A stretch of 64,000 nucleotides of DNA from Tuwongella immobilis (GTDB taxonomy: Bacteria > Planctomycetota > Planctomycetia > Gemmatales > Gemmataceae). The stretch is taken from positions 2,704,920-2,768,919 of the forward strand of contig NZ_LR593887.1 in NCBI RefSeq assembly GCF_901538355.1, written 5' to 3'. A program made the position numbers and the translations under genes. The first letter of the stretch is position 1. Every line of letters starts with the position of its first letter. This document shows positions 1-64,000 of this stretch, piece after piece. The notes beneath the pieces were generated by a model. It ran no database searches. It was given only the letters and a program-made list of their open reading frames with translations, and had not been told where the DNA came from.

Positions 1-18
1 ACTTGTGAGAACTGAAGC

Positions 19-519
19 ATGGCTAAAGAGCGTGAAGCCCGCCAGGATGATTTGGCGGATTATGTCGTTAAGATTCGTCGCTGTGCCGCCGTGGTGAAGG
101 GCGGTCGTCGGTTCAGCTTCAATGCCCTGATCGTTGTGGGTGATAAGCGCGGGAAAGTGGCCTACGGCTATTCGAAGGCGAATGAAGTTCCTCCTGCGGT
201 TGAAAAAGCGCTGAAGGACGGACAAGAATCGCTGAAGCGGACCCGTAAGATTGCTCTCCGGGGCGGGACAATTCCTCACCGAGTGATTGGTCGCTACGGC
301 GCTAGCCGAGTCATCATGGTTCCGGCTGGTCCTGGCACTGGTGTGAAGGCCGGTCCTGGTGTCCGCGAAGTATTGCAGGCCTGTGGGGTTTCGAATATCC
401 TCACGAAGGTTCACGGTTCTTCGAACCCGATCAACTTGGTGAAAGCCACCATTGATGGTTTGTTGCAACTGCGGACCCGTGAAGAAGTGGCGAGTTTGCG
501 AGGAGTGGCCCTGTCATGA
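19..519 (+). CDS. rpsE: 30S ribosomal protein S5
   Basis: Component of the small ribosomal subunit, involved in decoding fidelity and mRNA entry. The 166-residue product has the S5 double-stranded RNA-binding region (VVKGGRRFSFNALIVVGD) and the C-terminal fold with GSSNPINLVKATIDGL. The length is normal for S5. It is the first complete gene of the ribosomal run and its stop overlaps the rplO start as ATGA (516-519), so the two are translationally coupled. In most bacteria rpmD (L30) lies between them; it is missing here. The identification is secure. Confidence 0.97.
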   Translation: MAKEREARQDDLADYVVKIRRCAAVVKGGRRFSFNALIVVGDKRGKVAYGYSKANEVPPAVEKALKDGQESLKRTRKIALRGGTIPHRVIGRYGASRVIMVPAGPGTGVKAGPGVREVLQACGVSNILTKVHGSSNPINLVKATIDGLLQLRTREEVASLRGVALS

Positions 520-1022
520 ATTTGCACGATGTTCACCAGGGCGTCCAAAAGCGGAAGTCGAAAAAGCGCGTTGGTCGCGGGATTGGCTCCGGCCATGGCA
601 AGACTGCTAGCCGTGGTCATAAGGGGCAATATGCTAGCGCTGGCGCTGGCTTGCCTAGCTCGATGTTCTCCGGTGGTCAAACGCCGCTGTATCGTCGCGT
701 TCCGAAACGTGGTTTCAACCAAGCATTCTTTGCTCGCGTTTACGCGGTCGTGAATGTTGCGGATCTCGACGCGCTGTTCAACGATGGTGACACGATCACC
801 CCGGAACAACTGAAAGCCTCGGGGTTGGCGAAGAAGCCTTGCGACGGATATAAGATCTTGGGCGACGGTGAGTTGACCAAGAAGCTGACTGTTTCTGCTC
901 ATCTGTTTTCGAAGTCTGCGATTGCGAAGATCGAAGCCAAAGGTGGTACGGTCACCGTGATTCCTGGACCGAAGAAGCCGGTGAAGAATAAGATGAAGCC
1001 TCGGCCTCCGAAGACTGTTTGA
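516..1022 (+). CDS. rplO: 50S ribosomal protein L15
   Basis: Large-subunit protein L15, 168 residues. The basic glycine-rich N-terminus (KKRVGRGIGSGHGKTASRG) and the GGQTPLYRRVPKRGF segment are diagnostic. It starts inside the rpsE stop codon and is followed by secY after about 120 bases. The C-terminus ends in a Lys/Pro-rich tail (PKKPVKNKMKPRPPKTV), longer than in E. coli L15. Confidence 0.97.
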   Translation: MNLHDVHQGVQKRKSKKRVGRGIGSGHGKTASRGHKGQYASAGAGLPSSMFSGGQTPLYRRVPKRGFNQAFFARVYAVVNVADLDALFNDGDTITPEQLKASGLAKKPCDGYKILGDGELTKKLTVSAHLFSKSAIAKIEAKGGTVTVIPGPKKPVKNKMKPRPPKTV

Positions 1023-1141
1023 TGATCGATTGGATGAGATTTTTCTCGCAGGATGCCCCTAGCCAGATCGACTGACGAGATCGGTTCGTTGAGAAGTCCT
1101 ATGACTTCACGATGAGCCGATCTGTCTGCGTGAGGATGATG

Positions 1142-2527
1142 ATGAACCAGCTCAAATCGATCTTCTTGATTCCAGAGTTATCGAAGAAGATCTACTTCAC
1201 TTTGATCATCCTGGCCGTCTATCGCATCGGGTATTTTATCCCGTTGCCGGTGGTCGATCACGTGGAAATGGCCAAGACGATGTCCAATCAAACGGGCGCG
1301 TTTAGCCAATTGTTAAACTTTGTCTCGCAGTTTTCTGGTGGGAACCTGAGCCAAGCCTGTATCTTTGCTCTCGGGATCATGCCCTACATCTCGGCGTCGA
1401 TCATCATGCAGCTTCTTGCTGCGGTGGTTCCTTCGCTTGAGAGGCTCCAGAAGGAAGGCGAAGCGGGTCGCAAGACCATCAATCGCCGCACTCGCCAGCT
1501 GACCGTCGCGATTTGCTTGGTTCAGTCGGTGTTCTGGGTTCGCCATTTGATGGCCCCGGCCAGCTCGGGTGGTCTCGGGCTTGCGGTCGCGGGGTATGCT
1601 TCTGGCTCGGCCTATTTCTTTTACTTCATCTCGACCGTTTTGGTCATGACCGCCGGGACGATGTTCCTGATGTGGTTGGGCGAACAGGTCGATGAATACG
1701 GCATTGGCAACGGTATCTCGCTGATCATCATGGCCGGGATCGTCTGTCGGATTCCCGATGCCACAGTCGCGCTGCTATTCGACGTCACGGAAACGGGTTA
1801 CGTCCTCAAGTCATCACTGTACACCTTGGGCGGAACCGGCGGATCTGACATCTCCTTTGAGAAGCTGATGGTTCTCGGGATCTTGTTTATTGCTGTGGTC
1901 ATGGCCGTGGTGGCGATCACCAAAGCGCAACGTCGGATCCCCTTGCAATCGGCTCGGCACGTCAAGGGGCGTCGTGTTTATGGTGGGACCCGCGCCAATT
2001 TGCCGTTGAAGGTGAACCAAGCGGGTGTAATGCCGGTGATTTTCGCCAGCTCCCTGCTGATCCTGCCGAATCTGTTTTTCTCGATTCTGAATTCATCCGG
2101 TTCATCCTCGTTCCTTCGTGGGTTGCAATCGTCGCTGAATGAGCGATCGTGGACCTACAATGTCCTCTACATCGGCTTGATCTACTTCTTCTGCTACTTC
2201 TGGACGGCGATCCAGTTTAATCCCAAGGATCTTGCCAACAACCTGAAGGAGCACGGCTCGTTCATTCCCGGTTATCGTCCGGGTAAACGAACTGCGGATT
2301 ACCTGGAAAAGGTGTTGATGCGGATCACCTATGTTGGGGCGGCCTTCTTGGCGATTATCGCCATCATCCCGAATATTGTGAATCGGGCGATGGATGTTGA
2401 TTACCGAGTCGCTAGCTTTTACGGCGGCACGGGGTTGTTGATCGTGATCAGCGTTGCCTTGGATTTGGTGCAGAAAATCAATAGCCACTTGGTGATGCGG
2501 AACTATACTGGTCTGACCGACGAGTAA
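1142..2527 (+). CDS. secY: Protein translocase subunit SecY
   Basis: Central membrane channel of the Sec translocon. The product is about 461 residues with ten hydrophobic segments. Typical SecY features are PYISASIIMQLL, GNGISLIIMAGI, the cytoplasmic loop RRIPLQSA and the motif RPGKRTADYLEKVL. The open frame extends to an ATG at 1112, but three ATGs in a row occur at 1136-1144. A GAGG at 1132-1135 is best spaced for the last of them, giving MNQLKSIFLIPELSKK at the N-terminus. Its place between rplO and adk is the standard spc order. Confidence 0.95.
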   Translation: MNQLKSIFLIPELSKKIYFTLIILAVYRIGYFIPLPVVDHVEMAKTMSNQTGAFSQLLNFVSQFSGGNLSQACIFALGIMPYISASIIMQLLAAVVPSLERLQKEGEAGRKTINRRTRQLTVAICLVQSVFWVRHLMAPASSGGLGLAVAGYASGSAYFFYFISTVLVMTAGTMFLMWLGEQVDEYGIGNGISLIIMAGIVCRIPDATVALLFDVTETGYVLKSSLYTLGGTGGSDISFEKLMVLGILFIAVVMAVVAITKAQRRIPLQSARHVKGRRVYGGTRANLPLKVNQAGVMPVIFASSLLILPNLFFSILNSSGSSSFLRGLQSSLNERSWTYNVLYIGLIYFFCYFWTAIQFNPKDLANNLKEHGSFIPGYRPGKRTADYLEKVLMRITYVGAAFLAIIAIIPNIVNRAMDVDYRVASFYGGTGLLIVISVALDLVQKINSHLVMRNYTGLTDE

Positions 2528-2697
2528 GTTGTGTTCTGGGGCGAATCAAGCTCTCCCGATTCGTCCCGGAATTCCTACCTTGTTTCGATTCTGGTGATCG
2601 ATGGAGCATCTCTGGCTCTGTAGATTTCAGGATATCATAGTTTGGGTGCTGATTCGGAACACTGTTCCATCCCTCCTTCAGGCAGAGCAGGCAATTC

Positions 2698-3351
2698 ATG
2701 CGATTGGTGCTGATTGGTCCTCCGGGCAGCGGTAAAGGGACGCAGGCCAAGCTACTGGTCGAGCGTCAATCGCTGAAGTATATTGGGACCGGTGTGATTC
2801 TCCGGGAGGCCATGTCTCGCAATACCGAGACTGGGCGTTTGGCTGAGCCGTTCCTGAAGAAAGGGCATCTGGTTCCGGACGATCTGGTGAATGAGCTGGT
2901 TTCTGACTTGTTCACGCAACCCAATCGCCCAGACTGTTTTGTTTTGGACGGGTATCCCCGGACACTCGCCCAAGCGGTTTGGTTTGATCAATTGCTTCCG
3001 AAGCTAGACTTCAATTTGGATGCGGTTGTTCAGTTTGTTGTGGATGATGAGGAAGTGGTCAGTCGCCTTTGCGGTCGGATGTCGTGTTCCAATCCGCAAT
3101 GTGGAGCCCCATACCACCTTCGCTCGCGTCCCCCCAAGCAACCGGGGATTTGTGATCTCTGTGGAAGCCCGCTCACGCAGCGTCCGGATGATCGTGAGGA
3201 AACGATTCGAGCTCGCCTGGCGGTGTTCCATCAAACGACGGATGCGTTGGTCGAGCATTACCGGAAGTTGGGCCTCCTTCGTGAAATCTCGGCATATGAT
3301 CCAGTCGAGACGATTTACGCCAACGTGATTCGAGCGATTCAAGGGACTTAA
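2698..3351 (+). CDS. adk: Adenylate kinase with zinc-binding LID
   Basis: Converts ATP + AMP to two ADP in the cytosol. The 217 residues show the P-loop GPPGSGKGT (7-15), the DGYPRT motif (84-89) and a long LID with four cysteines (C130, C135, C152, C155) that would hold a structural zinc, as in Gram-positive adenylate kinases. The AMP-site stretch usually written STGDMLR reads GTGVILR here, an unusual substitution of two residues. It follows secY after about 170 bases and precedes map by 19 bases. Confidence 0.95.
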   Translation: MRLVLIGPPGSGKGTQAKLLVERQSLKYIGTGVILREAMSRNTETGRLAEPFLKKGHLVPDDLVNELVSDLFTQPNRPDCFVLDGYPRTLAQAVWFDQLLPKLDFNLDAVVQFVVDDEEVVSRLCGRMSCSNPQCGAPYHLRSRPPKQPGICDLCGSPLTQRPDDREETIRARLAVFHQTTDALVEHYRKLGLLREISAYDPVETIYANVIRAIQGT

Positions 3352-3370
3352 TGTAGGAGCTGAGAAACCG

Positions 3371-4243
3371 GTGAGCCGACGCAACTCTCCGCGAATTCCC
3401 GAACTGAAATCGGATCGTGAGATCCAATTGATGCGCGAGGCCGGGAAGCTTGTCGCAACCGCGCTGCAAATGTGTCGCGAGATGTCGGTTCCCGGAACGA
3501 AGACGATCGACATGGATCGAGCCGTCGAAGAATTCTTCGCTCGTCATCAAGCGTTCCCGCTCTTCAAGGGATATCCTGGCCGGACTCCGTACCCGGCTTG
3601 CACCTGTATCTCCGTTAACGAGCAGGTGGTTCACGGTATTCCTGGCCCCCGCGTGCTGAAAGATGGCGACCTTGTATCGATCGATACCGCGTGCCGACTT
3701 GACGGCTGGTGTGCGGATGCTGCGATCACCGTTCCGGTTGGGGCGGTTCGACCGGAGCGGTTGCGCTTGCTCAAGGTGAGTGAAGAAGTCTTAGCGATTG
3801 CCGCACATGAGATGGGCCGTTGCCGCTGGTGGAGCGAAGTGGCATCGAAGATGCAAGCACATGCGGAGTCAGCCGGCTTCAGCGTGGTCACTCAATACGT
3901 TGGGCACGGTATCGGTCGCACGATGCACGAATCGCCACAGGTTCCGAACTTTGTGACGAAAGACCCGGTGATGCGGCAAGACTTTCGACTCGAACCGGGG
4001 CTGGTGATTGCGGTTGAGCCGATGGTCAACATGGCGCGTCCCGAAGTTGTTACGCTGAGCGATCATTGGACCGTCGTGACTCGCGACGGACTTCCCAGCG
4101 TTCATGTGGAGCATACTCTGGCGTTGACTCGCGATGGGGTGTTCGTGGTGACAGCCCCTCCAGGTGCGGATCCGCTCACGTATGCGAGCTTGCTTCAACA
4201 GTCCAGTGCGAACTTGACAACCTCTGGCTATAGCGAAAAGTGA
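3371..4243 (+). CDS. map: Methionine aminopeptidase, type I
   Basis: Removes the initiator methionine from nascent proteins. The 290-residue product carries the five metal ligands of the family at the expected spacing: D105, D116, H179 (in GHGIG), E216 (in AVEPM) and E247 (in VEHTL), plus H88 in VVHGIPG. A GTG start is used (GTGAGCCGA), 19 bases after adk. The C-terminus is about 25 residues longer than in the E. coli enzyme. infA, often found after map, is absent and rpmJ follows. Confidence 0.95.
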   Translation: MSRRNSPRIPELKSDREIQLMREAGKLVATALQMCREMSVPGTKTIDMDRAVEEFFARHQAFPLFKGYPGRTPYPACTCISVNEQVVHGIPGPRVLKDGDLVSIDTACRLDGWCADAAITVPVGAVRPERLRLLKVSEEVLAIAAHEMGRCRWWSEVASKMQAHAESAGFSVVTQYVGHGIGRTMHESPQVPNFVTKDPVMRQDFRLEPGLVIAVEPMVNMARPEVVTLSDHWTVVTRDGLPSVHVEHTLALTRDGVFVVTAPPGADPLTYASLLQQSSANLTTSGYSEK

Positions 4244-4346
4244 CCGGTTTTTCCTTCGGGATCACTTGTCGGTTTGCGAAGAGTTGTTATCTTGAAGGTT
4301 TATCAGGCATCCATGGCGATGCTGTTTGTATTTGAGCGAGTGGATC

Positions 4347-4460
4347 ATGAAAGTACGATCGAGCGTGAAGCGGATCTGCGAGAAATGTAAGCTGATCCGT
4401 CGTCATGGGCAGGTCCGAGTGATCTGCGTTAATCCTCGTCACAAACAACGACAAGGCTGA
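4347..4460 (+). CDS. rpmJ: 50S ribosomal protein L36
   Basis: A 37-residue protein beginning [14 protein letters not shown]. It has the zinc ligands of the C+ form of L36 (C11, C14, C27, H32) and ends NPRHKQRQG. It lies between map and rpsM, its usual place, and ends 8 bases before the rpsM start. The C+ form suggests no need for a zinc-free paralogue, although one could lie elsewhere. Confidence 0.96.
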
Positions 4461-4468
4461 GGTCCGTA

Positions 4469-4852
4469 ATGCCGCGTATTCAAGGTGTGGACATCCCGGG
4501 AGATAAGCCGACTCATATCTCCCTGCGCTATCTTGTGGGTATCGGCCCGACGACCTCGCTTCGGTTGTGCGAACAGCTTGGCCTCGACCCGATGCGTCGA
4601 GCCAAGGAATTGAGCGATGACGATCTGGCGCGTCTTGCGAATGTGTTGGACCGCGAATATTTGATCGAAGGTGCGTTGCGCCGTCAGGTCAATGCAAACA
4701 TTGGTCGGTTGACGTTTATTGGTTGCTATCGCGGAATTCGGCATCGCAAGAGCCTTCCTTGCCGTGGCCAGCGGACCAAGACAAACTCGCGTACTCGGAA
4801 AGGTCCGCGAAAGACGGTTGCCGGTAAGAAGGGCGTCAAGGACATGCGCTGA
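4469..4852 (+). CDS. rpsM: 30S ribosomal protein S13
   Basis: Head protein of the small subunit that contacts the P-site tRNA and the inter-subunit bridge. The 127 residues start [13 protein letters not shown] and contain the helix-two-turn-helix [16 protein letters not shown]. The basic tail [19 protein letters not shown] is diagnostic. It sits 8 bases after rpmJ and 20 bases before rpsK. Confidence 0.97.
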
Positions 4853-4872
4853 TTTGCGCGAGGAGTGGGTTC

Positions 4873-5253
4873 GTGGCGAAGAGCAAGAAACGCAAACAGC
4901 GACGCAACGTCAGCCGTGGGATTGTTCATATCCAGGCGACGTTCAACAACACGATTGTGACGATTTCCGATGCCGCCGGCGACACGCTTTGCTTCGCCTC
5001 GGCTGGTTCGGTTGGGTTCAAGGGAAGCCGAAAGAGCACTCCGTTCGCCGCTCAGCGAGCTGCGGAAGATGCCGCTTCGAAAGCTTCCAAGTTTGGTTTG
5101 AAGGAAGTCGAAGTTCGCGTCAAAGGCCCTGGTGCCGGACGTGAATCGGCGATTACCGCGCTTCAAGCTGCTGGATTGTCCATCAAGGCGATCGAAGATG
5201 TGACTCCGTTGCCGCATAATGGCTGCCGTCCTCCGAAGAAGCGTCGGGTTTGA
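4873..5253 (+). CDS. rpsK: 30S ribosomal protein S11
   Basis: Platform protein of the small subunit. The product is 126 residues with the family stretch [18 protein letters not shown] and the C-terminal [22 protein letters not shown] start at 4873 is supported by AGGAG at 4861-4865. A strong hairpin follows the stop before rpsD. Confidence 0.97.
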
Positions 5254-5270
5254 TTCTCGATATTTCGATT

Positions 5271-5310
5271 CAGGGGCAGAGAAACGCATCGCGTTCCCTC
5301 TGGCCCCTGT
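5271..5310 (+). promoter_or_regulatory. Hairpin between rpsK and rpsD
   Basis: A long stem is formed by CAGGGGC-AGAG (5271-5281) with CTCT-GGCCCCTG (5298-5309), and an inner stem AACGC/GCGTT caps it. Only a broken T-run (GTTTATTG) follows. It could be an attenuator, an RNA-processing site or an S4 autoregulatory site; S4 is a known translational repressor of its own operon in other bacteria. The structure is visible, the function is inferred. Confidence 0.5.
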
Positions 5311-5370
5311 TTATTGTTGAATACCGGTTGTCTGATTCTCTGTTCCTGTACTCGCAGATGTGAATTCTCC

Positions 5371-6009
5371 ATGGCGCGTAATCTCGATCCGTCTTGCAAA
5401 AAATGTCGACGCGAACAGGTCAAGCTGTTCTTGAAGGGGTCCCGTTGCTATGGGCAGAAGTGCCCAATTGATAAGGGGGCTCTGCCGCCGGGGATGCACG
5501 GTGCGCGTCGCAGCAAACAGAGCGAATATGGTATTCGTCTCCGCGAAAAGCAAAAGTTGAAGCTGTTTTACGGTTTGCTGGAACGTCAGTTCCGTCGCTA
5601 CTATGCGATTGCAACTCGCGCTCCGGAAAACACGGGCGAACAGTTGCTTTCGATCCTTGAGCGTCGGCTCGACAATATCGTCTTCCGGCTGGGCTTCGCG
5701 GTTTCCCGCAAGGGTGCTCGTCAGCTTGTGACCCATGGTCACATTCTGGTGAACGGCCGCAAGTGCAACATCCCGAGCGCCCTGGTGAAAGTCAACGACA
5801 CCATCACGGTGAAGATGCGTCCCAGCAGCTTGGAACTCGTGCGAAACTCGCTGGCGGATCAAGCTGGCCGTCGGGTTCCCGACTTCCTGGAAGTGGCTGC
5901 CGGTGAAAATCCCGAAGGTCGCATGCTCCGGCTGCCAACTCGCCAGGATGTTGACCCGAACATTCGTGAAATCCGCGAACAGCTCATCATTGAAATTGCC
6001 ACTCGTTAA
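5371..6009 (+). CDS. rpsD: 30S ribosomal protein S4
   Basis: Primary 16S-binding assembly protein and known repressor of its own operon. From the ATG at 5371 ([12 protein letters not shown]) the product has 212 residues. Four cysteines (C9, C12, C26, C31) form the N-terminal zinc site of the C+ form. The S4 RNA-binding domain follows from about residue 100 ([23 protein letters not shown]). The frame stays open further upstream, but this ATG matches family starts. It is 54 bases upstream of rpoA. Confidence 0.96.
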
Positions 6010-6062
6010 TCGCTGGTTTGTTCGGTTCCGCTGGTGTTGGTCAGACCGGGAGGCTTCTCGAG

Positions 6063-7067
6063 ATGCGGATCAAGTGGCGTGGTTTGGAGTTGCCGAGTCG
6101 CGTGGTCGCGGATCGGCAGTACCTTTCCGACACCTATGGCAAGTTTATTGCGGAACCCTTTGAACGTGGGTTCGGCTTCTCCGTGGGCAATTCGCTTCGG
6201 CGGATTTTGCTTTCGACGCTCGAAGGGAGCGCGGTGACCACGGTGAAGATCCGAGGTGTTCAACACGAAATCACAACCATCCCCGGGGTGGTTGAAGATG
6301 TCACCGACATCATTCTGAACGTGAAGAGCTTGGTTGTGAAGAATCTTTCGGATCAACCGAAGACAATCACGATCAATCGCGATAAACGGGGGGTGGTCAA
6401 GGGCTCGGATATCGAGCACGATGAATCGATCCAGATCATCAACCCTGAGCATGTGATCGCTACCATGACCGCCGATATCCCATTCCATGTCGAGATGACA
6501 GTGGAAAACGGTCGTGGCTACCGAACCGCCGAAGAAATGATGTCCAAAGACCGGGAAATCGGCACGATTCTGGTCGATGCGAGTTTCTCTCCGGTCGTTC
6601 GCGTGAAACACGAAATCGAAGAAACTCGTGTTGGTCAACGCACCAACTTTGATCGGTTGGTCCTCGAGATTTGGACAAACGGAACGATTACCCCGCAATT
6701 GGCATTGGTGGAAGGTGCCAAGATTCTGCGGAAGCATTTGAACCCGTTTATTCAATACTCCGAGCCTGGCCCGGAAATTCCGTTGGAAGATCGGATCGAG
6801 ACCGGTGCTGCTCCTCGTGATGCGGTCGATCACGCTCTCGAACGCAAGCTGAGCATGAGCTTGGCTGAATTGGAACTTTCCGTTCGTGCCACCAACTGTT
6901 TGGAATCGGAAGGGATCACCAGCGTTCGCGACTTGGTGATTCGCACCGACGAAGAACTCTTGGAAGTTCGGAACTTCGGCGACACAACCTTACGTGAAGT
7001 CAAGCAAAAGCTCCAAGAGCACGGCTTGACTTTGGGGATGAAAGTCCCTTCCTCAAGCCGTTCGTGA
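6063..7067 (+). CDS. rpoA: RNA polymerase alpha subunit
   Basis: Platform for RNA polymerase assembly and activator contact. From the ATG at 6063 ([13 protein letters not shown]) there are 334 residues. The N-terminal domain contains [21 protein letters not shown]. The C-terminal domain contains [13 protein letters not shown] and [15 protein letters not shown], which bind UP elements and regulators. A GGGAGG lies about ten bases before the start. It is followed by rplQ after 18 bases. Confidence 0.96.
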
Positions 7068-7085
7068 AGATAAGGATTTGATGCG

Positions 7086-7580
7086 ATGCGTCACTTAAAT
7101 CAGGGTCGCAAGCTTGGGCGCACTCCCTCGCACCGACTCGCCCTCAAGCGAAACTTGGCTAGCAACCTGATCACTCACGGTCAGATTGTGACCACGGTTG
7201 AGAAGGCCAAGGAACTGCGTCCGTTCATCGAGAAGCTGATCACCATCGCCAAGTCGGGCACCCTGCACGCTCGGCGGACTGTCGCTGCTCGCCTGGGACC
7301 GATGAGCTGCGCTCCGATCATGGACAAGAATGACGCTGCCGTTCCTGGCACGATTCTTTCCAAGCTGTTCGATGAAATCGCGCCGCGGTTCAAGGATCGT
7401 CCGGGTGGCTACACGCGGATCATCCGTCGACATGAACGACGCTTGGGCGATGGCGGTCAAACTGCTTACATCGCCTTCCTGCAAGAAGGTGAAGTCAAGG
7501 AAAAGAAGCAAAAGGCTGCACCCGCTCCTTTGGCTCCTGCTCCGGCCAGCGAAACTGCCCCCGAATCGCCTGCGAGCTAA
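7086..7580 (+). CDS. rplQ: 50S ribosomal protein L17 with Ala/Pro tail
   Basis: Large-subunit protein L17. Residues 1-120 have the family signature (RHLNQGRKLGRT, HGQIVTTVEKAKELRPFIEKLI, GGYTRIIR). The total of 164 residues is longer than usual because of an Ala/Pro/Lys-rich tail (KEKKQKAAPAPLAPAPAS). It is the last gene of the operon, with a terminator 28 bases after its stop. Confidence 0.96.
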   Translation: MRHLNQGRKLGRTPSHRLALKRNLASNLITHGQIVTTVEKAKELRPFIEKLITIAKSGTLHARRTVAARLGPMSCAPIMDKNDAAVPGTILSKLFDEIAPRFKDRPGGYTRIIRRHERRLGDGGQTAYIAFLQEGEVKEKKQKAAPAPLAPAPASETAPESPAS

Positions 7581-7608
7581 ATCTAGTTCGCTCCCTGCGA
7601 CGAATCAC

Positions 7609-7640
7609 AACGCCATCTCGATCTTTCGAGGTGGCGTTTT
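7609..7640 (+). terminator. Intrinsic terminator of the ribosomal operon
   Basis: A 13-bp stem with one G-U pair: AACGCCATCTCGA (7609-7621) with TCGAGGTGGCGTT (7626-7638), a 4-base loop and a T-run. It marks the end of the spc/alpha transcript. Confidence 0.85.
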
Positions 7641-7752
7641 GTGTTCCATCGTCTCACCTCGTGACTCATCTTCCGTCGTTGTTCGTTCTCTGAAGACCGA
7701 ACGCATCAGCTGTTTTTCATTGTCTCGGTGTGTCTGCGAATCCGAAGCGGCG

Positions 7753-8616
7753 TCATTCTCGGATGCCGATGATTCCGACTGCCGAAATAACCATCACGAA
7801 TCCCCAGAAACCGACGTAGACCGGCCAACGCGTTTGGGGCAATCCGCGGAGTGCCGCACGCCAGATGGTCAATGACACCCCTAACGCTGTGGTCGCTCGC
7901 ACTTCCGCATCCCGTTGTCGGCATTGGAAATACGCCCACCATTGACCGCCATACATCGCGACAAATCCGAGCATCAGTTGTGAAATCGCCCAGAGTGCCC
8001 GAGTTCGTGGTGCTTCACTGAATGTGTCGACGACCGCCAGCGAGATGAAGATCACCGCGATTCCGCCGAGATTTAGCATGATCGGCCACAGCTTCGAGGT
8101 GATCTCTCGAAGTGGTCGTGTTGCCACCACCGCAACTGGAGTCGGTTCTGTTTCCGTCGTTGGTGTTGACTCGATGGAATGACAGTATCCGCATTGGGGG
8201 CAAAGGCCCATTCCATTCGGATCGATCAAGCGTGTTTGGCATCGCGGACAATCCAAGATCGCTTGAATCGTTGTACTTGGTCGAACTTGGGTTGTTGACG
8301 GATTCGCTTTGCGTTGGGGTTGAGTCTGTTCGATCGGCGATGCGGCGGCGGCTTCGCTTTGCCGGGAATGTGGTTGAATGTTCGCAGTGGGTGCGTTCGA
8401 TGGCGCATTGATTCGGGGGAGCGGAGTCGGCATTTGCGCGGGTAGTGGGGCGACGCTGCCCGGCGATGGTCGAAGCGATTGTGTGGATTCCGGATCCGAA
8501 TCGCCCTCGGGAACTGATGGAGTGGGTGTCGGCGGTTCGGACGGTTGCGTCGGCGGGGACGGCACGTTCCGCAGCGCTTGCGTCTCAGCATCTGAAGGTG
8601 GTTCCATCATTGCCAT
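7753..8616 (-). CDS. Zinc-ribbon membrane protein, unknown function
   Basis: Not recognised as a named family. From the ATG at 8616 (MAMMEPPSD; 8610 is also possible, with AGGG upstream) it has about 287 residues. Residues 1-110 are Pro/Ser/Thr-rich and probably disordered. A zinc ribbon follows, with two CxxC pairs (CPRCQ, CPQCG), then three hydrophobic segments in the last 110 residues (IMLNLGGIAVIFISLAVV, ISQLMLGFVAMYGG, VYVGFWGFVMVISAVGII). This order suggests a membrane protein with a cytosolic zinc-binding head. It is convergent with the ribosomal operon. Confidence 0.7.
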   Translation of the reverse strand: MAMMEPPSDAETQALRNVPSPPTQPSEPPTPTPSVPEGDSDPESTQSLRPSPGSVAPLPAQMPTPLPRINAPSNAPTANIQPHSRQSEAAAASPIEQTQPQRKANPSTTQVRPSTTIQAILDCPRCQTRLIDPNGMGLCPQCGYCHSIESTPTTETEPTPVAVVATRPLREITSKLWPIMLNLGGIAVIFISLAVVDTFSEAPRTRALWAISQLMLGFVAMYGGQWWAYFQCRQRDAEVRATTALGVSLTIWRAALRGLPQTRWPVYVGFWGFVMVISAVGIIGIRE

Positions 8617-8710
8617 CCCTGAACGAATCGTCCGCTGAAGTGATCTTGTCTGATTATACCCAGTTGCTTCAGTCGCTGTCTGCTGGGAACAAAAACTTCC
8701 TGCATCAGCA

Positions 8711-9541
8711 TTATTTTTCATACCACAGCAGAAAGATGGCTTCAATCAGCCAGATGAGCAATGCCAAGGATTGATCGTTTTGATCGCGTGCGGGAGCGAA
8801 TTCGGAGAGCGAGATGCCGATGACTTTGTTCCAATCGAGGCATCCCAGCGATTGCCAGAGTTGGCCGGAACTGAGGCCGAACGGCTGAGGTTGTAACACG
8901 GCTGGAAATGTGGCGGGGTCGATGGCGTCGCAGTCGATATCGACCCAAATTTTCTCGGCACGTTGGCTTGCCGCGCGAAGTCGGTGGAGACATTGCTCCC
9001 CGTGCAGGTGCATTTCGGGTGCGGGGTAACGTTCGTGGAATCGCGTGGCCACCATCTCTTGCGATAAGAATAGATCCCGGTGCCCGATCTGGATGATTTC
9101 GGGAGTTCCGACCGGGAGTTCGAGCAGAAAGTTTCCGTGGGATAGTTCTGGGGTGCTATCGTGGAGTGTGTAGATATCCAGATGCGCATCCCACTGAAAG
9201 ACCGTTGTTTGGGGTGGCAACGATTCCAGAACCGGCAGTGCACCCAGGTGATTGCCGGTAATCCACAAGAGTCGGTCGTTCGTTTGGAATCGCTTGCGGG
9301 CGAGTCGTTTGCCGATCCCCCGCCATTGTTGGAGATCGTCGATGGTTTCAAAAAGCTGTTCATGGATCTTGATGTGAGATTGATAAGCGACGCTGCGTGT
9401 GGGAATCGTTTCGCGTCGATTGTCGTCGAGCATTTCACGAATGGCATCGCCGAGCAACTCGGCACCAGCGGCCGTGCCGGAACTGCCGAAGAGATCAAAC
9501 GGAAAGAGTTGGACCCAAGTTTTGGGAAGGGGAGCTGACAC
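8711..9541 (-). CDS. Arginase/agmatinase-family hydrolase
   Basis: Ureohydrolase-fold enzyme that would cleave a guanidino or amidino C-N bond with a binuclear Mn centre. All six metal ligands of the family can be placed: His in GNHLG, the Asp-His-Asp set in DAHLD, and the two Asp of DIDCDAID. A glutamate in SLSEFAP matches the substrate-anchoring position. The chosen GTG start (9541, MSAPLPKTW) gives 276 residues, a normal length, and has GAGG eight bases upstream. A longer reading would run into the divergent neighbour. The substrate (arginine, agmatine, formiminoglutamate or other) cannot be told. Confidence 0.8.
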   Translation of the reverse strand: MSAPLPKTWVQLFPFDLFGSSGTAAGAELLGDAIREMLDDNRRETIPTRSVAYQSHIKIHEQLFETIDDLQQWRGIGKRLARKRFQTNDRLLWITGNHLGALPVLESLPPQTTVFQWDAHLDIYTLHDSTPELSHGNFLLELPVGTPEIIQIGHRDLFLSQEMVATRFHERYPAPEMHLHGEQCLHRLRAASQRAEKIWVDIDCDAIDPATFPAVLQPQPFGLSSGQLWQSLGCLDWNKVIGISLSEFAPARDQNDQSLALLIWLIEAIFLLWYEK

Positions 9542-9598
9542 GGGCCGCGCCTCGCAGGTGATCGGACGAATTTCCCCAACGATAACAGGAGTCGGGCG

Positions 9599-10111
9599 AT
9601 GCGAAAGATCGGTTTGGTTTATTTGGCTGAGAATGTGGTGGTGACCGGGGATACACGCTTGGATGCCGGTGTGAATCTCTGGTTTGGGACGGTGATTCGC
9701 GGCGATCTGGCGACGATTCACCTGGCCGAGAATGTCAACATTCAGGACGGCTGTGTGCTGCACACGGATTTCGATGTGTCGCTGACGTTGGAGCCAGGAG
9801 TCGTGGTTGGGCATTCGGCGGTGATTCATGGGACGCGAATCGGGGCGGGGAGTTTGATTGCGATGGGGGCCCGGGTGTTGTCGGGGGTGGAGTTGGGCGA
9901 GGAGTGCATCGTGGCGGCGGGGGCGGTGGTGCCGGAAGGGAAGCGATTTCCGCCTCGGTCGATGATTATGGGCATTCCGGGGAAGGTGGTGCGCGAGGTG
10001 CGGGAGGAAGAAATCGCGCGGGTGCGGATGATTAACCAGCGATATCGGGAACTGGCCCAGCGGTATGTCGATGGAGAGATGGCTTGGCCGTATGGTAAGC
10101 CTTCGACATAA
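9599..10111 (+). CDS. Gamma-carbonic anhydrase-like protein
   Basis: A left-handed beta-helix protein of 170 residues built from hexapeptide repeats. It resembles the YrdA/PaaY/CaiE gamma-class carbonic anhydrase group. Visible motifs are NLWFGTVIRGDLATIHLAE, NIQDGCVLHTD and GHSAVIHG; their three histidines are at the zinc-ligand positions of the family. The C-terminal MIMGIPGKVVRE is typical. It is transcribed divergently from the ureohydrolase with 57 bases between starts. Bicarbonate chemistry is likely but unproven; many members have no measured activity. Confidence 0.85.
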   Translation: MRKIGLVYLAENVVVTGDTRLDAGVNLWFGTVIRGDLATIHLAENVNIQDGCVLHTDFDVSLTLEPGVVVGHSAVIHGTRIGAGSLIAMGARVLSGVELGEECIVAAGAVVPEGKRFPPRSMIMGIPGKVVREVREEEIARVRMINQRYRELAQRYVDGEMAWPYGKPST

Positions 10112-10130
10112 CCGATGGCACAGCAACCGT

Positions 10131-11228
10131 TTAGTTGACGGCAACAGGCGGAGTTAATTCAGTCAACAGCGCGGTTGCCGTCGGCTGCGGGCACGACCAT
10201 ACCAAAAAGAACAACGCTTGTCGTGCCCATCGTGCGGCGGGATGCGGAGCGACGAACCCGGCTCCTTTGGCGACGGTGAGGACCGCCTGGGTCGCTCGAA
10301 GTGCCAAACGCGTGCATGAGGCTCGGAGTGAAAGCACCGCATCGCTGGAAAGCGTATTCCGAACCAATCCCAACAGGCGGCGTCGTGCGGATTGCAGATG
10401 CGTTTCGAATCGTTCGACGATCGGATTGAGATGCGGGCGATCACGGGATTCGCCTGCCAAGTAGCCAACGGATGCCCGAACCAGTCCCAATGCCAGACAC
10501 GATGTCTCGAGCCCGCCCCCGGTCATCGGTCCGAGCAATTGCGGTGCGGGACCGGCGAGGACCAGATGCCTGGGAATCTCGACGGCGTCGAAATGCACGG
10601 AGGCAGTCCGCGATCCGAGCAGCGCGGTGAGTTCCATCGGCGAATCAATCGTGACCCCCGGCAGATCGGTTGGTACGAGAAATAGCACCTGCTGCCCATC
10701 TTCGAGGCATGCGCCGATGACCATGGCATCGCTTTGGTCTGCGGCGGTGACCCATGGCACATCGCCATGCAAGCGATAGCACTCGGGCGAATCCGGATTG
10801 CCGAGAGCCGTGGCAAGTAATGCTGGGGCACGATGCTGACGGGAGGTCGAGAGCTGCGAGAGCCCGACGGTGACAATGCGTTGACCACGAGCGAGGTCGG
10901 GAAGCCACTCCTCGCGAATCGCGGGGGGGGCTAGACTGCGGATGCGTCGGACGGCGGCTTCCCGTTGGCTGAAGCAGAATGCGGTGGTGAGGCACGATGC
11001 CGCAATCGCTTCGTATCCCGCCATCAGCGCTTCGCCGCTGAGGTCATCCCCGCCGTAGGCCGTGGGGATACTCCAGCGCATGCAGCCAAGTTCGGTCAGT
11101 CGCTCCCAGGAGCGTTTTGGCCAATTCGTTTGCGTGTCGGCACGATGGGATTCGTGCGCGAGGATCGAATCCAATTCCACGGATTCCATCATCGAATGGT
11201 GTGGGTGCATGAGAAGTATGGGTTCCAT
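10131..11228 (-). CDS. Acyl-CoA dehydrogenase-like protein
   Basis: A 365-residue protein with the layout of FAD-dependent acyl-CoA dehydrogenases. The N-terminal helical domain contains MRWSIPTAYGGDDLSGEAL. The middle beta domain contains HGDVPWVTAADQSDAMVIGA, the usual substrate/FAD-facing stretch with the more common GxKxWIT replaced by GDVPWVT. A helical C-terminal domain follows. The catalytic glutamate cannot be placed with certainty. The start could be 11228 or an ATG slightly downstream. It is convergent with the gamma-carbonic-anhydrase gene, 19 bases away. Confidence 0.75.
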   Translation of the reverse strand: MEPILLMHPHHSMMESVELDSILAHESHRADTQTNWPKRSWERLTELGCMRWSIPTAYGGDDLSGEALMAGYEAIAASCLTTAFCFSQREAAVRRIRSLAPPAIREEWLPDLARGQRIVTVGLSQLSTSRQHRAPALLATALGNPDSPECYRLHGDVPWVTAADQSDAMVIGACLEDGQQVLFLVPTDLPGVTIDSPMELTALLGSRTASVHFDAVEIPRHLVLAGPAPQLLGPMTGGGLETSCLALGLVRASVGYLAGESRDRPHLNPIVERFETHLQSARRRLLGLVRNTLSSDAVLSLRASCTRLALRATQAVLTVAKGAGFVAPHPAARWARQALFFLVWSCPQPTATALLTELTPPVAVN

Positions 11229-11563
11229 TCCGGATCGATCTCGATGCCAATTCGACAGGATACACCTCAGGATAGGTCGTCAATTAGACTAATGCAATGA
11301 GGCTTTGGAGCGGACGGAACTTTCTGAAGAAATCGGCTGGAAGGGTAGTGCGGTTTGGTGGGCTGGGAAATTTGCAAAAAATAGGAGATTGTCTCAAGGC
11401 GTCGATTGGCAACGACATGCGTCGGAATCGGGGCTTGACAGAGGGAGCGATGCTCGAAATCCGAGCGGTGCGTCGGTCGCGGAGTTGAGCTTGTCCGAAA
11501 TCGCGGACCGTTTCATAATGCGCGCCAGATATCGAGCCAGAACCGAAGGCGCAGGAAGATGCC
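11229..11563. other. Intergenic region, divergent promoters expected
   Basis: 335 bases between two divergent genes. Only short, overlapping open frames occur, none with a recognisable product. It should hold the promoters of both neighbours, but no convincing hexamer pair was identified. Confidence 0.4.
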
Positions 11564-12424
11564 ATGGCGACGGACCGCATGCTCTCGGATGAGCAACCGA
11601 ACACGAACCCGGTCGATCGGGAAATCGCGGCAATCTGCCGAGACAACGCCCGTCGGTACGACCTTCTCAAACAACTGTTGGGGGAAGGGGCGTGCAAACA
11701 GTTGGGCATCGTCCCGTGGCCGGAAGGCTCCAAACTCTCGGTGGTGATCCCGGTATACAACGAAGAGCGTTGGATTCGTGAGGTCATTCGTCGGGTACAG
11801 GCGACGCCGATCCCCAAAGAAATCATTCTGGTCGATGATTGCTCCCAAGACGGGACTCGCCAGATTTTGCGGGACGAAATGGAGCCGGTGGAAAACATCC
11901 GCGTCATCTACCATGAAGTGAATCGCGGCAAAGGGGCGGCATTGCGGACCGGCTTCGCCCATGCCAGCGGCGATATCATCATCGTGCAAGATGCCGACCT
12001 GGAATATGATCCGGCGGAGTACCCGCGATTGGTGCAGCCGATCATCGAAGGCAAAGCGGATGTCGTGTTCGGTTCGCGTTTCATTGGCGAAAGTCATCGG
12101 GTGCTGTACTTCTGGCACACGGTCGCCAACAAGATGCTGACGACCCTGTCGAATTTGTTCACGAATCTGAATCTGACGGATATGGAGACCTGCTACAAAG
12201 TCTTTCGCAAGGAAGTGCTGGCAGGCATCACGCTGAAGCAAGATCACTTCGGTTTCGAGCCGGAAATCACGGCCAAAGTCGCCAAGAAGAAAAATCCCTC
12301 CTGGCGAATTTACGAGATCCCCATCAGCTATTCGGGTCGGACTTACGAAGAAGGTAAGAAGATTGGACTCAAAGACGCCTTCAAGGCGCTGTACTGCATC
12401 ATCCGGTATTGGATCGCGGATTGA
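11564..12424 (+). CDS. Family 2 glycosyltransferase
   Basis: Cytosolic GT-A fold transferase of 286 residues, related to dolichyl/polyprenyl-phosphate sugar synthases. The GT2 domain begins at about residue 58 ([11 protein letters not shown]). It has VDDCSQDGT (90-98), [12 protein letters not shown] (120-131) and the metal-binding DAD at 143-145. FGSRF and the [10 protein letters not shown] stretch are typical of the DPM1-like subgroup. There is no transmembrane tail, so it would work as a soluble or peripheral enzyme. GGAAG precedes the ATG by five bases. The donor and acceptor are unknown. Confidence 0.88.
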
Positions 12425-12483
12425 GTGTCAGGACGACTACACCGCACGCTTGTGCCGATTCTGAAGGGATGCAAGGAGCAGGG

Positions 12484-15400
12484 ATGCAACGCACCATTCT
12501 CGCATGGCTGGGCAGCCTTCTGCTGCTGGGCCGACTCGACGCCGCACCAACGCCGTTCTTCAACGATGCCCCCCTTCGTGCCGTCCAATTCGTGGATCGC
12601 AACGAAGGCTGGGCCGTGGGCGACGATGGAACCATCTGGCATACCATCGATTCTGGCACGACCTGGGAGCGACAACCGAGCGGAACGCGGGCTTCGCTTC
12701 GCGCGGTGCATTTCCTGACACCGTACACCGGTTGGATCGTCGGTCGCATGGAATTGCCTTCCGGCGGCAATGTCGGTGTGGTGCTGCATACCACCGATGG
12801 TGGACTCACCTGGGATCAAGTCACCAACGGCGAACTTCCCGCATTGAATGTGGTGAAATCGTTTGATGAGAAGACGGTTGTGGTGGCCGGGGATGGTAAC
12901 GAGGCGTTCCCAACAGGCATCTTCCGCAGCGTCAACGGCGGTCGCACCTGGCAACCCGTCGCCGGCAATCGCAGTCCGTCGTGGCTCGCGGGGGATTTCG
13001 TCGATTCCGAGAACGGCACCCTCGGCGGAGCCTGGAGCCGATTGGCCCCGATTCGCAACGGTCGATTCGCCGAGGCCGATGTCGATCTGCTCAGCGGTCG
13101 CAGCGTGCGCTCGATGAAAATCGTCGGTCAACGTGCGGTGGCAGTCGGGCAGGGCGGGCTGGTGATGCTCAGCCGCGATTCGGCGGGTGTTCGCTGGGGG
13201 TTCGCTACGGTGCCGATGAATCCCGAAACCCTGGCCTGCCTGGACTTTAACGGCGTCGCCATGCTCGACTCGCACTTATGGGTGGTGGGGCGGCCTGGAT
13301 CGGTGATTCTGCATTCGCCCGATTTCGGCAAATCGTGGGATGTGCTGAAAACGCCACGAACGGTGCCCTTGCATGCGGTCCATTTCATCAGCCATGAAGA
13401 AGGCTGGGCAGTGGGCGAATTCGGGACCATTTTGGCGACCGCAGACGGCGGAAAGACTTGGAAAGTCCAGCGGGAAGGGGCCCAACGCTCGGGGTTGCTC
13501 GCCATCCATGCCCAACCGGACGCCCTGAATTTGGAGACGGTCGCGCTGTTGGGTCACGAACAGGGCTACATCTCCGCAGCGATGATTGTCACTTCACCCG
13601 ATGCGACCAGTTCGCCGATGGAACTGGCGACACGAGGCGAACGCGCTGCCTATGCGATGCGAGCGACCGGCGGTGGGACTGCCGAAATGCTTTGGCAGTT
13701 TCCCTGGCACTCCGAACGGGACCGACTCGAAGCCGGACAGATTGCCGCCCACTGGCAGAAAATGCACGATGGGCGATCCAACGATTTGCTGTTGCGGCAA
13801 ATGGTGCTGGCCTTCCGAATGTGGCGGCCCGAGGTGGTGCTCGTCGATCCGATCGATTCAACCGATCCGCTTGCCAATCTGATGCGCGAAGCGGTGAAAG
13901 AAGCGTTCAAGCAGTCTGCCGATGAATCGATCTTCCCCGAACAGATTCGCCAACTGGGACTGACCGGCTGGGCACCGAAGAAGGTCTACGCCGCCACGAA
14001 GCAGGGGCTGAATGCACCCGTCTCGATGGAGTTCTCCCGTGTGACGCCACATCTGGCCGATACGCCGAAACATGTTGCCAATAAAGCACTTCCGCTCATT
14101 GGCGATCGGGCAGCGGTGGCTGTCCAGCATTATCGACTGGTGGCTGCACGGGGAAATGATGCGCTGAATCATCGGGATTTGATGGAAGCGATCGATCTCG
14201 CGCCGGGTGGAACGTCGCGCCGCGAACTCCCGCCGATTGATGCGCGCCGCACGCAGGAAATCGAACAGCTCGAAACCAATCTCCGTCATTGGCAGGTGCT
14301 CGAATCGTTGGGCACCGCCTCGGGCAATCAAAATCAATTGGCATCGCCGGATCAGGTGATTGGCAGTTTGGCGACGACGTTGAAGAAGCTCCCGGACGAT
14401 CATGCCGCCTACGGCACGGCGTTGCTCGCCCGACAATATGCCGCCCAGGGACGCTGGACACTGGCACGCGAAGCCTACTTCCTGCTCGTCGATCGCTACC
14501 CCGCACATCCGCTGGCATTGGAAGGCTATCGCTGGTTGGCCCGATTCCACGCCAGCGGCGAAGCCCGTCGTCGGCACGAACTGGGCCAATTCCAGAAAGT
14601 CACGGAGACGGTCATTCGACCGATCAACTCGGTGGCGCTGCCAAATGTCGGTCCGCGACCGCAAACCGATACGGAATCCCGGCTGACGCTGATTAGCGAT
14701 GCCGCTGGCGCACGAAATTGGTTGGAAGGTTCGTTGGAAGTCGAACCTCGATTGGCCGGATTCGGTCCTAATTTTGTCCGCGATCCATCGATTCAGATGA
14801 CGCTGCAATCCGCGCGTCGGCAGTTGGGCAAAGTCGATGCCGCCAAACAATGGTATGTCAGCTATCTGAATGCGACCCGGATTCCGGGCGCAGAAGGTGG
14901 CGAAGCGACGCAGCATGTCTGGCGGGATAACGCGATTTCGGAATTGTGGGTGTTGGATCGCTCCAAGCCGAAGCCGGTGAAGCCGCTGTTCTATTGCAAG
15001 GAAGCGCTGACTCGCCCGCATTTGGATGGCCAGTTGAATGATGCGGTGTGGGCGGATCTTCAGCCGATGGTGCTGGGCGATGCCTTGGGGCAATCGGCGA
15101 CGCAATCGCATGCGACGACGGTGAAATGGGCGCATGATGCCGAATTTCTCTACATTGGCATCACTTGCAAGCGGCCTGCTGTAGCGCAGTTCCCCGAAAA
15201 GCCCAGCAAGCGAGGCTATGACGCGGATTTGAGCGGGCAGGATCGCGTGTCGCTGATGCTGGATCTCGATCGAGATTATGCCACCTACTACCGGTTGGAA
15301 GTCGATCATCGGGGATTGGTGGCCGATGATTGCTGGGGCGATCGGTCGTGGAATCCGAAGTGGTTTGTGGCGGTTCACAATGAGCCGACTTTGTGGACAG

Positions 15401-15588
15401 CGGAGTTGGCGATTCCCATCGCGGAATTGACCGGCGATCCGCTGACGACGGGGCGAATCTGGGCCTGCAATGCGGTTCGGACGATTCCGAATATCGGAGT
15501 GCAAGCCTGGAGCCGACCGGCTGATACCACACCGCGACCGGAGGGGATGGGGTTGCTCGAATTTGTGACCCCGCGACGGTCGCGCTGA
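12484..15588 (+). CDS. Secreted YCF48-like / CBM9-like multidomain protein
   Basis: A 1034-residue protein beginning with a signal peptide (MQRTILAWLGSLLLLG, cleavage near LDA-AP). AAGGAG lies five bases before the ATG at 12484, so this start is preferred over upstream ATGs. Residues 25-360 hold repeats of the YCF48/BNR type (NEGWAVGDDGTIWHT, HTTDGGLTWDQV, EEGWAVGEFGTILAT). The middle part has helical TPR-like stretches. The last 190 residues match the CBM9-like fold seen in outer-membrane and secreted proteins (LDGQLNDAVWADLQ, YIGITCKRP, WTAELAIPIAEL). It lies 59 bases after the glycosyltransferase and may be co-transcribed. Function unknown; an extracellular or periplasmic binding role is inferred. 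Confidence 0.75.
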   Translation: MQRTILAWLGSLLLLGRLDAAPTPFFNDAPLRAVQFVDRNEGWAVGDDGTIWHTIDSGTTWERQPSGTRASLRAVHFLTPYTGWIVGRMELPSGGNVGVVLHTTDGGLTWDQVTNGELPALNVVKSFDEKTVVVAGDGNEAFPTGIFRSVNGGRTWQPVAGNRSPSWLAGDFVDSENGTLGGAWSRLAPIRNGRFAEADVDLLSGRSVRSMKIVGQRAVAVGQGGLVMLSRDSAGVRWGFATVPMNPETLACLDFNGVAMLDSHLWVVGRPGSVILHSPDFGKSWDVLKTPRTVPLHAVHFISHEEGWAVGEFGTILATADGGKTWKVQREGAQRSGLLAIHAQPDALNLETVALLGHEQGYISAAMIVTSPDATSSPMELATRGERAAYAMRATGGGTAEMLWQFPWHSERDRLEAGQIAAHWQKMHDGRSNDLLLRQMVLAFRMWRPEVVLVDPIDSTDPLANLMREAVKEAFKQSADESIFPEQIRQLGLTGWAPKKVYAATKQGLNAPVSMEFSRVTPHLADTPKHVANKALPLIGDRAAVAVQHYRLVAARGNDALNHRDLMEAIDLAPGGTSRRELPPIDARRTQEIEQLETNLRHWQVLESLGTASGNQNQLASPDQVIGSLATTLKKLPDDHAAYGTALLARQYAAQGRWTLAREAYFLLVDRYPAHPLALEGYRWLARFHASGEARRRHELGQFQKVTETVIRPINSVALPNVGPRPQTDTESRLTLISDAAGARNWLEGSLEVEPRLAGFGPNFVRDPSIQMTLQSARRQLGKVDAAKQWYVSYLNATRIPGAEGGEATQHVWRDNAISELWVLDRSKPKPVKPLFYCKEALTRPHLDGQLNDAVWADLQPMVLGDALGQSATQSHATTVKWAHDAEFLYIGITCKRPAVAQFPEKPSKRGYDADLSGQDRVSLMLDLDRDYATYYRLEVDHRGLVADDCWGDRSWNPKWFVAVHNEPTLWTAELAIPIAELTGDPLTTGRIWACNAVRTIPNIGVQAWSRPADTTPRPEGMGLLEFVTPRRSR

Positions 15589-15699
15589 ACCGTTGAACCG
15601 AAGCGAGATTCTGCCAGGCAGACTCTTGACGCGCACCCCACAAACGGGATCATACACCAGCGGTTTCGAGTGGGTGTGAGTGTGCGAGGGGCAGTGCCC

Positions 15700-18600
15700 A
15701 TGCTAGTCCGCTTTCGCAAGCCGGAAACATTGGTCGAGGCGATTCAACGCGGTTGGATCGCCTCGGCGACGTTGAATCTCCCCGTTCGCGCACTCCACGA
15801 TGCAGATGGCATCTGGCTGCATCTCGATGCCCGGCTTCCACTTCGGACACGCCATGCCCTCACCGAACTGGGCATCGACTGGGATCCGCCCAAACCACCC
15901 GCCAAACTCATCGCATATCCCGATTGGGCACGGATGCTGCCGCTGATGCCGGTACGCGGCCACGAAATGCCCGTTGGGGTGGAATGCCTGCTGGAAATTC
16001 CGTCGATTCTCGAATTGATTCAGGTGAGTTGCGAATTATCGCGGCTGGGCCGGGCCGATCATCATCTGCGATACCCGACGGTCGAGGGCGAGCCGGGCTA
16101 TCTCCGGGTGCATTCCCCGCCGCAACTGACGATCGAACGCTGGTCATCGGGCCACGACTGCGGCGGAATCGCAGCCTATTGGAAAAGCGGCGATCGGGCA
16201 TGGATTCAATGGGGCTGGCGACATCCCACGCCGGAGCGAATTCCCGGCTCGCCGCTGGGGAGTTGGCTGCTGCGCAACTCCATGCCGTGGCGGGAGTTCG
16301 ATGAACGCGACTTTCTCCCGGCCCGACAACGCGGATTCCTCGCACTCCCGACCCAGGCCACGAACTGGAATGACGGCTCCGCGCCGGTTCGGTATTCCAA
16401 TCCGCTTCGATTACTGCGACAACGGAATCATTCGGGTGCCGCGTCGGCCTGGTGGATCGATGCACCCGCCGAGGCGAATCTGCTCGACTTTCTCCGCGAA
16501 CTTGATGAGCGACGACTCAACCAATTGCAGTTCATGCGGTTGCGCTGCGGGGACCAGATTGCGATTCTTCTGAAAGCGACAGGCCGCGACGAAATCCCGG
16601 TAATGCTGCTGCCGGCGATGGGGTTTCAACCGCTACTCAAATTGGCCTCGTTGCAGATCGCCGATGGTTATCGCATCTCGCCGCCGATTGCCCGCGACCG
16701 GCTACGGGTCGCGCTTGGGTGCGAATCTCCGAATTCCGAATCATCGGAGTCGGATGTTTGGTTGCAACCGCAACCGCAATCGTCGGATGGGGATGCTGCT
16801 CCGGGTGGGATGATCCGCAACGCAATGCCCCCGCGTCGGTTCCAGTCGTTGGCGGATTCGGTGGCGCATGTGGTTTCGGAACCAACGCGGCACTTGCAAG
16901 CGGTTCGCGTGGGCGATGCGTTTCCGATGCTGCCGTTCGACATTGTCGAAGAAGCAACGGCCCCGAAAAAGAAGTCGAAGCAGGATCGGACGGTAGTGCT
17001 CCAGTGGCCAACACAGACCCCCGTGAAGGATGTGGTCAGCCACAAGAAAGCGCAGACACGGCCCGAGCCGCCACCGTTGGAGCCGATTGTCTTCGATGTC
17101 AATCTGACCGATGAACAGATCGTGTTGCAGTTGCGGAACTTGCGTTCGCAGTTGGATGCCCTGGCCGAGAATGCCCCCGATGCCGCTCCCGAGTCGGCGA
17201 GTGTCTCAATCTGGCAGCAAATGGCCGAGCTGTATCATCGCTTGAATCAACCGAACGAGGCGGCGATCTGCTGGTCGCAGGCGATGTGGCTGGCTCCGGA
17301 ATGGAGTGGAGCGATTGTCTCGCGGTGGGACGAGTATGAGCGTCAGACCGTGATTCCTGCCCGGCGTTCGGCGAATCCGAAAGCCTCGCGCATCGATCAA
17401 TATCGCAAGCATTGTCTGGAAATCCTTCTGCCGCTTACAAAAATGCACCCGGAGCCAAGTCGGGAACGCCGTCAGACGATTGTGGAGTCGTTGGAGCTTG
17501 GCGAAGAGACCTTGCCGGTGCGCTTGGTGTGGTTGACTTGGCTGGAGATTACGCAGCAATCGGGTGGCGATGTGCTGGCGTTGACTCGCGCGCGTGATCG
17601 CATCCTGTTGCAGTTACACGAGTTTGGGCTGATTATCGACCGCGATTTGCCATCGGTGTTGCGTGGCGATGTTGCCTTGGAAACGGGGATGGACGCCGGC
17701 CGATTGAATCTGCTCCTGGAGCATGCTCGACGGTGGACCGGGGATCAATCGTCGGCCATTCTCGGCCCGTCGAAAATGCGAGATGGCGCATTTGTGGCGC
17801 TGATTTTCGCGTATGGCTATGCCCGGCAAGGGCTTCGGGAAAATGCCATGGCGCTGCTCCGCTCCGGGGCGGATCGTCTGGCGAAGCAGTCGGTTCCACG
17901 TCGCTGGTTGCTGGAAGCGTATACCGATCGCACGCAACAGGTGCTCGACGGCAAACGGCCCCGCTCGCCGTTGAATGAAGATCTTATCCGCTTGCGAATG
18001 AAGCTGCCCAGTCCAGATGCGCGCACCGTCAATTTTCTGATGCAGCGGTCGCAACTGCTCGACCCCAGCGCGGTCAACGATCCGCTGCAAGTCTTCGAAG
18101 TCGATCCGAACTCGGCATTGGCGAAGGAGTTGGGCCGATTCCGCGAGTTGGTTTCGCCGGCCGTGTTGGAGCGGCGATTCCCAGAACTGTTGGCTCAATA
18201 CACCACAAAATCCGAACGATTCTTGATTCTTCGCGAGGCGATCTCGAAGGCATTCCAGGTCCGCGATTCCTTCGCGCAGTTGGTGTTCTCGCAAATTAGG
18301 ACGGTTCGTCAACAGTTTGGGTATTTCATCGATTTGCCTGCCATGTTGCAATGGGGCACGCTGTTGGAGACGGCGTTGGCGTTGGCTGGCCACCACGAAC
18401 GCCCCGCCGAAATTCGCACGGTCATGCAACATTACCAGGAGATGCTGAAGCCGCTGCAGGGCGAGCGGGCCGCATGGTTTATCGGCGGCATGAATCCGGG
18501 CATCTTCCGGCGATTGGCCAAACTCGGCGAAGCGACGTTGGCCGCGGAGTTCCACAACGACTTGGCGACCAAGGTGATTCTGACCGAAGGCATTCAGGCG

Positions 18601-19047
18601 ACCTTGAAACAACCCGGCGCGAATCGACCCGTCTTGCTGCAGGCCATGCTCCGACTCGCGGGCGGATGGTTCTATTTCGGAAATGATCGACTTGCCCAGG
18701 AAGTCATCGAAGCCGCCCGTCGCGAAGTCTACTCCACCGATTACCGACCGGCCACGCAGTTGGATCTCGCCTGCGGGTTGGTCGAGTGTCTGGCCAACGC
18801 CCCGGCCAATCAGGCGATGCGGGAATACATCACCTTGTTGACTCGATTGCGCATGTCCGAAGTCGGACCATCGGCGGATTATTCCTATGTTGTGATTGGG
18901 ATTCTCGAGCGAATGATTCTGGCGGTCAGCAGCGAAGACTTTCGAATCGATCAATCCGTGCGACGACGACTTGATGAAGAGGAGTACCGCATTCGCCAAC
19001 GCATTCATGCCGATGTTCGAGTGGCGATGCAATCGGCGGGATTGTGA
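15700..19047 (+). CDS. Large protein of unknown function
   Basis: Not recognised. From the ATG at 15700 (MLVRFRKPETLVEA), which has GAGGGG nine bases upstream, there are 1115 residues. There is no signal peptide or membrane segment. The N-terminal third is a mixed alpha/beta region. A low-complexity linker holds PEPPPLEPIVFD. The rest, from about residue 470, is almost all helical with TPR-like stretches (WQQMAELYHRLNQPNEAAICWSQ; YARQGLRENAMALLRSG). It looks like a large scaffold. Codon use and composition match the neighbours. Confidence 0.6.
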   Translation: MLVRFRKPETLVEAIQRGWIASATLNLPVRALHDADGIWLHLDARLPLRTRHALTELGIDWDPPKPPAKLIAYPDWARMLPLMPVRGHEMPVGVECLLEIPSILELIQVSCELSRLGRADHHLRYPTVEGEPGYLRVHSPPQLTIERWSSGHDCGGIAAYWKSGDRAWIQWGWRHPTPERIPGSPLGSWLLRNSMPWREFDERDFLPARQRGFLALPTQATNWNDGSAPVRYSNPLRLLRQRNHSGAASAWWIDAPAEANLLDFLRELDERRLNQLQFMRLRCGDQIAILLKATGRDEIPVMLLPAMGFQPLLKLASLQIADGYRISPPIARDRLRVALGCESPNSESSESDVWLQPQPQSSDGDAAPGGMIRNAMPPRRFQSLADSVAHVVSEPTRHLQAVRVGDAFPMLPFDIVEEATAPKKKSKQDRTVVLQWPTQTPVKDVVSHKKAQTRPEPPPLEPIVFDVNLTDEQIVLQLRNLRSQLDALAENAPDAAPESASVSIWQQMAELYHRLNQPNEAAICWSQAMWLAPEWSGAIVSRWDEYERQTVIPARRSANPKASRIDQYRKHCLEILLPLTKMHPEPSRERRQTIVESLELGEETLPVRLVWLTWLEITQQSGGDVLALTRARDRILLQLHEFGLIIDRDLPSVLRGDVALETGMDAGRLNLLLEHARRWTGDQSSAILGPSKMRDGAFVALIFAYGYARQGLRENAMALLRSGADRLAKQSVPRRWLLEAYTDRTQQVLDGKRPRSPLNEDLIRLRMKLPSPDARTVNFLMQRSQLLDPSAVNDPLQVFEVDPNSALAKELGRFRELVSPAVLERRFPELLAQYTTKSERFLILREAISKAFQVRDSFAQLVFSQIRTVRQQFGYFIDLPAMLQWGTLLETALALAGHHERPAEIRTVMQHYQEMLKPLQGERAAWFIGGMNPGIFRRLAKLGEATLAAEFHNDLATKVILTEGIQATLKQPGANRPVLLQAMLRLAGGWFYFGNDRLAQEVIEAARREVYSTDYRPATQLDLACGLVECLANAPANQAMREYITLLTRLRMSEVGPSADYSYVVIGILERMILAVSSEDFRIDQSVRRRLDEEEYRIRQRIHADVRVAMQSAGL

Positions 19048-19152
19048 ATTCCGATTGTAATTCCCCGATGCTGTGGTATTGTCCCGAACCGAGTTTCGAT
19101 TGGTCATCGATTCCCGGAATCGGCCGTCTCCACAACCCCCAGAGGAACGCGA

Positions 19153-20526
19153 ATGATCAGTGCAATCCTCGGCAGCATGGGCTGGTTGGGATTCTGGGCC
19201 AGCGTGGTGCTGCTGCAAGTGGAGCCGTGCACGCCGCAACTGGAATCGGGGCAGGAGTGGACCTATCGCGGGGAAGTTCGGGAGACGATTCTGCCGGTCG
19301 ATTCGCTGGAGCCGGTCACCCGCACCTATCTGATCGATATTCATGCCTTCGTGCTGGAATCGCGTCCGAAGCCGCTCATCGCCATTCAGACCCGCTGGCG
19401 ATTGCAACAGGAACACGTTCAAGAAACCATTCCGGTAGCCGTGGCGCTCGATTGGGTGGAGCCGCAAGCCGATGGTTGGCAAGGAATTGCGTCGATGGGC
19501 GCACGAGTCGATCCGGTCAACGAAATCGGCATGCTCGTCGCGATTCCGGATGGAACCATCGAAGTTGGGAAACGCTGGGTGACCGCCGCCGGCAAACCGA
19601 ATCAGACTACCTGGCAAGTCGAAGCCAGCGAGATTTTCAAAGGCAATCGCTGCTATCGCATTGTCTCGCAACAGCAGCAACCGGCGATGACGCAACGAAT
19701 GTGGTTATCCCCCGTGAGTGGATTGCCGATTCGCGTGGAACGAAGCATCGGTCGCGTCAAAATCGCTTATGAGTGGCAATCGCGGGTGCAACTGCCCAGC
19801 CAACTCGCCGCCGATCGACGGCAGGAAATCGCACAAGCCCAATTACTGCAACAGGATCTGACGGCAAGCACCCGCTTATCCAGTCAGGATCTGCCGCGAA
19901 TTTACGAGTCGTTGTTGGATCGGACCGACCGCTATTTGGAACGCGCATCGGTGACGCCGTATCGGGAATCGATTCTGGCGATGCGACGACGATTGGAGTT
20001 GCTCCGTCGCGGGGATTCGGCCTTGATGGTACCCGCCACGCAACGACCGGCCGCCGGCGCGACTGCCGCCCCGATGCCCGTCGCGGCTCCCGCGAAGGCA
20101 TTGGCCGTGGGCGATGTCGCACCCGATGGCGAGATTCGCATGCTGACTGGCAAAGGTGAGACATTTCGATTGTCGCAGTTTCGCAAGCAATGGGTGGTGC
20201 TCGCGTATGTGCATCCGGAATCGCGCAGCATCGACGATTTGTTGCGCTCCTGCGAGACAATTCAATCACGCTTCGGCGAGCGGGGCATTGTGCTGATGCT
20301 GTCGGTGGATGCCAATTCCGCGGCGATGGTGACGCGTGCCCAGCGACTGCGCTCGCGGATTCCGTTGATGGACGGCCGCCGATTGAACGAGCAACATCGC
20401 ATGGCCACCACGCCGACGATGCTGATTCTGAACCCGACGGGGAAAGTGGAAGCGGTGGTGGAAGGCTGGGGGGCGGAATCGATGTCGGTGGTGGAACGGT
20501 GCTTGGAATCGGTGTGGATGCGCTAA
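19153..20526 (+). CDS. Exported protein with a cysteine-less redoxin-like domain
   Basis: A 457-residue protein with an N-terminal hydrophobic export segment (ILGSMGWLGFWASVVLL). Residues 25-220 form a beta-rich region of unknown family. An Ala/Pro-rich linker at about 290-315 precedes a thioredoxin-like domain of the AhpC/TlpA type (AVGDVAPDGEIRMLTGKG, WVVLAYVHPESRSIDD, TPTMLILNPTGKVEAVVEGW). The CxxC that would give thiol-disulphide activity is absent; the position reads HPESRS. A binding or structural role is therefore more likely than a redox one. Confidence 0.65.
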   Translation: MISAILGSMGWLGFWASVVLLQVEPCTPQLESGQEWTYRGEVRETILPVDSLEPVTRTYLIDIHAFVLESRPKPLIAIQTRWRLQQEHVQETIPVAVALDWVEPQADGWQGIASMGARVDPVNEIGMLVAIPDGTIEVGKRWVTAAGKPNQTTWQVEASEIFKGNRCYRIVSQQQQPAMTQRMWLSPVSGLPIRVERSIGRVKIAYEWQSRVQLPSQLAADRRQEIAQAQLLQQDLTASTRLSSQDLPRIYESLLDRTDRYLERASVTPYRESILAMRRRLELLRRGDSALMVPATQRPAAGATAAPMPVAAPAKALAVGDVAPDGEIRMLTGKGETFRLSQFRKQWVVLAYVHPESRSIDDLLRSCETIQSRFGERGIVLMLSVDANSAAMVTRAQRLRSRIPLMDGRRLNEQHRMATTPTMLILNPTGKVEAVVEGWGAESMSVVERCLESVWMR

Positions 20527-20657
20527 TCCGCCGAATCCGCAGAGTTGACCGAAATCCGCCGATCAGATTCGACAACGCACAACAGAATGCTTGTCTGCTT
20601 CGTTCGGCGCGGGATACGATTGGATACAGGATGTTGAACAGTGCATGAGGCATGGGC

Positions 20658-21143
20658 ATGAGCGTCTACAGCGTGCAAGCCCCCAGTCGCCGATGCAGCG
20701 CGACCGATCGTGAGCTTCACGAGGGGGAAAAGATTGTCAGCGTTCTGCTTGAAGAAAACGGGCAGTTCGTGCGCAAGGATTATGCGGAAAATGCCTGGAA
20801 GGGCGCTCCGGAAGGGGCGATTGCCTTCTGGCAGAGTCGAATTCCCACGAGCAAAGGCACCAAGCGGCCGACCATCAACGATGACATGCTGATGGAATGC
20901 CTGGATCGATTGGCGGATCATGTCGATCCGGGACAAGTGCGATTCCGCTATGTGGCGGCCCTGTTATTGATGCGTCGCCGCCGCTTGAAGTTCGATGAAG
21001 TCACGCACCTAGCCGGGCAGGATCGCATGCGGTTGACCTGCTCGAAATCGGGTCGAAAATTCGATGTGATTGATCCGCATTTGAACGAGTCGGAATTGGA
21101 AAGCGTTCAATCTGAAGTGTTTCGGATTCTGGGCTGGGATTGA
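20658..21143 (+). CDS. Conserved-looking hypothetical protein
   Basis: About 161 residues from the ATG at 20658 (MSVYSVQAPSRRC). It is soluble, with alternating charged segments (LLMRRRRLKFDEV) and a C-terminal LESVQSEVFRILGWD. No known domain was recognised. It stands alone between the redoxin-like gene and the lipoprotein gene, both on the same strand. The ATG at 20652 is an equally possible start. Confidence 0.6.
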   Translation: MSVYSVQAPSRRCSATDRELHEGEKIVSVLLEENGQFVRKDYAENAWKGAPEGAIAFWQSRIPTSKGTKRPTINDDMLMECLDRLADHVDPGQVRFRYVAALLLMRRRRLKFDEVTHLAGQDRMRLTCSKSGRKFDVIDPHLNESELESVQSEVFRILGWD

Positions 21144-21194
21144 GTCGGAGTCAACACCTCCGATTGCGACCCCAGGTCGCAGAAGGGAACCGCC

Positions 21195-22154
21195 ATGCGA
21201 AAGCTCCGCAGATATTGTTTGGTGACGCTCCTGGGGCTGGGAAGCCTGAGTGCCAGCGGCTGCATGTCGTGGTTCAAGCGATCCTTGCCACCGCTTCCCG
21301 ACACGAACATTCAAGATGACGGCCAAGTTCCGACTGCGGAAGGGCTGGTCAATTATCTCAATCGCAATGCCTCGTACCTGTCGACGATTGACTGCAAAGA
21401 CATGGACATTGAGGCGAGTGCGCAAGGACGATCGGCTCCGACCGTCTCGGCGACGATGATTTGCCAGAAGCCTCGGAATTTCCGACTAAATGGTCGAGTG
21501 ATGGGGATTCCGCAGTTGGATTTCGGGTCGAATCCCAACGAATTCTGGTTTTGGGTCAAAGAAGGTCCGCCGTATTTGTTCCATTGTTCGTATGCTGATT
21601 TCGAGAAGGGCGGCGTGCAACTGCCGTTCCCGTTCCAACCGGAATGGGTGGTGCAGGCTCTGGGCATGGCGACGTATGGCGATCCGGCGAATTATCGCGT
21701 GGAGTTGAAGCCCAAGACGATCGAACTGATCGAAGATGCCGTGATGCCATCCGGGGAAAAAGTCCGGAAAACCACGGTGTTCAATCGGGTGAATGTCGCT
21801 CCGCCGTATCCGCAAGTGCAAGAATACGTCATGCAGAATGCGCGGGGGGATGTGATCTGCTCGGCGAAAATCAAGGAAGTGCGCGTGGCGTACATCCCCG
21901 ACACGCAAGAGCCAGTGATCTATCCGCGGGTGGTCGAACTGAATTGGCCGCCTGAGCAGATCAAGATGGAATTGACGCTTAACAAAGTGCAGATCAATCC
22001 ATCGTTGCCACCGCAGCAAACCGCGAAATTGTTCACCCGCCCGGTGCGTCGCGATGTGCCGTTGTACGATCTGGCTCGGCGACCGCAACCGTCCGGTGTC
22101 CCGGCCTCTCGCGCGGGGCAAGTGCAAGCCACTGCCGGATACGATCGCCGATAA
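21195..22154 (+). CDS. Lipoprotein of unknown function
   Basis: A 319-residue predicted lipoprotein. The signal peptide MRKLRRYCLVTLLGLGSLSASGC ends in a lipobox with C23. The mature part looks like a LolA/LppX-type beta half-barrel: repeated strands such as PRNFRLNGRVMG and FWFWVKEGPPYLFHC suggest lipid or lipoprotein binding. That is an inference from pattern only. The C-terminus is Pro/Arg-rich. A strong hairpin follows the stop. Confidence 0.65.
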   Translation: MRKLRRYCLVTLLGLGSLSASGCMSWFKRSLPPLPDTNIQDDGQVPTAEGLVNYLNRNASYLSTIDCKDMDIEASAQGRSAPTVSATMICQKPRNFRLNGRVMGIPQLDFGSNPNEFWFWVKEGPPYLFHCSYADFEKGGVQLPFPFQPEWVVQALGMATYGDPANYRVELKPKTIELIEDAVMPSGEKVRKTTVFNRVNVAPPYPQVQEYVMQNARGDVICSAKIKEVRVAYIPDTQEPVIYPRVVELNWPPEQIKMELTLNKVQINPSLPPQQTAKLFTRPVRRDVPLYDLARRPQPSGVPASRAGQVQATAGYDRR

Positions 22155-22180
22155 TTTGACTTCGGATGACTGAAAACGAC

Positions 22181-22220
22181 ACCGCCCGATTCGTGGATTG
22201 CTCCCGAATCGGGCGGTTTG
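22181..22220. terminator. Bidirectional terminator between convergent genes
   Basis: A perfect 13-bp inverted repeat, ACCGCCCGATTCG (22181-22193) with CGAATCGGGCGGT (22205-22217), and an 11-base loop. It lies between the lipoprotein gene (+) and the membrane-anchored gene (-). The following T-run is short (TTT). Confidence 0.7.
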
Positions 22221-22239
22221 CATTTCGGAGGCGAATCGC

Positions 22240-23232
22240 TTATCGCTTGAGTTGTTGATCGGTCACGCGAATCTGAGGCTTGCCGTTCACAACCAACACC
22301 TGGAATGTGGTGGAGGCAATCTCTTCTTCCTTGCGATTGCGGAAGCCGCGTTCCAACCGGGCGAGTTCTTCTTCCATTTTCTTGGGGATGAACGCCAAGA
22401 AATAGGGCGGCGTCTCGTTGAGATTCAGTGCTTCGGCCACTTCGCTAACCGAACTGCGTCGATCATCGATGAAGTGCATTTCCGGGAAGGTCGTGGGATC
22501 GGCCGCTTCATAGCGTTTCGAATCATTCGGATTGGGATACATCCGCAGGCGATCCCAACTGGGGGCTTCGGGCACAGCGATGCTCGCTTCCAAGGCGGCA
22601 AGTTGGGCCAGATAATCGGTGCCGGATCGAGTGTTGAACACCAGTTTCCAACGAATGATGCGTCGGGAAGTCTTGGTGCCGCCGAAACCGCCTTCGCCAT
22701 CGCCCACGCCGGGGAGTGCGGATGCGCCGTTGCCGTTGCCGCCGGTATCTTTTTTCGCGCCGCCGGTGATTTTGTTGCGAATGGTCTCGTCGAGTGCGGC
22801 CATCTTATCGAACGCCGCGGCTCGCATGCCCTCATCGCTGGCCGAAAGTTCTTGAGCGTCGATTGTCGGCGATAGATTGGATTGATTTTCCTTGGGAGCC
22901 ATCAGTTCCGGCGTCGTTGGTGGAGTCAGCGTTTGCGGCTGATTCATCGGCACCCGTTCGCCCACCGGACCGCCTTCCTCACCGGGGCGACCACCGTCGC
23001 CGTCCTCATTCTCATCGCCGGCAATATAAATGACCGGTTTGATTGGCACGGGTTTGGTGCTTGGGCCGATCATCAGATAGCGCATGGTCAGCACAATCAC
23101 CAGCGCGACCAGTGCATAGACCACGCAGCCGAGTAGCACCCCGATGGGGAATTCTCGGTTGTGATTGTATTGCTGCCAGAATGATTCCGATGGTGGAACC
23201 AAGTCAGGGGTGGGTTTTAAGTCCGTAGCCAT
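22240..23232 (-). CDS. Single-pass membrane protein, unknown function
   Basis: Not recognised. From the ATG at 23232 (MATDLKPTPDLVPP), which has GGAGGG five bases upstream, there are 330 residues. One transmembrane helix lies at about 30-55 (IGVLLGCVVYALVALVIVLTM). It is followed by a Gly/Asp/Glu-rich linker, a Gly/Asn-rich stretch and a compact C-terminal domain (RRIIRWKLVFNTRSGTDYLAQL, PPYFLAFIPKKMEEEL). The order suggests an N-in anchor with a large outside domain. Confidence 0.65.
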   Translation of the reverse strand: MATDLKPTPDLVPPSESFWQQYNHNREFPIGVLLGCVVYALVALVIVLTMRYLMIGPSTKPVPIKPVIYIAGDENEDGDGGRPGEEGGPVGERVPMNQPQTLTPPTTPELMAPKENQSNLSPTIDAQELSASDEGMRAAAFDKMAALDETIRNKITGGAKKDTGGNGNGASALPGVGDGEGGFGGTKTSRRIIRWKLVFNTRSGTDYLAQLAALEASIAVPEAPSWDRLRMYPNPNDSKRYEAADPTTFPEMHFIDDRRSSVSEVAEALNLNETPPYFLAFIPKKMEEELARLERGFRNRKEEEIASTTFQVLVVNGKPQIRVTDQQLKR

Positions 23233-23437
23233 GCCGTCCCTCCGCGATTCGAGTGCCGACCAGACCGGAAGTGGGTTCCTTCTCAATCAGCGTACACTCA
23301 AAATCGGAGCGGAGCAATTCGGCCTGGAACGAAAAAGCCGGGGATTTGGCAAACCTGGGAAATCGGTTGCAATCCACGGCCTGGAATCGTTGTCGAAGCG
23401 CGATCGATGAACTGGCAGGGGCTTCCAGTCCTGTCGA

Positions 23438-24640
23438 TCAGCCATCCACCCGGCAAAAGATCGCTTTCAGGTAGCGACCTTCGGGAACGTGGACCAAAAA
23501 CGGGTGATCCGGCCCAGCCCCGGAGAGGTGCAGCACTTGCACGGTTCTCCCCGCTTGCCAGGCGGCGCGGCGGAGGGTTTCGAGATACATTTCTTCGGTG
23601 ACCAGCCCCGTGCAGGAGCACGTGACGAAAATTCCGCCCGGTGCCACGACTTGCAGTGCCAGCCGATTCATATCGGTATATTTGCGGAGCGCTTGGTCGA
23701 GCATGTCTCGATCGCGCGTCTGTTTGGCCGGGTCGAGAATCACGACGTCAAACTTGTGTTTGTGCATGATCGCATCACGCAGCCAGGCGAAAATGTCGGC
23801 CTGCGTGAATTTGATGGTGGCGCCGTTGAGCTTGGCATTCTGCATGGCCATGGCAATCGCTTGTTCGTCGAGATCGACGCCGATGACCTCCGACGCTTTG
23901 CCCAACGCTTTGGCGTAGACGGCGAATCCACCGGAATTGCAGCATAAATCGAGGACGCGTTTGCCAGCGGAAAGATCCGCAACCCGTTTGCGATTATCGC
24001 GTTGATCCACAAAGAAGCCGGTTTTGTGCTTGCTGCCCGGTGCGACTCGGAATTTCAAGCCATGCTCGGTAATCACCCCCGGCTCAGGGAGTGCGGGCGG
24101 TCGGCAATCGAACGATTCCTGTTTGCCGACATGCTCTTCGGCAAAGTAATAGAAGCGGCTGCCGGGAAATTCCTGTTCCAGCGCGGCCATCAGCCAATCC
24201 CGCACGCGGAACATGCCTGCGGAGAAAAATTCCAGCACGATCATGTCGCCGAAGCGGTCGACCACCAGACCAGACAGATCGTCGGCTTCGGAGTGAACGA
24301 GTCGATACGCATCGGTGACCGCGTCGAGCTGCATCCAATCGCGTCGCAGCGAAATGGCGCGGCGTAATCGCTTGGCGAAGAATTCGGCATCGACCGCTTC
24401 TTCGGGGTTCGAGGTGAGAACGCGCAAGGCGATGCGGGAGTGGCCGTTATAGAATCCGCGACCGACCCACTTTTGATCGCGATCGACGATGTCTACGATC
24501 GATCCGCCGGGGAGCCGCGTGGTGGGTTTTTCCACCATCTTTTGGAAAATCCAGGGGTGGCTCGACCCGCGTGCAATTTTGAGTTGCACACTGGGGAGCG
24601 GTTGTGTCGGTTGCGTGGGCGCGGTGGCTTCAGGTTTCAT
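23438..24640 (-). CDS. RlmI-like class I SAM-dependent methyltransferase
   Basis: A 400-residue enzyme of the COG1092 group, whose known member RlmI makes 5-methylcytosine in 23S rRNA. Residues 18-90 form a PUA-like domain (IARGSSHPWIFQKMV). The Rossmann SAM site is VLDLCCNSGGFAVYA followed by VIGVDLDEQAIAMA. The catalytic-loop motifs are VVILDPAKQ and TCSCTG; the cysteine in the latter is the family's probable nucleophile. The chosen ATG (24640, MKPEATAP) lacks a clear ribosome-binding site. rRNA is the likely substrate but the exact base is not known. Confidence 0.85.
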   Translation of the reverse strand: MKPEATAPTQPTQPLPSVQLKIARGSSHPWIFQKMVEKPTTRLPGGSIVDIVDRDQKWVGRGFYNGHSRIALRVLTSNPEEAVDAEFFAKRLRRAISLRRDWMQLDAVTDAYRLVHSEADDLSGLVVDRFGDMIVLEFFSAGMFRVRDWLMAALEQEFPGSRFYYFAEEHVGKQESFDCRPPALPEPGVITEHGLKFRVAPGSKHKTGFFVDQRDNRKRVADLSAGKRVLDLCCNSGGFAVYAKALGKASEVIGVDLDEQAIAMAMQNAKLNGATIKFTQADIFAWLRDAIMHKHKFDVVILDPAKQTRDRDMLDQALRKYTDMNRLALQVVAPGGIFVTCSCTGLVTEEMYLETLRRAAWQAGRTVQVLHLSGAGPDHPFLVHVPEGRYLKAIFCRVDG

Positions 24641-24703
24641 GCGAGGAATTGTAGGTTGCGGAGGGAAAATCGTCCGCAGGAAATCGGCGAATGCCGTGGG
24701 GAA

Positions 24704-24750
24704 AAATGCGACCCGCCCGTGAAATCGCGGGAAGCGAATCCACGGGCGGG
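24704..24750 (-). terminator. Terminator of the PEP-CTERM gene
   Basis: Inverted repeat CCCGCCCGTG (24712-24721) / CACGGGCGGG (24741-24750). On the minus strand it is followed by a T-run at 24709-24705. It lies about 30 bases beyond the stop of the PEP-CTERM gene. Confidence 0.75.
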
Positions 24751-24781
24751 AGCAGTTTTCGATCACATGCCGTCGCGTGGA

Positions 24782-25390
24782 TTACGCGGCTTGCTTGCGA
24801 CGCAGGAATCGAGCCAGGGGCAAGCCCAGGCCGAGCAGCGCCAGCGAGGCCGGTTCCGGAACTTCGGGCACGTTTTCGCCAGTCGGAACAGTGGTGGACG
24901 TGATGTTTTCATCCACCGCATCGAATCCGCTGGTGTCCGACTTGTAGCTCTTGCCAGCAAAGTTGGCAGTCGTGGTTTCGCTGAATTCCGAGATTGCCGA
25001 GAAGTTGCCCAGACCCAGCGTGCCCAAGAGGGTTTCGCCGGTGTAGGTCCAAGTCAAGTTCGGGATGTTCGGATCATCGACGGCCAACAGCGAGCCCGGG
25101 GTGACACCGGCATTGCCGACGGTGAGGGTGAACGCGGAAGCCTCCACACCCAAGCCAGCTGCCACTTGTTCCGAACCCGGGATGTAGCCAGCGAAGTCAT
25201 AAATGGTGAAGTAATCACCAGCCTTCAGGCTCGAACCGCTGGTCAGCGACACCGAGTAGGTGAACCGAGTGCCGCCCGCGTCCGGAGACGTGGTCACGAG
25301 CACCGGCAGCAGCCCAGCGCGTGCCGTCGACAGGCCCAAGGTGCCGAACAGAGCCACAGCCAAAGCCATCAGCCAGAATCGCTTAGTCAT
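24782..25390 (-). CDS. PEP-CTERM sorting-domain protein
   Basis: An exported surface or exopolysaccharide-associated protein of 202 residues. It has a signal peptide (MTKRFWLMALAVALFGTLGLSTARA) and a beta-rich middle. The C-terminal tripartite signal is VPEVPEPASLALLGLGLPLARFLRRKQAA in outline: the PEP motif, a hydrophobic helix and an Arg/Lys tail. Known members are cleaved by an exosortase; no exosortase gene is visible here. AGGAGGGA precedes the ATG at 25390 by eight bases. The function of the middle part is unknown. Confidence 0.85.
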   Translation of the reverse strand: MTKRFWLMALAVALFGTLGLSTARAGLLPVLVTTSPDAGGTRFTYSVSLTSGSSLKAGDYFTIYDFAGYIPGSEQVAAGLGVEASAFTLTVGNAGVTPGSLLAVDDPNIPNLTWTYTGETLLGTLGLGNFSAISEFSETTTANFAGKSYKSDTSGFDAVDENITSTTVPTGENVPEVPEPASLALLGLGLPLARFLRRKQAA

Positions 25391-25763
25391 TTCGAGTCCC
25401 TCCTGAAAAATCCGTAAGCAGGATCGCCGTCTCGCCGACATATTTCCGTGCGGTCGGCAAGGCCGGAACCGGGTTCCGCCAGCCAGGCGATCCCGTTTTC
25501 CGTGCAGCCCATCGATTGCTCCCCGTTGCGGTCGAGCGCGGGTTGAGGAGCGATGAGCGAGGTCAATCAGTGGGGCCAATCAGTCGTAGCGGGTCGCATG
25601 TTAGGGAACCTTGGATTTCCTGTCAACCGCGACATTCTTCACGAATTTTCCCGAGAATATTGGGGTTGAAACGGGTAAAATTCGACTCAGTCGCCTTCCG
25701 AATCCGGGACTTGGATCGGGTGTGGCAATCTGTGGGAATTTGGGAATCTAACGAGGATCACTC
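25391..25763. other. Intergenic region between divergent genes
   Basis: 373 bases upstream of both the PEP-CTERM gene (-) and the Dabb gene (+). No convincing gene, repeat or operator was seen. It must carry both promoters. Confidence 0.4.
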
Positions 25764-26153
25764 ATGCGGACTCTCCTGGCAATCCTGGCAATCTCGGGCA
25801 TGCTCTCCATGACCGCTTCCCTGCGTGCGGAAGAGCCAATTATCGGGCACATGGTTTACTTCAAACTGAAGGATCAATCCCCGGCCGCCAAGCAAAAGCT
25901 CGTCGAAGCCTGCAAGAAGTACCTCACCGACCATGAAGGGACGGTCTTTTTCGCCGCCGGTGTGCTGGGCGAATCGTTCGATCGCCCCGTGAATGATCGC
26001 GAATGGGATGTGGCGTTGCACTTGGTATTCAAGAACAAGGCCGCTCACGACAAGTACGCCGTCGCCGAACGGCATCTGAAGTTCATCGACGAGAACAAAG
26101 CCAACTGGGAAAAGGTCCGCGTCTTCGATTCCGAAATCGCCCCGACGAAGTAA
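25764..26153 (+). CDS. Exported Dabb (stress-responsive barrel) protein
   Basis: A 129-residue protein with a signal peptide (MRTLLAILAISGMLSMTASLRA) and a Dabb-type alpha/beta barrel domain. The domain starts at IIGHMVYFKLKDQSP and continues through DREWDVALHLVFKNKAAHDKYA. Dabb proteins form dimeric ferredoxin-like barrels; this one is predicted to be outside the cytoplasm. The ligand is unknown. A hairpin terminator follows. Confidence 0.8.
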   Translation: MRTLLAILAISGMLSMTASLRAEEPIIGHMVYFKLKDQSPAAKQKLVEACKKYLTDHEGTVFFAAGVLGESFDRPVNDREWDVALHLVFKNKAAHDKYAVAERHLKFIDENKANWEKVRVFDSEIAPTK

Positions 26154-26210
26154 TCCCAGCGCATCGCGGGAATCTCAACGCATCGCGCGGAGCGAATCCC
26201 CGAAACGACC

Positions 26211-26262
26211 CATCCCCCCAACTTGACCGGTGTTTGCCGAGGGTTGGGGGGATGTTGTGTTT
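26211..26262 (+). terminator. Terminator after the Dabb gene
   Basis: Inverted repeat CATCCCCCCAAC (26211-26222) / GTTGGGGGGATG (26243-26254), 12 bp, followed by a T-rich stretch (TTGTGTTTG). It lies 57 bases after the stop. Confidence 0.7.
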
Positions 26263-26301
26263 GTCGATTCGATCGGACGCCGTCAACGCATGCCATCCGG
26301 C

Positions 26302-26619
26302 TCAATGTTCGATCCACATCCAATCCGGCGGGGTCGCTTCATACTTACTATAGGTGTCGTCCTCGTCGATTGCCTCGTGAGCAACTCCAGCGGCATCGAG
26401 TGCGCCCGCCAGTAATTCCGCGATGTCCGCCTCGAAGAGATACTGACGAGTCAGTCGGCCACCGCTCGACTCAAACGCCACGGTCTCGGCGTAGACTTTC
26501 TCAAACGCATCCGGTTGTTCGCGGAGCATCTTGGTCCAAAACTGGCTGAGCCGAGTTTTGAATTCGGATTCGCCCTCGCCAGGCTGCGATTGAACCGTCA
26601 AGCATAAATATCGTTCCAT
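26302..26619 (-). CDS. Small hypothetical protein
   Basis: 105 residues beginning MERYLCLTVQSQPGEGE and ending TPPDWMWIEH. It is acidic and soluble, with no recognised domain. The ATG is preceded by a purine-poor region, but the reading frame has the third-position G/C preference of its neighbours. It is flanked by the Dabb terminator and the DUF1501 promoter region. Confidence 0.5.
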   Translation of the reverse strand: MERYLCLTVQSQPGEGESEFKTRLSQFWTKMLREQPDAFEKVYAETVAFESSGGRLTRQYLFEADIAELLAGALDAAGVAHEAIDEDDTYSKYEATPPDWMWIEH

Positions 26620-26786
26620 CGACCGACTCCGATCGGTATTCTGTGAAAATTCATCGAAGAAGTGATTTGCTTCAGACGAATTCTTCGATTACGATGCCAT
26701 AGTACAGGATATTCCGTTGCTCTCCCACCGGCGAACGCGCCCGGGTTGGACTCCCTGCCAAACCCACACTCCGAGGGTTCCCTGTC

Positions 26787-28259
26787 ATGTTAGTTATTCC
26801 AGGCTCGCGCGGAAAAGATACGTGTGATGGGATCGATCGTCGTGACCTGCTGCGGGTCGGCGGGTCGGGTCTCCTCGGACTCACCCTGGGCGAAATCCTT
26901 GGCCTGCAACAACAGGCGTCGGCCAACCCCACCGCATCCGCTCCAAGCGGCGGCCCCGGCTTCGGCAAGGCCAAAAGCGTCATCATGGTCTATCTCCAAG
27001 GCGGCCCAAGCCATCTCGATTTGTGGGACCCCAAAGACAACGTCCCCGACAAAGTGAAGAGTATCTTCAAGCCGATCAGCACCAAATTGACAGGCGTGCA
27101 AGTCACCGAATTGCTCCCCAAGGTGGCATCGATTCTCGATCGCACCACGCTGATTCGATCCATGAGCTATTCGCCGATCGGATTATTCAATCACACAGCG
27201 GCAATCTATCAGATGATGACCGGCTACACGACCGACAAGGTCAGCCCGTCTGGTCAGTTGGAACCGCCGACGCCCAAAGACTTTCCGAACTTTGGCTCGA
27301 ACATCATCCGCCTGAAGCCGCCCACCGAACCGATGTTGCCGTTCGTGATGATGCCGCGACCGCTGCAAGAATCGAACGTCGTCGGCAAGGGGGGCACCGC
27401 CGGCTTCTTGGGCCGCGAATACGATCCCTATACGCTCTATCCCAATGGCGACGATATGGATATGGACAAGATGAGCCGTATCCGCACCGATGATTTGCTG
27501 CTGCGACCGGAAGTGTCGTCGCAGCGACTCACCCGCCGAGCCTCGCTCCGCGAAACGCTCGCCAAGGGGATGGCAAACATCGATCAAGCCACCGCCAAAT
27601 ACGATCTCAACGCTTACTATGGCAAGGCGCTCGGGCTGGTGCTTTCCGGCAAAGCCCGCGAGGCATTCAATCTGAGTTCCGAGAAGCCCGAACTTCGTGA
27701 TCGCTATGGTCGCAACACCTTCGGTCAATCGTGCCTGCTCGCTCGCCGATTGGTGGAAGCGGGAACTCGCGTCGTTGAAGTAATTTGGCCGAAAGTCGCT
27801 AATTCGGACAATCACTCGTGGGACGTGCATACCGGATTGAGCCAACGCATGAAAAATCAAGCCGCACCAATGCTGGATGCGGGCTTGTCCTCGCTGATTG
27901 CCGATCTCGATGAACGGGGCTTGCTCAGCGAAACGCTGGTTGTGGCCGTCGGCGAATTCGGCCGAAGCCCGGTTCGCGGCGTGAGCACCTCCGGCAACGG
28001 CAACTCCGACGATGGCCGCGATCACTGGCCGTATTGCTATACCGCGATGATCGCCGGGGCCGGAGTCAAGCGCGGCTTTGTCTACGGCAAGTCGGACAAG
28101 ACTGCCTCCGCCCCGCTGGAAAATCCGGTTCACCCGATGGAACTGCTGGCGACGATCTACCACAGCATCGGAATCCAGCCGACCACGATTGTCTACAATC
28201 ACCTGAACCAACCGCGTGAACTGGTGAAGGCAGAAGCGATTTCGCCGATCCTGGCCTAA
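26787..28259 (+). CDS. DUF1501 family protein
   Basis: A 490-residue member of the DUF1501 family, related to sulfatase/alkaline phosphatase-like proteins and very abundant in planctomycetes. The N-terminus carries a twin-arginine-type signal ([19 protein letters not shown]). Diagnostic stretches are [23 protein letters not shown] and DHWPYCYT. Members usually pair with DUF1549/DUF1553 genes; here the pair partner is not adjacent (one lies at 52787). Proposed to act outside the cytoplasm; the reaction is unknown. Confidence 0.9.
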
Positions 28260-28301
28260 CCTACGCGAATTGTCGTTCGCTTGAAAATCAGAGATCTGTT
28301 G

Positions 28302-28351
28302 TCCCGCGGGGGAGAGTTTCCAAATCGGAACTCCATCCTCGCGGGATTTTT
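28302..28351 (+). terminator. Terminator after the DUF1501 gene
   Basis: The outer stem TCCCGCG (28302-28308) / CGCGGGA (28340-28346) encloses a partly paired GGAGAGTTTCC / GGAACTCC region and is followed by TTTTT (28347-28351). Confidence 0.75.
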
Positions 28352-28453
28352 CATGGAATTGGCCGTCACGGGGCGGATTTTTGCGTTCGCGCGCACGCGG
28401 ATCGCATACGCTGACGATCAGAAATCGGCAATCGGGTGATTTTGGGGATCGCA

Positions 28454-28882
28454 ATGAGTTCATTCATCGAGCAAGTGGCAGAATGTGCGGAAAATGCGGT
28501 ATCGTTGTCCGAAACACGCGGGGGAGACGAACTGGATTATTCCGAAGCGAGTCTGAAGCTTCTCGATGAGATGCTGGTTGAAGCGTCGGAGTGGATCTCC
28601 GAGATGACCCCCGCGCAGGTCGATATTCTGGTGCAAGACTTCGGTTGCTACATTCTGGAGGTCGGCCGAAGGATTTATGGTGGTCGGTATCTCTGGCACG
28701 AAGGGCGCGAACAGCCCGTGCTGGTGGTTGGCGAACCGGATGCCCGCATCGCCATGCTCACGATGGATCACGTGCGTGGACGTTTGTCCGGTGATTCGGC
28801 CGATGCCATTCCGTTCTTCTTCGCGGGATTCGCCCAGCGAGCCAAGAATCCAACACCCGGTACGGATGTTCTGATCGTGTGA
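28454..28882 (+). CDS. Small protein of unknown function
   Basis: About 142 residues from the ATG at 28454 (MSSFIEQVAECAENAV). It is soluble and acidic. A helical N-terminal half is followed by strands (QPVLVVGEPDARIAML) and a MDHVRGRLSGDSADAIPFFFAGF segment. The family was not recognised. It is the first of three small co-oriented genes before the rRNA unit. Confidence 0.6.
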   Translation: MSSFIEQVAECAENAVSLSETRGGDELDYSEASLKLLDEMLVEASEWISEMTPAQVDILVQDFGCYILEVGRRIYGGRYLWHEGREQPVLVVGEPDARIAMLTMDHVRGRLSGDSADAIPFFFAGFAQRAKNPTPGTDVLIV

Positions 28883-29014
28883 TGGCTTTTCATGACAGGA
28901 ATTGTCGAGATTTATTAAGAATCGAATCGTCTCCGCGAATCACGATTACGGATCACTTCGTCGTCGAGTCACCAATCGCTCGAAGGATCCTTCCTCCTCG
29001 ATTCCGGAGTCAGC

Positions 29015-29500
29015 ATGCAACCCAAATCAGACGGAACCGACGATTCTGCCGAGGTTTACGCGTTGGCCTCGGATTCTGAGCCAGAATCCAACAACACCTG
29101 CTCTCGCGAGCTGACGAAGCCGAAACGTCGTTCGATCAAACGATATATTACGGTTTTGGGACCCGCACTTCGCAAGAAATATGGCCGAAAACGGTGGTAT
29201 TCGCTTTCCGAGGTCGAATCTCAGGCGGCCCTTCTCAGCCTTTCCGATGCCTTCTTATGTTGGGCGTTCGTTCTGTATTGCGAATACGAATCCTTTCGCC
29301 AACATCACATCGACCGCGAAGAGTTATGCGATTACTTCGCAATGCGTCAGACCGTTGCCGATTCACTGCACTTGGGATCCGCCGATTTCGACACGAACTG
29401 GCTGTTGGATAAGCTTGGTGTGGCGGATGGTTCGGGAGATGCCGTCAGCATCGCGGGGGAAATCGCAATCAGCTCGATTGAATATCTCTTGGAATGGTGA
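29015..29500 (+). CDS. Small protein of unknown function
   Basis: 161 residues. A disordered acidic N-terminus (residues 1-40) is followed by a basic stretch and a helical domain with KKYGRKRWYSLSEVESQAALL and CDYFAMRQTVADSL. The domain resembles the small DUF6559-type proteins, but this is a tentative pattern match. No membrane segment. It lies between two other small unrecognised genes. Confidence 0.55.
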   Translation: MQPKSDGTDDSAEVYALASDSEPESNNTCSRELTKPKRRSIKRYITVLGPALRKKYGRKRWYSLSEVESQAALLSLSDAFLCWAFVLYCEYESFRQHHIDREELCDYFAMRQTVADSLHLGSADFDTNWLLDKLGVADGSGDAVSIAGEIAISSIEYLLEW

Positions 29501-29569
29501 TTCGGTCAGTCAATCGAATCGAGCATCTCGAAACTCGATGGGAACCATCGCGGCAGGGAAGGGTGGATC

Positions 29570-29803
29570 ATGCGAATCGAGGCAAAGTACGGAACGGATT
29601 GCGGTGAATGGTTGGTCGAAGTCTACTTGGAGACCGAGGCCGACCTGACCGCGACCCCGTCACAACTCGAATCCGCGATTCGACGCTTGCTTCGCCAGCA
29701 GAAGATCAAGCCGAGCGATGTCGCCGATTTCTTTTGCTATCGCCAAGACGCTCCGGGCAAATGCATCCCCATCGAGTCGAGGCTCTTTCGTTCGTGTGAG
29801 TGA
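29570..29803 (+). CDS. Small hypothetical protein
   Basis: 77 residues from the ATG at 29570 (MRIEAKYGTDCGEW), with GGGAAGGGTGGATC just upstream as a possible ribosome-binding region. It ends about 120 bases before the 23S rRNA promoter. Contains WLVEVYLETEADL and a helical LESAIRRLLRQQKI. No recognised domain. Confidence 0.45.
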   Translation: MRIEAKYGTDCGEWLVEVYLETEADLTATPSQLESAIRRLLRQQKIKPSDVADFFCYRQDAPGKCIPIESRLFRSCE

Positions 29804-29920
29804 GTCTGAGACATCGCTCCGCAATCACGATTCAGAACGCCCCCTGCGACGCCCCCAGAGACGCAATAAGCCACTTCGTGCCCGATCCGAAAAGAATTCA
29901 AAAGCATTCGATTGCGGGGA

Positions 29921-29949
29921 TTGACAGATCGCTTGGAGGCGTTAAGTTA
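29921..29949 (+). promoter_or_regulatory. Promoter of the 23S-5S rRNA unit
   Basis: TTGACA (29921-29926), 16 bases, then TAAGTT (29943-29948). The same layout, with the shared bases GATCGC after the -35, occurs before the 16S unit. The downstream leader starts at AAGGGAGTCGCA. Confidence 0.65.
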
Positions 29950-30068
29950 AGGGAGTCGCAAGCAAATGCGACGCGAATGAAACGAAGAAATGAGTGGTAA
30001 CGCGAGAGCCAAACGGTTATCGAGCTTATCACGAGTCGATTCGACAAGACGATCTTTGACAACTTGGT
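29950..30068 (+). promoter_or_regulatory. rRNA leader with boxB- and boxA-like elements (23S unit)
   Basis: The leader contains a hairpin GTCGCA-AGCAAA-TGCGAC (29955-29972), like a boxB, and GATCTTTGACAACTTGGT (30051-30068), close to the rRNA boxA consensus for Nus-factor antitermination. The same elements are found before the 16S gene at 34429-34542. Antitermination is inferred from the motif similarity. Confidence 0.6.
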
Positions 30069-30085
30069 TGAGAAAGAAAGTTGCA
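30059..30085 (+). repeat. 5' arm of the 23S processing stem
   Basis: ACAACTTGGTTG...GAAAGAAAGTTGCA (30059-30085) is complementary to TGCAACTTTCTTTC...CAACCAAGTTGT (33151-33182) beyond the 23S 3' end. A long stem that brings the two ends of pre-23S together is the usual RNase III substrate. Confidence 0.75.
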
Positions 30086-30325
30086 TCTCATGCGACTTCA
30101 GGATGAGTCGGAATGCTGCAAAGCAAACTCACTCGAACTGATGTTGCAAACGAGCCTTAGAAAAAACAGCTTATGATGCGAGTTTGCAAGAACTCAACTC
30201 ATGATCTGTGTCTTCCGAAGAGGATCGGCGGCAACTGTGCTTTTCTGCTGATACGGACCACAAGTCTGGTGTTGTGAGCAATCACGATCACCCGATGGCT
30301 GGGATGTGGAGGACGGGAAAAGTAT

Positions 30326-33112
<2,787 letters not shown>

Positions 33113-33150
33113 TCCTCTTCTCGCTTCCCAGCGATCGAAGACCTAAGACG

Positions 33151-33182
33151 TGCAACTTTCTTTCAACCATCAACCAAGTTGT
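33151..33182 (+). repeat. 3' arm of the 23S processing stem
   Basis: Pairs with 30059-30085 (see that entry). It lies about 40 bases after the 23S 3' end. Confidence 0.75.
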
Positions 33183-33191
33183 TGAGAATAT

Positions 33192-33214
33192 CGGGTCTGC
33201 TAATCCCAGACCCG
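33192..33214 (+). repeat. Hairpin between 23S and 5S
   Basis: CGGGTCTG (33192-33199) / CAGACCCG (33207-33214), 8 bp with a 7-base loop and no T-run. It is probably a processing or spacer structure immediately before 5S. Confidence 0.5.
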
Positions 33215-33221
33215 CCAATAC

Positions 33222-33333
33222 TCGCCGGTGACGATATCTAGATGGACCCACCCGTTCCCATTCCGAACACGGCCGTTAAGCATCCAGAGCCGATGATAGT
33301 GCTTCCAGCGCGAAAGTAGGTTATTGCCGGCAT
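33222..33333 (+). rRNA. 5S ribosomal RNA
   Basis: About 112 bases. The core CCCGTTCCCATTCCGAACACGGCCG and AAGC-(A)-CCAGAGCCGATGATAGT are typical of bacterial 5S. The terminal stem is GCCGG near 33224 with CCGGC near 33327. It follows 23S by about 110 bases. The ends are approximate. Confidence 0.92.
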
Positions 33334-33337
33334 TACC

Positions 33338-33372
33338 AAGCCTCCTGGCTAAAAACCAGGAGGCTTGTTGCG
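33338..33372 (+). terminator. Terminator of the 23S-5S unit
   Basis: Perfect 11-bp stem AAGCCTCCTGG (33338-33348) / CCAGGAGGCTT (33356-33366) with a CTAAAAA loop. The tail is GTTGCGTTTTCT. It shows the 23S-5S transcript ends before the 16S unit begins. Confidence 0.8.
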
Positions 33373-34394
33373 TTTTCTGCGATTCACATCGATCCCCACA
33401 TTCATGGGAAATCATCCTCTCCGAATCGAACCTCCCTTGCCGAACCGAAGCTAGCTGAATCGAAGCTGGCTGACCGCAGCGCAATCGATTCTCCTCATCA
33501 TCTGAATCTGGACCCTCCAATCATTGCAAATTCCGCACTCGATGCGGGCGATTCACCTCCAAACTGCTGCCAGCCGTCTCAATGTCGACTGCTTCATTCC
33601 GAGTCATTCCACGAGCTCAATTCAGCATTAAGACTCTTACATTCGCGAGTGTTGCGATCGCCAGTTTTCTCTTTCGCTGGTGCTTTTATGAAAGCCAAGG
33701 CTCGAATCCGCAGTCACGGTGTCGGTTGCTTCCGATCATTCCGGTCGAATGCAGTTCACCGATCTTCCGATTCGCCGGCGTGCGAAGCCGTTGGCAATTT
33801 TTGACTGGCGGCGTGGCAAGGATTCTCCGGCGTGAATGGAAATCATCTCAACACGACTAAGCTTCCATGGCAGTCTCAGATCTGGAAGGTGACGAGGCGG
33901 TCCATTATCGCGAGATGGGTCGCGGGTTGTAAGGCGATCAATAGCACACGCGACATGGCGAGCAATGATTCATCGAGGTGGGGTCACAAGCAGCGTTGCT
34001 TGGATCGGGGAGTGCCAACACAACGAAAAACGAACACAATGCAAACGATTGTATTGTTGTCTGGTTGAATTCGAAGATTCTTCCGGAATGAATCATGAAC
34101 CTCCTCTGTTCTGGCTGACCGATTTTCGAGCACGATGACCCGTCATGAAGTTCGAGTCTGCGAAGGTTGAGCGGATCGAAACGAGATCCAACTTTGCATC
34201 ATGGTGAAGTGGGAGTCATTCGGTTTGCTGCGATCGAAACTGTGATCCGTTCACAACTTATGTGAATGCATCACTGAAATGGGAGCATCGAGTTGCTCGC
34301 AAAGGCCTGTGTGCATGGGCTCCAGAGAGACCGTATCACGATTGCCAGGGATCGGGATCCGCGAGGTGACTCGAAAAAAATCCGGGGGAGGGGG
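33373..34394. other. Spacer between the two rRNA units
   Basis: About 1.0 kb with no recognisable gene. The longest open frame on either strand is about 92 codons (33582-33860, +) and has no recognisable domain or ribosome-binding site. No tRNA cloverleaf was found. Confidence 0.5.
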
Positions 34395-34422
34395 TTGTGC
34401 GATCGCGTTGGGCTGTTATTGT
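34395..34422 (+). promoter_or_regulatory. Promoter of the 16S rRNA unit
   Basis: TTGTGC (34395-34400), 16 bases beginning GATCGC, then TATTGT (34417-34422). It aligns base for base with the promoter of the 23S unit at 29921-29948, so each rRNA unit has its own promoter. Confidence 0.6.
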
Positions 34423-34542
34423 AAGGGAGTCGCAAGCAAATGCGACGCGAACGAAACGAAATGATGAGTGGTATCGAGAGAGCCGCAAGGTGATCGAACG
34501 AATCGCAAGTCAAATCGCACGATCGATCTTTGACAACTTGGT
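34423..34542 (+). promoter_or_regulatory. rRNA leader with boxB- and boxA-like elements (16S unit)
   Basis: Hairpin GTCGCA-AGCAAA-TGCGAC at 34429-34446, identical to that before 23S. GATCTTTGACAACTTGGT lies at 34525-34542, also identical. The stretch AAGGGAGTCGCAAGCAAA and following bases (34423-34452) match 29949-29978 with a single change. Confidence 0.6.
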
Positions 34543-34572
34543 GAAGATAGCCCTAATGGATAACTGGGTGAG
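34534..34572 (+). repeat. 5' arm of the 16S processing stem
   Basis: CAACTTGGTGA (34534-34544) and CTGGGTGAG (34564-34572) are complementary to TCACCAAGTTG (36321-36331) and CTCACCCAG (36298-36306). A GGATA/TATCC pair lies between them. This is the expected RNase III stem around pre-16S. Confidence 0.75.
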
Positions 34573-34726
34573 CTAGCTGTGAAGCACTCACCCAAGAATG
34601 CTTGGAAACGAGACTGGGCGGTCGCAAGACAACCCGGATTCGTTGGCTAACCGTTCTTTGAGTGATTCATAGCGACTCAAAGCTTTCAGATTGAACGATC
34701 CGCTGCTTGCAGCGATCACGATACAA

Positions 34727-36226
<1,500 letters not shown>

Positions 36227-36297
36227 CTAAGGATGTTGAACCACGAGATCGGATCCTGATTCTCACGAATCAACTCATATCCGCTCTCGATCATGTC

Positions 36298-36331
36298 CTC
36301 ACCCAGTATCCAGGCTGTCATCACCAAGTTG
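36298..36331 (+). repeat. 3' arm of the 16S processing stem
   Basis: Pairs with 34534-34572. It lies about 70 bases after the 16S 3' end and just before the terminator. Confidence 0.75.
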
Positions 36332-36343
36332 CTTAGATATACC

Positions 36344-36378
36344 CACCCCACCGAGTTTACCCTCGGTGGGGTGTTTTT
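36344..36378 (+). terminator. Terminator of the 16S unit
   Basis: Perfect 12-bp stem CACCCCACCGAG (36344-36355) / CTCGGTGGGGTG (36362-36373), a 6-base loop and TTTTT. Confidence 0.9.
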
Positions 36379-36786
36379 GTTTTACGGCCACATCGACGAT
36401 CGCATCTCTCGAATCTCCCGCACGCTTCGCTTTGATGTGCATTACCGAGCAGATTCTCTCGCAGTTCCGTTCAACGACTCCCCATATCGATTGACTTGAC
36501 ATTCCGTTCCGACTTTTCCGCCTGATGAAATGATCGCGTGCGGTCCAAGCGTTTTTTCTGATCGATCCTTCGCTTCTATCGTCATCGTCTTGGAGTACGC
36601 GGTGGAGTTCTGTTTGATCGCTCCAGTAGATCCATCAGGGGAGTCTTCGAATTGTTTCATTCGGCAGCAATGCGGCGGGTAATGGTTCCGTGTTTGGTGT
36701 CGTTCGCCGTGAATGAAGCGGAGTCTTGACATCGTGGATGCCAAGACTCCGTGGTGATGCACGACATTCTTGTCAAATGTTCTGAC
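36379..36786. other. Intergenic region between 16S and the carotenoid operon
   Basis: About 400 bases without a supportable gene. It holds the hairpin at 36719-36751 that may end the convergent carotenoid/rhodopsin transcript. Confidence 0.4.
36719..36751 (-). terminator. Possible terminator of the rhodopsin/carotenoid operon
   Basis: Inverted repeat CGGAGTCTTG (36719-36728) / CAAGACTCCG (36742-36751), 10 bp. It lies about 36 bases past the crtB stop on the minus strand. There is no strong T-run, so the call is weak. Confidence 0.4.
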
Positions 36787-37953
36787 TTAGGCATCTCGCT
36801 GGGACTCATTGGCAGCAATGAGTTGATTTTGGCGATCGAATCGACGGCTCAGCACATAGAAGCCGGGAGCCAGCATGATGCAGATCCCGGAATAAAGCCA
36901 CGGTAAAACGTCGTAGGCCGCTGATTTCGGATTCAACGCCACCATCACAAACAGCGTCGCGGCGAGGATCGCGGTCAACGAGATGGCGTAGCACACGCTC
37001 GACGCCGTTTCACGCCAGTTGTCGTGGGAATTGGTCATTGTCGTTCTCCAGGGATGAAAGGATGAGCTAGCAGAAATCGGGACAAACTTGCCGATCGTTT
37101 TCGGAAGTCGTGTTTCCATCGGGGGTTGTAGCAGTTCTGGAATTCGTTTCGCGATGGTCCAAAGCGCGATGCGGAACTTCGTCCTCGCTGGCACCACGGC
37201 GCGGCCTTGCGATGCTCGGTAGCCGTGAGCGGAAATCCGCTCGCCGATCGCTCGATAGACTTGTGAGGCGACATCGATTGCGATGCGATTGCGTGCGGCC
37301 AGGTGCTTCAAACCTGCGTCGCCGGAGGCGTAGTAGCGATCGGCGAGTTCCAAGCATTTCTGAATCGCCGGCGCAACGCAATCGTCCGAAAGCGGCGATC
37401 CAGGTTGGGGCAACTCGGGCAGCCACTCGGCGGGCAGATACAATCGGCCACGTTGCCAATCTTCCTGGACGTCCCGCGCGATATTGGTCAACTGCATGGC
37501 GATGCCGAGATGCGAAGCGTGGAGCAACGCCTGTTCGCGGGTAATCTCCAACGCGTGGCACATCATGCAGCCCACGACCCCGGCGACGCGGTAACTGTAT
37601 CGCAACAGGTCGTCCACGGTTTGGTATGAATGTCCGAGCACGTCCATTTCCATGCCACGGACCAATTCCAAAGGATACTCCAACGGAAGCTGGCATTCCT
37701 GAACGATTTGCAACAACCGCTCACCTGCTGCGATGGTGGGGGGATGTTGCTGTTGGATGCGCTCTATGTCGTCTCGTAACTGCTCGAGAAAGGCGGCGGC
37801 TTGCCGGGGATCTTCGGCCAGATCGACCGAATCATCCACCATGCGGCACCAAGCATACAGCGCTTCGGCGCGTCGGCGAGCCGCGGCGGGGAGCAATGCT
37901 GCTGCAAGCGAGAAACTCTTCGAATGTTTCTGAATCGTTTGACGATCGTTCAT
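36787..37953 (-). CDS. crtB: Phytoene synthase with fused C-terminal membrane segment
   Basis: Joins two GGPP molecules to phytoene, the first committed carotenoid step. Residues 1-300 form a complete trans-isoprenyl synthase with both Asp motifs: DDSVD (40-44) and DVQED (161-165), plus RGRLYLP. GAGGAG precedes the ATG at 37953, and the start overlaps the crtI stop as ATGA. The frame then runs on without a stop into about 83 more residues that begin MTNSHDNWRE (residue 306) and hold two hydrophobic helices (ISLTAILAATLFVMVAL, LYSGICIMLAPGFYVL). An ATG at 37038 with GGAG eight bases upstream could also start this part as a separate small protein. It is the last gene of the operon. Confidence 0.85.
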   Translation of the reverse strand: MNDRQTIQKHSKSFSLAAALLPAAARRRAEALYAWCRMVDDSVDLAEDPRQAAAFLEQLRDDIERIQQQHPPTIAAGERLLQIVQECQLPLEYPLELVRGMEMDVLGHSYQTVDDLLRYSYRVAGVVGCMMCHALEITREQALLHASHLGIAMQLTNIARDVQEDWQRGRLYLPAEWLPELPQPGSPLSDDCVAPAIQKCLELADRYYASGDAGLKHLAARNRIAIDVASQVYRAIGERISAHGYRASQGRAVVPARTKFRIALWTIAKRIPELLQPPMETRLPKTIGKFVPISASSSFHPWRTTMTNSHDNWRETASSVCYAISLTAILAATLFVMVALNPKSAAYDVLPWLYSGICIMLAPGFYVLSRRFDRQNQLIAANESQRDA

Positions 37954-39455
37954 AAGCGATACTCCTCGGCGATCACGGAAAGAGTCGCTTTCGCGGAGTT
38001 GACGACACCCGGGACGCCAGCACCGGGATGGGTTCCCGCACCGACGAGGTACAATCCAGGAATCTGCGCATCCCGATTGTGCGGGCGAAAATAGGCACTT
38101 TGGGTTAATCGAGGGGCCACGGAAAAGGCCGACCCCTGATGCGCATTCCACACCGTCTGAAAGTCTTTTGGCGTAAAGACTTTCTGCGTCACGAGATGCT
38201 GACGCAGTCCGGGTAAATGGGTGGCTTCCAGCGATTCCAAAATCCGCTCCGCGTAACGTGGCCCTTCGATGTCCCAATCAATCGGCGCTTTTCCAAGATG
38301 CGGAACCGGGCTGAGGACGTAGAACGCTTCGCAGCCTTCGGGTGCCAGCGAAGGATCGGTGACCGTCGGTGCGTGCAGATACAGACTGAAATCATCGGGC
38401 AGCGAATGGCCATGGAAAATATCGTCGAGCAGCCCTTTGTATCGCGGCCCAAACAGGATCGTATGGTGGGCCAAGTCGGGGTAACGGATGCGGGTGCCGA
38501 AATAAATCACCATCAGCGACATCGACCATTCCATGCGTTCCAGCGATTGTCGCATCTTTGCCGCTGCGGGGACTTCTCGGTAGATGTGTCCGTAAGTATG
38601 GTGCAGATCGGCATTTGAAAGGACGATATCGAACGGCTCGGCGGTCTTCGTCGGCGTCGTGAGATAGTGTCGTGGGGCTATGCGTGTTCGATCGCTCGGG
38701 CCCAGATGCACCGCCTGCACGGGGGAATTCAATCGCAACTCGCCGCCGATATCTTGGAACAATCGCACGAATGCATTGACGAGTGCCCCAGTTCCACCAC
38801 GCGGAAAGTAGACGCCCCATTCTCGTTCGATGTGGTGAATCAGGGTGTAAACGGCACTGGTTTCGTAGGGATTCCCACCGACGAGCAGGGGATGGAAGCT
38901 GAATGCCTGGCGAAGATGCTCATCGCTGAGAAATCGGGCGACGGTATGATAGACACTGCGATCCGCGCGGAGTTTCGCAAGGTGCGGAGCCGCCCGAACC
39001 ATGTCCCAGAAGTGCAGAAACGGCTTGGCACCGAGTTCGACGTAGCCCTTTTGAAACACCTGCTTGGAATATGCCGCAAATCGTCGGTAACCGTCCACAT
39101 CATTCGGTTGGATGCGGCGAATCTGTTCGAGGAGTCTTTCTTCGGACTGAACGTAGTCGAACGTCACGCCGTCGGGCCATACGAGGCGGTACATGGGCGA
39201 AACGGGGAGCAGCTCGACATAATCGGCGAGATTTCGACCCGCGGATTGGAACACTTCTTCCAAACATTCGGGGGCGGTGATGACCGTCGGCCCGGCGTCG
39301 AAGGTGAAGCCTGCATCCCGATACACGGCCGCGCGACCACCCGGTTGGTCGCGTGCTTCCAGGAGCGTGGTTTGAATGCCGAGGGCTTGCAGGCGGCAGG
39401 CGGCGGCCAGTCCCCCGAAGCCACTCCCAATAACGGCGGCACGCAAGTTAGACAT
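37950..39455 (-). CDS. crtI: Phytoene desaturase
   Basis: FAD-dependent desaturase that converts phytoene to lycopene. From the ATG at 39455 (MSNLRAAVIGSG) it has 501 residues. The dinucleotide-binding motif is GSGFGGLAAA (10-19), followed by the family block LLEARDQPGGRA. The C-terminal YLVGAGTHPGAGVPGVVNSAKAT is the CrtI signature. The start lies within the end of crtE (8-base overlap) and the stop overlaps crtB, so the genes are translationally coupled. Confidence 0.93.
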   Translation of the reverse strand: MSNLRAAVIGSGFGGLAAACRLQALGIQTTLLEARDQPGGRAAVYRDAGFTFDAGPTVITAPECLEEVFQSAGRNLADYVELLPVSPMYRLVWPDGVTFDYVQSEERLLEQIRRIQPNDVDGYRRFAAYSKQVFQKGYVELGAKPFLHFWDMVRAAPHLAKLRADRSVYHTVARFLSDEHLRQAFSFHPLLVGGNPYETSAVYTLIHHIEREWGVYFPRGGTGALVNAFVRLFQDIGGELRLNSPVQAVHLGPSDRTRIAPRHYLTTPTKTAEPFDIVLSNADLHHTYGHIYREVPAAAKMRQSLERMEWSMSLMVIYFGTRIRYPDLAHHTILFGPRYKGLLDDIFHGHSLPDDFSLYLHAPTVTDPSLAPEGCEAFYVLSPVPHLGKAPIDWDIEGPRYAERILESLEATHLPGLRQHLVTQKVFTPKDFQTVWNAHQGSAFSVAPRLTQSAYFRPHNRDAQIPGLYLVGAGTHPGAGVPGVVNSAKATLSVIAEEYRL

Positions 39456-40479
39456 AACGAGTCTCCAGCCGTTTAATCTCGGCATGTAGGGCTTGCATCG
39501 CCGGGGAATCCGGGAGCGTTTCGGTCAGATTGGCCCAAGCGGAGTCGAGCCAGTCGCGGACCAATCGTGCGGGCGATGAGCCGAGCGCTGCAAGCAGATC
39601 GTCGGCCAAGGTCGCCGCGCAACCGATTCCCTGGGTGAGCTTTGCGGCCCGCAATTGCAGCCAATCGAACTGCGCGGAAGGCAGTCGTTCGGCGGCCCAT
39701 GCCCATGGCCACGTCGCTCGGCCATGAATCAGATCTTCGGGATGTTTCAGCGGTCCTGCTGCGCCGGTCAATTCGGAGAGGTCGTTCTGCATTTGCAGCG
39801 CGATTCCGAGGTGTTCCCCGAATTGTTCCAGTGCGTGGAATGTCTCGGGTGGCGCATCGGCGGCAATTGCACCGAGCGACCCGGCCAATGCCATCAGACT
39901 CCCCGTTTTCCAGGCGCTGATGGTCTGCACCACGGGCCGAATTTCCGAGGGGTGCAACTCCCCGATTTTGGCGGCGAGGTCGAGGGCTTGCCCTTCGTGA
40001 CAGCGTTGGATCGTGTCCAGACAGCATGCGATCAGCCGCGATTCGACCGATGGGTCAAAATGCGACTCTCGAATCAGTTTCATCGGCCAAAAGTAGAGCC
40101 AATTCCCGGCGTTGAGTGCCAGCGGCAGCCCAATTTGGCGATGCAGTGCCGGGCGGCCGCGACGTTGCAGCGAATCGTCTTGAATGTCATCGACAATCAG
40201 CGAACCGGCGTGCAGCAACTCGACCACCCAACCGAGGATAGGCGGAGGCGAATCGGCTTGGCCTCCGAGTTGCCAGGCAAGTTCCACGAAGCGGTGTCGG
40301 AATTGTTTCCCTGGTCGCGTCAGAAATTCGGTGATTGGGCCAGCTAACGCGGATTTCCACAGCGATTGCGGAATGCCTTGCGGAGCGGGCTGAATCGATT
40401 GCAAAAGCTGATCGAGCGTCGAATGATTCCGAACGGGTGAGGTTTGGGAATCGATCGAACGGGCTTGTGTGAGCATCAT
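39448..40479 (-). CDS. crtE: Geranylgeranyl diphosphate synthase-like polyprenyl synthetase
   Basis: Makes the C20 precursor for CrtB. The 343 residues contain the first Asp-rich motif DDIQDD (97-102) and KTGSLM. The second Asp-rich motif, usually DDxxD, reads NDLSE (232-236), so one Asp is Asn and one is Glu. AGGAG lies seven bases before the ATG at 40479, which overlaps the crtY stop as ATGA. Operon position supports a GGPP role despite the altered motif. Confidence 0.85.
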   Translation of the reverse strand: MMLTQARSIDSQTSPVRNHSTLDQLLQSIQPAPQGIPQSLWKSALAGPITEFLTRPGKQFRHRFVELAWQLGGQADSPPPILGWVVELLHAGSLIVDDIQDDSLQRRGRPALHRQIGLPLALNAGNWLYFWPMKLIRESHFDPSVESRLIACCLDTIQRCHEGQALDLAAKIGELHPSEIRPVVQTISAWKTGSLMALAGSLGAIAADAPPETFHALEQFGEHLGIALQMQNDLSELTGAAGPLKHPEDLIHGRATWPWAWAAERLPSAQFDWLQLRAAKLTQGIGCAATLADDLLAALGSSPARLVRDWLDSAWANLTETLPDSPAMQALHAEIKRLETRYV

Positions 40480-41648
40480 CGTTGGCTCCTGGAGAAAGGG
40501 AGCAACCGGAGGAAGTTGATTTGCGGCGGGCGGCCAATCAAGATTCGGGCCGCATCAGTCACCGCGAATTCCATGGAGTAAAATCGTGCGAACACTGCGG
40601 GGGGGAGTGTCCGGTATAAGCGAGCGAAGACCTGCCAGCGCGACTCGGGCGGAACCAAGCAGAATAACAGTCGGTTGAGCAGGCGTGCGAATTTCCAGCG
40701 ATGCGTCAACCGGCGTGCCAGGGTTGCGATGGCGTTGCGTGCCAATTCGGGTGAGACATCGGCGACTGCGAGCGCGAATCGCAGAGCGACGGGGAAGGAG
40801 TATCCCGTCGCGGGATGGAACCAACCGCCGGCGTAACCCCCGCGAATCGGGGCATCCGATGGCGTCTCAGGCGGCGTCTCGGACGGCGTCTCGGGCAGCG
40901 AATTCGGGTGTGAGCGCCAGGGCATGGGCAGCACTCCGGATTCTTCGCGGATGATGCGCCAATCGGGGACGCGCGCGGAAAGATAATCTCGGATCCGTTG
41001 TTCGATCTGCGGTCGATCGAGTTGTGGCGAATCCGAAAAATAGGTGTCTTCCACGAGGATGCGCCGCTTGGTGAACGGCAGAGTGTAGAAAAAGTGGAAG
41101 CCATCGATTTGCGGCACGGTGGCATCCATCACGACTGGGGCAGATTCAGGCCAGTCGCGGTCGGTTTCGATTTCCCAGCCGATGAATTTCTGGTAGCCGC
41201 ACCCCGTTGGGGATTCCAGCGGACCTCGTGAATCGATCACACATTTGGCCGATAGTTCAGTACCATCCGCACATTCGATGCGGTTGTGCGTGAGTCGGAC
41301 GGCAGGGGTCTTCAACCAAATGCGGCAGCCGTCGCGGTTCAAACTCGCCGAGACAACATCGGCAAAGCGATCCGAGGAGATCGTTGAGTAAGCCGCGTTC
41401 AAGCGACGCGACTGATTGGGAAATCGCGTGTCGTATTGCGGCCAATGTGCGGTAATGAGCGGTTGAATGATCGTGTTCGCCGCTGGGGGCACATCCCCAG
41501 AGTGGAATGACCAAGTGTGATTGCCACCGATGCGGTCGCTGGCTTCGATCAACGCGATGCGTGCCGATGGCTTGCGTTCGCGGAGAGCCAAGGCGAGTAG
41601 TCCGCTTTGCAGGCCGCCCCCGACCAAAATGTAGTCGAATTCCGTCAT
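40476..41648 (-). CDS. crtY: Lycopene beta-cyclase (CrtY type)
   Basis: Cyclises lycopene to beta-carotene. The 390-residue flavoprotein has an N-terminal GGGLQSGLLALAL nucleotide-binding motif, GGNHTWSFH, and GYQKFIGWEIETD, typical of CrtY cyclases; FHFFYTLPFTKRRILVEDTYF is also diagnostic. The C-terminal GGYAGGWFHPATGYSFPVA is conserved. A Pro/Glu/Thr repeat (PETPSETPPETPSDAP) has been inserted at about residue 255, encoded by a short imperfect tandem repeat at 40858-40908. The start overlaps the blh stop as ATGA. Confidence 0.9.
   Translation of the reverse strand: MTEFDYILVGGGLQSGLLALALRERKPSARIALIEASDRIGGNHTWSFHSGDVPPAANTIIQPLITAHWPQYDTRFPNQSRRLNAAYSTISSDRFADVVSASLNRDGCRIWLKTPAVRLTHNRIECADGTELSAKCVIDSRGPLESPTGCGYQKFIGWEIETDRDWPESAPVVMDATVPQIDGFHFFYTLPFTKRRILVEDTYFSDSPQLDRPQIEQRIRDYLSARVPDWRIIREESGVLPMPWRSHPNSLPETPSETPPETPSDAPIRGGYAGGWFHPATGYSFPVALRFALAVADVSPELARNAIATLARRLTHRWKFARLLNRLLFCLVPPESRWQVFARLYRTLPPAVFARFYSMEFAVTDAARILIGRPPQINFLRLLPFSRSQR
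40858..40908 (-). repeat. Short tandem repeat inside crtY
   Basis: The + strand shows GGCGTCTC three times, in 12-base units, together with related GGC/GGA variants. In the protein it encodes PETP/SETP-like units. It keeps the crtY frame. Confidence 0.6.
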
Positions 41649-42469
41649 GGGGAAACCTCCGCAAAGGGATTCTGATGATCCGGTACCGCCCAATGCAGCA
41701 GCAGATGCGGCACCGCAACCACGCTCAACCCGATGAAACCGGCTTGCACCAATTTCGGCTCAATGGGGTGACCGGATGTCAGCCACCAACCGAGAGCGAT
41801 GAGCAGACTCGCGCCCATCGATAAGGGGAGCGAGTCCCAGGCGACTCGCAAGAATCCCAGTCGGGGATTCGAGTCATTGGCAAATCGTGCGAGCCGCACC
41901 AATTCCCAGGCCGAGTGCCAGCCACAGAAGTAGATCAAGAACCCCACCAGCGGGGGCGTGAACGCAAAAATTCCAATGAATCCGAGGGTGATCAGACCCG
42001 CTCGCAAGCCGTCCATGAATCGAGACAGAATCGCGGTGATGACCAACAGCCCGAGAAGCGATTGCGTTTCGGGGCGAAACAACATCTCGGATGGCCAGCG
42101 TTGATTCGGGACGACCCAACTCAGAAGTTCCGTGAATGTCTGGGGTTGCAGCAGCGCGGGCACCCAGACGACCAACCCGCCGACAGCGATGAGGCGAACG
42201 AGCGTTTGCCGCCGCGAGGACATCGATTCGGCAAGTCCGAAGTGAATCGCCGAGAGCAACACAAAGCCCGCCAGGGTGACCAGTGGCATCACCAGCCACC
42301 CCAGCAGGACGAGCATCATGATTCCCAGGTATCCCGTTGCAAACAGCATCACCCAGTGCCGGCCAAATTTCGGGCGAAGGAACATCCGACCGAATCGGTG
42401 GTCGAGTCCGCCGTGTGGCATCCCGACCAAAGCGACCAAGCAGACGAATGCGATGGCTTGCAGCGGCAT
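41645..42469 (-). CDS. blh: Brp/Blh-type beta-carotene 15,15'-dioxygenase
   Basis: Membrane enzyme that cleaves beta-carotene to two retinal, the chromophore of the rhodopsin encoded next to it. The 274 residues are largely hydrophobic (about seven helices). The histidine-rich motifs of the family are visible: GMPHGGLDH (16-24), AIHFGLAE, CGWHSAWEL and VPHLLLHW. GGAGAGG precedes the ATG at 42469. It lies 17 bases after the rhodopsin stop and overlaps crtY. Confidence 0.93.
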   Translation of the reverse strand: MPLQAIAFVCLVALVGMPHGGLDHRFGRMFLRPKFGRHWVMLFATGYLGIMMLVLLGWLVMPLVTLAGFVLLSAIHFGLAESMSSRRQTLVRLIAVGGLVVWVPALLQPQTFTELLSWVVPNQRWPSEMLFRPETQSLLGLLVITAILSRFMDGLRAGLITLGFIGIFAFTPPLVGFLIYFCGWHSAWELVRLARFANDSNPRLGFLRVAWDSLPLSMGASLLIALGWWLTSGHPIEPKLVQAGFIGLSVVAVPHLLLHWAVPDHQNPFAEVSP

Positions 42470-42486
42470 GGGAACCTCTCCGTCAC

Positions 42487-43323
42487 TTAGGCCATGACGG
42501 CGGCGGCCTTCATTTGCTCGGCTCGTTCTTCATCGGTCATCGATTCAGTCTTGGCACGAGCGATGAAGAAAATCAGCAGGCCGAAGCCAGCCTTCGCGGT
42601 GATGTCCGCAATCGCATAGCCGATCTGCGTGCCGACCACGCCCAAGCCCGATTTTTCCGGAATGAGGCCCGGAATGGCGCCCGGCAGCGAATCGCCGCGG
42701 ATACCATAGGCGATCGGGTAGAACATCCAGGTGGCGACAATCAACAGGCGGGCGAACGACACCAGCGAGCGTACCGAAGGCGGTTGCGTGGCCAGCGACT
42801 TGCCCAATTCCACCCAGAGAATGAACAGGATGTACAGGAACGGCAGGGTGCTGAGCATGCCCCAAACCATCAGAGTTGTCCAGTCCTGCGTAATTTCACC
42901 CGGATAGCCCAGGCCGATCATCAACGCGGCCGCGATGACCAGTTTCGTCAGCATCGGACGAGCGACTTCCTTGGCCAGACCCATGACGGCGATCAGCTCG
43001 ACCATCAGCAAGGGTACGGTGAGAATCCAGTCTGCGTAGCGGTAGAAGTCGTTGAATCCTTTGCCAGTCGGGCTGAACGAACCGTCGGCGTAGCCAAATG
43101 CCGATTGCCAACTGAGTCGGATCATGAAGTAGTGGTAGCAGGCGATTGCCACGACCAGGCCCGAAACCATCAGTGCCGGGCGATACTTCGGCGCAACCAG
43201 GGATCGTGCAGCAAAGAAGAAGATGGCTGCCGCACCCATGGTGGCCACGGTGAGCGAAAACATGTTGTCCACAATGTTGAACTGAAATGCGCTCAGTTGT
43301 GGGAGAGAGCCTAGAAGCATCAT
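42487..43323 (-). CDS. Proton-pumping rhodopsin, xanthorhodopsin/Gloeobacter clade
   Basis: Seven-helix retinal protein, predicted light-driven outward proton pump. With the start at 43323 (MMLLGSLPQ; GGAG seven bases upstream; 43335 is also possible) there are 278 residues. Key sites: H64 near the counterion, the helix-C DTE triad D98, T102, E109 in YRYADWILTVPLLMVEL, and the retinal lysine K244 in DITAKAGFG. L106 is at the spectral-tuning position, which predicts green absorption. Helix E has VWG with G155 at the fenestration glycine position of xanthorhodopsin and Gloeobacter rhodopsin, which makes room for a carotenoid antenna. Clade-specific stretches are GYPGEI and YPIAYGI. First gene of the operon. 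Confidence 0.95.
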   Translation of the reverse strand: MMLLGSLPQLSAFQFNIVDNMFSLTVATMGAAAIFFFAARSLVAPKYRPALMVSGLVVAIACYHYFMIRLSWQSAFGYADGSFSPTGKGFNDFYRYADWILTVPLLMVELIAVMGLAKEVARPMLTKLVIAAALMIGLGYPGEITQDWTTLMVWGMLSTLPFLYILFILWVELGKSLATQPPSVRSLVSFARLLIVATWMFYPIAYGIRGDSLPGAIPGLIPEKSGLGVVGTQIGYAIADITAKAGFGLLIFFIARAKTESMTDEERAEQMKAAAVMA

Positions 43324-44572
43324 CGGATTCTCCATCGGGATTCAAAAATTCGTGCCAAGTCGTTGAAATCAAACCAGTTGCGAAAGCGATGTCGATTGTC
43401 TCAATCATGGAGACAATCCGGGGTTGCGTGGGCGAGGGATCGTCCGTGCAGGCACTGGTGCGCAGTGCTGCGGGCCGATGCATTGCTGCAACGGAAGCAT
43501 GCGTGGAACGGCCATACGATGATCATCCAAGGATGACCACGCAAAGCGGATCATTCAATCGGGAAACGGGTCACCAGCGAAGTCTGTTCAGGAGCGCAAT
43601 CCCGCGCGGTGTGATCCTGGACGAACCGAGGGATGGTTCGCCTGTCGAAACATTCAGAAGCCGTGAGTGAGAAATCTGCCCAGATTCGATCCGCGTGACT
43701 GGGATCAATCGGGTTACCTGGAAATTGTGGGGCGATGCGGCATACTCGGCATTTGGCAGAGCAACGGTCTCGCCTGCACTTGGGAGAAGATCCCCAATAC
43801 CGGATCGATTCATCTCCCATGAGGGGGATCGATCTGCTTCTCCAGGTTGACTATCGAACCGTCGCACACTCCGAAACTTCACCGACGGGCGTCAAGAATT
43901 ACGAAAATTTAACTTGTCTTCTGAGTCGGTGTTGATCCGAGTGACGATTCACAATCATTCTTAGGGCACCCAAATGCCCGAAGTCGAGCAGAAACTGCTG
44001 AAGTATTCGACTTTGCAGGAATCCAAAATGGGACCATTCAGAAGTAGAATCGTCCGGAAATCGAGAAATTGAATGGCGGCGATTGGATGAGGCGGTGAAG
44101 TCGAGGCGGACAAGGAACGGGACAGTTCCGTGGAGATGCGATCATTCGGATGCAATTCATGTCGGTTGGATGATATCGTTTGATGGCTCATGAATTGCGC
44201 GAAAAAGGAAAAAAGAGCGGTTCAGAAAAACCGAAAAAAAGGGAAGAATTCGATGCGAATTTCACTTGCATTGATTGATGAAGAATGTCAACTTAAACCG
44301 ATCACTCTTCATGAGTTCCTCATGAGATTCGTCGGTTTGAGATTGTTGTGTCGGGCGTTAGATCATTCAGGACTCGCAATTCCTGAGTTCTTCTGACGAA
44401 CTGAGTGACCAAGAAGTTCCTGAAAACTTGGCGCAATTTGGATCGTCAAAACGAAGAATCGAAATTCGTTGAGATTGATCCGTTTCGAACTTGACGATGA
44501 CAGTTGATGAGGAAATAATGAAAGTGGCTTGATCCCTTCTTATGTGATTCTTCGTTCACGACAGGTGCCGTT
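43324..44572. other. Long intergenic region upstream of the rhodopsin operon
   Basis: About 1.25 kb, the longest protein-free stretch apart from the rRNA spacers. Only short open frames without domains. It must hold the rhodopsin promoter (minus) and the DUF1559 promoter (plus). The one clear element is the palindrome at 43394-43418. Confidence 0.5.
43394..43418 (-). promoter_or_regulatory. Palindrome upstream of the rhodopsin operon
   Basis: Perfect 9-bp inverted repeat GATTGTCTC (43394-43402) / GAGACAATC (43410-43418) with a 7-base spacer, about 70-95 bases before the rhodopsin start. It looks like a dimeric regulator operator. MerR-type light regulators of carotenoid genes bind long palindromes, but no regulator gene is seen here. 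An RNA hairpin in the leader is the alternative. Confidence 0.45.
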
Positions 44573-45436
44573 ATGCCGCTTCTCTCCAAGCGACGCCGAC
44601 TCTGGTCGGCATTTACGCTCATTGAGCTATTGGTCGTCATCGCCATTATCGCGATTCTCATCGGTTTGCTCCTGCCAGCAGTGCAAAAGGTTCGTGAAGC
44701 TGCTGCCCGGATGCGTTGCCAAAACAACCTGAAGCAAATGGGCTTGGCCGCCCACAGCTTCCATGATGCGCGAGGCACGCTCGCGTTGAATGGTGGCAAC
44801 ACCACCAACCCCAGCGATTGGTGCTGGGCGTTCCAGATTCTGCCGCTGATTGAACAAGAAAGCCTCTTCCGTATCGTCGATGCCCATGCCCGAGCCAATC
44901 CGGGTGGCGGCGGCGGCGGGACGGACATCCCCAACGCGACGCGTTTGGGTGTGCCCATCTATATTTGCCCCTCGCGCGCTCGGACTCCGTTCAGCAGCAC
45001 GGGAGCCAACTCCCCGGGTTGGAACGGCCCGTTCATCGATTATAAGATCAACTGGACCAGCTTCCCCAGCAATAGCTTGCTCTCCGGCGTGACGCGCACG
45101 ATGTCGTCGGTGTCCAACGGCAAGGGCACCAGCAACACGATTTATGTGGGCCACGGTTATCTCAGCCCGAATGAATATTCGCGGACTCACGGTAGCAACT
45201 GGGAAGAAGTGATTTACTCCGGTGGCTACGGTGGCACCGGTCGTGGAAGCACGGCTCTCTCGAAGGACGTTCGCAGCATCGGTCAAGGTGATCGCTGGGG
45301 ATCGCCGCACGAAGGCGGTTGCCCGTTCTTGATGTGCGATGGTAGCGTCCGCATGGTCAACTACAACTTGAATGGCACCGCCGCCCTCGATTCGGCGCTC
45401 CGCTTCAACGACGACCGTCCGTTGTCCCTGGATTGA
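44573..45436 (+). CDS. DUF1559 pilin-like protein
   Basis: Planctomycete type-IV-pilin/pseudopilin-like protein of 287 residues. The prepilin motif FTLIELLVVIAIIAILIGLLLP has the +5 glutamate and a hydrophobic helix. The C-terminal H-x9-DG motif is HEGGCPFLMCDG. These are the two family marks of DUF1559. After peptidase cleavage the protein is probably anchored at or assembled on the membrane. Many paralogues usually occur per genome. It is followed by a lipoprotein gene, a common pairing. Confidence 0.92.
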   Translation: MPLLSKRRRLWSAFTLIELLVVIAIIAILIGLLLPAVQKVREAAARMRCQNNLKQMGLAAHSFHDARGTLALNGGNTTNPSDWCWAFQILPLIEQESLFRIVDAHARANPGGGGGGTDIPNATRLGVPIYICPSRARTPFSSTGANSPGWNGPFIDYKINWTSFPSNSLLSGVTRTMSSVSNGKGTSNTIYVGHGYLSPNEYSRTHGSNWEEVIYSGGYGGTGRGSTALSKDVRSIGQGDRWGSPHEGGCPFLMCDGSVRMVNYNLNGTAALDSALRFNDDRPLSLD

Positions 45437-45465
45437 TTTTGTTGCGATTGTTCGCATCCACATCA

Positions 45466-45507
45466 CTGGGGCTACATCGGGGAAACTCGACGTAGCCTCA
45501 GTTTGTT
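45466..45507 (+). terminator. Possible terminator after the DUF1559 gene
   Basis: Imperfect stem TGGGGCTAC / GTAGCCTCA with an ATCG...CGAC inner part, ending in GTTTGTTC. Moderate only. Confidence 0.45.
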
Positions 45508-45620
45508 CATCGGTGAATCCTGTCTCAATTCTGCCGATCGGCAACTGACTTCCATGCGATTGGCCACCGCGAATTGGGCGGGTGTTCGTTGTTCTTCCTC
45601 TTCGAATGGGACTCTCCTCC

Positions 45621-46082
45621 ATGAATCGATTGCGGCTGATTGGGCAAATGACGCTGCTGGCAGGTTGCACCCTGCTGGTGGTCGGCTGCGGTGGGACGCC
45701 AGACGGCATCACCGTGAAGGGAAAATTAGTGACGCCACCCGGATTGAAATTGCTCAAAGACGATAACATTCAGATTGATTTCTTCCCCGCCAACGATGCT
45801 GGATCGGCGGCAACCGCTCAATGCACCGGCGAATCACTCGAATTCACCCTCAACCGTGGCGTCGGCGAAGGGGTGTTGGCGGGCGACTACAAAGTGTCGG
45901 TGATGGTTCAGGCGTATCCGGGATCGCAGGGAATCGAGAAACGGCGGCAAGTTTATGAGAAAATCAATAATGATTTCAATCGAGACACGACGCCGTTGAA
46001 GTATTCGATTCCAAGCGGTTCGCCGAGCCAGACGCACAATCTGACGGTGGACTTAGCGAAGAAAGCCGTGACCGCAAACTGA
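45621..46082 (+). CDS. Small lipoprotein, unknown function
   Basis: 153 residues from the ATG at 45621 (MNRLRLIGQM). The signal peptide has a lipobox at LLVVGC (C23), with LLAGC (C16) as an alternative. The rest looks like a small beta-sandwich (GITVKGKLVTPPG, LNRGVGEGVLAGDYKVSVMV), similar in outline to the carboxypeptidase-regulatory-like/transthyretin-type domains that often follow DUF1559 genes in planctomycetes. No enzyme motif. Confidence 0.7.
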   Translation: MNRLRLIGQMTLLAGCTLLVVGCGGTPDGITVKGKLVTPPGLKLLKDDNIQIDFFPANDAGSAATAQCTGESLEFTLNRGVGEGVLAGDYKVSVMVQAYPGSQGIEKRRQVYEKINNDFNRDTTPLKYSIPSGSPSQTHNLTVDLAKKAVTAN

Positions 46083-46112
46083 CGGCCACACGGACCAACC
46101 ATTCAGATGATC

Positions 46113-46148
46113 GCAATCGGAGGCTTCACCCCCTCCGATTGCTTGTTT
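46113..46148 (+). terminator. Terminator after the small lipoprotein gene
   Basis: Perfect 11-bp stem GCAATCGGAGG (46113-46123) / CCTCCGATTGC (46132-46142), followed by TTGTTTAT. It also argues that the next gene starts at 46179 and not at the upstream ATG at 46107. Confidence 0.75.
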
Positions 46149-46178
46149 ATCAGCTTCCTCTCTCGGCTGAGTGACATC

Positions 46179-47894
46179 ATGATCCAACGCATGGTAATTG
46201 GCGTGGGGGTGATTTTCGTCGGCACAATTGTCGGCATCTTGGGGTGTCGGCCCGCTCCCATTTCGACGACGGACTCCGACCCGACTGCGGTCACGGTCAC
46301 CGAAACCGGCCCGCTCTGGTTTGAAGACATATCCTCGCAAGTTGGTTTGACCAGCATTCATGACCCCGGACCCACCGAACGCTACTTCATGCCCGCCTCG
46401 ATGGCTGCCGGGGCGGCGGTTTTGGATGTGGATGGGGATGGGCGGCTGGATCTGTATCTGCTCAATAATGGTGGACCGACCGGCAAACCCAATCAACTTC
46501 TGCGACAGCGGCCCGATGGCTCGTTTGAGAATATCACCGATGGTTCGGGTGCGGATCTTCGGGGCGATTCCATGGGGTTGGCCGTCGCGGATATCAACCA
46601 TGATGGGCTACCTGATCTCTGTGTCACCCAATATGGGGCGACCAAGTTGCTGCTCAATCGTGGTGGGAAATTCGAGGATATTTCCCAAATTGCCGGAATC
46701 ACGAATCCGCTGTGGGGAATGTCCGCCGTGTGGTTCGATTATGACCGCGATGGCTGGCTGGATCTGTTCGTGGCCAACTATCTGGACTACGACCCGGCCC
46801 ACCTCTGTCGAAATCCGAAGGGCTTGCCCGATTTCTGCGGCCCGAATAGCTTCCAGGGAGTATCGAGCAAACTCTTTCGGCATCAGGGGTTGCGCGATGG
46901 GGTGCCGCATTTTCGGGATGTGAGCATCGAAAGCGGCATTGCCGCAACTCCCGGCCCCGGGTTGGGTGTGGTCGCCGCTGATTTCACCGGAGATGGCTGG
47001 TGCGATCTATTCGTGGCCAATGATGGAAAACCGAATCGCTTGTGGGTCAATCAACGCGATGGACGCTTTGCCGATGAGGCCATTTCTCGCGGTCTTGCCT
47101 ATACCGCCATGGGCCAAGCCTATGCGGGCATGGGAATTGCGCTTGGAGATGTCGATCGGAACGGGTTTCTCGATTTATTTGTGACGCATCTGGGAACGGA
47201 AACGCATACGCTGTGGAAACAAGGACCAGCGGGGATGTTCCGGGATCGAACCAATGACAGTCGCTTGCTAGCGATGAAGTGGCGAGGAACCGGATTCGGG
47301 ACGCTGTTCTCCGATTTTGATTGCGATGGCCATTTGGATCTGGCGATTGTCAACGGTCGTGTCGCCACTGGCGGAAAAGCGACCGGCACGAATCTTGGTT
47401 TCTGGGAAACCTACGCGGAGCGAAATCAACTATTTCGCAACGATGGGGCCGGCCAACTGCAGGATGTGTCGCAGGCGAATCCGGCGTTTTCCGAATCGTG
47501 GAATGTCGCGCGCGGCTTGCTCCGGGCGGATTTCGATGGCGATGGTGGGGTCGATCTGCTGGTCACTCGCACGGGGCAATCGGCACGGTTGTTTCGCAAT
47601 GTGGCCAAGCGGGGGCATTGGCTTGCGGTGCGGGCGATGGATCCGGGGCGAAAGCGCGATGCCTATGGTGCGCAAGTCTCTCTCCGAACCGGGGATACGA
47701 CCCAAGTTCGGTTGATCCAAGCATCCGAAAGTTACCTGAGCAGTAGCCAACCGGTGGCCCATTTTGGACTGGGTGCGATCGACCGCGTGGATGCAATCGA
47801 AATTCGTTGGCCGAATGGAGCCACGGAACGGTTTGCCGGTGGGGCGGTCGATCGATTGATCGAATGCCGACAGGGTGAAGGAACGATGCCATGA
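46179..47894 (+). CDS. FG-GAP/ASPIC-UnbV lipoprotein
   Basis: A 571-residue CRTAC1-like protein. The lipobox is VGILGC (C23). FG-GAP/VCBS-type repeats with calcium-type loops recur (DVDGDGRLDLYL, DYDRDGWLDLFV, DFDCDGHLDLAI), forming a seven-bladed propeller. The C-terminal ASPIC/UnbV domain contains SSQPVAHFGLG and IEIRWPNGATERF. Likely on the outer cell surface; role in adhesion or polymer binding is inferred. The stop overlaps the next TPR gene (ATGA). Confidence 0.88.
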   Translation: MIQRMVIGVGVIFVGTIVGILGCRPAPISTTDSDPTAVTVTETGPLWFEDISSQVGLTSIHDPGPTERYFMPASMAAGAAVLDVDGDGRLDLYLLNNGGPTGKPNQLLRQRPDGSFENITDGSGADLRGDSMGLAVADINHDGLPDLCVTQYGATKLLLNRGGKFEDISQIAGITNPLWGMSAVWFDYDRDGWLDLFVANYLDYDPAHLCRNPKGLPDFCGPNSFQGVSSKLFRHQGLRDGVPHFRDVSIESGIAATPGPGLGVVAADFTGDGWCDLFVANDGKPNRLWVNQRDGRFADEAISRGLAYTAMGQAYAGMGIALGDVDRNGFLDLFVTHLGTETHTLWKQGPAGMFRDRTNDSRLLAMKWRGTGFGTLFSDFDCDGHLDLAIVNGRVATGGKATGTNLGFWETYAERNQLFRNDGAGQLQDVSQANPAFSESWNVARGLLRADFDGDGGVDLLVTRTGQSARLFRNVAKRGHWLAVRAMDPGRKRDAYGAQVSLRTGDTTQVRLIQASESYLSSSQPVAHFGLGAIDRVDAIEIRWPNGATERFAGGAVDRLIECRQGEGTMP

Positions 47895-49282
47895 CTCAAC
47901 CGCAGAATTCCGAAGCGCCGATGACCCGTCCGCGGAGTCGGGCCGGGATGGTGTTATTCGGTCTGCTGGTGCTTGCGATTGCGAGCGTGATTTGGCTCAC
48001 GCTTCCACGGTCGCCCACTCTGCCGATGCCTCCCGAAATTCCCGACGCAATCGCGGAAGTGGAGATTGTCGAAGCGCTTCGGTCCGCACGCGATCGGCTG
48101 ATGCAAGACCGCACGCGGGCGGATCGCTGGGGAGAATATGGGTTGGTTTTGCTCGCACATTTGTTCGATGAAGAGGCCGATCGCTGCTTCGCGCAGGCCG
48201 CCACGCTCGACCCGAATGCCGCGCAGTGGCCTTATGCACGCGGGTTACTCGCCTCCAAACGACAACCCGAACAAGCGGCCGCATGGTTCCAACGGGCTGC
48301 CGAGTTATCCCCCGATTCCGAAAATGGAGCGGCGATGCGATTGCAGTACGCCGACTGGCTTGCCGAACAGCAACAAAGTTCCGAGGCCGAGGCAATCTAC
48401 CGCGAGGAACTCCAGCGCAACGCCCAATCGATACGGGCGCAATTCGGGTTGGCGCAAATTCAGATGCTTCAGGGGCAATCGGAGCAGGCGGAAATCGGCT
48501 TTCGTGCAACGCAAGCGGATCGTTTCGCGGCCAAACGCTCCAAAGTCCAATTGGCAATCCTAGCGAGACAGCGAGGAGAAGCGGAATTGGCCGCTCAGTT
48601 GGAACGCGATCTTGCGGGATTGCCAGCCGATCCGCCATGGCCCGATCCGATTCTGGATGTCACCCTGGGATTGCGAGCGGGTCGCAGGCAACGGGAGCGA
48701 CAAATTCGCGAGCTGGAAGAAGCCGGAAACTACCGAGAGGCAGCGGAGATTTATCTGCGACAAATCGAGCGAGAGCCGACTTTGGAAGATTATGTCGGCG
48801 CTGGTGTCAATTTGGCACGACTTCAGGAGTTTCCCCGCGCGATTTCGCTGCTACAGGAGGCTGAAAGTCGCGCCCCTGCGGATGCGAATGTGCAGTATAC
48901 CCTGGCGCTCGTCCGGTATAGCTCCATCGAAGCCGAATTGGGATCTTCCGTTGGGCGGGCCAAGCATCAAGGGACGTTAGAACAAGTGGTACGGCATGCG
49001 CAGTTGGCTGTGAAGTCCAAGCCGGAGTTTGCCCAAGCGGAACTATTCTGGGGAATGGCCCTGACCCAATTGGGCAAACCCAGCGAAGCGATTCCGCATT
49101 TGCAACGTGCGGCGGCTGGCCAAGCGAACCGCATTGCCCCGCATTTGGCACTCGCAGAAGCGTATCTCCAAACTCGCCAACTCGGAGAAGCGCAATCCGC
49201 ATGGAAGAAAGCCCACCAACTGGAACCAGATGCTCCAGCTGTGCGTGCGTTTCAAGCGCGATTGACCCCATCGAATCCGTAG
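47891..49282 (+). CDS. TPR protein with N-terminal membrane anchor
   Basis: A 463-residue protein with one transmembrane helix (VLFGLLVLAIASVIWLTL) and tandem tetratricopeptide repeats in the rest (ALRSARDRLMQDRTRADRWGEY, EADRCFAQAATLDPNAAQWP, AIPHLQRAAAGQANRI). Overlaps the UnbV gene, so the two products probably work together; UnbV-TPR pairs recur in planctomycetes. The partner is not known. Confidence 0.82.
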   Translation: MTQPQNSEAPMTRPRSRAGMVLFGLLVLAIASVIWLTLPRSPTLPMPPEIPDAIAEVEIVEALRSARDRLMQDRTRADRWGEYGLVLLAHLFDEEADRCFAQAATLDPNAAQWPYARGLLASKRQPEQAAAWFQRAAELSPDSENGAAMRLQYADWLAEQQQSSEAEAIYREELQRNAQSIRAQFGLAQIQMLQGQSEQAEIGFRATQADRFAAKRSKVQLAILARQRGEAELAAQLERDLAGLPADPPWPDPILDVTLGLRAGRRQRERQIRELEEAGNYREAAEIYLRQIEREPTLEDYVGAGVNLARLQEFPRAISLLQEAESRAPADANVQYTLALVRYSSIEAELGSSVGRAKHQGTLEQVVRHAQLAVKSKPEFAQAELFWGMALTQLGKPSEAIPHLQRAAAGQANRIAPHLALAEAYLQTRQLGEAQSAWKKAHQLEPDAPAVRAFQARLTPSNP

Positions 49283-49392
49283 CAATTTTGTCGAATAGCG
49301 GTTCGATAGTTAGCCTAGGAATTCATTTCTTGCAGAAAAATTATGCTGTGGTGGTGAAAAATCTCTTGCGAATGGCATGAACGAGGCTATTC

Positions 49393-51051
49393 TTGGAAGT
49401 GTCGGGACCGAGCGTGGATATTGAGAACCAGATATCGCGGTCGGTCTCCCCCTCTCCGACAACAGAATCGCGGAATGTGCCCATGATTCGCATGCTGGTC
49501 AACTCATTTGTTCCCGTAAAGCCCTCCGCCATGATGCAGAAGCGGGTGTTGGTTGGTGAATCGGCCGCATTTGAATACACCTATCGGCTTGAAAATGGAA
49601 CGGGGGAACCGTTCACACAACTCCGCATCGTGCACGAACTCCCGGCGAATGTGCGGCTCATCTCCGCATCGGTTCCGGGAAAAATCGACCAGCGACAAAT
49701 CACCTGGAGTTGGGGCACGCTGGCACCGGCGGATTCGGTAGAAGTGCGGGTGGTCGTTGATCCGGGTGCGAATCCGGTGCCGCCTGAAGCGATTCGCTTT
49801 TGGGTGCATCGCGCGGAACCAACGCCGCGACTGGAATCGCAGTTGGAGATTCGCTGGATGGGGCCGCTGCAATCGGGCGTGGGCGAGTCCAATCCCGGCA
49901 CATTGCGCGTCTGGAATCGGGGCTGTGGTTCGGCGGATTCGGTGACGTTGACGGTGCAGGATCCGAAGCATTCGAGCGAGTTTACGATTGATTTGGGCCG
50001 ATTGTCCGCCGGCGAAGCGCGCCATGTGCACTTACCCTTGCCGACGAAGCTACCCGGCGATTATCCGCTGGCCATTCGCTGCCATGTGAATGATCAGTTC
50101 GTTTGGGGGGAGACGCTGCCGTTCGCGGTGGTTGCCCCGCAGCTTGTGCTGGAATGGGAAGGCGAGGCCGCTTTCCGAGTGGGGGAATCCTTTCGCACAG
50201 TGCTGACGATTCGCAATGATGGCAAAGCCACTGCAATCGGCAGTTGGGTCCGGCTGATGCTCCCGGATGCGGTCCGCCTGGTGGAATCTCCGCCCGAGTG
50301 GAATCGGACCAATTCGGCCCCACAATCGTTTTTGCATCGCATGGGCGATCTCTGTCCGAACGAGTCGCGGCGGTTTCGCTTGGAATTCCAAGCGTGCGAG
50401 TTGGGCGATGTCCGTCTCCAAGCGGTGGCGGCCTCGGAACGGACCGATGTGCAAGCGGCCAACTGGATGGGGCGGGCGATGCTCAATCCGCCGGATGGGC
50501 GCATCTCCTCAAGTCTGCTGCAATCGTTGACGACACCGCCGCAAGCGAATGCAACGCCGCAACGCGTTCGCCGAACGATTCCAACCACCGGCGATGCCTA
50601 TCTGCAATTTCGCTTCGGCGGAATGCTTCTGGCGATACCGATGACGCATTTTCTGGCCGTGGTGGTCAATCCCGATTTTTCTCCCGGAACGGTGTCCCGA
50701 CCTGGGTTATTGGGCATCACGCATTGGCGCGGAGAAGTGGTTTCCGTCGTCGATTTGGCATGGGCGTTGGGGATGGAATCCGTCGGCGAAGGCGTCGAAA
50801 GTCCGCGATGGCTGCTCGCGTCAATCGGCGGCGTTCCACAAGCGTGGCCGATCGACCGAACGCAGGGAATCGTGCGCATCGAAGCGGAAACCATTCGCCC
50901 ATTGGCCGATTGGGTCGATTCGCCGATCAATTCCCGCACGCGCGGCATTGCCGAAGTCCAAGGCCAACGCGTGATCCTGCTCGACCCGCAGCAAATCCGT
51001 TTGGTGACGATGGATCCCAGCGAATTTCCACAACCGATTGCCGACGCCTGA
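49393..51051 (+). CDS. DUF11-like repeat protein fused to a CheW-like domain
   Basis: About 552 residues if the TTG at 49393 is used; an ATG at 49483 (MIRMLVNSF) is an alternative start. Residues 50-390 hold beta-sandwich repeats of the DUF11/conserved-repeat type (ENGTGEPFTQLRIVHELPANV, IRNDGKATAIGSWVRLMLPDAV). The last 150 residues resemble CheW (FRFGGMLLAIPMTHFLAVV, LGITHWRGEVVSVVDLAWALG). CheW normally couples receptors to CheA in the cytoplasm; the repeats are usually outside the cell. No chemotaxis genes are nearby. No signal peptide is visible, so a cytosolic place is possible. Confidence 0.7.
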   Translation: MEVSGPSVDIENQISRSVSPSPTTESRNVPMIRMLVNSFVPVKPSAMMQKRVLVGESAAFEYTYRLENGTGEPFTQLRIVHELPANVRLISASVPGKIDQRQITWSWGTLAPADSVEVRVVVDPGANPVPPEAIRFWVHRAEPTPRLESQLEIRWMGPLQSGVGESNPGTLRVWNRGCGSADSVTLTVQDPKHSSEFTIDLGRLSAGEARHVHLPLPTKLPGDYPLAIRCHVNDQFVWGETLPFAVVAPQLVLEWEGEAAFRVGESFRTVLTIRNDGKATAIGSWVRLMLPDAVRLVESPPEWNRTNSAPQSFLHRMGDLCPNESRRFRLEFQACELGDVRLQAVAASERTDVQAANWMGRAMLNPPDGRISSSLLQSLTTPPQANATPQRVRRTIPTTGDAYLQFRFGGMLLAIPMTHFLAVVVNPDFSPGTVSRPGLLGITHWRGEVVSVVDLAWALGMESVGEGVESPRWLLASIGGVPQAWPIDRTQGIVRIEAETIRPLADWVDSPINSRTRGIAEVQGQRVILLDPQQIRLVTMDPSEFPQPIADA

Positions 51052-51070
51052 ACGGAAATTCGGTTCGGTT

Positions 51071-51115
51071 TCCGAACGATCGGATCATCTGTCGAAGAGA
51101 TCGTTCGGATGTTTT
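51071..51115 (+). terminator. Terminator after the CheW-fusion gene
   Basis: Perfect 11-bp stem TCCGAACGATC (51071-51081) / GATCGTTCGGA (51099-51109) with a 17-base loop and TGTTTT following. It lies 20 bases after the stop. Confidence 0.7.
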
Positions 51116-51271
51116 CGGCTTGATGCTTGCAATTCGGAATTCTGCCAGTCACAATCAATTCAGACGATCGATCCGCCATAACGCCCGCCGGGTTTTGACG
51201 ATCTCCTTCTCGCACGGATTCTTCTCGCCAACGACACGATGCGAGCGGAGCGACTCTTGGGGAAAGTATTC

Positions 51272-52738
51272 ATGAAGCGATTCGCTCTCCTGCTGCTGAG
51301 TTTGGGGTGGCTGGTTTCGGACATCGGTGTGGCCAGCGCCGCCGATGCTCCCAGCAAACCACCCACCGCGATCAGCTACTTCAAACAGATTCGCCCGATT
51401 TTTCTGCAGCATTGCCTGGGATGCCACCAGCCCGCGAAACCGCTGGGCGGTTACATCATGACCAGTTATGCCGATCTTCTGAAAGTCGGAGATCGGGAGA
51501 AGCCGGGAGTGGTGCCCAAGCATCCAGAAAAAAGTTTTCTGATGGAGCAAATCCAACTGGTGAACGGCAAAGCCGAGATGCCGAAGAATCGCGATGCGCT
51601 CAGCGAATCGCAAATTCAACTGGTGCGGGATTGGATCGCTCAGGGGGCAATTGATGACACGCCGCCGGGTGGTGGCAGCACGCTCATCGATCAGGAACAT
51701 CCGCCGGTGTATCGATTGCCACCGGTCATCACCGCGCTTTCGTATTCGCCGGATAATCAACTGCTCGCGATTTCCGGGTACCATGAAGTTCTGGTGCATC
51801 GGGCCGATGGGTCGGAATTGGTCGCCCGATTGGTGGGGCTGGCGGAACGGGTGCAATCGCTGGCGTTTTCTCCGGATGGAAAGTGGCTCGCAGTTGCGGG
51901 CGGATCACCGGGCCGTTTCGGGGAAATCCAAATCTGGGATGTGGCGAAGAAACGATTGAAACTCTCGGTCAATTTGACCTTCGATACGCTCTACGGTTTG
52001 TCATGGTCGCATGATGGCACCCGGGTTGCGGTCGGCTGTGGCGACAACACGGTGCGCGCAATTGATGTGACCTCTGGCAAACAAGTGTTGCAGCAAGGTG
52101 CCCACGGCGATTGGGTGCTGGGGACGGCCTTTTCGGTCGATTCGGAATTTCTCATTTCCGTCAGTCGAGATCGTTCGGTGAAGTTGACCGAAGTGCCCAC
52201 CCAGCGATTCGTGGATAACATCACGAGCATCACGCCGGGCGCGCTCAAGGGCGGGTTGTCTGCCGTCGATCGGCGTCCGCAAACGACGAAGAAGATGTCG
52301 AAGGTTCCGCCAGATGCCGGCAATGCGACGCCGAAGGTGTATGACGAAGTCGTCATTGGCGGTTCGGACGGCACGCCACGCTTGTACAAGATTCACCGGG
52401 AGCAGAAGCGCGAAATCGGCGACGATGCGAATAAGGTCCGCGAATATGCACAAATGCCGGGGCGAATCTATGCCTTGGCGTTCGTCGCGGATGGTGCCTG
52501 GTTCGCCGCTGGTGCCAGCTTGGATGGGCAGGGCGAAGTGCGGGTATACGAAACCGAAACCGCTAAGCAAATTTCGAAATTCGAAGCGATTCCGTGCGGG
52601 ATCTACGCGCTGGCCGTTCGCAAGGATGGGGCTGCGGTCGCTTCAGCGGGGTTCGATGGCCAAGTTCGCTTGCACGATCCCAAGACTGGCAAACTGATCA
52701 AGGTGTTTACCCCGGTTCCATTGGCAAACTCGAAATAA
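51272..52738 (+). CDS. Planctomycete cytochrome c-like/WD40 protein
   Basis: A 488-residue exported protein. Signal peptide MKRFALLLLSLGWLVSDIGVASA. The PSCyt1-type domain has a haem-binding CLGCH (48-52) and the family context RPIFLQHCLGC...GG. It is followed by WD40-type repeats from about residue 145 (ALSYSPDNQLLAISGYHEV, SLAFSPDGKWLAVAGGSPG, GLSWSHDGTRVAVGCGDNTVRAIDV). Sits 48 bases before a DUF1549/1553 gene and is probably co-transcribed with it. Confidence 0.85.
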   Translation: MKRFALLLLSLGWLVSDIGVASAADAPSKPPTAISYFKQIRPIFLQHCLGCHQPAKPLGGYIMTSYADLLKVGDREKPGVVPKHPEKSFLMEQIQLVNGKAEMPKNRDALSESQIQLVRDWIAQGAIDDTPPGGGSTLIDQEHPPVYRLPPVITALSYSPDNQLLAISGYHEVLVHRADGSELVARLVGLAERVQSLAFSPDGKWLAVAGGSPGRFGEIQIWDVAKKRLKLSVNLTFDTLYGLSWSHDGTRVAVGCGDNTVRAIDVTSGKQVLQQGAHGDWVLGTAFSVDSEFLISVSRDRSVKLTEVPTQRFVDNITSITPGALKGGLSAVDRRPQTTKKMSKVPPDAGNATPKVYDEVVIGGSDGTPRLYKIHREQKREIGDDANKVREYAQMPGRIYALAFVADGAWFAAGASLDGQGEVRVYETETAKQISKFEAIPCGIYALAVRKDGAAVASAGFDGQVRLHDPKTGKLIKVFTPVPLANSK

Positions 52739-52786
52739 TTCGCGGCGTTTGAATCGACCGCCTCTCCCGATTTTGGAGGTTCTGCA

Positions 52787-55700
52787 ATGCCGAGACATTC
52801 GTTCGGTTCGCGTGGAGCGGTGACGCTTGCGCTCTGTTTGCTGCTGGCTTGGAACGTCAGCGCCCAGGAAACCCCACCTGCGGGGCTGAAGATCGTCAAA
52901 CTCGACGTGCGTCCGACCGCAGTCGAACTGAAGAATCCGTTTGCCGCCGCTCAATTGTTGGTGACCGCAACGACCGACACTGGCGAAGCATTCGACGCCA
53001 CGCGCATGGTGAAGTGGACTGCGCCGCAATCGCTGATTCAGCTCAATGCCAATGGCATGATCCGTCCGGTGGCGGATGGCGCGGGCAAACTGACGGCTGC
53101 GCTCGCGGGGCAATCGGTGGAAATTCCGGTGGCCGTCAGTGGTCTCAAGGCGGGCTACGATGTCGGATTCATCCGCGACGTGCAGCCGGCCATGTCCAAA
53201 ATGGGCTGCAATCAAGGCACCTGCCATGGGTCGCTCGATGGCAAGAACGGGTTCAAATTATCGCTGCGTGGGTATGACCCCATCTACGATTATCGTGCGT
53301 TGACGGATGATCTCGAAGGCCGCCGCTTCAACCGGGTCGATCCGGATGTGTCGTTGATGCTGCTCAAGCCCGCAGGGATTGTGCCGCATGTCGGCGGGGT
53401 GCTCTGCCAACCGGGTGAGCCGTATTACGAGTTGCTCAAAGCCTGGATCGCGCAAGGGGTGAAGTACGACGAAAAAGCCCCGCGCGTGACGAAAATCGAA
53501 GTCTTTCCGCAAGGGCCAATCGTTCCGGTGATCGGATTGAAGCAGCAGTTCGCCATTCTTGCCAGCTATACCGATGGCACGATGCGTGATGTGACGGCCG
53601 ATGCGTTCATCGAATCGAGCAACACCGAAGTGGCCACCGTCGATAAAACTGGATTGGTTACCACCGTTCGCCGCGGTGAAGCCACGATGTTGGCCCGTTA
53701 TGAAGGCGCGTACTCCGCGAGCACGCTGATTGTCATGGGCGACCGCAAGGGGTTCACCTGGAACAATCCGCCGCAGCAAAATTGGATTGATGGCTTGGTG
53801 TACGACAAACTCCGCAAGGTGAAAGTCCTGCCCAGCGACCTCTGCGACGATGCCACATTCATCCGCCGCGTGATGCTGGATCTGACCGGGTTGCCGCCCA
53901 CTCCGGAAGAAGTGACGGCGTTTCTGGCGGATTCGCGGCCCACGCAGGTGAAGCGCGATGAACTCATCGATAAGCTCGTGGGGAGCGATGGGTTTATCGA
54001 ATTGTGGACGAATAAATGGGCAGATCTGCTGCAAGTGAATCGCAAATTCCTGGGTGATCCGGGTGCGACGGCGTTGCGGGCGTGGATTCGCAATGCGGTC
54101 GCTACGAATATGCCGTATGACCAGTTTGCGAGTGCGATTCTGACCGGCAGCGGTTCAACCGTGGAGAATCCGCCGGCAGCGTATTACAAGATTCTCCGCA
54201 CTCCGGATTTGGTGATGGAAAACACCACGCAGTTGTTCCTGGCGGTGCGGTTCAACTGCAACAAGTGCCACGATCACCCGTTCGAGCGTTGGACTCAGGA
54301 TCAGTATTATCACCTGACGGCGTACTTTGCCCAAATCGATCGCAAGGAAGACCCCAAATACAAGGGGCAACGCATTGGGGGCAGTGCGGTCGAAGGGGCG
54401 GTGCCGCTGGTCGAAGTCATCGCCGATGCCAAGGGTGGCGAGGTGAAGCATGATCGAACAGGGGCGGTTGCTCCGCCGAAATTCCCGTTCGAACATTCCG
54501 ACTTAGCCCCAGCGACGGCATCGCGTCGCGTCCAACTGGCGAAGTGGATCACCAGCAAGCAAAACCCTTACTTTGCAACCAGTTATGTGAATCGGCTCTG
54601 GAGTTACCTGCTGGGCGTGGGGTTGATCGAACCGATTGACGATATCCGGGCTGGGAATCCGCCGACGAACCCGCAGTTGCTGGCACGATTGACCGAAGAT
54701 TTCGTGGCCAGCGGCTTCAACACGCAGCACCTGGTGAAGCTCATCTGCAAGAGCCGCACCTACCAATTGGCAGTCGAGACCAATCGCTGGAACGAAGGCG
54801 ATGATCTGAACTACTCGCATGCGATTGCCCGCCGATTGCCTGCGGAAGTGCTGTACGATGCCATCCACAAGGCGACGGGGGCCACGTCCCGATTGCCGGG
54901 CGGAATGCGGGCCGCACAATTGGTCGATTCCAATGTGCCGGTGCCGGGCGGATTTTTGGAATTGTTCGGCAAACCGGTGCGGGAATCCGCCTGTGAATGC
55001 GAACGCAGCACTGGCGTGATGCTCGGACCAGTCTTGGCCATGGTCAATGGGCCGGTGGTGGCGGATGCGATTCGAGATCCGAATAATCGAATTGCGAAGC
55101 TGGTTGCAACCACGCCCGATGATGCGAAGCTGGCCGAGGCTCTGTTCCTGGCGATCCTGAATCGCAAACCCACCGACGCCGAGAAGGCTGCCACCATCGA
55201 CGCGATTCAAGGGGGCAAACCCGAATTCGAGCGCATGATGGCCGAATTCAACGCCAAGAAAGATGTCTTCACGAAGTACGAACAAGCCCTGGATGCGAAG
55301 CAGGCCGCTTGGGAAGCCAATCTCAAGCAGACGCCGACCTGGAATCCGCTCAAGCCGAAATCGGCGAATGCCGGGAAGGGCGGCGCAACACTGACCGTGG
55401 AGCCGGATGGTGCCGTGTTTGCCACCGAAGCCAATCCGACGCCGTCGATTTATACGATCGTGTTGCCTACCGATGCTCGCAAAATCACGGGGATTCGCCT
55501 GGATGCGCTCAGCGATGATCGCCTTCCGTCGAAGGGGCCGGGACGTGCGCCCAACGGCAATTTCGTGCTCAACGAGTTTAGCGTGTCGGTCGCCCCGGCC
55601 AAAGATCCCAAGGCGATTCGCAAATTGGCTCTGAAGGATGCGCAAGCGACCTTCTCGCAGGATTCGTTCCCCGTCAAGAATGCGATTGATGGGAATAACG

Positions 55701-56116
55701 GCACGGGGTGGGCCATTTCGCCGCAGTTGGGTCAGACCCAATCGGCGATGTTTGTGCTCAGCCAACCCGAGGCTGGATTCGACGGCGGCACGTTACTGAC
55801 GATCAAATTGGAACAGCGGTACAACGGGAAGGAGCACAATCTGGGTAAATTCCGGATTAGCTTCACGACCGACGACCAACCGCGATTGGCCGAGGGGCTG
55901 GCGGAAGACCTTCGCCAAGTGTTGAACACTCCGATCGAAAAGCGAACGCCTCAGCAGAAGGCCAAGCTGCAAGCCATGCACCGGGCCACCGATGCAGAAT
56001 ATGCCCGACTGCGTGGTACGCTCAACGATGTCCCGCCCGCCAGTGCCCGACTTGTCGGTGCGCAGGATGTGGCGTGGGCACTGGTGAATAGCCCGGCGTT
56101 TATGTTCAACCATTGA
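52787..56116 (+). CDS. DUF1549/DUF1553 exported protein with haem-type motifs
   Basis: A 1109-residue protein with a signal peptide (MPRHSFGSRGAVTLALCLLLAWNVSAQ). It has Ig-like/BIG2 segments around residues 35-120 and 235-320 (DGTMRDVTADAFIESSNTEVA). The N-terminal CNQGTCH (141-147) has an unusual four-residue spacing. The DUF1549 domain follows (WIDGLVYDKLRKVKVLPSDLCDDATFIRRVMLDLTGLPPTPEEV in outline) with CNKCHDHPFERW near residue 490. The DUF1553 domain is C-terminal (TSYVNRLWSYLLGVGLIEPIDDIRAGNPPTNPQLLARL in outline). The families form planctomycete gene pairs of unknown function; a redox or cell-surface role is inferred. Confidence 0.88.
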   Translation: MPRHSFGSRGAVTLALCLLLAWNVSAQETPPAGLKIVKLDVRPTAVELKNPFAAAQLLVTATTDTGEAFDATRMVKWTAPQSLIQLNANGMIRPVADGAGKLTAALAGQSVEIPVAVSGLKAGYDVGFIRDVQPAMSKMGCNQGTCHGSLDGKNGFKLSLRGYDPIYDYRALTDDLEGRRFNRVDPDVSLMLLKPAGIVPHVGGVLCQPGEPYYELLKAWIAQGVKYDEKAPRVTKIEVFPQGPIVPVIGLKQQFAILASYTDGTMRDVTADAFIESSNTEVATVDKTGLVTTVRRGEATMLARYEGAYSASTLIVMGDRKGFTWNNPPQQNWIDGLVYDKLRKVKVLPSDLCDDATFIRRVMLDLTGLPPTPEEVTAFLADSRPTQVKRDELIDKLVGSDGFIELWTNKWADLLQVNRKFLGDPGATALRAWIRNAVATNMPYDQFASAILTGSGSTVENPPAAYYKILRTPDLVMENTTQLFLAVRFNCNKCHDHPFERWTQDQYYHLTAYFAQIDRKEDPKYKGQRIGGSAVEGAVPLVEVIADAKGGEVKHDRTGAVAPPKFPFEHSDLAPATASRRVQLAKWITSKQNPYFATSYVNRLWSYLLGVGLIEPIDDIRAGNPPTNPQLLARLTEDFVASGFNTQHLVKLICKSRTYQLAVETNRWNEGDDLNYSHAIARRLPAEVLYDAIHKATGATSRLPGGMRAAQLVDSNVPVPGGFLELFGKPVRESACECERSTGVMLGPVLAMVNGPVVADAIRDPNNRIAKLVATTPDDAKLAEALFLAILNRKPTDAEKAATIDAIQGGKPEFERMMAEFNAKKDVFTKYEQALDAKQAAWEANLKQTPTWNPLKPKSANAGKGGATLTVEPDGAVFATEANPTPSIYTIVLPTDARKITGIRLDALSDDRLPSKGPGRAPNGNFVLNEFSVSVAPAKDPKAIRKLALKDAQATFSQDSFPVKNAIDGNNGTGWAISPQLGQTQSAMFVLSQPEAGFDGGTLLTIKLEQRYNGKEHNLGKFRISFTTDDQPRLAEGLAEDLRQVLNTPIEKRTPQQKAKLQAMHRATDAEYARLRGTLNDVPPASARLVGAQDVAWALVNSPAFMFNH

Positions 56117-56150
56117 TCCGAATTCGCTCCGCGATCGGATTCGCAATCTC

Positions 56151-56194
56151 GCAACCGATGCATCCGGAATTCTGGGGCATCGGTTGCTTCATTT
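56151..56194. terminator. Shared terminator between convergent genes
   Basis: Perfect 11-bp stem GCAACCGATGC (56151-56161) / GCATCGGTTGC (56177-56187), followed by TTCATTT. Located between the DUF1553 gene (+) and the MfnB-like gene (-); its right arm abuts the latter's stop. Confidence 0.7.
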
Positions 56195-56914
56195 CGGCGG
56201 TTCTTTCGCATGAACGGCATCGACCCAATCCCGAAGTCGCTGCGGATCGAGTCCATCGTTCCGATTGGCAGAATGGCAGACCGCTCCCCGCACGGCAATC
56301 CAATCCGGTCGAAGTGACCGCAACGTCGGCAGCATCTCCCAACGAAGCGACCCCGCCAGCGCGATGGCGATTCCGGCGTCTTGCAGTGGCTGCATCCAGG
56401 ATGCCAATTCCGCAGGTGCGAACCAGTCGAACAATGTGGAGCCGTCTTTGCCCCAGGTATCCACCAGGACGACGCGGAATTGCTGGTCGATCGCAAATTG
56501 TTGCAACCATTGCGGACACGGGGCGTTGGCGCGTTGCCAATCGGCGTAGGCGACCGCCACACTTCGCGGTGGGGTGGAGGGTGCCTGAGTCGATTTTGGT
56601 AAGCGCGGGTGAGGTGGGGCCAACTCTGCGGAGTGTCCCAAACCCGATGGTCCCCATTTGATCCAAGCAATCGGTAATCGTTCGATGGTGTGTTGCCAAT
56701 CGGTTTGTGCCGGCGAATCGATCCACTCGCCAGCGGCAACGCTGACCGGGGTGCGATTGGCGACCACTTCGAAAATCGAACGAATAGTCTGCTCCGTTGC
56801 GGCACCAAGCGATCCCTGGGTGGTGTCCTTTACATCGATCAAATCGACACCGGCACGCACGGCCATTTCAGCTTCGCTTGCCGACTGCACACTGACCAAT
56901 AACCGCATACTCAT
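56189..56914 (-). CDS. MfnB-like (5-formylfuran-3-yl)methyl phosphate synthase
   Basis: A 241-residue TIM-barrel protein of the DUF556/MfnB family. MfnB in methanogens makes the furan precursor of methanofuran from glyceraldehyde-3-phosphate. Planctomycetes and methylotrophs use the H4MPT/methanofuran C1 route, in which this family occurs. The signature LLVSVQSASEAEMAVRAG and DLIDVKDTTQGSLGAA is clear; K29 matches the Schiff-base lysine. A second family-type motif is VDTWGKDGSTLFDW. The stop overlaps nothing; its start overlaps the stop of the ASCH gene (ATGA). Confidence 0.82.
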   Translation of the reverse strand: MSMRLLVSVQSASEAEMAVRAGVDLIDVKDTTQGSLGAATEQTIRSIFEVVANRTPVSVAAGEWIDSPAQTDWQHTIERLPIAWIKWGPSGLGHSAELAPPHPRLPKSTQAPSTPPRSVAVAYADWQRANAPCPQWLQQFAIDQQFRVVLVDTWGKDGSTLFDWFAPAELASWMQPLQDAGIAIALAGSLRWEMLPTLRSLRPDWIAVRGAVCHSANRNDGLDPQRLRDWVDAVHAKEPPK

Positions 56915-57324
56915 TCCGGTGTCTCAGTTGGAACGCGAAAGAACCCCGTATTCCCCTTCCATTTCCGAAATGGCAAGGGAGTCGGTTCCGCCAAGATGAA
57001 TCCATATCGTGGCGGATCGTAATTTTCGAGAGGATTGAGATGCTTGGGCTGATCTGCCTCAAATTCGGCGATACTGCGGTACGCTCGACAGTCCGTAATC
57101 ACGACGGAGCCAATGATTCCGCCACGATGAATGGTATGCGGGCGAATGCTGTCCGTCACATGTCGCCAGGGGCCGGGATCGGTGACGGCGATGCTGGAAG
57201 CGTGAATGAAGATCCGTCCGCTCTTTGTCGTCGGCCACGAACGAATTTCGATCGATTTGACGCCAGCAAGGATCAAACCTGCCCATGGTTGTCGGACCGA
57301 CAAAGTGTAGAGAGTTTCGGGCAT
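56911..57324 (-). CDS. ASCH domain protein
   Basis: 137 residues made up of one ASCH (PUA-like) domain. The signature is LSVRQPWAGLILAGVKSIEIRSW, followed by GRIFIHAS and the C-terminal RYGFILAEPTPLP. ASCH domains bind RNA or modified nucleotides, and some hydrolyse N4-acetylcytidine. It is the upstream partner of the MfnB-like gene with a 4-base overlap. The ligand is not known. Confidence 0.85.
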   Translation of the reverse strand: MPETLYTLSVRQPWAGLILAGVKSIEIRSWPTTKSGRIFIHASSIAVTDPGPWRHVTDSIRPHTIHRGGIIGSVVITDCRAYRSIAEFEADQPKHLNPLENYDPPRYGFILAEPTPLPFRKWKGNTGFFRVPTETPE

Positions 57325-57574
57325 CGTGGCGGTCTCGTCAGAATAGTCGCAGAAGCGATCGATCTCCGATCAATATCCCAATCGATAGACAGAATTGATG
57401 GCTAATCAAAAAATATCCTTCTCGGCAATTCCAAATTCCGAATTTACAGCAACTTAGGGGTGAACAGGCTTGCAACGGCGTGGGGGACTTGTCAAGATAG
57501 ACCATCCCGATTAGGATTGTGCCCATTCTCCCCCTAAAGAATGCGCCAATCGATTCCGACGGATTTGGGTTGGC

Positions 57575-60500
57575 ATGGCCGTTCGTATTGCTACTGATGA
57601 GGAGCCGATCCCTGGGTATCGCCTCATCGAGCGGCTCGGACGGGGAGGCTTCGGCGAAGTTTGGAAAGCCGAGGCACCCGGCGGGTTGATGAAGGCGATT
57701 AAATTCGTCTACGGCACGCTCGATTCAGTGGGTGAAGATAGCCGCCCAGCGGAACAAGAGCTCAAAGCCCTCAATCGTGTCAAAACGATCCGGCACCCCT
57801 ACATCCTCTCGCTTGAACGATTCGACATTCTCGAAGGCCAACTCGTCATCGTCATGGAGTTGGCCGATCGCAATCTCTGGGATCGCTTCCGGGAATGTCG
57901 CGCTGCCAATCTCCCCGGCATCCCCCGAGAAGAACTCCTGCGATACATGGAAGAGTCGGCCGAAGCGTTGGATCTGATGAACAATCAGTATCAGCTCCAA
58001 CATTTGGACATCAAGCCGCAGAATCTCTTCCTCATCTACAACCACATTAAAGTGGCGGACTTCGGACTCGCCAAGGACTTCGACGGCGTGCGAGCGGCGG
58101 TGACCGGCGGCGTGACTCCCGTCTATGCCGCACCGGAAACATTCGAAGGATGGATTAGTCGGTTTAGCGATCAATATAGTCTGGCGATTGTCTATCAGGA
58201 ATTGCTCACCGGTCAACGTCCGTTCAACGGCAACAGTACGCGCCAACTGCTGATGCAGCATATCTCGGGTGCACCGGATCTCACCAGCTTGCCGCCGGAC
58301 GATCAGCCGATTATTGGCCGAGCGTTATCGAAACGTCCCGATGATCGCTACCCCAGTTGCGCGGAGATGGTCAACGCGCTGCGGTCTGCGGGACGATCAT
58401 CCGAGATTCGAGCGGTTCCGGTTCCCACGCCGACCAGCACGCCAAGCAACAGCACCAGCGACACCAAACAGCCGAGCATTGTCTCCACGCCGGGACCGAT
58501 CGATCCGCTGGCGAAATCGCAATCGGTGCGGACGCTGCCATCCTTGCGAACCCCGGGCGCCCCGAAACTCCCATCGCTGACCACGCAAAGCCAGCTTCTC
58601 AGCAGTCAATCGCCGCTGGCGACCCAAGCGGGGAATGGGCCACTCACGCAGTTGCGTCCCAGCGTCAACCAAACGCAACGGGTTTCGCATCTCGGAATTG
58701 CCCCGCCCGAACGATTGGGGTACGGCGTGTTGATGCCCGCGCTGATCGTCGGCATCGGCGGCGCAGGCATGCAAGTGTTGCAGCAATTGCGACGCATGCT
58801 CGAGGAGCAGTTTGGCCCGCAGACGCCGTTGAATCATCTGCAATGGCTTCAGATCGATACCGATTTAGAATCGCTGAACGAGGCGGCCAGCGCGACGGGA
58901 AGTGCCGCATTTTTGGGCAAAGAGTTGGTCCACGCTCGACTCAATCGACCCGCGCATTACCTCACTCGCGAGGGGCTGCCACCCTTGGATAGCTGGCTGC
59001 CCAACTCGGTCCTCTATCGCATGCCGCGAAATCCGGCGACGCTCGGCAATCGCGCGTTTGGCCGCCTGGCGCTGATGGATAACTATCGCACAATCATTCC
59101 CCGCATTCGCCAAGCATTGGAAGCGTTCCTCCACGAAGATGGCTTGAACGAGAGCGATCGACTCACCGGACTGGGAGTTCGCACCAATCACCCGCGTGTG
59201 TACATCGCCACTTCACTGGCAGGCGGGACTGGTAGCGGCATGTTTGTCGATCTGGCCTACCTGATTCGCAACGAACTGCGTGGCATGGGCTTTATGCGGC
59301 CCGATCTTGTCGGGATACTCCTGATGCCCGGCGTGGATCGCAATCAGACCAAGAATCAGGCATTGGCCAACACCTTCGCAGCGCTGTCGGAGCTGTATCA
59401 TTTCAGCCATCCGGGGAACACCTACGAAACCCGATTTGATCTGCGCGAAAATGCAATTCTGGATGCCGAAGCGCCGTTGGGGCGGAGCGTCCTGTTGGCG
59501 ACCACCAAAGCCAGCGACCCGCGAGCGATTCGCCAACAGATCACTCATGCCGCCAGTCTCATGTTCCAGGATTTGTTCACCCCGATGGGGCGAGTGACCG
59601 ATGAGACGCGGTCCGCCTATTGGATGGCCAACCCCGTCGATGGCATGCGCTGCCAAACCTTCGGCGTCTCGCGGTTGGTTTGGCCGCGCGCTCGCCTGCT
59701 GGAAAGCGCCACCCGAAAATTCACCAATCGCTTGATGCAGCGCTGGATCAGCAAAGATTCCAGTAGTTGTGCGGCGGCGGTGCGTCGTTGGGTTTCCGAT
59801 GAGTGGAATCGGCGGCAACTCGATTTTGAGCCACTTTTTATTCGATTGCAACAAACTCCGGATGACTCGGGCCGAGTTCCGGACGATCAAGTCACGGAGA
59901 TTGTGCAGCCACTGGAAAAAATCCAGAACGCTCCAGTGCTTGATGCGATGTCCGTTTGTGTGGCCTTGGATGAGATTTTCCGCATTGTCGGTCGCTACGA
60001 TTCCGGGCCGAACGGAATCGAAGGGAGCATCCGCAATAGTCTCCAGGAAATCGCCAAGGGGATCATTAGCGAATACGAAAGCAAACTGTCCGAAATGGCG
60101 GTCTATTTCCTGGAAGAGCCGCAATTCCGACTCGCGGGAGCGGAAGAGGCGATTCGGCAACTCAGCGATTGCTTCAAACGGGCGCTCGATCGATTGGATC
60201 CCGAATTGCAGCAACTCGAACGCGAGCTACCCGAATTACTCGGGAAATTGCTTCCGCTGATTGGCAGCTTGCAAAGTGCGTCGCGGTTATTGTCGTTTGG
60301 CCGCAACAAAGCCGCGATCAGTCAGGAAGTCATCGAATTGATGCGGACCTATGCCAAGCAGCGGTATCGGCAGAATGTGTTGCTTGCGGCCCGTTCCATC
60401 TACCGGAGTCTGCTCGGTCACGCGCCGGAATATCTGCGGGAAGTGAATTTCTGTCGGTTGCGACTGACCGATTTGGCCAAAACGCTTCAGGAACGGATGA

Positions 60501-61156
60501 GCCGACAATCGCATGATGGCAGCCGGGCCGGCGTCCAATGGATTTTGCCAAGTGGCTGTCGAACAGTGGAAGACGCCGCGGAACGATTCTTGAACGAACT
60601 TCCTGAATCGGCGGTACAGGAACTCGATGCCATGGCCCAGGTGCAGATCCGCCGACAATTTCGTGCGTTGATTCATCTGTGCATGGATGTCAACGATCAA
60701 TCTGAGGCGTTGCAAGCGATCTTGGAAAAGCAGGCGAGTCAATATCTGGAGATGCGTTTGGAACATGCCTCACCCGCGGAGATGTTCTTTCGCTATCGGG
60801 AGGCGGATCAGGGAACGCATCGTGATTTGTACCAGGCATTTGAAGAGTCGCTTCCGGAGTTGGTCGGCTCTCGGGCCAATCCGCGAGCACAGGTCTGTAT
60901 CTTGGCGGTTCCGGCGGATGAATCCGGCGAACAATTCCGACTCATGGCGCGGGAACTGCTCACCGAAGTCGATCTGGTGACCGCCACGCATCCGGATCAA
61001 ATCGTTTTTTACCGCGAGCAGCGTCATTTGACCCCCATGGAAATTCCGCAACTCTCGGCTACGGCACGAGAAGCGGTTGAGCAACTCCAGAGCGATCCGG
61101 AAGCGATTCCGCCTGCCAGCCGGTTCGACATCGCCTGGCGACCCATTCGGGATTAA
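57575..61156 (+). CDS. Ser/Thr protein kinase fused to a tubulin/FtsZ-like GTPase domain
   Basis: A 1193-residue protein. Residues 15-275 are a protein kinase: glycine loop LGRGGFGEV (21-29), Lys43 in AIK, HLDIKPQN (143-150), DFG (162-164) and APE (186-188). In the usual HRD motif the Arg is Leu, so it is a non-RD kinase. A Ser/Thr/Pro-rich linker covers 280-380. From about 388 a tubulin-like nucleotide-binding domain follows: the GIGGAG motif (393-398), IDTD (427-430) and the tubulin signature AGGTGSGMF (549-557). This matches the Tubulin_2-like group. The last 400 residues are helical (possible coiled coil) without a known domain. No membrane segment. A second copy follows at 61297. Confidence 0.85.
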   Translation: MAVRIATDEEPIPGYRLIERLGRGGFGEVWKAEAPGGLMKAIKFVYGTLDSVGEDSRPAEQELKALNRVKTIRHPYILSLERFDILEGQLVIVMELADRNLWDRFRECRAANLPGIPREELLRYMEESAEALDLMNNQYQLQHLDIKPQNLFLIYNHIKVADFGLAKDFDGVRAAVTGGVTPVYAAPETFEGWISRFSDQYSLAIVYQELLTGQRPFNGNSTRQLLMQHISGAPDLTSLPPDDQPIIGRALSKRPDDRYPSCAEMVNALRSAGRSSEIRAVPVPTPTSTPSNSTSDTKQPSIVSTPGPIDPLAKSQSVRTLPSLRTPGAPKLPSLTTQSQLLSSQSPLATQAGNGPLTQLRPSVNQTQRVSHLGIAPPERLGYGVLMPALIVGIGGAGMQVLQQLRRMLEEQFGPQTPLNHLQWLQIDTDLESLNEAASATGSAAFLGKELVHARLNRPAHYLTREGLPPLDSWLPNSVLYRMPRNPATLGNRAFGRLALMDNYRTIIPRIRQALEAFLHEDGLNESDRLTGLGVRTNHPRVYIATSLAGGTGSGMFVDLAYLIRNELRGMGFMRPDLVGILLMPGVDRNQTKNQALANTFAALSELYHFSHPGNTYETRFDLRENAILDAEAPLGRSVLLATTKASDPRAIRQQITHAASLMFQDLFTPMGRVTDETRSAYWMANPVDGMRCQTFGVSRLVWPRARLLESATRKFTNRLMQRWISKDSSSCAAAVRRWVSDEWNRRQLDFEPLFIRLQQTPDDSGRVPDDQVTEIVQPLEKIQNAPVLDAMSVCVALDEIFRIVGRYDSGPNGIEGSIRNSLQEIAKGIISEYESKLSEMAVYFLEEPQFRLAGAEEAIRQLSDCFKRALDRLDPELQQLERELPELLGKLLPLIGSLQSASRLLSFGRNKAAISQEVIELMRTYAKQRYRQNVLLAARSIYRSLLGHAPEYLREVNFCRLRLTDLAKTLQERMSRQSHDGSRAGVQWILPSGCRTVEDAAERFLNELPESAVQELDAMAQVQIRRQFRALIHLCMDVNDQSEALQAILEKQASQYLEMRLEHASPAEMFFRYREADQGTHRDLYQAFEESLPELVGSRANPRAQVCILAVPADESGEQFRLMARELLTEVDLVTATHPDQIVFYREQRHLTPMEIPQLSATAREAVEQLQSDPEAIPPASRFDIAWRPIRD

Positions 61157-61296
61157 TCGGAACGATGCGCGGCGGAATCCTCGGAGTTCCGCGAAAACTG
61201 ATTGCAACAAACTCTTCTGAGCGATAAAATCAAGCAACATTAGGGAGAATTCCGGATTTGGTATCCGGCATCTTCTCCCAAACAAGGAATGGATCG

Positions 61297-64000
61297 ATGC
61301 CACCGCTGATCGAAGCCCACGCCGAACCGATCCCTGGCTATCGCCTGATCGAGCGCCTGGGCATGGGCGGGTTCGGCGAAGTGTGGAAGGCTTCCGCTCC
61401 CGGTGGGCTGCTCAAAGCCATCAAAATCATCCACGGCGATCTCCGGACTTCCGATCCGGACGAATCCCGCCATGCGACTCAAGAACTGCGTGCCCTCAAG
61501 CGCGTTCAAGCGGTTCGTCACCCCTATCTGCTTTCGCTGGAACGCTATGACATCATCGACGGCAAACTGCTGATCGTGATGGAACTGGCAGATTGCAATT
61601 TGTGGGACCGATTTCGCCAATATCGCAACCAAGGATTGGCGGGAATTCCCCGCGATGAACTGTTGCGCTACATGGAAGAAACCGCCGAAGTGCTGGATAT
61701 GATGAATAGCCAGCATCAGTTGCAGCATCTCGATATCAAGCCGCAGAATCTCTTCCTCATTTACAACCACATCAAAGTCGCTGACTTTGGCCTGGTCAAA
61801 GACCTCGAAGGGATGCGGGCGGCGGTGACCGGCGGGGTGACTCCCGTGTATGCCGCCCCGGAAACCTTCGATGGCGTGGTGACTCGCTTCTGCGATCAAT
61901 ACAGTTTGGCGATCGTCTTTCAGGAATTGCTGACGGGGCAACGCCCATTCAATGGCTCGTCGATGCAGCAGTTGCTGATGCAGCATTTGCAGGGGACTCC
62001 GAACTTGGCCCCCGCGCCGGCTTCGGATCGACCGGCGTTGGCCCGTGCCTTGGCCAAGAAACCCGAAGATCGCTTCCCCAGTTGTTTGGCGTTGGTTCAA
62101 GCATTGCAGCAGGGGGATCGGCCTCCCGTTCCGCGTGTCGCTCTCCCAGATTCATCGGCGACCAACCCAAGCGATGCCGCCGCGTCGGGGGCCGGTCCGA
62201 CGTTGGCACCAGGGGCGACGATTCCGCCACGCGATGCGCACGCCGCCAGCGGGTTGGCAGCCGTCCCGAATTCGCTCGATCGTTCGCAAATGCGATTGCC
62301 GTACCAGCAACCCATGGATACACCCGTTACGCAAATGCGGGTGCGCCGAGAGGAATTGGTCGATCGCAGTCAGTTTACCGTCGCCCAACCCGCGCGAGTG
62401 GCACCGCCGGAAATTAAAGGCGAAGGGTCGCTGCGTCCCGCTCTGCTCATTGGTGCCGGCCAATGTGGGCTGGAGACGTTGACCCGATTCCGACGCGGCA
62501 TTGCCGAGCGCTTTGGCGCGTTCGAGAAAGCGGAGCAACTGCGGCTCCTGTTCATCGACACCGATCCAGATACGCTGCAAACTTCCACGCTGCCGACGAT
62601 GCCCACGCCGTTGCATCCCGATGAGGTGATGCCCGCGCGGTTGAATCGACCCGGGCACTACCTCAAGCCCCGACGCAATGGGCGAAGTTTGATCGAAGGC
62701 TGGTTTGATCCGCAAATGCTGTATCGCATCCCGCGAAATCCCGTCACGCAGGGGATTCGTGCGATGGGGCGGCTCGCGCTGTGCGATCATTATCGCGTGG
62801 TGGCCAGCCGCATGGTCAGCCAATTGGAAGGCTGCACGCACCCAGACACGCTCGCTCGTGCCGATCGTCACTTGCAAATTGGATTGCGCACGAATCGACC
62901 GCGTGTGTATGTGATCGCCAGTCTCGGTGGTGGCACCGGCAGCGGCATGTTCGTCGACTTGGCGTATATCGCCCGACACAAACTCAAAAGCTTGGGCTAC
63001 ACCAATCCAGAAGTCATTGGCGTGCTGTATCTTCCGCCGGTGGAGCATTCGCCGCATCGGCAATCGGTCATGGCCAATTGCTATGCGGCGCTCACGGAAT
63101 TGAATCATTACTGCCAAGCCGGGACGAATTTTCAAAGTTCGTATGATGACCGCGATGGGAATGTCGATGATCCCGAACCACCGTTTCGGGAAATCTTACT
63201 CTTCGGCTTACCCCCCACGGCACCAGGTGCGAATGCCCCACCGGCGGGGATATTCAGTCAAGTGTCTGATTATTTGTGTCGGGAACTGACGTCGCCGTTC
63301 GGACGGTCGATTGAATTTGCTCGCGCCAAGCATTCTTCGGACGATGTTTATCCGGTGCCGATTCGCACCTTCGGTTCGGCATCGTTCTCATGGCCGCGTC
63401 GGCAGCTCATCTCCCAAGCCGCGAACGCCGTCTGTGGGCAATTCTTGCAGCAATGGACGAACGTGGAAAATCCACGGATGGCCCAAGCCGTCGAAAGCTG
63501 GGTCAAGGAGTTATGGAAGAGCGCGGAATTCGGCCCCGAGAAAGTCATTCAACGGCTTCAACAAATTGCCGAACATCAACTCGGGCAACCGGCCGATGCC
63601 TGGTTCGCCGCCCAGGCCGAGCCATTTGTTCCACGCGGTTGGATGGGGCAGGGGATCGACCCGCATCAGCTTTGGGACACCCTGAACCGATTGCAGCAGA
63701 TTGTCGGCATGCCCGACGAAATTGGCCTGCAGCGCCAATCCGGGCAGTTTGAGCATCTGTTGACCGAGGCAGCGGATTATCTCATTCGCGAATACACCGA
63801 ACAGGTCAAGCGGGTGCCGTTGGCGCTGGTCGATCAGCCGGATTATCGGCTCATCGGCGGCGAGCAGTCGATTCACGCCTTGCATTCGCTGTTTCAGCAA
63901 ACCGTGACGCAATACGAACCGCTGATTTCGGAATTGAACCGAAAAGCGAACGAGTCGTTCTATCTGATTTCGGAGACGGTCCTGGGCGAACGCAAACGCC
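61297..64000 (+). CDS. Second kinase/tubulin-like fusion, truncated by the window end
   Basis: The frame starts at ATG 61297 (MPPLIEAHAEPIPGYR) with AAGGA eight bases upstream and is open to the last base (901 codons visible). It parallels the previous gene: kinase domain 15-275 with LGMGGFGEV (21-29), Lys43, HLDIKPQN (144-151), DFG (163-165) and APE (187-189), then a Pro/Ala-rich linker to about 375. The tubulin-like domain has IGAGQCG (385-391), FIDTD (419-423) and GGGTGSGMF (544-552). GAGQCG is closer to the eukaryotic tubulin form than the GIGGAG of the first copy. It was not described by any complete open frame in the window because it runs past the edge. Confidence 0.85.
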   Translation, partial: MPPLIEAHAEPIPGYRLIERLGMGGFGEVWKASAPGGLLKAIKIIHGDLRTSDPDESRHATQELRALKRVQAVRHPYLLSLERYDIIDGKLLIVMELADCNLWDRFRQYRNQGLAGIPRDELLRYMEETAEVLDMMNSQHQLQHLDIKPQNLFLIYNHIKVADFGLVKDLEGMRAAVTGGVTPVYAAPETFDGVVTRFCDQYSLAIVFQELLTGQRPFNGSSMQQLLMQHLQGTPNLAPAPASDRPALARALAKKPEDRFPSCLALVQALQQGDRPPVPRVALPDSSATNPSDAAASGAGPTLAPGATIPPRDAHAASGLAAVPNSLDRSQMRLPYQQPMDTPVTQMRVRREELVDRSQFTVAQPARVAPPEIKGEGSLRPALLIGAGQCGLETLTRFRRGIAERFGAFEKAEQLRLLFIDTDPDTLQTSTLPTMPTPLHPDEVMPARLNRPGHYLKPRRNGRSLIEGWFDPQMLYRIPRNPVTQGIRAMGRLALCDHYRVVASRMVSQLEGCTHPDTLARADRHLQIGLRTNRPRVYVIASLGGGTGSGMFVDLAYIARHKLKSLGYTNPEVIGVLYLPPVEHSPHRQSVMANCYAALTELNHYCQAGTNFQSSYDDRDGNVDDPEPPFREILLFGLPPTAPGANAPPAGIFSQVSDYLCRELTSPFGRSIEFARAKHSSDDVYPVPIRTFGSASFSWPRRQLISQAANAVCGQFLQQWTNVENPRMAQAVESWVKELWKSAEFGPEKVIQRLQQIAEHQLGQPADAWFAAQAEPFVPRGWMGQGIDPHQLWDTLNRLQQIVGMPDEIGLQRQSGQFEHLLTEAADYLIREYTEQVKRVPLALVDQPDYRLIGGEQSIHALHSLFQQTVTQYEPLISELNRKANESFYLISETVLGERKR

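What the first reader, a model, noticed from the sequence alone, without database searches (positions are those of the whole stretch)
42487..43323. Fenestration glycine predicts a carotenoid antenna, but no xanthophyll genes are present
G155 in the VWG of helix E corresponds to the glycine in xanthorhodopsin and Gloeobacter rhodopsin that opens a slot for an antenna carotenoid. The operon ends at beta-carotene: no ketolase or hydroxylase is seen nearby. Known antennae are keto or hydroxy carotenoids. The needed modification enzyme may be elsewhere, or the slot is unused or takes another pigment.
Basis: partly seen in the sequence, partly recalled or inferred. Interest (0 to 1): 0.6.

Follow-up and report, generated by a model that had tools for sequence, protein, structure and literature searches.

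The report
Open-slot planctomycete rhodopsin, antenna pigment unknown
A planctomycete bacterium carries a light-driven proton pump with the open side slot that related pumps use to hold a helper pigment, yet neither its genome nor those of its phylum relatives with such pumps show the usual genes for making that pigment, so the slot takes an unrecognised pigment, takes a borrowed one, or is empty.

Summary
Confirmed and extended. The ORF at 42487-43335 (-) is a DTE-type xanthorhodopsin (XR); its closest solved structure is S. ruber XR. The operon is rho-blh-crtY-crtE-crtI-crtB and stops at beta-carotene. In the single-contig 6.69-Mb genome no CrtZ-type (PF04116) or CrtW-type (NF045690) gene was found. 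The only CrtO-like and P450 genes are not linked to rhodopsin. The pattern is phylum-wide: 41 of 44 rhodopsins in one planctomycete clade keep the glycine, the operon is conserved wherever the contig is long enough, and no convincing crtW was found in the genomes searched. Bdellovibrionota controls carry crtW about 5 kb from the rhodopsin. Their helix F has the Pro-Met pocket of keto-carotenoid binders; the planctomycete clade instead has Gly-Gly-Thr or x-Gly-Asp and a longer F-G loop. So the slot is probably open but not of the keto type, and any pigment would come from an unrecognised route, be scavenged, or be absent. Gly is the common state in XR relatives, so it does not by itself predict an antenna. 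Carotenoid binding is untested.

The parts
42487..43335 (-). Xanthorhodopsin-type rhodopsin, DTE proton-pump motif (D102, T106, E113), retinal lysine K248
   Evidence: PF01036 138 bits; best solved relative XR 3ddl, E 3.8e-77; AF2 pLDDT 87.9 and Z 31.8-34.6 to XR-type structures
42859..42861 (-).
   Evidence: Aligned without gaps to XR G156, GR G178, Kin4B8 G153; Gly in 41 of 44 clade members
42691..42708 (-). Helix F end, Y210-G-I-R-G-D215, where the antenna ring sits in Kin4B8 (Y204 to Y209)
   Evidence: Neither keto type (Y-x-x-P-M) nor 3-hydroxy type (S/T at 208) by straight count; helix ends at 213 in the model, low confidence after it
41645..42469 (-). blh, beta-carotene 15,15'-dioxygenase (makes retinal)
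   Evidence: TIGR03753 159 bits, over cut-off
40476..41693 (-). crtY, lycopene beta-cyclase (true start probably near 41645)
   Evidence: TIGR01789 312 bits, over cut-off
39448..40479 (-). crtE-type polyprenyl (GGPP) synthase
   Evidence: Superfamily-level NCBIfam matches only, all below their cut-offs; function assigned from operon context
37950..39485 (-). crtI-family phytoene desaturase
   Evidence: TIGR02734 657 bits, over cut-off
36787..38277 (-). crtB-type phytoene synthase, last gene of the operon; probable start near 37959
   Evidence: NF045921 200 bits, below its cut-off of 500; conserved position in relatives

Best explanation
It is a light-driven proton pump of the xanthorhodopsin family whose operon makes its own retinal: GGPP to phytoene, lycopene and beta-carotene, then retinal through Blh. 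Helix E has the open fenestration next to the retinal ring. The wall of the slot at the end of helix F is not the keto-carotenoid type, and by straight count it lacks the Ser/Thr that holds 3-hydroxy carotenoids. No canonical ketolase or hydroxylase was found in the genome. The most likely reading is that the slot is real and open, and that any antenna is a carotenoid not made by CrtW, CrtZ or CrtR-type enzymes: a product of an unrecognised modifying enzyme, of the second carotenoid locus at 4.16 Mb, or beta-carotene held by a remodelled pocket. Shown: sequence, operon, absence of the canonical families, clade-wide conservation. Inferred: proton pumping, an open slot, any pigment in it.
For: Alignment and fold. 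No PF04116, CrtW or CruF match in the genome. Gly kept in 41 of 44 clade members with one loss, to Phe, while positions 153, 157 and 160 of the same helix changed 20, 18 and 12 times. Operon conserved in members with long enough contigs. Positive control: crtW in 4 of 4 Bdellovibrionota genomes at 208-226 bits, about 5 kb from a rhodopsin with the Pro-Met pocket. A second locus with two CrtI-family enzymes, an acyltransferase and a glycosyltransferase.
Against: No binding data. Gly is the common family state, and its column changes no less than the median column of this protein (one change each), so retention may reflect packing around retinal. Beta-carotene does not bind Kin4B8 (PMC12308411). 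The residues equivalent to 208 and 209 lie at the start of a low-confidence loop, so their assignment is uncertain. Relatives share ancestry, so conservation is not many independent events.
Confidence: 0.42

Rival explanations
1. The slot is unused: Gly is an inherited state kept for packing around the retinal ring, lipid fills the gap, and the protein works as a simple retinal pump.
For: No canonical antenna-making gene in the genome, and no convincing one in the clade. Pocket residues differ from all characterised binders. Gly is common in the family.
Against: In GR, replacing Gly with Trp gave a more stable and better pump (PMC9151804), so an unused slot might be expected to close. It closed only once in the 44-member clade, though Isosphaera-type relatives have Trp or Phe.
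Confidence: 0.33
2. The antenna is a xanthophyll taken up from neighbours such as cyanobacteria or algae.
For: A polar residue (D or T) at the second pocket position recalls the hydroxy-carotenoid binder KR1, which has D. Scavenging was raised as a possibility for actinorhodopsin (PMC8113403).
Against: The Ser/Thr essential for hydroxy binding in Kin4B8 (S208A leaves 2% binding) is Gly here by straight count. No uptake system was identified.
Confidence: 0.13
3. An enzyme already visible in the genome makes the xanthophyll: the P450 at 1.39 Mb (nearest solved relatives include plant CYP97 carotenoid hydroxylases) or the CrtO-like flavoenzyme at 6.27 Mb.
For: The P450 matches CYP97A3 (LUT5) at 189 bits, behind only two bacterial P450s among solved structures. 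The CrtO-like protein matches the CrtO model at 306 bits over its whole length.
Against: P450: found in 30 of 59 relatives irrespective of rhodopsin, and absent from the genome (G015) whose rhodopsin is 85% identical. CrtO-like: 57-74% identical copies in most genomes of the order regardless of rhodopsin, with a score far below the model's cut-off of 1000.
Confidence: 0.1

Closest known systems
Xanthorhodopsin of Salinibacter ruber (3ddl)
   Same: Closest solved relative by sequence (E 3.8e-77); DTE motif, fenestration Gly, conserved helix F Tyr, same fold (Z 33.6)
   Different: XR has Y-M-I-P-M-A on helix F and binds the 4-keto salinixanthin; here Y-G-I-R-G-D, a longer F-G loop and no ketolase
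Kin4B8 (7ytb, zeaxanthin-bound 8i2z)
   Same: Fenestration Gly, helix F Tyr, same fold (Z 33.7)
   Different: Kin4B8 uses Ser208 and Tyr209 to hold 3-hydroxy carotenoids; the positions here read Gly and Asp by straight count
Gloeobacter rhodopsin (6nwd)
   Same: Gly178 equivalent; F185, P226 and I227 equivalents kept (F166, P207, I208); T182 equivalent is T163
   Different: T179 equivalent is Met160; no Pro-Met on helix F; GR binds keto carotenoids
Bdellovibrionota fenestrated rhodopsins found here (L082, L084, L085, L090-L093)
   Same: Gly, DTE, about 52-55% identity, carotenoid genes near
   Different: crtW ketolase about 5 kb away, Pro-Met pocket, short F-G loop

Membership tests
Xanthorhodopsin family (proton-pumping) | DTE motif, Schiff-base lysine, closest sequence and fold match to XR and GR | tested here: met
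Carotenoid-antenna rhodopsins | Glycine at the XR G156 position (open fenestration) | tested here: met
   G159, ungapped alignment
Carotenoid-antenna rhodopsins | Helix F tyrosine conserved in all known binders (Kin4B8 Y204) | tested here: met
   Y210
Carotenoid-antenna rhodopsins | A bound carotenoid that passes energy to retinal | not testable with these tools
   Needs purified protein
Keto-carotenoid (XR/GR) pocket type | Hydrophobic Met at the Kin4B8 208 position, in a Pro-Met pair | tested here: not met
   No Pro-Met in the window protein or in its clade; present in XR, GR and 7 crtW-linked rhodopsins
3-hydroxy-carotenoid (Kin4B8/KR1) pocket type | Ser or Thr at 208 and a polar residue at 209 | tested here: inconclusive
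   Straight count gives Gly and Asp, but the stretch starts a low-confidence loop
Host able to make canonical antenna xanthophylls | crtW, crtZ, crtO or crtR-type gene in the genome | tested here: not met
   PF04116 none, NF045690 none, CrtO and CrtR models only far below cut-offs

The most novel reading that the evidence does not exclude
The planctomycete clade uses a new antenna chemistry: its remodelled slot, with the Gly-Gly-Thr or x-Gly-Asp end of helix F and a long F-G loop, holds a carotenoid without a 4-keto or 3-hydroxy beta ring, for example beta-carotene itself or an acyclic glycosylated carotenoid, or one made by an unknown oxygenase.
Probability: 0.22. Interest if true: 0.72.

Novelty: new variant of a known kind. 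Interest (0 to 1): 0.42.

Why it matters
The open-slot glycine is now used to infer antenna-bearing rhodopsins in genomes and metagenomes (for example PMC13043013). A phylum-wide clade with the glycine but no canonical pigment genes tests that rule directly: either the rule over-predicts, or an unknown antenna pigment is waiting to be found. The agreement seen here between the Pro-Met pocket and a neighbouring ketolase suggests that helix F letters may be a better predictor than the glycine alone, though it rests on few independent lineages.

Tried and rejected
CrtZ (PF04116): none in G000, G015, G049; in other planctomycete genomes the hits are sterol-desaturase-sized proteins or an uncharacterised family of about 200 aa without a CrtZ label in NCBIfam, so I do not count them as CrtZ, but I did not test their function. 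FA desaturases of the genome score best to GntB-type or DesA models, weakly to CrtR (34 bits against a cut-off of 475). CruF (PF04240) not found in 15 genomes tested. P450 and CrtO-like protein: rejected as rhodopsin-linked by their distribution, not excluded as enzymes. I considered the fixed glycine as proof of selection for an antenna and rejected it: one change in the clade equals the median column. The Pro-Met/crtW association (Fisher p 5e-8) is not corrected for shared ancestry, since all crtW cases are one group. Papers on Kin4B8 discovery and Bacteroidota carotenoid binding were not held. Freshwater planctomycete rhodopsins have been reported before, without mention of carotenoids in the main text (PMC6461901).

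Full report
What is there. The window lies in a single-contig 6.69-Mb genome; the nearest named relatives in the rhodopsin search are Gemmata and Fimbriiglobus MAGs, so it is a Gemmataceae-like planctomycete. The ORF 42487-43335 (-) is a microbial rhodopsin (PF01036, 138 bits), the only one in the genome. Its closest solved relative is xanthorhodopsin 3ddl. It has D102, T106 and E113 (DTE) and the retinal lysine K248. An AlphaFold2 model from 42 sequences (pLDDT 87.9) aligns to thermophilic rhodopsin, psXR, Kin4B8, XR and GR at Z 31.8-34.6.

The glycine. In Kin4B8 and GR a bulky residue here stops carotenoid binding (PMC12308411, PMC9151804). But a survey of 150 GR homologues found Trp in 24% and Phe in 2%, so Gly is the usual state and weak evidence alone.

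The operon. On the minus strand: rho, blh, crtY, crtE-type, crtI, crtB, with short gaps or overlaps. blh, crtY and crtI pass their curated cut-offs; crtE and crtB are assigned from matches below cut-off plus context. The pathway ends at beta-carotene and retinal. A histidine-box motif scan found no hydroxylase or ketolase in the window.

The rest of the genome. CrtZ family PF04116: none at E<=0.1. CrtW model NF045690: none. Three fatty-acid desaturase family proteins, none CrtW-like; CrtR scores 34 bits against 475. CrtO model: best 306 bits against 1000, at 6.27 Mb. One P450, at 1.39 Mb, with CYP97A3 (a plant carotenoid hydroxylase) among its nearest solved relatives. A second carotenoid-like locus at 4.16 Mb holds two CrtI-family enzymes, an acyltransferase and a glycosyltransferase. 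Planctomycetes are known to make C30 carotenoids from squalene, and saproxanthin-type carotenoids (PMC12078418); that this locus is such a pathway is my inference.

Do those candidates track the rhodopsin? The P450 occurs in 30 of 59 relatives and is absent from G015, whose rhodopsin is 85% identical and whose operon is the same. The CrtO-like protein is a core gene of the order (57-74% identity, with or without rhodopsin). Neither is tied to the rhodopsin, though neither is excluded as an enzyme.

The clade. A scan of genome contigs gave 61 relatives. In the tree, 44 planctomycete rhodopsins including the window form one clade (SH-aLRT 100); 41 have Gly and one loss to Phe explains the rest; Isosphaera-type relatives outside it have Trp or Phe. 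Two truncated planctomycete rows left out of the tree (L080, L097) also have Gly. The gene order rho-blh-crtY-crtE-crtI-crtB is conserved wherever the contig is long enough. No genome on the planctomycete side has a CrtW match above 30 bits. For CrtZ the picture is clean only in the window's own group: of its six members, five have no PF04116 match at all and one (G061) has a match with a long open frame of 638 aa; many of the other planctomycetes have PF04116 matches of other or unknown type.

Positive control. In Bdellovibrionota relatives the same scans find crtW about 5 kb from the rhodopsin in seven loci, scored 207-226 bits in the four tested and found in 4 of 4 genomes searched. All seven rhodopsins have Pro-Met on helix F, the letters of the keto-binders XR and GR. 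In the planctomycete clade the same stretch reads Gly-Gly-Thr, Gly-Ser-Thr or, in the window's group, x-Gly-Asp, and the distance from the helix F Tyr to the helix G Gln is 26-32 residues, against 17-22 in XR, GR, Kin4B8 and the Bdellovibrionota proteins. The Fisher p-value of 5e-8 is not corrected for shared ancestry.

Is the slot under selection? In the clade, G159 changed once, as did the median column; positions 153, 157 and 160 of the same helix changed 20, 18 and 12 times. This fits constraint, but constraint from retinal packing would look the same. In GR the Gly-to-Trp change improved stability and pumping, which makes long retention of an unused slot less expected but not impossible.

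Verdict. Observation confirmed; interpretation partly supported. The case is an open-slot XR-type pump with a non-keto pocket in a phylum-wide group without recognised canonical xanthophyll genes. Whether it carries an antenna, and which, needs purified protein. Beta-carotene did not bind Kin4B8, so it should not be assumed here.

Noticed in passing
G000:C1:4163040-4166122 (L019:6843-12196): Second carotenoid-type locus: two CrtI-family enzymes, acyltransferase, HpnB/CruG-like glycosyltransferase, then an SDR; may be a C30 or acyl-glycoside carotenoid pathway.
   Followed up: partly
G000:C1:1390127-1391461 (L021:1480-2817): Single P450 whose nearest solved relatives include plant CYP97 carotenoid hydroxylases; common in relatives, not rhodopsin-linked.
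   Followed up: partly
G000:C1:6268425-6270020 (L015:6426-8024): CrtO-like flavoenzyme, a core gene of the order, function unknown.
   Followed up: partly
L113-L127: Uncharacterised histidine-rich membrane protein family of about 200 aa, weakly PF04116-like, in many planctomycete genomes with rhodopsin; absent from the window's genome.
   Followed up: partly
L094:10001-10798 and 16975-17667: Planctomycetaceae MAG SP176 has a second, divergent rhodopsin (29% identity) just after the same operon; its first rhodopsin has DTA instead of DTE.
   Followed up: no
window 36787-38277: The crtB reading frame has a C-terminal tail with two likely membrane segments, seemingly present in L038 (a conserved second match) but not obvious in L037.
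   Followed up: no
L026:8650-9576, L076, L077, L095: Isosphaera-type planctomycete rhodopsins have Trp or Phe at the slot, so open and closed types coexist in the phylum.
   Followed up: partly
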